Below are positions 1-34,325 of a DNA stretch of 34,325 bases, in pieces. The DNA is from an uncultured Schlesneria sp. (GTDB lineage: Bacteria > Planctomycetota > Planctomycetia > Planctomycetales > Planctomycetaceae). Every line of letters starts with the position of its first letter. The first letter of the stretch is position 1. Made by a program: the position numbers and the translations under genes. Location of the stretch: contig CAIWEX010000552.1 of assembly GCA_903911795.1 (NCBI GenBank), positions 1-34,325 on the forward strand. Direction: 5' to 3'. The notes below the pieces were generated by a model. The model had not been told where the DNA came from. It worked only from the letters and a program-made list of their open reading frames with translations, and ran no database searches.

Positions 1-641
1 CCATCAGGGTCGGTCGAACTGCCGAATTCCTGATTTGCCTTCTCCAGCAGTTTTTTGGCTTCGTCGTCAGTTCCGCCCCGCAGCTTTCCTCCGCCAAGCT
101 GTACTTGCATGAAGAAAGGTTGCCCAGCCTGACGCCCGGACCAGTCTGCGGAGTCGTAGATGGACTCGTCCCATTCGAAATTGTAATCCGTTTTCCCCAA
201 TCCGGGACGGTTCCGTTTTCCCGGCTTACCGGCAGCACCGTTCCCGGCGGGTAGGCCACTGCCGATGCAGGTGTAGTACCCGGCTTGTTGAAACAGTTTC
301 GGCACCGGCACGACACCTTGAGGCAGTTGAATCTTCAGCGTGCCTCGCCCGCTGCGATGATGGTGAGCCCCGATGCTGGTCTGGTAGATCCCCGTGATCA
401 GCGCCGACCGACAGGGTGAGCAGACCGGCGCGGTGACGAACGCATTCGTAAACCGCGTCCCTTCCCGAGCCAGCCGATCGACATTCGGCGTTTGAATCGT
501 CTTCTCGCCATAGCACGAGAAATTGGCCGACATGTCATCCACCACGAACCACAGAATATTCGGCCTCTTCGCGGGGACATCGGCAGCATGCAACGCCGAT
601 AGCGGCGCGAGCAACAATACGATCAAGATGGAAAGCTTCAT
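1..641 (-). CDS. Sulfatase, N-terminal part (runs off the window)
   Basis: Secreted formylglycine-dependent sulfatase that should hydrolyse sulfate esters, probably of polysaccharides; only the first 213 residues are present because the gene leaves the window at base 1. Residues 1-19 form a signal peptide ([19 protein letters not shown]). The typical start of the alkaline-phosphatase-like fold follows ([12 protein letters not shown]), with metal-binding D35 and D36. The formylglycine motif is C74-S-P-C77-R78, which fits C-x-P-x-R but has Cys where Ser or Ala is usual at the fourth position. The stretch [17 protein letters not shown] after it is typical of planctomycete sulfatases. The ATG at 641 is the only start that gives a signal peptide. 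The substrate cannot be told from this fragment. Confidence 0.93.
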
Positions 642-1085
642 AGAAAGTCTTATCTAGAAATCGAGCGGTGAGGTGCGGGAAAGACATTTCACAGGGGACG
701 TTTCTTTGCTGCTTGCTTTTTGTGTCGTCGTTGTTAAAGCCGCGCGGAGAACGGTTTTCAATTCAAATTGATTCGCGGGTAGCGTGCCGTTATGGGGCCT
801 GCCGGGTCAAGCCCGTCGGAAACCAATTCTGAAGACACGTCCAACCGAGGAGATTTCCACTGGCCTCGGAGGCTGAAGTAATGGAGTTACATGGCCATCC
901 GATCCGGAGAATTCTGGCACTTAATTGGCCGGGGATAAGATGACGCACAATTCGTCTTCCGAATATCAGAAAACAGATGGCACTGCATTCGCATACGAAG
1001 TGACATGAATGCGACTGCTTCGGAGTTCTCGGAAAAGCAGTGCTGTTTATGCTACACTGTCATTCGAACTTGGTAAGTTCCCCAT
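642..1085. other. Intergenic region without a recognised gene
   Basis: No reading frame here has a ribosome-binding site or recognisable protein. The region must contain the promoter of the leftward sulfatase gene and the 3' end of the csaA-like transcript. I see no clear repeat or terminator. Confidence 0.5.
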
Positions 1086-1430
1086 TCAATACAGCTTCCC
1101 GCCGATCAGTACATCTTGGTCGGGCTGAATCAACACCACGTTTCCGTGTCCATCCGGCACGCCGAGTGTCAACACTTCCGACCGATGCCTGCCGATCTGC
1201 CTCGGCGGAAAATTTACGATGGCGAGCACTTGTCTGCCGACAAGTTCTGGTCCTGCGTAGTTCGGGGCCAGTTTCGCCAGAGACTTCTTCGTGCCAAGTT
1301 CAAGGCCAAAGTCGATCATGAGGATGTGCGTGGAGTATCGCCCTTCGGGAAATGGTTGTACGTCGATCACCCGGCCCACCCGAATGTCGAGTTTCTCGAA
1401 ATCCTCGAACGTTGCCGATTGTGCACTCAT
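1086..1430 (-). CDS. csaA: CsaA-like tRNA-binding domain protein
   Basis: A 114-residue protein that is essentially one OB-fold tRNA-binding domain of the EMAPII/Trbp111 type, the usual size of CsaA. Family hallmarks are FEDFEKLDIRVGRVIDVQPFPE at the N-terminus (residues 8-29), the central GRQVLAIVNFPPRQIG, and the ending SEVLTLGVPDGHGNVVLIQPD. CsaA forms dimers that bind tRNA-like structures and has been described as a secretion-related chaperone in Bacillus; whether it does that here is inference. It stands alone with no operon partner. The ATG at 1430 leaves a seven-residue lead before the conserved domain, as in other CsaA proteins. Confidence 0.9.
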   Translation of the reverse strand: MSAQSATFEDFEKLDIRVGRVIDVQPFPEGRYSTHILMIDFGLELGTKKSLAKLAPNYAGPELVGRQVLAIVNFPPRQIGRHRSEVLTLGVPDGHGNVVLIQPDQDVLIGGKLY

Positions 1431-2008
1431 GCGATTTGTCCTGTCCGGTCCAGTCGATATCGGCGTTCGACCAGCCCAATGGAAAATGAGTGGATACCCT
1501 CGAACTTGAGAGTTGTTCGTTCAGAGTGATCCAGAAAGGGAGGAACGCCCTTTCCCTGGATGATCGTGGCACCCCGGGTACCCCGTCGCTTACGTGCCAT
1601 ACAACCACGCGTACCCGGGGCTGTCGTCTGCTGTCGTCTGGAGGCTGCTGGATCTGACTGGCAAATGAGATTCCAATATGAGAAATGGGTGCCACGGTTT
1701 TGGAGTCCTCGATAAGGCCGTGCCCTCTCTGCATCGGGCATGGTCTTGTACGAGTTGGTAACGAACAATCATGTTGATGCGGGTTGGCAGTCTGCGCCCT
1801 GGAAGAAAACCAAGATCGCCTTTTCGATTGTTGAACACCAAACCATAATGAAGTTATCAGCAACCCGAGGCAAGTTTGGCACCAGGCTCTCTTGATTCTA
1901 CTCAGGCGACTGGCAATGTGGAAAAGCGGGACTGAACCGGTCGCTGCAGCGTGCAGCTTCAGTCGAACTCGGCGGGGGCTGTGGGATTACGTGTGAGGAG
2001 CACGGCTG
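1431..2008. other. 578-bp intergenic region with palindromic fragments
   Basis: No credible gene; the longer reading frames have no ribosome-binding site or family match. Two palindromes are visible. The first has perfect arms CCCCGGGTAC (1572-1581) and GTACCCGGGG (1611-1620). The second is a looser pair around 1692-1730 with GTGCCACGG facing CCGTGCCC. They resemble decayed intergenic repeats. The promoter of the following plus-strand gene should lie near the right end. Confidence 0.55.
1572..1620. repeat. Perfect 10-bp inverted repeat with 29-nt loop
   Basis: CCCCGGGTAC at 1572-1581 is the exact reverse complement of GTACCCGGGG at 1611-1620. No T-tract follows on either strand, so it is not a canonical terminator. 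It is probably a remnant of an interspersed palindromic element. Confidence 0.6.
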
Positions 2009-2653
2009 ATGGAAGTGACGGATTATGCCTTTTTTCCGACGCGGGTGGTAACAATCCAATTCCCGGATACTGAACCCCTGAATGCGGAACTGTGCGATCT
2101 GTTTGAGCGTCGACCGGAACTCGACGACAGGTTCAACTTGCACCCCGACGCACAGAATCTGCTGCGTCTGGCAGATACGGTGCCCGCGATCGAACAGCTC
2201 AGGTCCAAGTTCATCACAGGGGCAAAACACTGGTTGGACGCCGAGGGAATCGCGGGCCCCGAGGGGATCGATCTTCTACTCTTCAGCAATCGCTCATGCC
2301 GCGGTGAGTCTACGGTGGTTCACAATCACCACGCCGATCTGATCGGCATCTACTATGCCCGAACAGCGGATTCCGATCGGCAGCCCATCGACCCGGCCGA
2401 CGGTGAAGACTATTTCGAGGCTGGTGATGGAGTGCTGTTGCTCCACGATCCACGCTTCAATGCAAACCTGACAACAGTCTGTCACCGCGATCACGTCAAG
2501 GTCGTTCCACGTCCAGGCCTGATGCTGATTTTCCCTGCCTACGTCTGGCATTCCGTAACGCCGCATCGCGGCGAGTTTCACCGACTTTCGTTTGCGATGA
2601 ACTTCACACTGCGCTGGCCAGCCAGTCCGGCAGAGTATCATTCGTTGAAGTGA
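2009..2653 (+). CDS. 2OG-Fe(II) oxygenase-like protein (TIGR02466/PF13759 type)
   Basis: A 214-residue putative 2-oxoglutarate/Fe(II) dioxygenase. The family pattern is visible: HNHHADLIGIYYA at 105-117, corresponding to the metal-binding 'H-x-H ... SGvyY' segment, then LLLHDPRF at 143-150, then FPAYVWHSVTPH at 175-186 with the distal histidine H181. R192 in HRLSFAMNF is the likely 2-oxoglutarate anchor. The substrate of this family is not established; homologues occur in phages and marine bacteria. A good ribosome-binding site (GAGGAG, 8 nt before the ATG) supports the start. No signal peptide, so it should be cytoplasmic. The next gene on the same strand is 423 bp away beyond a repeat-rich gap, so they are probably not in one operon. 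Confidence 0.75.
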   Translation: MEVTDYAFFPTRVVTIQFPDTEPLNAELCDLFERRPELDDRFNLHPDAQNLLRLADTVPAIEQLRSKFITGAKHWLDAEGIAGPEGIDLLLFSNRSCRGESTVVHNHHADLIGIYYARTADSDRQPIDPADGEDYFEAGDGVLLLHDPRFNANLTTVCHRDHVKVVPRPGLMLIFPAYVWHSVTPHRGEFHRLSFAMNFTLRWPASPAEYHSLK

Positions 2654-2680
2654 CGACCGAGCGGTTTTGACGGTCGGGCG

Positions 2681-2753
2681 GGGGGGGCGCACTGGCTTTG
2701 CAGAAGCCCCCGAAATGGAAAGCGTTTAATCGGGGGGCTTCCCCGAAGCGGGT
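2681..2753 (+). repeat. Interspersed palindromic repeat R1, copy A
   Basis: About 70 bp (GGGGGGCGCACTGGCTTTGC to GAAGCGGGT) that recur in inverted orientation at 12831-12918 with roughly eight differences. Internally GAAGCCCCCGA faces CGGGGGGCTTC, forming a hairpin. The element is non-coding and lies directly after the stop of the oxygenase gene. Confidence 0.8.
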
Positions 2754-2838
2754 AACGATAATTGGAACTGCAAAATCGGCGTAGTCGAACTCGTGAGAGT
2801 ATGGAGATGCGTTGAAAACTCCTGAATTCGTGAGGCAT
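2747..2838 (+). repeat. Palindromic element R2, truncated copy
   Basis: GCGGGTAACGATA is followed by GTAGTCGAACTCGTGAGAG and AACTCCTGAATTCGTGAGGC. The same blocks appear in the same order at 21771-21860. The copy here ends before the closing arm (CACGAATTCAGCTAC and the outer TACCGTTACCCGCATT) found in the full element, so it looks truncated. It abuts R1. Confidence 0.7.
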
Positions 2839-2846
2839 TAGATAAT

Positions 2847-2959
2847 TGTGGCTCGCTCCGCGAACCAATGCTTCCTGGTTGACAAGACACCTGAGGACGA
2901 TGCGAATATTTGAGTTGCCGTAAGAAAATGCAGCGTTGGTTCGCGGAGCGAACCACGAC
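2847..2959. repeat. Inverted repeat with 23-26 nt arms
   Basis: Left arm TGTGGCTCGCTCCGCGAACC at 2847-2866 pairs with GGTTCGCGGAGCGAACCACG at 2938-2957. The arms lie around a loop of about 70 nt. This is an imperfect MITE-like palindrome with no coding potential and is part of a run of stacked repeats at 2681-3004. Confidence 0.7.
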
Positions 2960-2974
2960 TATCAAGCACTGGCC

Positions 2975-3004
2975 CCGCAGGGTGGCCCCGGGGCTACCCT
3001 GCGG
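2975..3004. repeat. GC-rich hairpin, perfect 9-bp stem
   Basis: CCGCAGGGT (2975-2983) pairs perfectly with ACCCTGCGG (2996-3004) around GGCCCCGGGGCT, which is itself self-complementary. It lacks a T-tract, so it is more likely a short palindromic repeat than an intrinsic terminator. It ends 73 bp before the next start codon. Confidence 0.65.
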
Positions 3005-3076
3005 TTGAGTTTCTGTCGACGTTGAAATGAATGAATCGCTAACGCGAAGTACTTGAATCGTTAATAGAAGGCAATC

Positions 3077-4072
3077 ATGACGTGGTTTGAAAGCATGACC
3101 GGTTGTGCCGAAAAATCTCCCGAAAGTGTGCGTGAGCAATTGGTCCTCGAAGGAGGTCAACTTCGATCACGCCTCAACGGTCGAACCTGGAACTGCGGAA
3201 CACTGCAGACTCCGACGCTTACCGAATTGCGCGAACTCGCTCGAAATACTCCTCGCATTTCAAAACCCTTGGTTGTTCAAGAGATGCTGGCGAATGTCCA
3301 GAATCTGCATCGCGATCCTGGGAATGCGAATGCACTGTTTCAGGTGGCCTCGCAATTTAATCTTTTGGAGATGGTGGCTCCCGGTGTGACGCCGGAATAC
3401 GGTGTCGGCATTTACGAACGGGACTTTACGCAGGGACCTGCCTGTGCCATCGCCGCCGGAGCAGGGACGATCTTTCGCAACTATTTTGTGGTTGTGAATG
3501 GAGTTGTCGGACAATCTGCGGGGAATCAGATCGACTGTCTGGCTGGCGTTGGCAGATTGCTCGACAATACGGATGACCGGCTATGGAAAATGGTGAACGG
3601 GTACGCATTACCCTCATCGGGTGGACTGGCAGAGATCAATCAGAAACTTCAGGCCCTTGATCCAGGCTCGCTTGATGATGTGAGGCAAGCACTTCAGATC
3701 GGATTGCATTGGAATACACAAGTCACACTGGACGGCGCGTCGCATACTGTATCGCAAGCGTACTGCTCCGCCATGCCCGTCGCCTATACGGGTTACTCGC
3801 AGAAAGACTGGAAGCCGTTCGCGAGTCTGATTCTTGAAAGCGCCTACGAAGCGACGATTTGCGCGGCGATCCTTAACAAGGCTCGCACGGGGAACAGCCA
3901 ATTGTTCCTGACGCTGCTGGGAGGCGGAGCTTTTGGAAACAACCCGGATTGGATTATCGGCGCTCTGCGCCGCTCACTCAATTTGTATCGTGATTCCGGC
4001 TTGAACATCGCCATCGTGAGCTACCGTACGTCCAACCCGCAAGTCCAGCAACTTGTTCACGAATTTCAATGA
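3077..4072 (+). CDS. Uncharacterised protein with macro/PARG-like C-terminus
   Basis: A 331-residue soluble protein that I cannot assign to a characterised enzyme. Two segments suggest an ADP-ribose-binding macro fold. One is GNANALFQVASQFNLLEM (82-99), followed by YERDFTQGPACAIAAGAG (113-130). The other is SAYEATICAAI (255-265), a short helix, then LFLTLLGGGAFGNNPDWI (277-294) and IAIVSY at the end. The block 'L-GGGAFGN-P ... WI ... L' resembles the loop of macrodomains and of microbial poly(ADP-ribose) glycohydrolases (GCGvFGNdP). A PARG-type QEE catalytic pair is not seen. The start has a ribosome-binding site (GAAGG) and overlaps no other gene; the stop overlaps the start of the methyltransferase gene as ATGA, which implies translational coupling. 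A role in ADP-ribose or nucleotide metabolism is inference. Confidence 0.7.
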   Translation: MTWFESMTGCAEKSPESVREQLVLEGGQLRSRLNGRTWNCGTLQTPTLTELRELARNTPRISKPLVVQEMLANVQNLHRDPGNANALFQVASQFNLLEMVAPGVTPEYGVGIYERDFTQGPACAIAAGAGTIFRNYFVVVNGVVGQSAGNQIDCLAGVGRLLDNTDDRLWKMVNGYALPSSGGLAEINQKLQALDPGSLDDVRQALQIGLHWNTQVTLDGASHTVSQAYCSAMPVAYTGYSQKDWKPFASLILESAYEATICAAILNKARTGNSQLFLTLLGGGAFGNNPDWIIGALRRSLNLYRDSGLNIAIVSYRTSNPQVQQLVHEFQ

Positions 4073-4890
4073 AACACGCGAGTAATGCGACATCAGCTGC
4101 CATTGGTTCGGATTCGGAAATGAATGATTGGAATCCTTCACAATACCTGAAGTTTTCGACCGAGCGGATCCGACCTGCCATCGACCTTGTCGCTCAAGTT
4201 CGAATTGATCCTCCACGGCAGATTGTCGACATCGGCTGTGGGCCGGGTAACAGTACTCAGATCCTTCGCAATCGCTGGCCCGATGCGTCCGTGCTGGGAG
4301 TGGATCACTCGCGCGAGATGATCCATGCAGCAATCCGAAGCTTCCCTGAGCAAGCCTGGTTGAACGAAAACATCGTTCAATGGAAACCAGAACAGCCTTG
4401 CGATCTCGTGTTCTCAAATGCGGCCTTACATTGGCTGCCAGATCATCGAACACTCGTCCGTCGTCTGTTCTCGCATGTGGCTTCTGGAGGTGCGCTGGCA
4501 TTCCAGATCCCAAGTGCTGTTTTTCCCAGAGTCAGAACTCTCATCCATGAAATCTCGCATGACGAGCGCTGGTCTGCCCGAATGGATGCCGCACGCACCG
4601 CGTTGACGATGGAGACTCCCGGCTTCTATTACGCTGCTCTGGTTGACGTTGCCAGTGGAATCGACATCTGGGAAACGGAATACCAGCATGTGCTTCCGTC
4701 GAAACAAGCGATTGTTGAATGGATCTGCGGCACTGGACTACGTCCATTTCTCACGGCCCTGGCATCGGATGTTGATCGGGATGCGTTTCTGACGGAATTG
4801 CAACGCCGCGTTGATGCCGACTATCCATTGCAAGCCGATGGCAAAGTCCTGTTTCCGTTTCGCAGAACGTTTGTCATTGCGTATCATTGA
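4069..4890 (+). CDS. tam: Trans-aconitate 2-methyltransferase-like SAM methyltransferase
   Basis: Class I SAM-dependent methyltransferase closely resembling E. coli Tam, which methylates trans-aconitate. Similarity runs end to end: NDWNPSQYLKFSTERIRPA near the start, the SAM-binding motif VDIGCGPGNST, LVFSNAALHWLPDH, and the C-terminal IVEWICGTGLRPFL and ADYPLQADGKVLFPFRR. The first ATG (4069) overlaps the preceding stop as ATGA. An internal ATG at 4120 matches the E. coli N-terminus and would give 256 residues, close to the family length, so either start is possible. Coupling to a macro/PARG-like gene is unusual. The exact substrate could differ from trans-aconitate. Confidence 0.85.
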   Translation: MKHASNATSAAIGSDSEMNDWNPSQYLKFSTERIRPAIDLVAQVRIDPPRQIVDIGCGPGNSTQILRNRWPDASVLGVDHSREMIHAAIRSFPEQAWLNENIVQWKPEQPCDLVFSNAALHWLPDHRTLVRRLFSHVASGGALAFQIPSAVFPRVRTLIHEISHDERWSARMDAARTALTMETPGFYYAALVDVASGIDIWETEYQHVLPSKQAIVEWICGTGLRPFLTALASDVDRDAFLTELQRRVDADYPLQADGKVLFPFRRTFVIAYH

Positions 4891-4958
4891 AGTCAGAATC
4901 CATTGACGCCAGAACGTGACCGGTTTCGACTTCAATTGTCGGAGAGACAGACCTGAAC

Positions 4959-6230
4959 ATGCACATCGCAATTATCACAGCAGGCGGAGCCGGGATGTTT
5001 TGCGGTTCGTGCATTCACGACAATACCTGGGCCAGAGCTCTGAGCGATGCAGGTGTCGAAGTCAGCCTGATTCCTCTATACACTCCCATTCGTGTTGACG
5101 AAGCCGATCAGACGACGGCACCTGTCTTTTTTGGTGGGATCAATACCTATCTGGAAGGGAAGTACACCTGGTGGCGTTCCGTACCGCGATGGATGACCCG
5201 ATGGCTTGATTCTCCCTGGTTCATTCGGCTCGTCACTCGACGTGCCATCAGTACGGATGCGCGAGATCTGGGGGCCATGACAGTCTCGATGATTGAAGGG
5301 GAGCACGGGCCCCATCAGCGGGCAGGTGAGGAACTGGCGGAATACATCGCTCAGTTGAAACCCGACATCGTCTGCTATAGCAATGCCTTGCTCTGCGGGA
5401 GTCTGCGAACGATCAAAAGGTCATTCTCGGGACCAGTCTATTGTGTCCTGCAAGGTGATGACATCTTTCTCGATGGGCTCGTCGCCCCGTATCGTGAGCA
5501 GGCAATGCGGCTGCTCACCGAACGGGCGAACGAGTTTGATGGCTACATCACTCACAGCCGATTCTATCGCGATTACATGGCCGACTATCTGAAACTCCCT
5601 GCCGGGAAGTTTCGAACACTGCCACTGACTCTCGATGCGGCGCCGCACGACGGACAGCCCAAACCGATCGGTTCACCGCCGACAATCGGCTATTTTGCGC
5701 GCGTCTGCCCAGAGAAGGGTCTCGATCAACTCGTGAAAGCGGTGCTGTTGCTGCAACAGCACATTCCCGATGTTCGACTGCTCGCTGGCGGCTACCTGGG
5801 ACCTCAACACCAGGGATATTTTGACCAGGTCGTCAAATCCGCTGCAGCACTCGGAACCAACTTCGAATACATCGGCAGCCCGGCGGATAAGAAGGGTAAG
5901 ATCGAGTTCCTGAAGTCACTCGATGTCTTCTGTGTCCCAACGGTTTATCAGGAACCCAAGGGGATTTACGTGCTGGAAGCATGGGCCAATGGCCTGCCCG
6001 TTGTGCTGCCGAAGCATGGGGCGTTTCCCGAATTGATTGAATCGACGGGTGGTGGGTTGCTGGTGGAACCGAACTCACCGCAGGAACTGGCCGATGCCCT
6101 GGAACGGCTCTTGACTGACGAGTCACTGCGAACCGATTTAGCGCGACGTGGCCATGCCGGCGTTCGGGACATGCATTCATTACGACGCGTTGCCGAGCGA
6201 ACGCTCGATTTATTCGATCAGGACGTTTGA
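4959..6230 (+). CDS. GT4 family glycosyltransferase
   Basis: Retaining GT-B glycosyltransferase of 423 residues that transfers a sugar from a nucleotide sugar to an unknown acceptor. The N-terminal Rossmann domain opens with MHIAIITAGGAGMFCGSC and carries DIVCYSNALLCGSL. The donor-binding domain begins near residue 242 (TIGYFARVCPEKGLDQL). It has the GT4 E-x7-E motif at E332 and E340 (EPKGIYVLE), followed by GLPVVLPKHGAFPELI and GGGLLVEPNSP. There is no signal peptide or membrane segment. It starts 68 bp after the methyltransferase stop on the same strand, with GGAGAG about 11 nt upstream of the ATG. There is no surrounding polysaccharide cluster to indicate the product. Confidence 0.9.
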   Translation: MHIAIITAGGAGMFCGSCIHDNTWARALSDAGVEVSLIPLYTPIRVDEADQTTAPVFFGGINTYLEGKYTWWRSVPRWMTRWLDSPWFIRLVTRRAISTDARDLGAMTVSMIEGEHGPHQRAGEELAEYIAQLKPDIVCYSNALLCGSLRTIKRSFSGPVYCVLQGDDIFLDGLVAPYREQAMRLLTERANEFDGYITHSRFYRDYMADYLKLPAGKFRTLPLTLDAAPHDGQPKPIGSPPTIGYFARVCPEKGLDQLVKAVLLLQQHIPDVRLLAGGYLGPQHQGYFDQVVKSAAALGTNFEYIGSPADKKGKIEFLKSLDVFCVPTVYQEPKGIYVLEAWANGLPVVLPKHGAFPELIESTGGGLLVEPNSPQELADALERLLTDESLRTDLARRGHAGVRDMHSLRRVAERTLDLFDQDV

Positions 6231-6252
6231 CGGATATTGTCCGTCCCCAGCT

Positions 6253-6279
6253 TCCCTACGAAACGATGTACCAGCATCA
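6253..6279. repeat. Detached copy of the pyruvate kinase 3' end
   Basis: TCCCTACGAAACGA (6253-6266), a 3-nt spacer and ACCAGCATCA (6270-6279) match 7020-7048, which is the last eight codons and stop of pyruvate kinase (there with a 5-nt spacer). The two copies are in the same orientation and flank the DUF2513 gene. The copy here is out of frame and is not part of any gene. Confidence 0.75.
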
Positions 6280-6402
6280 CAAAAAGACCTGTCTACCGTT
6301 TTCATGACGTTGATGGTGTAATGGTTTTCAGCAGGGAAGCGCCATAGTGTTTACTGGCGTTTCTCGGATTGGGTACACATTGGGCATTCTGAAGGGCGCA
6401 GC

Positions 6403-6774
6403 ATGAAACGGGACATGGAATTGGTGCGTCAGATCATGTTCAAGTTGGAAGAGGTCGACGGGACAGAACCATTCCCATCGACCATTATTGAGGTCGATGG
6501 ATTTGATCGTGCGACAATTGCTTACCACTGTGCCTTGCTTCATAACTGCGGGTACATTTCGGGAAATCCCGAAGAGTCAATTGGCGGTGGTGCATACTTC
6601 GACATGTACATTCAGCGGTTGACGTCGAGTGGCCACGACTTCATCGACGCTGCTCGGAATGATACCATTTGGAATAAACTCAAATCGAAGGTTTTGGAGC
6701 AAAGCGGTAATTGGACATTAGGCGTCATTTTCAAATATTTGGAACACTCAGCTAGGCAACAACTCGGTTTTTGA
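6403..6774 (+). CDS. DUF2513 domain protein
   Basis: A 123-residue protein of the DUF2513 family, recognised by the start MKRDMELVRQIMFKLEE, the central FDRATIAYHCALLHNCGYI and the later LTSSGHDFIDAARND. The pattern (short helices, a wing-like strand, then 'L-T--G-dFld-ar') suggests a winged-helix fold. DUF2513 genes are common in phages and integrated elements, and their function is unknown. AAGGG lies 7 nt before the ATG. The gene sits alone between two direct copies of the 3' end of pyruvate kinase, which suggests an insertion. No integrase or other phage gene is present. Confidence 0.85.
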   Translation: MKRDMELVRQIMFKLEEVDGTEPFPSTIIEVDGFDRATIAYHCALLHNCGYISGNPEESIGGGAYFDMYIQRLTSSGHDFIDAARNDTIWNKLKSKVLEQSGNWTLGVIFKYLEHSARQQLGF

Positions 6775-7022
6775 ATTGCAACTGGCGCGGACCTTTAACG
6801 GGGAAAAGACGTAATTCCGCACGGCCTGGCGAGTTCCTTCAATCCAGGACGTCCCCACGGAAAGGGACCATGATGTATGATATCACTGTCGTGGCACTGT
6901 CCCCGATGCCAGATGCCCCGCGCAAGGCGGCAGCACCTTTCGATCGTTTTTTGGGATAGGGCATAATTCGGGCATAGTAGCGGACCGAAACCATCAAAAA
7001 CCACTACATGTCACCAATCTCC

Positions 7023-8507
7023 CTACGAAACGACGTGGACCAGCATCATGTCGTGCCATTCGAGTGACCAGTCGCTGCTTCCTACCAGCACCAGCTTACT
7101 GCCGGAATCGAGCATCTTCTGTTCGCGGCCAAGTGCAGTGACAAACGCCAATAGTTCTTTCGGAGGTTTGGCAACAGCATCGGTTTCGATGGGGGCCACA
7201 CCCCAGAACAGGCACATGCGTCGTGCCACTTCTGGTCTGTCTGTCAGAGCGATAATGGGGACGTGAGGGCGCTGCTTCGAGATTGCCATCGCCGTTTTGC
7301 CCCCCGCCGTTGCAGCAACGATCAGGTCTGCACCGAGATGAGCTGCCGCTGTGGCGGCTCCGTGTGTGACCGCTTCGGTGATAGCGGTGGCACGATTTCG
7401 AGGGAGGCTGCGCGAATCGGTCCCCGCTTTGCGCGGCTCCAGCAACCGCTCGGCTTCACGAGCGATCCTGCTCATCATGGCGACTGCTTCGACGGGAAAA
7501 TCCCCCGCAGCCGTTTCACCTGACAGCATGACGGCGTCAGTTCCATCCAGCACAGCGTTGAACACGTCGCTCGCTTCGGCTCGCGTCGGAATCTCGCTCT
7601 TTTGCATGGAGTCGAGCATCTGCGTCGCTGTGATGACCGGTGTTCGGTGTTCGTTACAGAGTTGAATGATTTTCTTCTGCAGGCCGGGGACGCGGTAGAT
7701 ATCGGTTTCAACCCCGAGATCTCCGCGAGCCACCATCACGGCATCCGCCTCGGCAATGATCGCATCAAGATCCGAGATCGCTTCGGCCTTTTCAATTTTG
7801 GCAACGATCCACGGCGGCGTCTTCGTTGGATGTTCTGCAATCACCGCACGCAGTTGTTTCAAATCCTCAACGCGTCGGACGAAGCTTAAGCCGATGAAAT
7901 CGATGCCATGGTCCAAGGCCCACTGCAAATCGATGCGATCTTTGTCGGTCAGGCTGGGGGTACTCAGGGCAACTCCCGGAAGATTGACTCCCTGTCGACT
8001 GCGAATCAGGCCGGGTTGCACGACCTGGCACAAGACCCGGCCGGCGACTGCGTCCTGAGTGACAACGCGAAGCGAGACAATCCCATCGGCAAGCAGTACG
8101 CGATCACCCGGCCGTAGATCGTCGATCAATGGTTCATACGTGCAGGTGAGTTGGGGAATCGCCGCAGCGGAACAATCTGCGGTCCCGGAACGAACAAACT
8201 CGACTTCGGTGGCGTGTCGCAGCCGAAGCCCTTCTTCGGGCAACAATCCCAGGCGAATCTTGGGTCCGGACAAGTCACCCAGAATCCCGATCGGCCGACG
8301 CCGCTCCGCCGAAAGCTCGCGAATCCATGTCACGATCTGAGCAAACCAGTCATGGCTGCCATGGGCGAAATTTAGTCGAACGACATCGACGCCAGCATCA
8401 AACAGTTGCGCGAGTTTTTCACGACTTCCCGATGCCGGCCCCACGGTTGCGACGATCTTGGTCTTAACCAGCGGGCCTTCCCGATATTGCGGTTGTCCCG
8501 ACTCCAT
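7023..8507 (-). CDS. pyk: Pyruvate kinase
   Basis: Converts phosphoenolpyruvate and ADP to pyruvate and ATP, the last step of glycolysis. Recognised by KTKIVATVGPASGSREKL at the N-terminus, VVRLNFAHGSHDW, the B-domain region, the catalytic segment PPWIVAKIEKAEAI, AVMVARGDLGVE, VITATQMLDSM and DAVMLSGETAAGDFPVEAV, then a full C-terminal domain. I chose the ATG at 8507 (494 residues) because AAGGA lies 8 nt upstream. An ATG at 8546 would add 13 residues and overlap the preceding stop as ATGA but has only a weak ribosome-binding site. The gene follows the DUF255 lipoprotein gene, so the two are probably cotranscribed. Its last codons are duplicated at 6253-6279. Confidence 0.96.
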   Translation of the reverse strand: MESGQPQYREGPLVKTKIVATVGPASGSREKLAQLFDAGVDVVRLNFAHGSHDWFAQIVTWIRELSAERRRPIGILGDLSGPKIRLGLLPEEGLRLRHATEVEFVRSGTADCSAAAIPQLTCTYEPLIDDLRPGDRVLLADGIVSLRVVTQDAVAGRVLCQVVQPGLIRSRQGVNLPGVALSTPSLTDKDRIDLQWALDHGIDFIGLSFVRRVEDLKQLRAVIAEHPTKTPPWIVAKIEKAEAISDLDAIIAEADAVMVARGDLGVETDIYRVPGLQKKIIQLCNEHRTPVITATQMLDSMQKSEIPTRAEASDVFNAVLDGTDAVMLSGETAAGDFPVEAVAMMSRIAREAERLLEPRKAGTDSRSLPRNRATAITEAVTHGAATAAAHLGADLIVAATAGGKTAMAISKQRPHVPIIALTDRPEVARRMCLFWGVAPIETDAVAKPPKELLAFVTALGREQKMLDSGSKLVLVGSSDWSLEWHDMMLVHVVS

Positions 8508-8542
8508 AAACCAAATCCTTCTCGTATGGCTCAGATCATTGA

Positions 8543-11107
8543 TCATTTGCTCGGATCGAGCTTGGTATTGAATAACGTCGGGTTGATTGGCTTGACGACT
8601 TCGCCCGGTTTGGCAATGGGAAGTTTACCAGTCAGCTTGATCGATTTCGGTGGCAAACAACCTTTTTCATTACAGGCCTGATAGTTGATTGTGATTTCCA
8701 TGTCTTCGGTCAGGCCACCCGCTTCCTTGGGAATCTTTAAGGTCCCGCGGATCTGGACTTCACCTTCATACACCATGACTTCGTCGTCTGAACCTTCAAA
8801 CTTGAAGCCAGATCCTTTCGGGTACTTCACGTCAACGAGTTCCAATCCGTTCTTTGACTTCCAGGTGACCTTGGTCGGGATTTGAAACTCTTCTGTCGCC
8901 GGATTTGCATTGACGTGCCAGCCCTTGGCAACTTCCAGAACAACCACGACCTGACAGGCGCTGCCAGCCGGAAGTTTATCCACGGAAAGAAACGCTTTGG
9001 CTTTGACGTGTTCCGGCTTTTTGGGTGCATCTTCCTTTTGCGTTGTCGGGACGACTTCACCGGGAGCGTCGACAGCATCCGCCTGGACCACGGCATTGTT
9101 TTTGGGCGGTACAGCGACGTCTGATGTTTTCTTCGGTGAATCCACCAGCAGTTCTGAAATTGCCAGGGCCAGAACGGTCAATCCTCGCGGCGACTGTTCG
9201 AGATTTGACGCAAACAAATCGACGATTGTCTGGGCTTCTTCGCGGTATCTTTTGTCATCGGTCAGCTTCGCCAGTTTCGTCAGGTTTCGGGCACTGACGC
9301 TGTTGCCTGCGGGAAGTACGCCGTCGTAGCAATTCTTGGTGCGAGCCAGCAGTTCCTCGTGCTGATGCGACGTGAAGAAGAACGCACCACCCGCTTCATC
9401 GCGAAACATCTTTAATTGATCGTCCTGTAGTTTTCTGGCAGCTGTCAGCCACTTGGCATCATTCGTCACCGAATGCAGTGCCAGCAGTCCATCAATGACA
9501 AAAGCGTAGTCATCCAGATAGGCATTGAGCTTGGCAACACCAGCCGTGTGAGTATGCAGCAGCCGCCCCTGCTGATCGCGCATGTTCGTCAACACAAACT
9601 GGGCAGCCTTTTCGGCGATCCGAATGAATTCAGGCTGATCTAAGGTCCCGCCAGCGCGTGCGAACGCTCCGATCATTAGACCATTCCAGCCTGCGAGTAT
9701 TTTCTCGTCGCGTAGCAACTTCTGTCGCTGATTCCGTACGTCTAGCAACTTCTGTCGAGAAACTGTGAATTCGTCCATGACGGCGCCGGAACGAGTTCCC
9801 CCCAACGGCACGTCTTTCGCCGGCCCAGGCAACTGGTCGACGGAAAGTCGCAACACGTTCCCATGTTCGAAGTCTGACAATTCCTTGACGTGATACGCAT
9901 CCTTGAATGCTTCGGAGTTCTTGCCGAGAACCTTGTCGATATCGCGAGATTCCCAGACGTAGAATTCCCCTTCCACACCGTTTGTTTCGGCATCCAGCGC
10001 CGAAAAGAAGGCACCTTCACTGCTGGTCAACTCACGTTCGACGAATCCCAGAAGTTCCTCGGCAACTTGCTTGTACAGCGGATTTTTGGTCGCGGCAAAA
10101 GCGTTCGCATACAGATCTGCGAGCTGTGCCTGGTCGTAAAGCATCTTTTCGAAATGGGGAACCAGCCACTGTCGATCGACGGAGTAACGATGGAACCCGC
10201 CTCCAAGATGATCGCGAATACCACCACAGGCCATGTTCATCAGAGTGAGATCTAGCAACTTCGCCGCTTCAGGATTCGGCTGATGTTTCAGCGATTCCTG
10301 AACAAACAGCAGCTTGGCAGGGGTCGGAAACTTCGGGCTTCGAGTGCGCTGCGGAGTAAAATCAACACCGCCGTACTCTGGATCGAAACTGGCAACAACC
10401 GCATCAAACGACTTCTGAACCAAGGCCTGATTCGCTTCGACGGGTTTCAGGGAGAGTTTAGGACGCATCACGCGACGAGTTTCATTGGCGAGAATCTCGG
10501 CGTTCCCTTCCATCTGTTCTTTCTTGGTGCCCCACAGATCGATCAAGCGTTCCAGGACAGTCGGAAATCCGGTTGCACCATCGGTATCTTCGGGAGGAAA
10601 ATAAGTCCCCCCGGCAACAGGCTTTCCTTCCGGAGTCATAAACATCGACAACGGCCAGCCTCCCCCTGAAGCGGTGCCGATGGCCTGGTAATAGACCTGA
10701 AGTGCCGTCATGTAAACATCGTCGACATCCGGCCGTTCTTCGCGATCCACCTTAATACAGACAAAGTGCTTGTTCAGTGTCTTGGCAATCGCCTCGTTCA
10801 CGAAGACCTTTCGCTCCATCACGTGGCACCAGTAGCAACTGCTGTATCCGACCGAGAGGAAAATCAGCTTCCCCTCCTTCTTGGCCTTCTCAAACGCCTC
10901 AGGCCCCCAAGGGTACCAGTCGACGGGGTTGTGAGCGTGCAGCAAGAGATAAGGGCTGGTTTCACGAACGAGTCGATTCGGTTTTCCCTTCGCTTTCGGT
11001 GCCCCCTTGGCGTCATCGCCAGCGGCCCCTTGCTTTGATGCGCACCCCAGCAGAATGAGGCCAGCCAGGCCAAGCAGAAGTCCGTAAGATCGTGCCAGTC
11101 GTTTCAT
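8543..11107 (-). CDS. DUF255 thioredoxin-domain lipoprotein with DsbD-alpha-like C-terminus
   Basis: An 854-residue envelope protein. The lipobox LILLGC places the lipid anchor on C22. The DUF255/SSP411 (YyaL) thioredoxin-like domain follows, with [20 protein letters not shown] and the redox motif C91-Y-W-C94. An alpha/alpha-barrel domain of six-hairpin type covers about residues 230-640 ([45 protein letters not shown]). The C-terminal 150 residues look like the N-terminal domain of DsbD ([26 protein letters not shown] with C812 and C817). This architecture suggests a periplasmic thiol-redox protein. A longer frame reaches 11254, but the ATG at 11107 has GGAG 7 nt upstream and gives the lipobox. 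Confidence 0.92.
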
Positions 11108-11320
11108 GTCGCAGCTCCATCTGTCGAGCGTTCGGCGGTCAGCAATCGGCAAAGGGGATTCACCGAGGTCTATGCGCACGTCATCGCGGTTGAGGTGACT
11201 AACAGCCATGAGGTCAGCAGGCACCTTCCCCACGTGTGGCACAGCCCGCAACATTCTAAGTTCAAACAGACGATGGGGGAAGTCCGCGCTGATTCAATGC
11301 CAGGGCAATCGCCTTTTTCA

Positions 11321-11419
11321 ACGTAAGGTGGGACCAACTCGCTTCGAGCGCAGGCCCACCATAAGGAAACGTCGTGAATTAATGGTGGGCGGGCGCGGCG
11401 AACTGGTCCCACCCTACGT
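11321..11419. repeat. Long imperfect palindrome, arms about 40 nt
   Basis: ACGTAAGGTGGGACCAACTC (11321-11340), continuing to GGCCCACCAT at 11362, is mirrored by ATGGTGGGCGGGCGC to AACTGGTCCCACCCTACGT (11382-11419) around a loop of about 19 nt. The arms are roughly 80 percent complementary. It resembles a REP/MITE-like intergenic element and has no coding capacity. Confidence 0.75.
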
Positions 11420-11527
11420 CAGCACAGACGTGACTGTGGATGTATTCCGTTTTTCTGAACCCGTTGAGATTCCAGCAGTGATCAACTGGGTGAAACCGTC
11501 GAATAGCCTGTGACCATCAGCCGAAAC

Positions 11528-11592
11528 GCGTTAGCGTCCGGTTTCTGGAGATGCGTGTCCGCAGTCGTCCATCGGAACCGGACGCTAGCCGC
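11528..11592. repeat. Palindrome with GCGTTAGCGTCCGG arms
   Basis: GCGTTAGCGTCCGGTTT (11528-11544) pairs with AACCGGACGCTAGCCGC (11576-11592), nearly perfect over 17 nt around a 31-nt loop. It is a separate element from the palindrome just upstream. It lies 59 bp beyond the SMP-30 stop and could end that transcript, although there is no T-tract. Confidence 0.7.
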
Positions 11593-11651
11593 ACTCTGTT
11601 GGCCGACAGTTCGCTTGGCATGACGATTCGATAACTCAAGACTCGCTGTTC

Positions 11652-12701
11652 TTACGGGACCTGAAGTTCCGGGTGATATCCTGTGGACTTCAACGTGATG
11701 CGGTACAAACCGGTACCGGCAGTCACGTATAACGTCGATCCATCAGTCCCTTTGCCGAAAGTGCAGTTGGTCGGCAGAGGCTCCGTCGGAATATAGGCGA
11801 GTTCTTTCCCTGCCGGGGAGTAGACCACGATCCCGTGGCGTTCTTCTTTTCGGATGGCACAGTAGATCCGACCTGCGGTGTCGGTTGTCATACCGTCGGT
11901 CCCAGTCCCCTTGCCGAAGTCGATCAGCACTTTCTTCGGACCCAGGCTGCCATCGTCGTGGATCGGAAACGCATTCAACGTCATGCGTGGTTCCCTGGGA
12001 GCAGTCCCTGCAGGCTCCAGGCCAGTGGCTCCGTTGTCGGTCTCCGCGACATAGAGCGTTTTCGAGTCGGGTGACAGAATCAGGCCGTTTGGCTTGCGGA
12101 TGTCGGTTGTCGCTCGATGGACCTTTCCATCAGGATCGACGCGATAAACGCTCATGTGATCCAGTTCCAGCGGCTCCTTGCCGACGTAGCGCGGGTCGCT
12201 GAAGTAGACTCGCCCCGACGGATGGATGACCAGATCATTGGGGGCATTGAATTTCTTCCCGTCGAACTTGTCGACGATGACTTTCATTTTGCCATCCGCA
12301 GTGACTTCGCACAGGCCACGCATTCCGATATTAGCGCCGCAAGCCGCAAGCAATCGTCCTTTGGAATCGAAGAACAGCCCGTTACTCTGGCCACTGTCGG
12401 CAACGTGAACTGATGTCTTGCTGGTGGCGGGATCGAAACGCATGATTCGGCCGGGGTTCTTCGCTTCGATGGCGATGTCGCTGAAATAGACCTTTCCGTC
12501 TGTTGCAACTGCCACCCCTTCGGTGAACTCCCCCTCATTCCAGAGTCGTTCCAGTTTGGCTCCCGCTGGCAGGATTGCGGGATCGCCTGTTGGCTCGGTC
12601 TGACCATAGGCAGTCGCGACGGATGCGATCAGTAACGCAAAATTGAACCAGCGGACGGCATTCACTTTGCAACCTGACAAGAGTTCATAAGAAGTTTGCA
12701 T
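11652..12701 (-). CDS. Secreted SMP-30/gluconolactonase-like beta-propeller
   Basis: A 349-residue calcium-dependent six-bladed beta-propeller of the SMP-30/LRE family, whose members hydrolyse sugar lactones. An N-terminal hydrophobic segment (VRWFNFALLIASVATAYG) acts as a signal peptide. Family motifs are LWNEGEFTEGVAVATDGKVY (metal-binding Glu near 61), KKFNAPNDLVIHPSGRVYF with N155, RKPNGLILSPDSKTLYVAET, and a final propeller blade. The frame is open to 12938, but the extra N-terminus is translated from the R1 repeat. The ATG at 12701 has GAGG 7 nt upstream and yields the signal peptide. Secreted SMP-30 proteins are numerous in planctomycetes, and the natural lactone is unknown. Confidence 0.9.
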   Translation of the reverse strand: MQTSYELLSGCKVNAVRWFNFALLIASVATAYGQTEPTGDPAILPAGAKLERLWNEGEFTEGVAVATDGKVYFSDIAIEAKNPGRIMRFDPATSKTSVHVADSGQSNGLFFDSKGRLLAACGANIGMRGLCEVTADGKMKVIVDKFDGKKFNAPNDLVIHPSGRVYFSDPRYVGKEPLELDHMSVYRVDPDGKVHRATTDIRKPNGLILSPDSKTLYVAETDNGATGLEPAGTAPREPRMTLNAFPIHDDGSLGPKKVLIDFGKGTGTDGMTTDTAGRIYCAIRKEERHGIVVYSPAGKELAYIPTEPLPTNCTFGKGTDGSTLYVTAGTGLYRITLKSTGYHPELQVP

Positions 12702-13030
12702 CACGTGACCTCGACGAAGAGTTGGAACAGATCCGCTTTGAGAATGTCGGTGGAAAGCGACCGATCTGTTTCTACCGCTCTTCGGTGATCTTGTGCAACC
12801 GATCTCAAGTTTCAGAAGATGCGCGACGGGGTGGCGGGCGCACCCGCTTTGGGGAAGCCCCCGTTCAAACGCGTTCCGTTTCGGGGGCTTCTGCAAAGCC
12901 AGTGCGCCCCCGCCACCCAAACGCTTGAGCGGCATCACCCAAACTCTGGAGCGGACTCAAAAGGCTCTCCAACCGCGTGCGGATCCACACAAGTCGGTTT
13001 CCAGTACGCGAACGTCAGTCGAATTGCCCA
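12702..13030. other. Intergenic region carrying repeat R1 copy B
   Basis: Between the SMP-30 start and the oxidoreductase stop. Apart from R1 copy B (12831-12918) nothing is recognised. The SMP-30 promoter should lie between 12702 and about 12830. Confidence 0.5.
12831..12918 (-). repeat. Interspersed palindromic repeat R1, copy B
   Basis: The reverse complement of this stretch matches 2681-2753: GCGCACTGGCTTTGCAGAAG, then CCCCCGAAA-GGAA-GCGTTT, then GGGGGCTTCCCC-AAGCGGGT. This copy keeps longer ends (GTGGCGGGCGCACC and GGTGCG...CGCCACC), which also pair with each other, so the whole element is palindromic. Confidence 0.8.
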
Positions 13031-14116
13031 CTAAGCCGCTTCGCGGCGTGGGCGACTGATCTGTGGATTGGGGCCGACGGCTCCGTCGGGACTTCCCTGC
13101 CATTGATGAGCGGCAACGCTCTTCAAGACTTCATCAGCCACCAGCATGGCGGACAGGCCTTGAATACCGTCGACGTGGGGAACTCGGCCAGTCTGGATGC
13201 ATTCGACAAAGTCGTTCAGTTCACAGGTTAAGGCGTCTGGACCGGTCGAATCGACCGCGATGGATTCCACCTGCACGAAACTTCCGAACACGTCCTTTTT
13301 CAGTTGCTCCATGTCAGCCCCAGGCTGACGGGCCAAGTCCAGCGGGGATGGGCCGAAGCGCAGTCTGTCTGAAGGTGAATACTGTTGAACGGCGCGAGTA
13401 TGCATGTCGCACGTGACACACCCATTTGCAGACCAGGCCTGAAGCGAACGACTGACTGTCGGGCTGATTCGGCTGGCCGTCAAATCGGCCAGGCAGCCGT
13501 TGGCAAATCTCAAGCGAGCCTGGACTGCATCTTCGTGCCCACCGATGACGGTCACGCCAAATGCTTCAACGCTCGTCAGTGTGCTGCGTACCAGCGACAG
13601 GACCAGGTCGATGTCGTGAATCATCAGGTCATGGACGACGCCGATGTCTGTCGAGCGAAATGTATAGGCGCTCGTTCGTTCGGCTCGAATGTATTTTGGA
13701 TCGTGAATGCGTTCCGCTGCGGCCTGAAATGCGGGATTGAATCGTTCAATATGCCCTACTTGCAGCAGCGTATTCTGCCCGGCCGCGAGTTCAACAAGTT
13801 GTCGAGCCTGTTCGACGTTGGCTGCCAGCGGCTTTTCGACGAGTACCGGGATGCCGGCACGCAGGAAGTCTCCTGCCACCTGCCAATGTGCAACCGTTGG
13901 AACGACGACCGAGACTGCGTCGATAGCGTTGCCTGAGAGCAACTCCTGATAGTCGGCCAGCCATCTGGTCCGACATTTCGCAGCAACGTCCTGCCCCTGT
14001 TCGGCTCGACTGTCAACAACCGCGATCAGTTCGACGGCAGGATTTTCACTCAGGATCCGAGCGTGGTGACGACCCAGAGCACCGACTCCGATCACGGCCA
14101 TTTTGAGACGCGGCAT
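13031..14116 (-). CDS. Gfo/Idh/MocA family oxidoreductase in the lipid A locus
   Basis: NAD(P)-dependent sugar oxidoreductase of 361 residues. The Rossmann motif is GVGALGRHHARIL (10-22), the conserved EKP is at 94-96, and the C-terminal catalytic segment has VVHDLMIHDIDL (H162, H167, D170). It lies 54 bp downstream of lpxA on the same strand, so it should act on a UDP-sugar or lipid A precursor. In some bacteria the Gfo/Idh enzyme GnnA oxidises UDP-GlcNAc at C3 for GlcNAc3N-type lipid A, working with an aminotransferase (GnnB). No aminotransferase is visible here, so a GnnA role is only a hypothesis. There is no signal peptide. Confidence 0.88.
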   Translation of the reverse strand: MPRLKMAVIGVGALGRHHARILSENPAVELIAVVDSRAEQGQDVAAKCRTRWLADYQELLSGNAIDAVSVVVPTVAHWQVAGDFLRAGIPVLVEKPLAANVEQARQLVELAAGQNTLLQVGHIERFNPAFQAAAERIHDPKYIRAERTSAYTFRSTDIGVVHDLMIHDIDLVLSLVRSTLTSVEAFGVTVIGGHEDAVQARLRFANGCLADLTASRISPTVSRSLQAWSANGCVTCDMHTRAVQQYSPSDRLRFGPSPLDLARQPGADMEQLKKDVFGSFVQVESIAVDSTGPDALTCELNDFVECIQTGRVPHVDGIQGLSAMLVADEVLKSVAAHQWQGSPDGAVGPNPQISRPRREAA

Positions 14117-14170
14117 AGTATTGACAGCAGTTCCGATGAAAGTTGACGGTTACACGAGGCGGTTACGTGA

Positions 14171-15019
14171 TCAGGCTGCTCGCCGTTCGACTTCCGCAGC
14201 AGCGGGCTGGTTTCGGAAAGCCTCACGACCACGGCCATTTTTTCCCTTGGCTGACCATTCCACAAAGTTCAGCAATGTCATCAATTCAATGGGAAGGACA
14301 CCCTCGGTCTCGGCAATCAGGATCTCACGGATCTCTGAGAGTCTCTTGTGTTCTCGATACATCAGCTTGAAAGCTCGGCGAACGCAGGCAATCGCCGTTT
14401 CCGAAATTCCGCGGCGACGCATCCCCACGACGTTGATGGTGACCACTTCGGGGTTATCCGCACTGGCAGACAACATATAAGGAGGGACATCCTGAACGAC
14501 GCGACACATTCCTCCCACGAAGGAACCTGTTCCGAGCGTTGTGAAGTGATGAACCGCCGAATTGCCCGAAACGATCGCATGGTCGTGCACATGAACGTGT
14601 CCGCCCAGCAAGACGCCATTGGTCAGGATCGTATTGTTGAACACATGGCAGTTGTGAGCGACGTGGGAATTGGCCATCAGGAAATTCCGATTGCCAATCC
14701 GGGTGACGCCGTCTTCTTTGTCAGCACCACGATTAACGGTCACGCCTTCGCGAAACAGGTTGTCATCACCAATTTCAACTCGAGTTGGCCCTCCCTGGTA
14801 GCAGAAGTCTTGAGGTTCACCCCCAATGACTGCTCCGGGAAAGAAGCGGTTTCGTTCGCCGACTGTGGTATTGCCGACAATCACCACGTTGCTGTGCAGG
14901 ACACATCCAGCACCCAGGACGACGTCGGGACCAACGACACAGAAGGGACCGATTTCGACGTCGCTGCCCAACTGCGCCTGGGGATCGACTTGAGCGAGTG
15001 GCGAAATGCGCGAGGTCAT
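14171..15019 (-). CDS. lpxA: UDP-N-acetylglucosamine acyltransferase
   Basis: First committed enzyme family of lipid A synthesis: acyl-ACP plus UDP-GlcNAc gives 3-O-acyl-UDP-GlcNAc. The left-handed beta-helix is visible as hexapeptide repeats across residues 1-190. The catalytic base is H122 in NSHVAHNC, matching E. coli H125. Further hallmarks are GEPQDFCYQGGPTRVEIGD, GGMCRVVQDVPPYML and the C-terminal INVVGMRRRGIS. The ATG at 15019 gives 282 residues; a TTG at 15034 would add five. Both starts have a weak ribosome-binding site. The gene lies 36 bp after the lpxC stop. The C-terminus has a basic tail of about 20 residues not usual in the family. Confidence 0.95.
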   Translation of the reverse strand: MTSRISPLAQVDPQAQLGSDVEIGPFCVVGPDVVLGAGCVLHSNVVIVGNTTVGERNRFFPGAVIGGEPQDFCYQGGPTRVEIGDDNLFREGVTVNRGADKEDGVTRIGNRNFLMANSHVAHNCHVFNNTILTNGVLLGGHVHVHDHAIVSGNSAVHHFTTLGTGSFVGGMCRVVQDVPPYMLSASADNPEVVTINVVGMRRRGISETAIACVRRAFKLMYREHKRLSEIREILIAETEGVLPIELMTLLNFVEWSAKGKNGRGREAFRNQPAAAEVERRAA

Positions 15020-15055
15020 GAGGTCGCTATCCAATGTAAGAGTGAGGATGAAACG

Positions 15056-15934
15056 TCAGGCAGGTGTCTTTAACAGGTGCAGTGGACTTCGCGCGACCGA
15101 TACCATCCGGCAAATGGCGTGGTTCAAATTGTGTCCCGAGCGATAGGCTCGAAAGTGCCCGTGCACATCACAACCCAGCAGCGCAAAATCACCAATACAA
15201 TCCAGAATCTTATGGCGAACACACTCGTCGGCGGCTCGCAACTGGTTCCCGATCACTCCGTCGGTCCCGAAAATCAGCAGATCTGCAGGGGTTACTCGAG
15301 AACCATATCCCTGAGATTTCAGTGCAGTGATTTCCGTTTCCAGAATGAATGTTCGGGCATAGGCCAGTCCGGTCACGAATGTTTCGGGTGAGAATTCAAA
15401 TGTCAGCAGCTGTGGCTTAATCGGCGAACGCGGTCCATAGTCCAGTTCGTAGCTGACGACGAGCGTCCGTCGAAAGACTGGACCGGCCGAGATTTCACTG
15501 CGATCATCATCGCCGCGCACGCTGTAGGCATCACCGATAACGAGAACATCACGAAGCGCAGACTGTTCTGTGAAGTCGGCTTCAAGAAGTGTTTTGACGA
15601 AGTCGAGTGACGACCCATCGGCACCGGGGGCTTCCGGGGCATTCAGTTGTACCAGGCAGTTGTCGATCTGCAATCCGGCCAGTGCGGCCATGACGTGCTC
15701 GATCAATTCAACAGAAGCCACACCGTTGGAGATTGCGGTTCGGCGTTGTCGAGGAACAACGTATTCCAAGGTTGCTGGAATGGGTGGTGTTCCTGGCAGG
15801 TCGATTCGCTGGAACGCGATCCCATGATTTTCTTCGGCAGGCAAGAAGCGAAGAGTCACATCGGCACCGGTCAAAAAGCCGAAACCGTGGAATTCAGCCG
15901 GGCGCGCGATGGTTCTTTGACGTCGCGGTTGCAA
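15056..15934 (-). CDS. lpxC: UDP-3-O-acyl-N-acetylglucosamine deacetylase
   Basis: Zinc-dependent deacetylase catalysing the committed step of lipid A synthesis. All catalytic residues are present: E79-H80 in LIEHVMAAL, H241 and D245 in VRHKILDCIGD, and H268 in YRSGHNLNH. The product is 292 residues, normal for LpxC, and is not fused to FabZ as in some phyla. The start is a TTG at 15934, unusual but supported by the strong ribosome-binding site GGGGAGG 5-7 nt upstream. It lies between ompH and lpxA. The order OmpH-LpxC-LpxA without lpxD or fabZ in this window suggests that those genes lie elsewhere. Confidence 0.95.
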   Translation of the reverse strand: MQPRRQRTIARPAEFHGFGFLTGADVTLRFLPAEENHGIAFQRIDLPGTPPIPATLEYVVPRQRRTAISNGVASVELIEHVMAALAGLQIDNCLVQLNAPEAPGADGSSLDFVKTLLEADFTEQSALRDVLVIGDAYSVRGDDDRSEISAGPVFRRTLVVSYELDYGPRSPIKPQLLTFEFSPETFVTGLAYARTFILETEITALKSQGYGSRVTPADLLIFGTDGVIGNQLRAADECVRHKILDCIGDFALLGCDVHGHFRAYRSGHNLNHAICRMVSVARSPLHLLKTPA

Positions 15935-16004
15935 GTGCCCCTCCCCTCGATTCGAGTGCTACCCTGTTGTGTGATTCAAGCAGCACGACAGCGGAACATG
16001 CAGT

Positions 16005-16030
16005 CGACCCCGGTCGGATAACCGGGGTCG
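16005..16030. other. Perfect 10-bp GC-rich hairpin between ompH and lpxC
   Basis: CGACCCCGGT (16005-16014) pairs with ACCGGGGTCG (16021-16030) around a 6-nt loop. It sits in the 127-bp gap between the ompH stop and lpxC start. No T-tract follows on the minus strand, so it may slow or protect the message rather than end it. Confidence 0.6.
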
Positions 16031-16061
16031 GCTGACGAGAAATCGATCCGACCGATCCGGA

Positions 16062-16739
16062 TTACTTCAGAGCTGCACCCTTTGGATTCGCTGTCCGAGG
16101 AGCAGCGGCTGGAGCCGGGGTGTACTTGCGATTCAGGTAATCCAGAACCGAGGTGGTGATATCATCTTCGTTGCGATGATAGACAACCTGGCGATTCATT
16201 CCCTGCAGCAGGGTCTGAGGATTTTCGGTATCCAGTTCTTCACGGTTGAAGCGGATGACCAGGGTGTACTTGTAGAAGTCGGCATACTTCTTGACCGCTT
16301 CGGAGGTCTCGTTGTAGACCGTCAAGTAAATCTGTGATTCCTTCTTGAGGAATTCACGCGAGGCAGTACGACGGAAGCTTTCGAACTCGGCCGCCTTCTT
16401 GACGATTTCCTGTTCGCTCTTGGCGTACTCTTTGCTGCCTTCCATCAGCTGCTTCAGAGTGTTCTGCAGGGTGGCGATTTCCTGCTGCATTTCCTTCGCC
16501 TTGTTTTCGCTTTCGCTGATCTCGACCTTCAGATCTTCGCGAAGTGCTTCAAACTTCTTGTAGTTCTTGAAGACATGGGCCATGTCAATCAGGCCCACTT
16601 TGTGTGGAACGTTCGATGCTGCTGCGGCGGCAGGTGCTGCGGCGTCTTTCGTTGGATTCTGGCTCCACGCATTGTTGGTCAGAGTCAGAACGCCTGCGAA
16701 CAGGACGACAGCGGATGCCCAAGTAATGGCTCTCTTCAC
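16062..16739 (-). CDS. OmpH/Skp family periplasmic chaperone
   Basis: A 225-residue exported protein of the OmpH/Skp family, which escorts unfolded outer-membrane proteins through the periplasm. The signal peptide is residues 1-26 (hydrophobic VVLFAGVLTL, cleavage near NNAWS-Q). The mature start HKVGLIDMAHVFKNYKKFE matches the OmpH beta-strand. A long charged coiled coil covers about residues 60-140, and the C-terminal strand segment YKYTLVIRFN is also typical. The Ala/Pro-rich ends (27-43 and 206-220) are linkers. The start is GTG at 16739 with AAGGAG upstream. It heads the ompH-lpxC-lpxA block, linking outer-membrane protein and lipid A biogenesis. Confidence 0.88.
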   Translation of the reverse strand: MKRAITWASAVVLFAGVLTLTNNAWSQNPTKDAAAPAAAAASNVPHKVGLIDMAHVFKNYKKFEALREDLKVEISESENKAKEMQQEIATLQNTLKQLMEGSKEYAKSEQEIVKKAAEFESFRRTASREFLKKESQIYLTVYNETSEAVKKYADFYKYTLVIRFNREELDTENPQTLLQGMNRQVVYHRNEDDITTSVLDYLNRKYTPAPAAAPRTANPKGAALK

Positions 16740-17161
16740 GGCGATTGCACTCCTTTGCGTGGCCGATGGGACAAAAACGTTTTTTCAATAGGTTGCAGGT
16801 TTGGATTCTGTCGCAAATCAATTTGCGTCTGGTTCCATTCCCGATCTTTGTTCACCGCAAGTTGGACGCGGCAGGACGGGCGGTATTCTGCACACCGCAG
16901 AAATCTCGTCAAGATGAAGCGGTCAAACAACCGACACCGATTCGAGAATTCCCTCAAATCCCCCCGGTTGCGGCAAATCCTGCCGAACGGACCTGTAAAA
17001 GTACAGGATTCTGGCGGAAATCGATGGTTCTGCCACCAATTTTCTGGAGAAATCTCCAAGTTAATATGTGCCGTGTGCCCAACCAGCCTCTTGGAAAGCG
17101 GTGATTCAATCGGATATAGTTCTGCCCCGAAGGCTTTGACGTCAACTTGGAGGATGGCATT
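16740..17161. other. Divergent promoter region between ompH and the STAS gene
   Basis: A 422-bp gap between genes read in opposite directions, so it must carry promoters for both. A plausible plus-strand promoter is listed at 17091-17120. A 14-bp perfect palindrome (TGGAGAAATCTCCA, 17045-17058) lies 32 bp upstream of that promoter and could be an operator. No clear sigma-70 pair was found for ompH. Confidence 0.5.
17091..17120 (+). promoter_or_regulatory. Candidate sigma-70-type promoter for the STAS gene
   Basis: TTGGAA (17091-17096) and TATAGT (17115-17120) are separated by 18 bp, with the -10 box 42 bp upstream of the GTG start. Four of six and five of six bases match the bacterial consensus. 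No transcript evidence is available. Confidence 0.4.
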
Positions 17162-17542
17162 GTGAGCGACAGTATTCACGACGAGACACCGGTTCCCGAT
17201 TACAGACTCGGTGCACTTCCGGAAGACCCGGCTGTTCTGAAAGTCTATCAGACGGGCGAGTTGACGGTCGTTGGATTTGGCGGAAAGGATGTGCCAGACG
17301 AAGTTTGCATCGCCGCTTACCGGACGCAGTTGTTCGACCTGATCGCCCAGCATCAGTGCAAGGTCCTGGCGATTGATCTGACCGGTGTCCAACTGGTTCC
17401 CAGTGGAATGCTGGGGGTTCTTTCTTCAATCCGCCAGCGGGTCGAACGGGTGGAACTCTACAATCCTTCGCCCGATGTCATGGATGTATTGCGGATCACG
17501 AAGTTCGACCGCCTGTTTGAGATCAAGGAAGTTGCGATCTGA
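17162..17542 (+). CDS. STAS-domain protein (anti-sigma factor antagonist-like)
   Basis: A 126-residue single STAS domain preceded by about 22 variable residues. The conserved strand and helix LAIDLTGVQLVPSGMLGVLSSI carries S81, the position phosphorylated in SpoIIAA-type antagonists. The usual 'DSsGL' is VPSGML here, so the Asp before the Ser is replaced by Pro. Such proteins release sigma factors from anti-sigma kinases or act as scaffolds. The start is GTG at 17162, because GGAGG lies 8 nt upstream; a TTG at 17147 overlaps that ribosome-binding site and is unlikely. The next gene on the strand encodes a Ser/Thr kinase, a possible functional partner. No anti-sigma kinase is visible. Confidence 0.8.
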   Translation: MSDSIHDETPVPDYRLGALPEDPAVLKVYQTGELTVVGFGGKDVPDEVCIAAYRTQLFDLIAQHQCKVLAIDLTGVQLVPSGMLGVLSSIRQRVERVELYNPSPDVMDVLRITKFDRLFEIKEVAI

Positions 17543-17586
17543 GACTGTTTGATTCTGAGGCAAAGCGGTATCATTTTTCTGGAAGT

Positions 17587-17609
17587 AACTCATTCCCACG
17601 GAATGAGTT
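17587..17609. other. Perfect 10-bp hairpin after the STAS gene
   Basis: AACTCATTCC (17587-17596), loop CAC, GGAATGAGTT (17600-17609). It sits 45 bp after the STAS stop. It has no T-tract, so it is a weak terminator candidate or a processing hairpin between the STAS and kinase genes. Confidence 0.55.
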
Positions 17610-17715
17610 GCCGATGACAGAATGTCACGGGAATATGTCCCTGTTGGGGACCGCCTTTGTTTTGAATTCGTAAACTCACAAAACATTCACAGATCGTTAA
17701 TCGTCAAGACTTCCA

Positions 17716-19149
17716 ATGTCTTTTTCTACGCTGTCAGAGTTCCAGTCGCTCGTTCTGCGATTCAAACTTGTTGAACCCGCAACATTGCAGGGTTGCGTTG
17801 AAGCATTGGGGCGATCACCGACGATTGACAGTGTGATCGCGGAATTGGAACGTCGACATCTGCTCACTCCGTACCAGGCCGCGAAACTCAAGAAACGCGA
17901 GACTGATGGACTTCGCTTAGGGCCGTACAAGCTGCTTTACCGCAACGCCTCGGGGAGTTTCGCTCGCGTTTTCCGCGGGTGTTCGGTCGAAGATGGCCGG
18001 ATGGTCGGCATGAAGATCTTGCGTCAGCGCTGGGCGGAAAACCCTCGCACTGTCAATCTGTTCCGACGCGAAGGCGAGCTGGGAAAACGGCTGAAACACA
18101 AGAACATCGTCCCCATCTACGAAGTGGGAAGCGATGCAAATCAGCATTACTTGACGATGGAATTCGTGGAAGGGGGAAATTTTCGCGAGCTGCTCAAAAG
18201 CCGCGGGAAGTTTACTCCGGAAGAAGCCACTCGGTATGTGATGGATATTGCGGAAGGCTTGGAATATGCGTTGAGTCTTGGACTGACTCATCGTGATTTG
18301 AAGCTGACCAATGTGCTGCTCAGTGCCCAGGGTGTTGCCAAACTCGTTGACTTTGGGTTGGCAGGTCAGGACGCGGGATTGACCGCGATGGAAGAAGAGG
18401 TAGACCGCGCCGTCGAATACGCCACGCTGGAACGGAGTACCAACGCTCCCGACAACGATCCACGAAGCGATCTCTATTTCCTGGGAGCAATGTATTACGA
18501 ATTGCTGACGGGAATTCCTCCGTATCCTCCCACAAAAAGTGTTGCCGAGCGGAAGCAGTCGAGCCGTTACCGACAGATTCGACCGATCCGACAAATTGAT
18601 CCGTCGCTGTCACCTTCGATCACTGCGATCGTTGAGCGGTTGATGGAAATCCATCCTCACTCGCGTTATCAGACACCCACCGAGCTCGTTCGAGATCTGC
18701 GAACAATTGTCGGAAATCGAGCTCCTGCTGAAGAGGTTTCTGGTGAAACCCCGGTCGCAGCAAGTCAGTCGAGTCCGACGATTCTGTGTGTCGAAAATCG
18801 ACTGAAACAGCAGGATTCGCTGCGAGAGTACTTTAACAAGCATGGCTATCGCGTGCTTCTGCTGCGTGATATCGACCGAGCCATCAAGCGAGTCGAAACG
18901 TCACCGCCACATGGCATCGTGCTGATGGCGGATTCACTCGGCGAAGACGACGAAGCGATCAGTGCTTACACCAAGGCGGTCGCTGCCTGTCGAAAATCCG
19001 GCACAGTTCTGGTCATGGTGCTGAATAAGAAGCATCATGAGATTCGGGACCAGCTCGTGGCTTCACCCCATTCGCGAGTTCTGGCGGAACATCCCGTTAC
19101 TCTGCGAAGCATTCGCGTTGCCTTGGAAGAACTGCGACCGAAGGAGTAG
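17716..19149 (+). CDS. Ser/Thr protein kinase with degenerate receiver domain
   Basis: A 477-residue soluble Hanks-type kinase. After a short helical N-terminus ending in LLTPYQAAKLKKRE, the kinase domain spans about 70-335: glycine loop NASGSFARVFRG, ATP lysine K100, helix-C Glu E119, catalytic HRD at 192-194 with K196 and N199, and DFG at 212-214. The usual APE is replaced by TLE (237-239). All catalytic residues are present, so it should be active. Residues 354-470 resemble a response-regulator receiver (TILCVENRLKQQDSLREYF, IVLMADSLGEDDE, VLNKKH), but the acidic pair is E-N and the phospho-acceptor position is Ala405 next to D406, so it is probably a pseudo-receiver. There is no membrane segment. 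It is followed by nnrE with 5 bp between. Confidence 0.88.
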   Translation: MSFSTLSEFQSLVLRFKLVEPATLQGCVEALGRSPTIDSVIAELERRHLLTPYQAAKLKKRETDGLRLGPYKLLYRNASGSFARVFRGCSVEDGRMVGMKILRQRWAENPRTVNLFRREGELGKRLKHKNIVPIYEVGSDANQHYLTMEFVEGGNFRELLKSRGKFTPEEATRYVMDIAEGLEYALSLGLTHRDLKLTNVLLSAQGVAKLVDFGLAGQDAGLTAMEEEVDRAVEYATLERSTNAPDNDPRSDLYFLGAMYYELLTGIPPYPPTKSVAERKQSSRYRQIRPIRQIDPSLSPSITAIVERLMEIHPHSRYQTPTELVRDLRTIVGNRAPAEEVSGETPVAASQSSPTILCVENRLKQQDSLREYFNKHGYRVLLLRDIDRAIKRVETSPPHGIVLMADSLGEDDEAISAYTKAVAACRKSGTVLVMVLNKKHHEIRDQLVASPHSRVLAEHPVTLRSIRVALEELRPKE

Positions 19150-19154
19150 CCGCG

Positions 19155-19853
19155 ATGCATCCGCTGCCTCCCATCACGCTGACTCGCGAACAGGTCCGCG
19201 ATGTTGATCGACGAGCCATCAACGACTATGGGATGACGGGGCTGGTGCTGATGGAAAATGCGGGCCGCAATGCGGCATCGCTTTTGGTTCAATGGGGAGC
19301 TCAAGGCCCGATCGTCATCTGCTGCGGCAAGGGAAATAACGCGGGTGATGGATTTGTCATGGCGCGGCACCTGGAAAATGCAGGATTGGACGTCTGCGTA
19401 TTGATTGCGACTCCTGCAAATCAATTCACGGGTGATGCCGCGGCAAATTATCAGATCCTGAACCGCGCAGGTGTTTCAATCATCGAACCACCGGTCACGG
19501 GACTGGAATCGCTCTGGCAACAGAAGCTCGCCACTGCCGACTGGATTGTGGATGCTCTGCTGGGGACAGGAACGCAGGGAGCCATTCGGGAGCCGTTTAT
19601 TACGGCGATTGCCGCGATCAATCGTTCAGGACGCAAAGTACTTGCGGTTGATCTCCCCTCGGGCATGGATTGCGATACTGGGCTCCCTTTGGGGATCTGC
19701 GTAAAAGCAAACCATACCGCAACGTTCGTGGCTCATAAACCGGGGTTTGCCACCCTGCCCGGACAGGCCGCAACGGGAACCGTGCATGTGATCGATATCG
19801 GGGTTCCGCGGAAGCTGCTTCAGGAAATGAATCCTGGCGCTAAGTCATCTTGA
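19155..19853 (+). CDS. nnrE: NAD(P)H-hydrate epimerase
   Basis: Repairs damaged NAD(P)H hydrate by converting the R form to the S form. It is the YjeF N-terminal domain alone (232 residues), without the ADP/ATP-dependent dehydratase half found in E. coli Nnr. Visible motifs are LTREQVRDVDRRAINDYG, LMENAGRNAA, VICCGKGNNAGDGFVMARHL, DWIVDALLGTGTQG and VLAVDLPSGMDCDTG. GGAG for its start lies within the end of the kinase gene, 8 nt before the ATG, so the two are translationally linked. A separate dehydratase gene must be elsewhere if the full repair pathway exists. Confidence 0.93.
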   Translation: MHPLPPITLTREQVRDVDRRAINDYGMTGLVLMENAGRNAASLLVQWGAQGPIVICCGKGNNAGDGFVMARHLENAGLDVCVLIATPANQFTGDAAANYQILNRAGVSIIEPPVTGLESLWQQKLATADWIVDALLGTGTQGAIREPFITAIAAINRSGRKVLAVDLPSGMDCDTGLPLGICVKANHTATFVAHKPGFATLPGQAATGTVHVIDIGVPRKLLQEMNPGAKSS

Positions 19854-19985
19854 GCGAATTCGGCTTTTGAAATACCGTCCCATCGTAAAGGTCGCCGTCA
19901 TTACGGCGATTGACCGGCTGAAAAGACGCTCGCAGTACCTGCGGCGTTCGAAACGGCAGTGATTCTGGTGGGAAGTAGGCGAGTC

Positions 19986-20471
19986 ATGATCCCAATTCGA
20001 CGAATTTCGCGCCGCGAGTGGATGGCGATCGGTCTACTCGCACTCCCTCACACCGGTTGTGGAACGATTTTCTGGCCAGAGCGTAAAGGACAGCCCGCCG
20101 GACCACTCGATCCCAAGGTTGTGATTCTGGATGCGCTGGGACTATTACTCTTTTTCATTCCAGGTGTCATCGCGTTTGCCGTCGACTTCAATAACGGAAC
20201 GATTTATCTCCCTCCAGGGGAACACGCCAGTACCCGCCAATCAGGCAGTCGCTGGAAAAAGGTTCGCATGTCCAGTCGCCAGCCAACAGCCGATCAATTG
20301 GAAAAGCAGGTTCGGGCCGAGACTGGGAAAGAGATTCAGTTGCAACCGGGAACGTACCGCGTCGGAAAACTGGAGACGGCTCAGGCACTGGAAGATCTGA
20401 ATTTCGACCAGACAGAGCTTGCGGTAGCGTGCGATGCATCGCAGGTCCGGTTCCGCTGCCAGTCAGAATAA
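19986..20471 (+). CDS. Hypothetical lipoprotein with one membrane segment
   Basis: A 161-residue protein without a recognised family. The N-terminus is basic and hydrophobic and ends in PHTGC, a possible lipobox with C25. Residues 44-68 (VVILDALGLLLFFIPGVIAFAVDF) form a membrane helix followed by NNGTIYLPP. The 'GVIAFAVDF--GTIYLP' arrangement recurs in small bacterial lipoproteins of unknown function. The C-terminal half is charged and soluble. The start is ATG at 19986; a GTG at 19959 adds nine residues with no ribosome-binding site. It lies 15 bp upstream of the HEAT-repeat lipoprotein, so the two are likely cotranscribed. Confidence 0.7.
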   Translation: MIPIRRISRREWMAIGLLALPHTGCGTIFWPERKGQPAGPLDPKVVILDALGLLLFFIPGVIAFAVDFNNGTIYLPPGEHASTRQSGSRWKKVRMSSRQPTADQLEKQVRAETGKEIQLQPGTYRVGKLETAQALEDLNFDQTELAVACDASQVRFRCQSE

Positions 20472-20486
20472 GGTCAGGAAAACATC

Positions 20487-21329
20487 ATGTTGCGAATTCA
20501 GTTTGCGGGAACCATGCTCGGGCTGACGTTAATGCTCGGCTGCGGTGGCAGCAGCAAGCCTGCACCGCTGGCACAAACGACGCATGACCCCGAGCCTGTG
20601 GTGGCAGAAGATTCGTCCACCAGTGTTGTCGCGACGGAACCCGAACTCGTTTCGGTCCCCGAACAGTCGGAACCAGGTGATCCCGATTTTCCACGCGGCG
20701 CCGAAGCGTTCGCTGCGATTATTGTCGCTGCACAAAACAACGACGGTGACGCGTGGGCGAAAGCGGAAGCCAGGCTTCAGGAACTTGGCGTTCAGGCCAC
20801 TGCAGCACTCGCCGCACGACTCGATGATAAAAATCCAGTCGCACGTGAACTTGCGGCCATGTTTCTGGCCCAGATCGGACCTGATGCCGCGCCCGCTGCT
20901 GATGGACTGGTCAAACTGTTGCAGGACGAATCGACGTTTGCTCGGGTCAACGCGGCCGCGGCACTGTCGACATTTGAGGGTTACGCCGAGAAGGTCACAC
21001 CTGTTCTGACAGGGTTGTTGGGTGACGGGGACGACAATGTCCGCCTGACGGCCGCGATGTCACTCAGAAACGTTGGCCCGCTGGCAGTCAAAGCGGTTCC
21101 CGGCCTGGTGCGAATTCTCGATGATTCCAATCCTCAGATCCGAGCGGCCGCGGCAACTACTCTCGGGGGGATCGGCACCGCTGCCACAAAGTCTCTTCCG
21201 GCACTCCGGCAGCTTGGTTCCGACGCCGACGCCAGCGTTGTTGCTGCGGCATCGCGAGCCATTCGCCAGATTGACGAATCCGCTCGAGCGAAAACGGCGG
21301 AAGCGATTCCTGCCAGTGCTACTGAATGA
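20487..21329 (+). CDS. HEAT-repeat lipoprotein
   Basis: A 280-residue exported protein. The lipobox LMLGC anchors it at C19. A Pro/Thr/Glu-rich linker (20-65) leads into about five HEAT/armadillo-type repeats between 70 and 265, such as NPVARELAAMFLAQIGPDAA, FARVNAAAALSTFEG, DNVRLTAAMSLRNVGPLA, NPQIRAAAATTLGGIG and SVVAAASRAIRQID. Such repeats form a protein-binding solenoid and carry no enzymatic motif. Likely a periplasmic scaffold or adaptor. AGGA lies upstream of the ATG. Confidence 0.82.
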   Translation: MLRIQFAGTMLGLTLMLGCGGSSKPAPLAQTTHDPEPVVAEDSSTSVVATEPELVSVPEQSEPGDPDFPRGAEAFAAIIVAAQNNDGDAWAKAEARLQELGVQATAALAARLDDKNPVARELAAMFLAQIGPDAAPAADGLVKLLQDESTFARVNAAAALSTFEGYAEKVTPVLTGLLGDGDDNVRLTAAMSLRNVGPLAVKAVPGLVRILDDSNPQIRAAAATTLGGIGTAATKSLPALRQLGSDADASVVAAASRAIRQIDESARAKTAEAIPASATE

Positions 21330-21438
21330 GCCTGGTGGACGACGAACCGCTGATGAACACTGATGAACGCTAATTTGAAAAGGCGTCCGTGCCGTTGAAT
21401 GTGTGCGCCGACTGTTCGTCGATCAGGAACGAACGGTG

Positions 21439-21648
21439 TTACTTCTTCGACTGGCCAGTCAGTTCCGACGCTTCTTTCTTGAGTTCTGCGCCGTCCTTTT
21501 TCATTTTCGCTTGATCAACCGTCAGGTTCAGGTTGACCTTGTCGGACTGACTGCTTCCGGTGCTCGAAAAAGCGAACCACCCTCTGTAGGCACCAACTCC
21601 GATAATGATTACGGCGATCACGATAATGATCGCGGCGAGTCTGTTCAT
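21439..21648 (-). CDS. Small membrane-anchored protein
   Basis: A 69-residue protein. Residues 4-22 (LAAIIIVIAVIIIGVGAYR) form one membrane helix at the N-terminus, followed by a charged tail with a Lys/Glu-rich coiled end (AKMKKDGAELKKEASELTG). No family recognised. AAGGA lies 5 nt before the ATG at 21648, which rules out the longer reading frame. It is the leftmost gene of the minus-strand stress island. Confidence 0.7.
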   Translation of the reverse strand: MNRLAAIIIVIAVIIIGVGAYRGWFAFSSTGSSQSDKVNLNLTVDQAKMKKDGAELKKEASELTGQSKK

Positions 21649-21751
21649 AGTTTTCCTTGACGATGAAATCGCATTGATAACGGTGCGATGGATTCGTGAC
21701 TTCACGGAAATAGCGTCTTCGATGGCAGGGGGGGGCAAGCTCGAACAAAGC

Positions 21752-21906
21752 CTGTCCCACTGTGCCCCCCAATGCGAGTAACGATATCTTGAGCAGAGGA
21801 AACACCAGTAGCCGAACTCGTGAGAGTTCGGAGTTGGTTCAAAACTCCTGAATTCTCACGAATTCAGCTACGAATACCGTTACCCGCATTGTGTCCCACT
21901 CTGCCT
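21752..21906. repeat. Palindromic element R2, full copy (MITE-like)
   Basis: A nested palindrome of about 155 bp. The outer arms are AATGCGAGTAACGATA (21771-21786) and TACCGTTACCCGCATT (21875-21890), extended by CCCACTGTG and GTCCCACTC. The inner arms are GTAGCCGAACTCGTGAGAG (from 21808) and CTCACGAATTCAGCTAC (ending 21872). It has no coding capacity. A truncated copy lies at 2747-2838. Confidence 0.75.
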
Positions 21907-21931
21907 CAGTCACCCTCGACATACGTCGTGG

Positions 21932-22498
21932 TCACGCAACATGCATCGGTTCCACCAATGGGGGATGCTCCGTCCCCGTCTCTGGGACAGAGTGGACTTT
22001 CCCAACGGTTCCTGTCGAAGTTCGGAAGTACCGATTGGCGAGTTCGACTTCTTCCTGTGTCCCATGGACAATCAACAGAAATTTTCCGACTTTCATTTCG
22101 GCTTCGTACTGAACAATACTGTCATCAGGCACGCCAATACTGGACAAAGCGCCGCCAAGGACACTCAGGCCACCCACGACCACAGCACCTTCGAGTGCCG
22201 CGACAAACATTGCGACCAACGGTCCTGCCATCAGAACTGGTCCGAATCCGGGAATCGCGAACAGAGCTGAGCCAAAAAGAATCCCCCAGGCCGCTCCCCA
22301 GAAAGCACCGTTCTGACCCCATTTCTGCATCCGTTCACCGGTGTTGTAATATCCGACGACGTGTTCTTCGGTTTGATAGTCCTTTCCAACGATGGAAAGC
22401 TTCTTCATGTCGAAGCCGCTTTTCTGAAGATCGCGAATCGCGGCTTCGGCTTTATCGTGAGTATGAAAGACGGCAACGATGGTGTGCGTGTTGTGCAT
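21932..22498 (-). CDS. YflT-like general stress membrane protein
   Basis: A 188-residue protein of the heat-induced stress protein YflT type. The N-terminal domain begins THTIVAVFHTHDKAEAAIRDL, a ferredoxin-like strand-helix pattern, with MKKLSIVGKDY closing it. Residues 65-125 are hydrophobic and Gly-rich (GAFWGAAWGILFGSALF, GPLVAMFVAALEGAVVVGG), giving two to three membrane segments. The C-terminal part (AEMKVGKFLLIVHGTQEE) repeats the strand-helix unit. Function unknown; relatives are induced by stress in Bacillus. Confidence 0.82.
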   Translation of the reverse strand: MHNTHTIVAVFHTHDKAEAAIRDLQKSGFDMKKLSIVGKDYQTEEHVVGYYNTGERMQKWGQNGAFWGAAWGILFGSALFAIPGFGPVLMAGPLVAMFVAALEGAVVVGGLSVLGGALSSIGVPDDSIVQYEAEMKVGKFLLIVHGTQEEVELANRYFRTSTGTVGKVHSVPETGTEHPPLVEPMHVA

Positions 22499-22530
22499 TC
22501 AGTTTCCAGGAGAGTTGTGACAAGTTTGAA

Positions 22531-22689
22531 CTAACATCCGCGGGGGATGTGCCCGAGCAGAATGAGAATCAGAACGATGACCAGGACCAGTCCTCCGCTG
22601 GGACCGTAACCCCAGTCACGTGAGTGATTCCAACGCGGCAAGCCGCCAGCAATCAGAACGATCAGCAGGATCAGCAGAATCAATCCCAT
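22531..22689 (-). CDS. DUF3309 small hydrophobic protein
   Basis: A 52-residue protein with a hydrophobic start (MGLILLILLIVLIAGGLPRW), the DUF3309 signature SRDWGYGPSGG at about residues 23-33, then a second membrane helix (LVLVIVLILILLGHIP). DUF3309 proteins of about 50 residues are widespread in proteobacterial and planctomycete stress clusters, with no known role. The gene lies 32 bp upstream of the YflT-like gene on the same strand, so the two are probably cotranscribed. Confidence 0.85.
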   Translation of the reverse strand: MGLILLILLIVLIAGGLPRWNHSRDWGYGPSGGLVLVIVLILILLGHIPRGC

Positions 22690-22826
22690 GGTGCTTCATC
22701 TCCGAGTATAAAAGGTGTTGTTACCCCGCGCATAAGCTCGCCGCGGAGATCAGTCAGCCGATTCGATTCCGCCAATTCGCGTGGCACATTTTTCAATATG
22801 CCATGCATCCTTAGCGTGCATCCGAT

Positions 22827-23402
22827 TCAGTTTCCCTGGGAAAACGAAGCATCTTTTTCGATCGCTTCGACGTGTGAAACAGGTCCCATCTCAGTTTTTT
22901 CTGTCGTGACGCGGATCTTCATTCCTGCCTTCAGATGATCCCCTTTGCAGACGGTTCCATCGCAGGTCATGATCACATCGGCCGTTAACAGGTGTGAGTG
23001 TTCTTTACCCTTGCCATTCGTCATCACCAGCTTCTTGTCGGTAATGCTGACGAACGTTCCATCGTGGGTATTGGCGAACAGAGTATGCTTGTCGAGTGCT
23101 TCGACTTGTGTGGCAGTTTTCATATCACCCCTCTTTGTGGTGACGCGAATCTTCATTCCGGCCTTCAGGTCAGCCGCCTTGCAGGCCACTCCGTCACACG
23201 TCACGGTGGCATCAGCCGCTAATGTGTGTGAGTGTTCCTTGCCTCCCTTGTTCATCATGACCATCTGGTCACCTGACGCACTGACAAACTTGCCGTCATG
23301 ACTGACATCACGGGCTTCTTTGGCATCCTTGGCGCCCCAGGCGGAGCCACTCACCAACATCGTTATGGCAACGGCCATGACACAGAACATTTGTTTGGAC
23401 AT
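22827..23402 (-). CDS. Exported protein with two HSH/CDGxxC domains
   Basis: A 191-residue protein. A signal peptide (1-23, ending SGSAWG) is followed by two tandem copies of a domain of about 75 residues (35-110 and 113-188). Each copy has HDG, FVS, a VMxx strand, GKEHSH or KEHSH, a Cys pair (CDGVAC, CDGTVC), DLKAGMKIRVTT or HLKAGMKIRVTT, and VEA-(L/I)-(D/E)K. The His pair and Cys pair suggest a metal site, and the strand pattern suggests a small beta-barrel. Both are inference. I know no family name. Single copies occur in the genes at 23526 and 26433. The start is ATG at 23402; the longer frame upstream lacks a signal peptide. Confidence 0.78.
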   Translation of the reverse strand: MSKQMFCVMAVAITMLVSGSAWGAKDAKEARDVSHDGKFVSASGDQMVMMNKGGKEHSHTLAADATVTCDGVACKAADLKAGMKIRVTTKRGDMKTATQVEALDKHTLFANTHDGTFVSITDKKLVMTNGKGKEHSHLLTADVIMTCDGTVCKGDHLKAGMKIRVTTEKTEMGPVSHVEAIEKDASFSQGN

Positions 23403-23525
23403 AGAAAGACTTTCTCGGTCAAGGTTTTGGGAAATGTGATGAGCAAAGAGCGAAAAACGAGGCATGCTGGTTCCGGGCCAGCACACCCAATTTTTATTCA
23501 ATCAGCCCGCAAGCCATCGCAGCAA

Positions 23526-23978
23526 TCACGCTGTCTTGGCGAACTCAGCGTTCTTGTCGAGCGATTCGATCTTGGTCGCGGTATGCTTGTCATCTGGGCT
23601 GGAAGTCACGCGGATTCGGCTGCCGACCTTCAGATCGGCAGTGTGGCAGGATGTGCCATCGCAGCAGACCTTGGCATCGGCCGCGACGGTATGAGAGTGC
23701 TCTTTGCCATCTGGGTTCGACATGACGAGCTTGTCGCCTTTGATGCTGACAACTTTGCCGTCGTGCGTCTTGCAATGCGTTTCAGGCTTGCTCGTGGCGT
23801 CTGACTTTGGAGTCGTGGCGCAAGCATCAGCCTTCGGGGTCGTGGCACAGACGTCTGGCTTTGCGGCAACAGGAGCCGCTGCTGCGGCCGCAGTTGGCTT
23901 GGTGGCAGCGACAGCGGGCTTTGCATCCTTCTTGTCGTCCATTTTGGAACTGGGATTCGTCGTTGGGTTGGTATTCAT
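23526..23978 (-). CDS. Protein with one HSH/CDGxxC domain and Ala/Cys-rich lead
   Basis: A 150-residue protein. Residues 1-70 are low-complexity, Ala/Lys/Pro/Thr-rich, with a tandem motif DVCATTPKA-DACATTPKS. Residues 72-147 hold the same domain as the neighbouring gene: THDGKVVSIKGDKLVM, GKEHSH, CCDGTSC, ADLKVGSRIRVT and ATKIESLDK. No signal peptide was found, so unlike its neighbour it may be cytoplasmic, or its lead may be an unusual export signal. AAGG lies 9 nt before the ATG at 23978. It is transcribed in the same direction as the two-domain gene, 123 bp upstream of that gene's start. Confidence 0.75.
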   Translation of the reverse strand: MNTNPTTNPSSKMDDKKDAKPAVAATKPTAAAAAAPVAAKPDVCATTPKADACATTPKSDATSKPETHCKTHDGKVVSIKGDKLVMSNPDGKEHSHTVAADAKVCCDGTSCHTADLKVGSRIRVTSSPDDKHTATKIESLDKNAEFAKTA

Positions 23979-24443
23979 GAAACAGGCCTTTCCAGGCGAA
24001 AGAGCTCGGACCGTCAGACAGACGCAACATGCGTTCATCATCCACTGACCCGAAAAGGCCGGTGAAATATCTGGTCCGGGCAGGCGTGCTGCTGAATCAT
24101 GAAGATGATTCAGACTCCATTCGTTCGGCACGCGGTCGAAACCCTAAAGCGAGCGATCCGCAATTCAAAAGCTGTTGTCACAGGTGTCGGTCGTGGTTTC
24201 GCAAGAACGGGCGAGTTGAACCACTGTCTCCCGAAGGAGCGAACTGGTAACGGCTTGGTCGGTTAAGCGAAGGCTCACATGATTCCTGCATTTCTGCAGG
24301 AAATTACTCTTTCAAATGGCCCACCGAGCTTGTCTCGGTGTTGGATTGGCCCATGACGATGATGGTTCCAGGTAAGGCAAGGCGTCGTTCAAAGGCCGAT
24401 TATCCACCGAGGCAAGCTCGGTAGGGATGTTAAAGAAAGTGTC
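23979..24443. other. 465-bp intergenic region with an inverted repeat
   Basis: Separates the branching-enzyme stop from the HSH-domain gene start, so the latter's promoter should lie at its left side. The only recognised structure is the inverted repeat at 24320-24425. No gene is credible. Confidence 0.5.
24320..24425. repeat. Inverted repeat R3 (CACCGAG-type), copy A
   Basis: CCCACCGAGCTTGTCTCGGTG (24320-24340) is mirrored by CCACCGAGGCAAGCTCGGTAGG (24404-24425). Each arm also folds on itself (CACCGAG/CTCGGTG). A looser copy lies at 26787-26880. Confidence 0.65.
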
Positions 24444-26294
24444 TTATGCGGAGACGGGCTTGTCCTGAGAGTAAACGAGAACGCTGTACGACCCGATGCT
24501 GAATATTCCTGATGCCGGAAATCCGTCGGCCGTTGTCGCGACGGGAGCGGCAGGATCCTGACCTTGCTCAGTAGCGCTGACAACATCAGCACTGGGGTGG
24601 TTTCCGAACGCGTGGCTGTAGCCGCTCCAATCGCTATTCAGTCGCAATCGCCATGTTCCAGATGCAGGTAGTCCCAGCCTGTAGTTGACTCGCGCAGTCC
24701 GTGAGAGGTTCACGACGACCACAACATCGTCTGCAGGCCACCCTTGATGCCAGCGATGAAACGCGATGACGTTCTCAGCCTGATTCTGGTGAAACACGTT
24801 CAGTCCAGATCCACAGAGCCCACGTGAACATGCTGTTCGGTTCAGCCGAAGATGCACCAGATCTCGATACATCCGCAGCAGGCCTACGAATTCTTCGGAC
24901 TTATGCCAATCCAGCGGAACCGAGTCCTGGAACCAGCCGTCTTCGAGAAATTCCTGCCCCTGGAACAGCATCGGAATTCCTGGGGACGTCAGGACCAGTG
25001 CGGCGGCCAGCGTGGATCGCTTCTGAGCAAACCAGTTGTCTGAGTCTTGTGAATCGATCTCTGAAGGGATCCGAGCTTTACCATTCGCCACTTCATCGTG
25101 CGATTCACTGTAGATCACTCGTTGATAGGGATCGCCGTTATAGTTTGCTCCAAGGGCGCCCCGAACACTTTCGAGAGACCGATTCTCGTCATTCGGAGTG
25201 ATTACCGCTTCGCGAATCGGATGGACAAACTGAGCATCCCATTGAGCGCTGAATCCGGCTCCACCGGCGTCTGCAGCTTGAGTGATTCGTTCTTCGTTAT
25301 GCAGGTCCTCGGCGATCGTGATGCGACCAGGAAATCGCTCAGCGATGTCGCGATTGATCCATTGCGTAAGACTCCAGGCTTCGGGGAGATCACCGCTGGG
25401 ATCACCGTCGGCCCGTACGGTGCGCATATAGACCGTCATGTCGAGCCGCAGTCCGTCGACGTGGTATTCTTCCATCCACATCAGGGCATTGTCACGAATG
25501 AACTGCCGAACTTCTTTACGACCGTAGTCAGGTCGCGTCGAACCCCAGGGGGTCTCGGCACGCCAGTCATTGTAGAAATAGATACCTCCCAGGCCGTTCT
25601 CGCTCCAACCGTCAAATTGCCAAAGCGAGAGATCACTCGGACCAAAATGGTTGTAGACGACGTCCAGAATCACAGCGATTCCAACGCGATGTGCGGCCTG
25701 GACGAAGCGTTTGAAACCCGCAGGCCCCCCGTAGGAATTTTCGACGGCAAACAGACATGCGGGGTTGTAGCCCCACGAAAGATCTCCGGCGAATTCCGCC
25801 AGCGGCATAATCTCGATGACGTTGACGCCCAGTCGTTGCAGGTGATCCAGCTTCTTGATTGCTTCTGCAAACTTGTCCGGCACGTCTTCTGGCGCCGATT
25901 GAAATGTCCCGACGTGTAGTTCGTAGATGACCAGTTCGTTGATGGGTTGCAACTGGAAATCGTCGTTGTCCCATTCGAAATGCGGGTCATGTACAACCCC
26001 GTTCCCGATGGAGTTCGTGACTTGTCGCGCGTACGGATCGATGCGTGAGAGTTGTTGTTCGCCGTTGACGATGTGATATCGGTACTCGGCTCCAATCGCG
26101 GCATGTTCCAGATCTGCGTACCAGTAGCCGTCCCCCTCCATCACCATCGGGTCGTGATCGGTTGACCAGTCATTGAACGTCCCGGTCACAAAGACCGATT
26201 CAGCATGCGGAGCCCAGACGCGAAAGGCGACGCCTGCGTCATGGGGCATTGCTCCCATTCCCACATACGATTTGGCGGCGGCAATCATCGGCAT
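24444..26294 (-). CDS. glgB: GH13 alpha-glucan branching-type enzyme
   Basis: A 616-residue alpha-amylase superfamily enzyme with an N-terminal CBM48/E-set domain (about 20-120: VAFRVWAPHAESVFVTGTFN), a GH13 barrel and an all-beta C-terminal domain. Catalytic signatures are DVVYNHFG (211-218), VDGLRLD with nucleophile D285, TIAEDL with acid/base E329, and ESHDEVANGK with D400, the last close to the HDEVVHGK of branching enzymes. VIYELHVGTF is also found in trehalohydrolases (TreZ), so a TreZ-like role is not excluded. The start is ATG at 26294 because AGGGGA lies 6 nt upstream; a GTG at 26384 adds 30 residues without a ribosome-binding site. Glycogen modification would fit a stress or stationary-phase island. 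Confidence 0.85.
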   Translation of the reverse strand: MPMIAAAKSYVGMGAMPHDAGVAFRVWAPHAESVFVTGTFNDWSTDHDPMVMEGDGYWYADLEHAAIGAEYRYHIVNGEQQLSRIDPYARQVTNSIGNGVVHDPHFEWDNDDFQLQPINELVIYELHVGTFQSAPEDVPDKFAEAIKKLDHLQRLGVNVIEIMPLAEFAGDLSWGYNPACLFAVENSYGGPAGFKRFVQAAHRVGIAVILDVVYNHFGPSDLSLWQFDGWSENGLGGIYFYNDWRAETPWGSTRPDYGRKEVRQFIRDNALMWMEEYHVDGLRLDMTVYMRTVRADGDPSGDLPEAWSLTQWINRDIAERFPGRITIAEDLHNEERITQAADAGGAGFSAQWDAQFVHPIREAVITPNDENRSLESVRGALGANYNGDPYQRVIYSESHDEVANGKARIPSEIDSQDSDNWFAQKRSTLAAALVLTSPGIPMLFQGQEFLEDGWFQDSVPLDWHKSEEFVGLLRMYRDLVHLRLNRTACSRGLCGSGLNVFHQNQAENVIAFHRWHQGWPADDVVVVVNLSRTARVNYRLGLPASGTWRLRLNSDWSGYSHAFGNHPSADVVSATEQGQDPAAPVATTADGFPASGIFSIGSYSVLVYSQDKPVSA

Positions 26295-26432
26295 CGGCAG
26301 TCCCCTGGCTTCATTTTGAAATGCGATGGCGGTTCGTGTGGTGACACCATCAATACCTGACGTGCGTGCGACCGACTCTGTCACTGAACACTCGCGACGA
26401 CGGATCTCTTACTACGATGATGGCGAACGGCA

Positions 26433-26726
26433 TCAATGGACGTCTGCAAAATCGACCTGATTCACGAGTGCCTCAAGCTTGGTCACAACCGTCTTGTCGT
26501 CGGTCTTGGGAGAGACTCGGATCTTGCTCCCGACCTGAAGTTCCCCGATCTGACAGATCGTTCCGTCGCGACAGACATACGCGTCGTGTGCCACTCGGAA
26601 GGAATATCTATTTCCGATTGGGCACTGCATCACGAAGTTGTCATCAGAAACGCTGATCAACACACCATCATGGAAATCGCCACGTGGTTCCACGTTCGAA
26701 GGTGTTTCAACAAGGTTTACCACCAT
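26433..26726 (-). CDS. Diverged single HSH/CDGxxC-type domain protein
   Basis: A 97-residue protein whose residues 19-94 follow the same plan as the domains at 22827 and 23526: HDG, ISVSDDNFVM, a Cys pair (CRDGTIC), ELQVGSKIRV, VTKLEALVN and FA. The HSH is replaced by YSF and the Cys pair is one residue further apart, so a metal site, if any, would differ. There is no signal peptide. The ATG at 26726 has only a weak upstream GGGT. It lies 138 bp upstream of the branching-enzyme start on the same strand. Assignment is by eye and is less certain than for the other two genes. Confidence 0.6.
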   Translation of the reverse strand: MVVNLVETPSNVEPRGDFHDGVLISVSDDNFVMQCPIGNRYSFRVAHDAYVCRDGTICQIGELQVGSKIRVSPKTDDKTVVTKLEALVNQVDFADVH

Positions 26727-27050
26727 TTTGTACCCAAGCTTTCAATACTCGATCTCAGTTCGTCGCCGAGATCAATCCATTCGGAATTCACCGAGCCTGC
26801 TTCGGTGAACTATTCATTACCATTGTCATTCGCATCTCGTAAAAGCGACGGAATGCACAGGCCCCCTGCCACCGAGGCAAGGTTCTGTCACGGCCAGGAA
26901 TTCCGGTTGATTCGATCAACTGGTGGGCGATAGCGAGCTGTTAAAGCCGGATGCTAGCGATTTCAGTACATGATCGATTCCGGAAAACCAAGTCGTGACG
27001 TGCGCAACCTCGGTGGGGTGTGAAACGTGTTGAGTCGTACCTGGCTGATG
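26727..27050. other. Intergenic region with a degenerate R3 repeat
   Basis: No gene seen. It contains the palindrome TTCACCGA-GCCTGC-TTCGGTGAA (26787-26809) and, about 60 bp further, CCACCGAGGCAAG (from 26869), which together look like a decayed copy of the repeat at 24320-24425. Confidence 0.5.
26787..26880. repeat. Inverted repeat R3, degenerate copy B
   Basis: CACCGAGCCTGCTTCGGTG near 26789-26807 corresponds to the left arm of copy A, and CCACCGAGGCAA at 26869-26880 to its right arm, with similar spacing (92 versus 105 bp end to end). Confidence 0.45.
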
Positions 27051-27254
27051 TCAGGGCTTCAACGTCGTCATGAATTCGTCCAGTTCCTTTTCGGCCTGCT
27101 CTTTTGCATAGCCGTAACGCTGTTGAAGAATGCCCGACAATTGTTCTCGCTTACCCGCGACAACGGTCAGGTCATTCTCCGTCAGCTTCCCCCACTTTTC
27201 CTTGACTTTGCCGGTCATTTCTTTCCAGTTGCCCTGAATCTGATCCCAGTTCAT
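27051..27254 (-). CDS. CsbD family stress protein
   Basis: A 67-residue charged helical protein. MNWDQIQGNWKEMTGKVKEKWG and LTVVAGKREQLSG are the CsbD signature, and the C-terminus (YAKEQAEKELDEFM) is helical. CsbD-like proteins are induced by sigma-B or RpoS in many bacteria, and their molecular role is unknown. A strong ribosome-binding site (AAGGAG, 8 nt spacing) precedes the ATG, which predicts efficient translation. Confidence 0.93.
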   Translation of the reverse strand: MNWDQIQGNWKEMTGKVKEKWGKLTENDLTVVAGKREQLSGILQQRYGYAKEQAEKELDEFMTTLKP

Positions 27255-27367
27255 CGCGATGACTCCTTACGTTAGTTATGGCTCAATTCGAACGACACAA
27301 GTGAAGCCGGGGTGTTACCGATGTCCACGTCTCTCGACGTGGTTCGGTCCCCTGCAACCCAATACAG

Positions 27368-27577
27368 CTAATAAACACCTGTCATAGAGGCGACCAAAGA
27401 TTCGAACAGAAAGAGCCCCAGACCAAGCGTGACTACCGTCAGAGAGGCTACGGGCTGTCGCAGTTCGAGTTCGCAGATCGACGACGGAGGTTCAACCATG
27501 CGTTGAAGATCGGTCAGGATTCCGCTCATCAGCACTGTTGATGAGCGCTCCGGCAGGTATTCAAGTTTAGCCGGCAT
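27368..27577 (-). CDS. Small membrane protein downstream of the DUF883-like gene
   Basis: A 69-residue protein with a soluble N-terminus (SGILTDLQRMVEPP) and one C-terminal membrane helix (SLTVVTLGLGLFLFESLVASM). GGAG 7 nt before the ATG lies inside the end of the upstream gene, and only 3 nt separate the stop from this start, so translation is coupled. In many bacteria a DUF883/YqjD gene is followed by a YqjE/holin-like membrane protein. The segment ILTDLQRMVE-x9-LELRQ weakly resembles that family, but this protein is shorter, so it may be a shortened relative. Confidence 0.6.
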   Translation of the reverse strand: MPAKLEYLPERSSTVLMSGILTDLQRMVEPPSSICELELRQPVASLTVVTLGLGLFLFESLVASMTGVY

Positions 27578-27580
27578 GCT

Positions 27581-28006
27581 TCAACTCCCCGCTTTGCGGC
27601 CCACGATGACCCCAATGCCAATCGCAATCAGGATCGCGGAAATGGGATTCCTCCGAACCAGTTGCGTGACATCCTCTGCCATCCCGCTGAGTTTCGCATT
27701 GTTGACGTATTCACCACCTGCATGGATCGACCGGGCGACCGATTGCGATGCGTCGCCCAGCACCCCTGAATGGGGAGCCTGACGACCCAGCCGATCACCC
27801 AACTCCTCGATTTTCCGACCGGCTGTCGCAGTCAAATCGTCTGCCCGCTGCCCAATGTTCGATGTGGCTTGTCTGGCGACTCCACCGATGGCAGAGGCCG
27901 CATGACTGGCCATTTCGCCAGCCGAACATGCTGCCTCTTTGGCCTTGTCGGTCGCCTTCGACCACTCTTGCTTTTCGACGCCGGATACCAGCGGTGATTT
28001 GAACAT
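27581..28006 (-). CDS. DUF883/ElaB-YqjD-like membrane-anchored protein
   Basis: A 141-residue protein: an amphipathic Ala/Ser-rich helical region (20-115: KATDKAKEAACSAGEMASHA) followed by the C-terminal anchor LVRRNPISAILIAIGIGVIVGR. This 'RRNP-a-iliaiGiGf--GR' tail is typical of the DUF883/YqjD family, members of which bind stationary-phase ribosomes at the membrane in E. coli. That role here is inference. GAGGAA lies upstream of the ATG. It forms a coupled pair with the next small membrane protein. Confidence 0.8.
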   Translation of the reverse strand: MFKSPLVSGVEKQEWSKATDKAKEAACSAGEMASHAASAIGGVARQATSNIGQRADDLTATAGRKIEELGDRLGRQAPHSGVLGDASQSVARSIHAGGEYVNNAKLSGMAEDVTQLVRRNPISAILIAIGIGVIVGRKAGS

Positions 28007-28135
28007 GCGAATTTCCTCGAGTTGACGTTGAATTCAGTACCGTTCACCAGATTGGTGTGTGCCAGCCGGAACTCGGCTTGGTGGTGACGCAACCGCGCTC
28101 CGAGTAGGTCAGCAGGTGGGACAGTGTCCCCATTG

Positions 28136-28318
28136 CTAGGGTGCTGCTGGCGGGTTGTCACCCGTCTTCTTGACTTCCTTTTCGGTCGTGATCGTGGTCG
28201 TCCCGCCGGGAGTGTTAATCTTCATTTCGTGCTTCGTAGACGACTTTTCCTGCTGACAACCCACGACTCCGACTGAGGCCAGGCCAGCCAACAGAAATAC
28301 TGCAATTATGCGATTCAT
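28136..28318 (-). CDS. Small lipoprotein
   Basis: A 60-residue protein. MNRIIAVFLLAGLASVGVVGC is a lipoprotein signal with C21 as anchor. The mature part is polar, with a Thr/Lys-rich middle (TPGGTTTITTEKEVKK) and a Pro/Ala end. No family recognised. It lies 130 bp upstream of the DUF883-like gene on the same strand. The ribosome-binding site is weak. Confidence 0.7.
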   Translation of the reverse strand: MNRIIAVFLLAGLASVGVVGCQQEKSSTKHEMKINTPGGTTTITTEKEVKKTGDNPPAAP

Positions 28319-28399
28319 CGACTTGTCTTTCGGAAAAATGTGTTGCGGTCGTTCTCGATCAATACCGTTGCCGACTTCCAATGAAACTTGCTACCTCTT

Positions 28400-28903
28400 T
28401 TATTGAGGCCTCGATAGAGCCTCTTCGAGTTGTGTGACGTTTGGAACCTCCACACCAAGTGCGGTCGCCAGCGCGATCTGGTGATCCTGTTCCTGGACCA
28501 GGATTCCGCGAATCTGTTCGGCAACAGCGAATTCTCCCAATGCTTCACACTGGCGGACGCGTTGGCGATAGCGGGCAATAGTCTGATTCTCGTTGTCCAG
28601 ATCGAAGCGCAGCATGTCTTCGGCCCGCGCAGATGTCTGCACCGGCTTGGCGACGGCCAGAGGCATTCCACCCAGGTAGTCGATCTGGCCTGCGATGATG
28701 ATCGCATGAGCGAGTTCTTCGGCCGCATGCACTTCCAATTCGGCGGCGATGTTCATGTATTGCGCCCCCTTGATGACCTGCGAATAGATCACGTACGAGA
28801 TGATTGCCTGATATTCACCGGCAAGATCTTCGTTGAGCAATGCAATCAGGTCTTCGCGAGTGACACCCTGAGCTTCGTGCTTCACGTGTGTTGTGGTCTC
28901 CAT
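28400..28903 (-). CDS. Bacterioferritin-like diiron protein
   Basis: A 167-residue four-helix ferritin-like protein. Candidate ferroxidase ligands are E30, E63-x2-H66, E105 and E138-x2-H141. The spacing between pairs (33, 3 and again 33, 3) equals that of E. coli bacterioferritin (E18, E51, H54, E94, E127, H130). The heme-binding Met that follows E51 there is Leu64 here, so heme is not expected at that site. Probable role: iron oxidation/storage or peroxide defence. The ATG at 28903 has GGGA upstream; a TTG at 28918 is less likely. The upstream region holds TACGTCGTACGT (28931-28942), a possible operator. Confidence 0.85.
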   Translation of the reverse strand: METTTHVKHEAQGVTREDLIALLNEDLAGEYQAIISYVIYSQVIKGAQYMNIAAELEVHAAEELAHAIIIAGQIDYLGGMPLAVAKPVQTSARAEDMLRFDLDNENQTIARYRQRVRQCEALGEFAVAEQIRGILVQEQDHQIALATALGVEVPNVTQLEEALSRPQ

Positions 28904-28999
28904 CGTTTGTATTCCCAATCATGTTTGGTACGTCGTACGTTGTTTCATCTCAGTCTGTGCGTTCGGTGAATGGTCGTGTTACGACGGCCGATCATCGTG

Positions 29000-29257
29000 T
29001 CAGGGCTGTTTGTGATTTCGCTTGTGGCGCACTTCATCGACGACTTCCCACAGCAGCGACGGCCGTTGCATCGTGCTGTCCACGAATGCTGCAAGAGCCG
29101 GGAGCAGGAAGAAAAAGAAGGAAACCTTACTCCAGGTCCACCCTTCCGGTGCGTTTACGCCAAATCCGAAGACACCTGCTGTCAGTGCACAGATCAACGA
29201 CAGCAGCCCAAGTTTTAACACGGTACTTCGCTCCTTCTTGACCGGAATGTCATCCAT
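29000..29257 (-). CDS. Small two-helix membrane protein
   Basis: An 85-residue protein with a charged N-terminus, two membrane helices (about 14-36, VLKLGLLSLICALTAGVFGF, and 44-60, SKVSFFFFLLPALAAFV), and a basic C-terminal tail (EVRHKRNHK). No named family recognised. The ATG lies 9 bp after the stop of the large Gly-rich protein gene, suggesting coupled translation. Confidence 0.65.
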   Translation of the reverse strand: MDDIPVKKERSTVLKLGLLSLICALTAGVFGFGVNAPEGWTWSKVSFFFFLLPALAAFVDSTMQRPSLLWEVVDEVRHKRNHKQP

Positions 29258-29266
29258 CTCTGACAA

Positions 29267-31213
29267 TCACTTACTGAAATTGAGGCCTGGGTCTTCTTTG
29301 GGTGAACCCAGCAGCTTGAAGTTGAATTTCTGGGGGCCATCAGGAACGAGTCCTGCGATCAGTGAACCGCCATCCTTTCGCTCCAAGGCCAACACGTTGC
29401 CCTCCAGTTTGTAGGTGCCACCAAACTCTTGAACCGCTTCTTTTTGTGTGAATTTCCAGTTGAAAGTGGCATCGTTCTTGAGAGTCATCTCGAACTTGGA
29501 ACCATCATCGCGTGATGCCTGCCAGATTCCGTCGAGTATCGCCGGATCAATTGGCGCGACTGGCGAGGCAGTCGTTGCAGGAGGAGCATCTGCTGGAGGT
29601 TGTGGAGTGGGCGTCTGGCCTGGCGTCGTGGGTTGAGCGGCAGGAGGCTTCGCGATCATTTTGAGGACATCTGCCGCAACGCGATCATTAGGTACCAGCG
29701 CGACAACCTGCTGCAACTGTCGTTCGGCCGCATCGGGATATCCATCGGCCATGTAGTGATACGCGAGCAGAAACTTCGATGCACCGTCTTGTGGATTTGC
29801 TTTTGTGAAGGCTTCAAGTGATCGAAGCTGAACTGTATAGATCGGAACTTCGGTGTACAGACTGCTGAGCGTGGTCCAATTCCATCCTGGCCCGACGGCG
29901 AGTACTGAATGGATCGTCGCTGCCGCCTGCTGATAGTCGCTCTTGGCAAACAGGACCAGCGCACGAAATTCGTGCATGACAGAATCGTCCGGGCAGATGA
30001 CAAGTCCCTTGTTGACGATGTCCAGTGCCGCGTCGAAATCATTCAGTTTGAAGGCCGCGACCGCATCGTCCAGACTCTGTCCACAGGTCATCGGTGCGTT
30101 GGCATTTGCTGCGGGAGCCACCGTGGAATATACCACGGGAATCGGCTGAGAATAGTTGTAATTGCCGTACGAAATGTAACTGGAGTTGTAGTACGGATTG
30201 TAGTAACCGAGGTATCCGCTGTTGTACCCCAGTGACCCCAGTCCCCAGGCACCCAATCCCCATCCCATCGGGCGATATCCGTATCCGCCGTAACCACCTC
30301 CCCATCCATAACCACCGTAACCTAATCCCATTCCGAGACTTGAACCCAGGCCGAATCCCAAGCCTGTCCCGAATCCGCTGCCAAATCCATTACCACCGTA
30401 ACCGCCGTATCCACCTCGATACCCGCCACCATACCCGCCATTACCGCCGTAATTGCCGTTCCAATATCCGTGATATTGCGAATGCCGATTGAATGCGGGC
30501 TGATAGTTGTTGTTACCGAGATTTACCGTGTGATTGTTCAACTGGATCGTGTTACCGCCCATCGACTGGCCTGCCACTCGTCCCCGGTTGCCACCCGTCA
30601 ATTGTGCCCCGGTTCCATTCGGCCGTCCGAAATTTCCGTTCGTACCATTTACAAAGTTGGAACGCGGTTGCCCGAGCCCGCCCGAAGGTCCATTGGGGCG
30701 GATGTTTCCACCCGGTTGAATTCCATTGACGCGTCCTCCACCTGCTTGTGGAAAACGTGCTGCACCTGCTGGTGCACCAGGCGACGTGCGAATGCCGTGC
30801 TGTCCACCTGCATTGGGCTGACTGAACGAAGGTGTGCGATTAATCGGTGCTCGTCCGGCACCACCGAGTTGTGGTCCAGAGCGAATTCCTCCCCCAGGCT
30901 GGCCACCACTGAAGTGCGGTGCACCTCCACCGCCACTCGGACCACTCGGTCGTCCGCCGCCAACAGGTCCGCCGCCGACAGGCCCGCCGCCGCCGGGATG
31001 TCCACCACCTCCGCCTGAAGGTCGCCCGCCGCCACCACCGCCACCGGGATGACCGCCACCGCCCCCACCGCCTGCGTGGCCACCACCTCCACCTCCGCCC
31101 GCGTGGCCGCCACCACCGCCTCCCCCACCACCCCCGCGGGCGTAGAGATCAAATGACGTGAGCGAGAAGGCCAGTCCACAGACGATCAGCGTTTTCCAAC
31201 TTTGAGACTTCAT
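29267..31213 (-). CDS. Exported Gly-rich protein with TPR-like and C-terminal beta domain
   Basis: A 648-residue secreted protein. The signal peptide is 1-25 (ends LYA). Residues 26-100 are almost pure Gly with regularly spaced His/Pro, followed by a Gly/Asn/Pro-rich stretch and a Gly/Tyr-rich stretch (about 250-370) that resembles structural or adhesive proteins. Residues about 390-545 look like TPR repeats (LDDAVAAFKLNDFDAALDIV, KSDYQQAAATIHSVLAV, GYPDAAERQLQQVVALVPND). A Pro/Thr linker leads to a beta domain of about 85 residues (IWQASRDDGSKFEMTL, GGTYKLEGNVLALER). A surface-exposed assembly or binding role is inference. Confidence 0.8.
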   Translation of the reverse strand: MKSQSWKTLIVCGLAFSLTSFDLYARGGGGGGGGGGHAGGGGGGGHAGGGGGGGHPGGGGGGGRPSGGGGGHPGGGGPVGGGPVGGGRPSGPSGGGGAPHFSGGQPGGGIRSGPQLGGAGRAPINRTPSFSQPNAGGQHGIRTSPGAPAGAARFPQAGGGRVNGIQPGGNIRPNGPSGGLGQPRSNFVNGTNGNFGRPNGTGAQLTGGNRGRVAGQSMGGNTIQLNNHTVNLGNNNYQPAFNRHSQYHGYWNGNYGGNGGYGGGYRGGYGGYGGNGFGSGFGTGLGFGLGSSLGMGLGYGGYGWGGGYGGYGYRPMGWGLGAWGLGSLGYNSGYLGYYNPYYNSSYISYGNYNYSQPIPVVYSTVAPAANANAPMTCGQSLDDAVAAFKLNDFDAALDIVNKGLVICPDDSVMHEFRALVLFAKSDYQQAAATIHSVLAVGPGWNWTTLSSLYTEVPIYTVQLRSLEAFTKANPQDGASKFLLAYHYMADGYPDAAERQLQQVVALVPNDRVAADVLKMIAKPPAAQPTTPGQTPTPQPPADAPPATTASPVAPIDPAILDGIWQASRDDGSKFEMTLKNDATFNWKFTQKEAVQEFGGTYKLEGNVLALERKDGGSLIAGLVPDGPQKFNFKLLGSPKEDPGLNFSK

Positions 31214-31275
31214 AATTCATTTCTTCGAGAAGGTGTTGTGCAATCCGACCACCAGACGCCGCGTCGTACCTTGAT

Positions 31276-32379
31276 TTACTTTTCGGGTGATACGGCAATT
31301 TCCGGCGTAGGTGCTCGGCGGACGATGGTCACCAGATCGCTATCAGGCAACTGCACGCCCGCGATTTCGTGATCCACCAATTGCCAGGTCATCGTGTGGT
31401 CGTTGACACGGGTATAGATGCTGGTCCCTGATGCGGTCTGACCATCTGCTGTCACGCCGCTGGTTTTCAGCACCCAGCGATCTTCGTCGCGGTGCCAAGA
31501 TCCATCGCTATAGCCACCTTCCGAGTCGAAGATCCAAGTTCGCAATTTGCCAGTCAATGGATCCCAGCCAATCCTCTGCGTGCCGCTCATGGCCTCTTCT
31601 CCAGCGACCTGGATGACGAACTGGCGCAACAGAAAATTGCCGTTATCAACAGACTCGCACGAGAAGATCACAACGGAATCTTCGTCTTCATCAACCCAGT
31701 CGCCCTGTAGCCAGCCGAGTTGCTGCAGTTGAGTCCGATGCTGTCGACGCCCCTTGGGGGCGTGATCACGGACGCTCGCTGAAAGCCACTTGCCATCAAT
31801 CTTGACGTGGACAGCGGTGTATCGACAGTAGACTGGATCGTCGTCGTCATCATCATCGTCGCCGTCGGATGACGTGACTATTGTTGTTCCATCTTCAACT
31901 GCAACGCCCGAGCTGATGAAACGGATCGATTCGATCTCCATTTCAATCTTTGCACCAGGGTTTTCAGTGAAGCATGCGGTCAGAGCTTCCTGGATCGCGT
32001 CGCGTCCCTGATGGACATTGCCTTGTGCATCAACGAATTCAGCGTCGGGTGTAAACTGAGCGACGATCGCCTTGGCGTCCGCCGCGTTGAACGCCTTGAC
32101 GAACGCTTCGCCGGTCAGGCGAATCGCTGATTCATCGGCTGCATGTGCGTCTGATTTCGTTACTTCTGTAACGGGCTTCTTGACATCGAGCTTTGGCTTT
32201 GATGTCGGCGTGTCGGATCGTGGCGCAGCCGGCGATTCAGCCCCTTTCGGTGTGTCCTTGGTCGCAGTTGGAACTGCGACCTTGTTCACGGTCTTGGGGG
32301 GTGCTTGTTCCTCGGCAGCTCTCAAAGCGACCACGGCGAGGACCATGAAGGATGTTGTCAGAATCGCGATGCGTTGCAT
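31276..32379 (-). CDS. Exported SgcJ/NTF2-like domain protein with poly-Asp run
   Basis: A 367-residue protein: signal peptide (1-22), a Lys/Pro/Thr-rich linker, then an NTF2/SnoaL-type domain at about 85-205 (IRLTGEAFVKAFNAADAKAI, FVDAQGNVHQGRDAI, HVKIDGKWLSASVRDH) of the SgcJ/EcaC kind. A run of eight Asp (174-181), coded by GAC/GAT repeats, interrupts it in a loop and could bind cations. The second domain (215-355: LGWLQGDWVDEDEDSVV, LRTWIFDSEGGYSDGSW, MTWQLVDHE) is beta-rich and unassigned. The start is ATG at 32379 with GAGA upstream; the longer frame lacks a signal peptide. Confidence 0.8.
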   Translation of the reverse strand: MQRIAILTTSFMVLAVVALRAAEEQAPPKTVNKVAVPTATKDTPKGAESPAAPRSDTPTSKPKLDVKKPVTEVTKSDAHAADESAIRLTGEAFVKAFNAADAKAIVAQFTPDAEFVDAQGNVHQGRDAIQEALTACFTENPGAKIEMEIESIRFISSGVAVEDGTTIVTSSDGDDDDDDDDPVYCRYTAVHVKIDGKWLSASVRDHAPKGRRQHRTQLQQLGWLQGDWVDEDEDSVVIFSCESVDNGNFLLRQFVIQVAGEEAMSGTQRIGWDPLTGKLRTWIFDSEGGYSDGSWHRDEDRWVLKTSGVTADGQTASGTSIYTRVNDHTMTWQLVDHEIAGVQLPDSDLVTIVRRAPTPEIAVSPEK

Positions 32380-32441
32380 ATTGACATCTCTTTCGCCGGC
32401 AGCCCACGAGCGACTGTTACTGGAATCCATGAACAGTCAAA

Positions 32442-32783
32442 TCAGTTACTTGGAACTGGAGCCTCGACTGGAGCCGGTGCCGGTGCCGTCACTGGTGCCA
32501 TTGGCGCAACGGGAGCATTGGCGGCATTTGGCGAATTGTTGTAGTAAGTCGCCTGATTGGTTGAGGCATTGCAGCACGGTTGATTGACGGCCACATTGCA
32601 ACCCTGCTGGGTTCCACAGCCAGTATTTCGTTGCCAACCGTTGTTGCAGTTGTTGTAGCCGCGGTTGTTGTTCTGGAAGCAACAACGATTTCGGACACGA
32701 CCGCAATGTCGTGCTTCGGCGTCGTTGGTCCCAACAGCAAACGCGACGAGTACAGCAGCCAGCGAGATCAATTTACGAGTCAT
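32442..32783 (-). CDS. Secreted Cys/Asn-rich small protein
   Basis: A 113-residue protein with a signal peptide (1-24, ending DAEA). The mature protein contains eight Cys between about 27 and 72, including CC pairs (NRCCFQ, QPCCNA), among Asn/Gln-rich spacers (NNNRGYNNCNN), and then a Pro/Ala/Val-rich tail repeating AP-V. No family recognised. The Cys pattern suggests disulfides or metal binding. AGGGG 8 nt before the ATG supports the start. Confidence 0.75.
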   Translation of the reverse strand: MTRKLISLAAVLVAFAVGTNDAEARHCGRVRNRCCFQNNNRGYNNCNNGWQRNTGCGTQQGCNVAVNQPCCNASTNQATYYNNSPNAANAPVAPMAPVTAPAPAPVEAPVPSN

Positions 32784-32886
32784 TCAGACTACCCCTTTGA
32801 AACGAAACTCAAACAGGACCAGATCGGTCCAGAACTCCTGCGAGGAACAGTCCTCCAGGAAAGTGCATGTAAATTGGCAGCGTCAG

Positions 32887-33051
32887 CTACAGTGAAGTGC
32901 GACGACCTGAAATTAGCGAGACCAAGAACAGGACGAGGAACACCACGAACAAGACGTGTGCGATCCAGGCAGCTTCGCCCGCGATTCCGCCAAATCCCAA
33001 CACGCCTGCCGCCAGCGCGATCAGCAGGAAGGTGATTGCCCACGATAACAT
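32887..33051 (-). CDS. DUF1328 (YtjA-like) small membrane protein
   Basis: A 54-residue protein. [20 protein letters not shown] begins the first membrane helix, [17 protein letters not shown] is the family signature, and a short basic tail (SGRRTSL) follows. DUF1328 proteins of this length are widespread, stress-linked and of unknown function. AAGGGGAA precedes the ATG at 33051. It lies 72 bp downstream of the BON gene on the same strand. Confidence 0.92.
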
Positions 33052-33123
33052 TGCTATTCCCCTTGAAATGTCGTTTTAAAACGTCGCCCGGAAACTCGGT
33101 ATTGCGTTTCGAGACCTGTTCAA

Positions 33124-33396
33124 TCAGGTACTCAAAAGAGAGTCTTTTGCGTGGACTTCGATATCATTGAAAGCAACTGTCAGCCCCGTGACCTCTGCAG
33201 CGACTTCTTGTGCCATCTGCTTTCCGTAGTAGGTTCCGACACGACCTCGCAGAATCAGGCCATCGCGTTGCATAGCAACGTCAATGTCGCGCATCTGTCC
33301 ACCAAATCTGGCCTTCAATCGGGTGACGACAAGCCGCACCAATTCATTGCCGTGTGATGTCAATTTGAGCGTTGGAATTCCGGGATTCTGGCTCAC
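33124..33396 (-). CDS. BON domain protein
   Basis: A 90-residue single BON domain. ELVRLVVTRLKARFGGQMRD forms the helix, and DVAMQRDGLILRGRVGTYYG and VTGLTVAFNDIEV form the beta-alpha-beta core with the conserved Gly. BON domains bind phospholipid or membrane surfaces (OsmY, Kbp). There is no signal peptide. The reading frame extends to 33519, but that extension runs through an intrinsic terminator hairpin, so I place the start at GTG 33396 with GGA 8 nt upstream. Only 44 bp separate this start from the terminator T-tract, so the gene either has a very short promoter region or is read through from upstream. Confidence 0.8.
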   Translation of the reverse strand: MSQNPGIPTLKLTSHGNELVRLVVTRLKARFGGQMRDIDVAMQRDGLILRGRVGTYYGKQMAQEVAAEVTGLTVAFNDIEVHAKDSLLST

Positions 33397-33440
33397 TTTG
33401 TCGATCCATCTGTGTCTTGCCGGAACGGCGGAGACGACTG

Positions 33441-33498
33441 AAAAAATAAAAAAGCCGACGCGTCGAAGTTCCCCGCAAGGAATTCGTCGCGTCGGCTT
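33441..33498 (-). terminator. Intrinsic terminator T1 (minus strand), unit 1
   Basis: AAGCCGACGCG (33452-33462) pairs perfectly with CGCGTCGGCTT (33488-33498). The stem continues (CGAA-TTCC with GGAATTCG) to a 6-nt loop at 33473-33478, with one bulged base. Read on the minus strand it ends in a T-rich tract (33441-33453). This is a textbook Rho-independent terminator ending 44 bp before the BON start. Confidence 0.8.
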
Positions 33499-33508
33499 AC
33501 TTGATAAC

Positions 33509-33537
33509 GAGCCTTCCAATATTCGATTGGAATGCTC
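33509..33537 (-). other. Hairpin b of unit 1
   Basis: GAGC (33509-33512) and TTCCAAT (33514-33520) pair with ATTGGAA (33526-33532) and GCTC (33534-33537), leaving a 5-nt loop. It lies 11 nt from the terminator hairpin. The equivalent hairpin of unit 2 keeps the structure with a different stem sequence. Confidence 0.65.
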
Positions 33538-33570
33538 TTTACAGAGTCATCCGAGATCCATCATCACAAC

Positions 33571-33620
33571 AAAAAAGCCGACGCGTTTGAACACCATGAG
33601 GCATTCCACCACGTCGGCTT
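33571..33620 (-). terminator. Intrinsic terminator T2 (minus strand), unit 2
   Basis: AAGCCGACG (33575-33583) pairs with CGTCGGCTT (33612-33620). The next pair is C-A on the plus strand, which becomes G-U in the minus-strand RNA, so the structure favours the minus strand. It ends in a six-T tract (complement of 33571-33576). The outer stem equals T1, but the inner stem and loop differ. Confidence 0.75.
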
Positions 33621-33636
33621 ACTTTTTAATGAGCCC

Positions 33637-33651
33637 CCTCGTGATTCGAGG
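33637..33651 (-). other. Hairpin b of unit 2
   Basis: CCTCG (33637-33641) and CGAGG (33647-33651) around TGATT. It occupies the same position relative to T2 as hairpin b of unit 1 relative to T1, after the shared GAGCC, but its stem sequence is different. Confidence 0.6.
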
Positions 33652-33895
33652 ATGCCCTTAACTGGTCTTCCGATGTTGTCAGAGGCCAAGTCTTATGACT
33701 CAATTTCTCCAACGGATTCAAGCTTACGCCCCTTGATTCGGAATATCAAGGTGCTTGGCTCGATAATCTCAATTTCCCACCTTTGGAACGAAACTTCCTA
33801 TAGAATGCGGGAAGAAGGATTTCATTGGCTGCACGTTGAATCATCCCGTTACACTCGACGGGGATTGCAGGTGTGTTGAGTAAAGCGAGGTTGCG

Positions 33896-34276
33896 ATGAA
33901 GACCCAAGGTGAGATGGAAGCAGCGATCTGCCAGGGAATGGCGAGATTCGAACAGGAATACATGGGCCGCGGGCCAAAGGATATTCAGGCTCATCTGCTT
34001 GGTGATATGCTGGTCGTGCGGTTGCATGGAGTTCTGACGGCCGCAGAACAGCAATTGGTGAAAACGCACCTTCCGGAAAAAGGCCGAGACCTGCTGAAAG
34101 AGGTGCGAACTCAATTGGTCGAAATCGCCAGGCCTGTTCTGGAGACGATGGTACGCGATGCAACAGGCGTCGGAGTTGTCAGTTTGCATCACGACATCAG
34201 CACCTCCACGGGCGAGGAAATCGTCATGTTTACGCTCGCTGAGCTGCCAGAACTCCGCGAAAAACGAGGGCGATAG
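33896..34276 (+). CDS. DUF2294 domain protein
   Basis: A 126-residue protein of the DUF2294 family: KTQGEMEAAICQGMARFEQE, YMGRGPKDIQAHLLGDMLVVRL, GVLTAAEQQLVKT, LVEIARPVLETMV and VGVVSLHHDISTSTGEEIVMF cover the whole family profile. Such proteins are small and cytoplasmic, without known function, and often occur near stress or envelope genes. It is divergent from the rest of the island. The ATG at 33896 is preceded by GCGAGG, a good ribosome-binding site. Confidence 0.9.
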   Translation: MKTQGEMEAAICQGMARFEQEYMGRGPKDIQAHLLGDMLVVRLHGVLTAAEQQLVKTHLPEKGRDLLKEVRTQLVEIARPVLETMVRDATGVGVVSLHHDISTSTGEEIVMFTLAELPELREKRGR

Positions 34277-34325
34277 CTTCTGCCCCGCGCAAAATCGTGA
34301 TCGGCGCGGGTCTCCCGACCCCGCC

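Follow-up and report, generated by a model that had tools for sequence, protein, structure and literature searches.

CusF and SilF are periplasmic chaperones for Cu(I) and Ag(I). According to PMC9302797 and PMC10656224, a His, the M-x-M motif and a Trp bind Cu(I)/Ag(I), and the metal site of SilF lies at the end of the barrel. Two further points of reference are ExtJ, a selenite/tellurite operon protein, and the DUF5666 family. Here, we analyze a planctomycete window, i.e., the whole stretch of 34,325 nucleotides, in which a domain of ~75 residues occurs in four homologous copies, distributed over three neighboring genes, all on the minus strand:

22827..23402, minus strand: gene for an exported protein of 191 aa, with a signal-peptide-like leader (hydropathy rule) and two tandem domain copies
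23070-23303 and 22836-23069, minus strand: the tandem domain copies of this protein
23526..23978, minus strand: gene for a protein of 150 aa without signal peptide, with an Ala/Lys/Cys-containing lead and one domain copy
23535-23768, minus strand: the domain copy of the 23526 protein
26433..26726, minus strand: gene for a protein of 97 aa without signal peptide, with one diverged domain copy
26442-26675, minus strand: the diverged domain copy, in which Y-S-F replaces H-x-H and Met16 and Cys18 are both present

The initial annotation had described these three open reading frames and had read in them four related copies of one small domain, in an exported as well as a possibly cytoplasmic setting, and this description holds. 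In a search of the source genome with the 23526 protein, the other copies were matched at E values of 8.1e-26 (56% identity), 9.6e-17 (46%) and 9.8e-17 (44%), which, judged as sequence matches, is far beyond chance and establishes the four segments as copies of one domain. The same search found two further copies, both on another contig (C350). By the hydropathy rule, the 22827-23402 protein begins with a hydrophobic leader and the 23526 and 26433 proteins do not, placing the domain in one exported and two apparently nonexported proteins. In the four-row alignment, H2 D3 G4, S8, V15 M16, G21, S25, D31, D37 G38, C41, L46, G49, I52 R53 V54, E68 and F76 are invariant, in agreement with the HDG, VM and I-R-V elements picked out earlier, and the first exported copy has M14-V-M16 on strand 2. 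HSH is kept in three copies and lost in the fourth, as had been noted. The Cys pair that was listed as a common feature takes the form CDGxxC in these same three; in the diverged copy, the sequence is C-R-D-G-x-x-C, with the first Cys one position earlier.

The family is widespread in the class: 127 of 397 genomes have a domain match at E 1e-4, and in 59 the match is strong (E 1e-12). Conservation of H-x-H extends over several families of this class. In a tree of 108 rows, obtained after dropping near-identical rows (90%), the second copy of the exported protein clusters with copy 2 of the C350 gene and with the corresponding copies from two further species of the genus (98/86), which argues that the tandem copies are old paralogs; the 23526 and 26433 copies form a sister pair (99/92). 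From these groupings, the tandem duplication is old and 26433 represents a duplicate of 23526 that has diverged. The earlier proposal that the domain had spread by local duplication is therefore partly right: it fits the lineage-specific 23526/26433 pair, but simple local spread is not supported as stated, the tandem copies of the exported gene being older. The plasmid collection gave no tblastn match to the 22827 protein at E 0.01, the three window proteins had no PHROGs match at E 0.01, and the window contained no RNA family at gathering score and no tRNA genes as a candidate island anchor.

Residue patterns across the family single out the His pair. The iterated domain profile collected 127 strong copies; removal of two rows with unknown residues left 125, and removal of one further duplicate (L092) left 124 for the counts of H-x-H co-occurrence. 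H24 and H26 occur together in 73 of these 124 copies (H24 only in 14, H26 only in 10, neither in 27; odds ratio 14), leaving 51 without the full H-x-H. Met16 or Cys18 is present in 71/78 copies with H24 plus His or Tyr at position 26 vs. 25/46 of the others, and the two residues occur together in a single copy of the 124, i.e., the window copy without H-x-H. Cys18 is found in 0/78 exported vs. 27/47 nonexported copies, a pattern that may reflect one or two events, and Met16 in 56/78 vs. 14/47; the residue counts are uncorrected for shared descent. In these comparisons, copies were assigned by the hydropathy rule with two changes by hand (L167 to nonexported and the two-copy protein of L078 to exported), and the nonexported class is impure, taking in sigma-factor fusions (L025, L026 and L092), a PDZ protein (L022), long proteins (L188-L190), the lipoprotein-like L040 and the contig-truncated L144. 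Thirteen nonexported copies, the 23526 copy of the window included, have Met16 in place of Cys18. The Cys pair is less common than H-x-H: Cys36 and Cys41 are found together in 38/125 strong copies (25/78 exported and 13/47 others), and we therefore rejected a conserved disulfide between them.

The domain genes of the window lie among genes with Pfam names, as follows:

21932..22498, minus strand: YflT-type stress protein (PF11181, 43.4 bits)
22531..22689, minus strand: DUF3309 small protein (PF11752, 66.8 bits), between the exported domain gene and YflT
27051..27254, minus strand: CsbD-like stress protein (PF05532, 75.4 bits)
28400..28918, minus strand: ferritin-like protein (PF00210, 71.8 bits)
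33896..34276, plus strand: MpsC-family protein, near the window end (PF10057, 124.1 bits)

This setting recurs. Within 10 kb of 46 domain places, YflT, the commonest named neighbor, was found at 19 (expected 0.22; 20/49 places before merging), CsbD at 9 (expected 0.12) and a copper-storage-type protein at 6 (expected 0.19), where the places cover copies of about E 1e-7 or stronger in a selection of 29 genomes with copies, neighboring places are merged within 15 kb, the expectation assumes even gene placement and places within one genus are not independent. The family is tied to general-stress gene islands, and its co-location with YflT and CsbD is beyond chance. The ferritin-like blastp cluster is represented at 10/81 domain loci, counting that of the window; the DUF3309 and MpsC proteins likewise have blastp clusters in several domain loci, and Dps-type proteins also belong to this context. 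The designation copper-storage-type is based on PDB matches to CSP3 (5fig) and RkCSP3 (6zif), and the single such gene found in the source genome lies on a different contig (C684). Three of the genomes (G520, G594 and G606) joined the selection once copper genes had been noticed close to their copies, which biases the copper-storage count; without these genomes, it is 4/42 merged places. Of the three associations, that with copper storage is the weakest, and the dominant neighbors are general stress genes.

The co-conservation of H-x-H with a Met or Cys residue and the copper-storage-type genes near some copies make metal binding by the domain plausible. We tentatively favor, at somewhat less than even confidence, a model by analogy with CusF in which the domain is a buffer or chaperone for a soft metal, probably Cu(I), with H-x-H in place of M-x-M. 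Each barrel would bind one soft metal ion, with Cu(I) as the first candidate and Ag(I) or Zn(II) next. The predicted strands suggest, by alternation, that positions 14/16/18 and 24/26/28 are on the face of core Leu14 and Val/Leu28. The site would be at one end of the barrel, with His24-x-His26 on strand 3 and a third ligand at the end of strand 2, either Met16 (most exported copies) or Cys18 (many nonexported copies), as an analog of the CusF/SilF site. Buffering or transfer of metal would fall to the exported tandem protein in the periplasm and to the nonexported protein in the cytosol; in the 26433 copy, the site would be lost or altered. Metal handling would then be part of protection against envelope and oxidative stress.

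The structure predictions bear on this model and on its main alternative. AlphaFold gave the same five-strand OB barrel for the 23526 and 26433 copies (pLDDT 88 and 94), the two copies modeled, in line with the small beta barrel proposed from the letters. For the first model, the best Foldseek matches were IF-1 and proteasomal ATPase OB domains, with PAN, a cold-shock domain and the S-layer self-assembly domain 9fs9 (TM 0.63/0.61) also among the best, and CusF was not among the 50 matches listed. For the 26433 model, Cu(I)-CusF (2vb2, TM 0.56/0.58) ranked 16 and Ag(I)-CusF (2qcp, TM 0.60/0.58, 77 columns) ranked 34, below the IF-1/proteasomal ATPase OB classes; neither model had a match with E down to 0.001. 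A search of the PDB by sequence profile at E up to 10 returned three de novo TIM barrels and a methyltransferase alone, which we took as chance. Nucleic-acid-binding or structural proteins are thus the best structural matches, as would be expected if this were a stress-linked OB domain with an oligosaccharide, a peptide or nucleic acid as its ligand, or an adhesive or structural module, with H-x-H and Cys as features of surface or stability and no metal involved. The architectures, with up to five tandem copies (L041) and fusions to BON, PDZ, a sigma factor and COX3, also resemble a general module, as do the 51 copies without full H-x-H. The co-conservation of the His pair with Met/Cys and the copper-storage-type genes adjoining some copies speak against this alternative, and nucleic acid is unlikely as the common ligand since some copies are exported. 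We regard it as a serious possibility, although a doubtful one.

It is improbable that the proteins are plain DUF5666-type domains without a special site, the His motif being drift in a planctomycete lineage. The three window proteins passed no Pfam or NCBIfam cut-off. None of them matched DUF5666 (PF18914, cut-off 27 bits) at E up to 5, the source genome gave no match to it at E 0.001, and the 23526 copy alone reached 12.4 bits (E 0.21); moreover, H-x-H is not confined to a single family of the class. However, the distant relative L025 matched DUF5666 at 32.5 bits, above the cut-off, on a segment also recognized by the iterated domain profile. By this transitive evidence, the family appears to grade into DUF5666 as a planctomycete branch of a DUF5666-type superfamily; "unnamed" is therefore correct in that the family has no name of its own, but not in the sense of standing apart from that superfamily. 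Among the papers listed, titles and the beginnings of abstracts in the literature on DUF5666, ExtJ, CusF, copper chaperones, YflT/CsbD/BON and planctomycete CsbD/OB-fold proteins held no description of the domain, which does not prove its absence from print. Similarly improbable is a redox or scavenging module in which barrel Met, His and Cys residues scavenge oxidants or a disulfide forms reversibly during oxidative stress: the island context with ferritin-like and Dps-type proteins and the Cys and Met residues of many copies would suit it, but only 38/125 copies have both Cys residues and no catalytic motif was recognized by eye.

Returning to the metal-binding model, its strongest form, which we consider unlikely, is that the domain represents a second class of metal-binding OB folds besides CusF/SilF: an H-x-H barrel with Met or Cys as third ligand according to compartment, used as a paired cytosolic and tandem exported buffer in stress islands. 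The compartment rule of this reading has Met in exported copies and Cys in a clade of cytosolic copies, and the barrel is widespread in the class. If true, a second, His-pair class with strong matches in 59/397 genomes would broaden the picture of metal-binding OB folds, planctomycete stress islands would gain a testable biochemical function, and the domain would be a natural case of a Met/Cys ligand chosen by compartment. Even if it does not bind metal, the family is well defined, still lacks a name and can serve as a module for annotating many genomes.

ExtJ (NF040942) was matched repeatedly and weakly (E 8e-5 to 0.11; best 23.0 bits against a cut-off of 52.5); we rejected membership, as the window proteins differ by partial alignment and sub-cut-off scores, and at E 1 the model responds in 11/14 control genomes. 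With DUF5666, the likeness is in domain layout, judged by eye, whereas H-x-H marks the branch of the window family in the alignment, and the iterated domain profile did not pick up one locus over the DUF5666 cut-off (L091). The IF-1 and proteasomal ATPase OB domains share the fold class and have the best Foldseek ranks, but identity is 7-22% in the rows listed, with a TM of about 0.5. We know of no functional context common to them and the stress-island domain.

For CusF/SilF (PF11604, cut-off 27 bits), the exported protein scored 14.5 bits, the other two window proteins had no match, and there was none in the source genome at E 0.001. Homology by sequence was rejected as unproven: against five planctomycete CusF-like rows, hhalign gave a local P of 0.0042 with 108 domain rows (19 columns) and of 0.016 with 20 domain rows (18 columns), and the alignment to CusF-like sequences covers the LKxGxxV strand only and is not significant. 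The likeness to CusF/SilF is in the five-strand OB barrel, from predicted models only, and, as proposed by hand alignment, in a ligand at the end of strand 2 with an X-x-X pair where strand 3 begins. The four window copies have no Trp and no M-x-M at 24-26; the domain differs in having H-x-H for M-x-M and Met16 or Cys18 for His, and also in its nonexported and tandem forms and its stress-island context.

The domain, which has no name and is marked by an unusual conserved His pair, forms a new branch within a known superfamily. In the window, contig C552 of a genome assembly of 8.39 Mb, this ∼75-residue domain occurs as four copies in three ORFs, listed here with one intervening gene:

22827-23402, minus strand: two tandem domain copies after a signal-peptide-like leader
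23526-23978, minus strand: single domain copy, without leader
26433-26726, minus strand: single domain copy, without leader
24444-26384: alpha-amylase-family gene with a CBM48 domain, presumably of the glycogen-branching type, between the 26433 copy and the other two domain genes

With the 23526 protein as query in the same genome, the other three window copies were matched at E values from 8e-26 to 1e-16, bearing out the proposal of the initial annotation that one small domain is present four times in three nearby genes. Its placement of the domain in an exported and in a possibly cytoplasmic protein also held, as did the residues listed as shared, with one exception: in the diverged 26433 copy the first Cys is displaced by one position in the alignment. 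The 22827 and 23526 genes may be separate transcripts because a terminator-like hairpin (23488-23460) lies between them, in a region (21900-27300) where 8 such sites were detected against 4.5 expected. A different hairpin, ACCGAG-N5-CTCGGT, is repeated among the domain genes (24323-24339, 24406-24422 and 26790-26806); allowing ≤2 mismatches, the window has five matches versus 1.49 expected, and at least five were reached in 2 of 100 shuffles.

The domain had been described as unnamed, and the search for an already characterised family agrees: no Pfam or NCBIfam model passes its cut-off for the three window proteins, the best sub-threshold matches being DUF4330, which scores 21.7 bits where 27.6 are required, and ExtJ, with 23.0 bits where 52.5 are required, and PHROGs gave no match for them at E 0.01. 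Purely transitive evidence places the family within the DUF5666-type superfamily. The iterated domain profile, which found 168 copies in 132 ORFs of the loci (some counted twice), matches a sigma-factor fusion, L025, from residue 628, and residues 629-688 of this protein, one of its C-terminal domains, score above the DUF5666 cut-off (32.5 bits), and the almost identical stretch 627-690 matches CusF_Ec below threshold (17.3 bits). However, L091, the sole locus above the cut-off in one DUF5666 search, was not picked up by the iterated profile, which counts against the link.

The small beta-barrel previously suggested is upheld by AlphaFold2 models from 15-row alignments, in which the 23526 and 26433 copies have identical strands (pLDDT 88 and 94, respectively). 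The OB fold class is confidently predicted and well supported. In Foldseek searches of the PDB, both models matched OB folds including IF-1 and proteasomal ATPase OB domains; a HypC-HypD complex chain stood at rank 50 among the matches listed for the 23526 model, and those listed for the 26433 model include Cu(I)-CusF (rank 16) and Ag(I)-CusF (rank 34). No match of either model attained E 0.001, so a single relative is not supported.

Within the class, a 35-row profile of the domain matched 127 of the 397 genomes at E 1e-4, spread over 64 of 185 genera, and 59 of the 127 also at E 1e-12; among 392 genomes sampled across the phylum it matched 27 at E 1e-3. Distant matches grade into general DUF5666-like segments, some of them joined to sigma factors, to COX3 or to a PDZ protein. 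Examples of proteins with additional domains are:

L024, 964-1926, plus strand: subunit III of cytochrome c oxidase (PF00510), carrying an inserted superfamily domain
L025, 841-3069, minus strand: sigma-70-type protein (by Pfam) with three tandem superfamily domains at the C-terminus
L026, 118-2286, plus strand: sigma-70-type protein (by likeness) with three tandem superfamily domains at the C-terminus
L191, 2208-4664, minus strand: long open frame, 818 aa in the scan, which has an FHA domain besides its domain copy

By eye, the L024 insert lies between hydrophobic helices three and four of COX3, in a loop that we take from topology to be periplasmic.

The proposed spread by local duplication is supported for one pair of copies and, as stated, not for the other. 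In a tree of 108 copies over 70 columns, with 48 of 105 inner branches left open as unsupported, the 23526 and 26433 copies pair as sisters with support of 99/92, and the branch to 26433 is long (1.03); because of this pairing, 26433 is, as judged from the tree, a lineage-specific local offshoot. The second tandem copy of the 22827 protein instead clusters (98/86) with its counterparts, likewise second copies, in a gene on contig C350 of the same genome and in two other species of the genus, so the tandem duplication predates the split of these species. With two further domain copies and a BON domain at its end, the C350 gene is probably a gene duplicate. An exported domain gene adjoins a non-exported one at ten loci. 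Besides the window, these are four loci from other species of its genus (L074, L075, L077 and L078, the last counted after its two-copy protein was set to exported by hand) and five from the same family (L146, L150, L154, L155 and L159).

The shared domain has a stress-island setting. Around 81 domain loci, blastp clusters, named partly from Pfam matches of single members, comprise a largest cluster that no search named and that is two-component-like by eye (24 loci), YflT-type proteins (22), a cluster including CsbD-like proteins (16), MpsC-type (13), BON (11), ferritin-like (10) and DUF3309-like proteins (9), as well as these:

Window 29267-31213: Gly-rich protein with TPR repeats; cluster in 11 loci, window included
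Window 31276-32430: DUF4440 protein; cluster in nine loci, window included
L165, 8370-9074, plus strand: 234-aa protein without a Pfam match at E 0.001; cluster in 11 loci, all with a Cys18-type cytosolic domain copy

Across 46 merged domain places in 29 selected genomes, 19 have a YflT gene no more than 10 kb away (0.22 expected; 15 genomes) and nine have CsbD at such a distance (0.12 expected; seven genomes). Copper-storage-type proteins, so named from PDB matches to CSP3 proteins, lie within 10 kb of six places (0.19 expected; five genomes); three of the 29 genomes were chosen after copper genes had been seen, and leaving them out gives 4 of 42. In two clades, exported copies occur in loci with copper-related or Met-rich genes, namely multicopper oxidase (L085, L161, L192 and L198; blastp cluster), copper-storage-type proteins (L192, L198 and L203) and Met-rich proteins (L161 and L203), and cytosolic-clade copies lie near copper-storage-type genes in L165 and L166.

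Among 124 strong copies, His24 and His26 are mostly kept or lost together (both in 73, one alone in 14 and 10, neither in 27), and Met16 or Cys18 is present in 71 of 78 copies with H-x-H or H-x-Y versus 25 of 46 others. Met16 and Cys18 are mutually exclusive, with the 26433 copy as the sole exception. When 125 copies are sorted by compartment, 56 of the 78 exported ones carry Met16 and none carries Cys18, while 27 of the 47 non-exported ones carry Cys18 and 14 carry Met16. The strand pattern suggests that His24, His26 and Met16/Cys18 would lie on the inner face of the barrel near one end. We tentatively suggest, as a testable idea, that the domain may bind metal, copper in particular. A proposed hand alignment sets T-I-x-H...M-T-M of planctomycete CusF over T-T-T-C...H-C-H of the domain; profile comparison with CusF left it unsupported outside the LKxGxxV strand. 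CusF uses His36, Met47 and Met49 as ligands with Trp44 as a cap (PMC9302797), and SilF has its ligands at one barrel end (PMC10656224).
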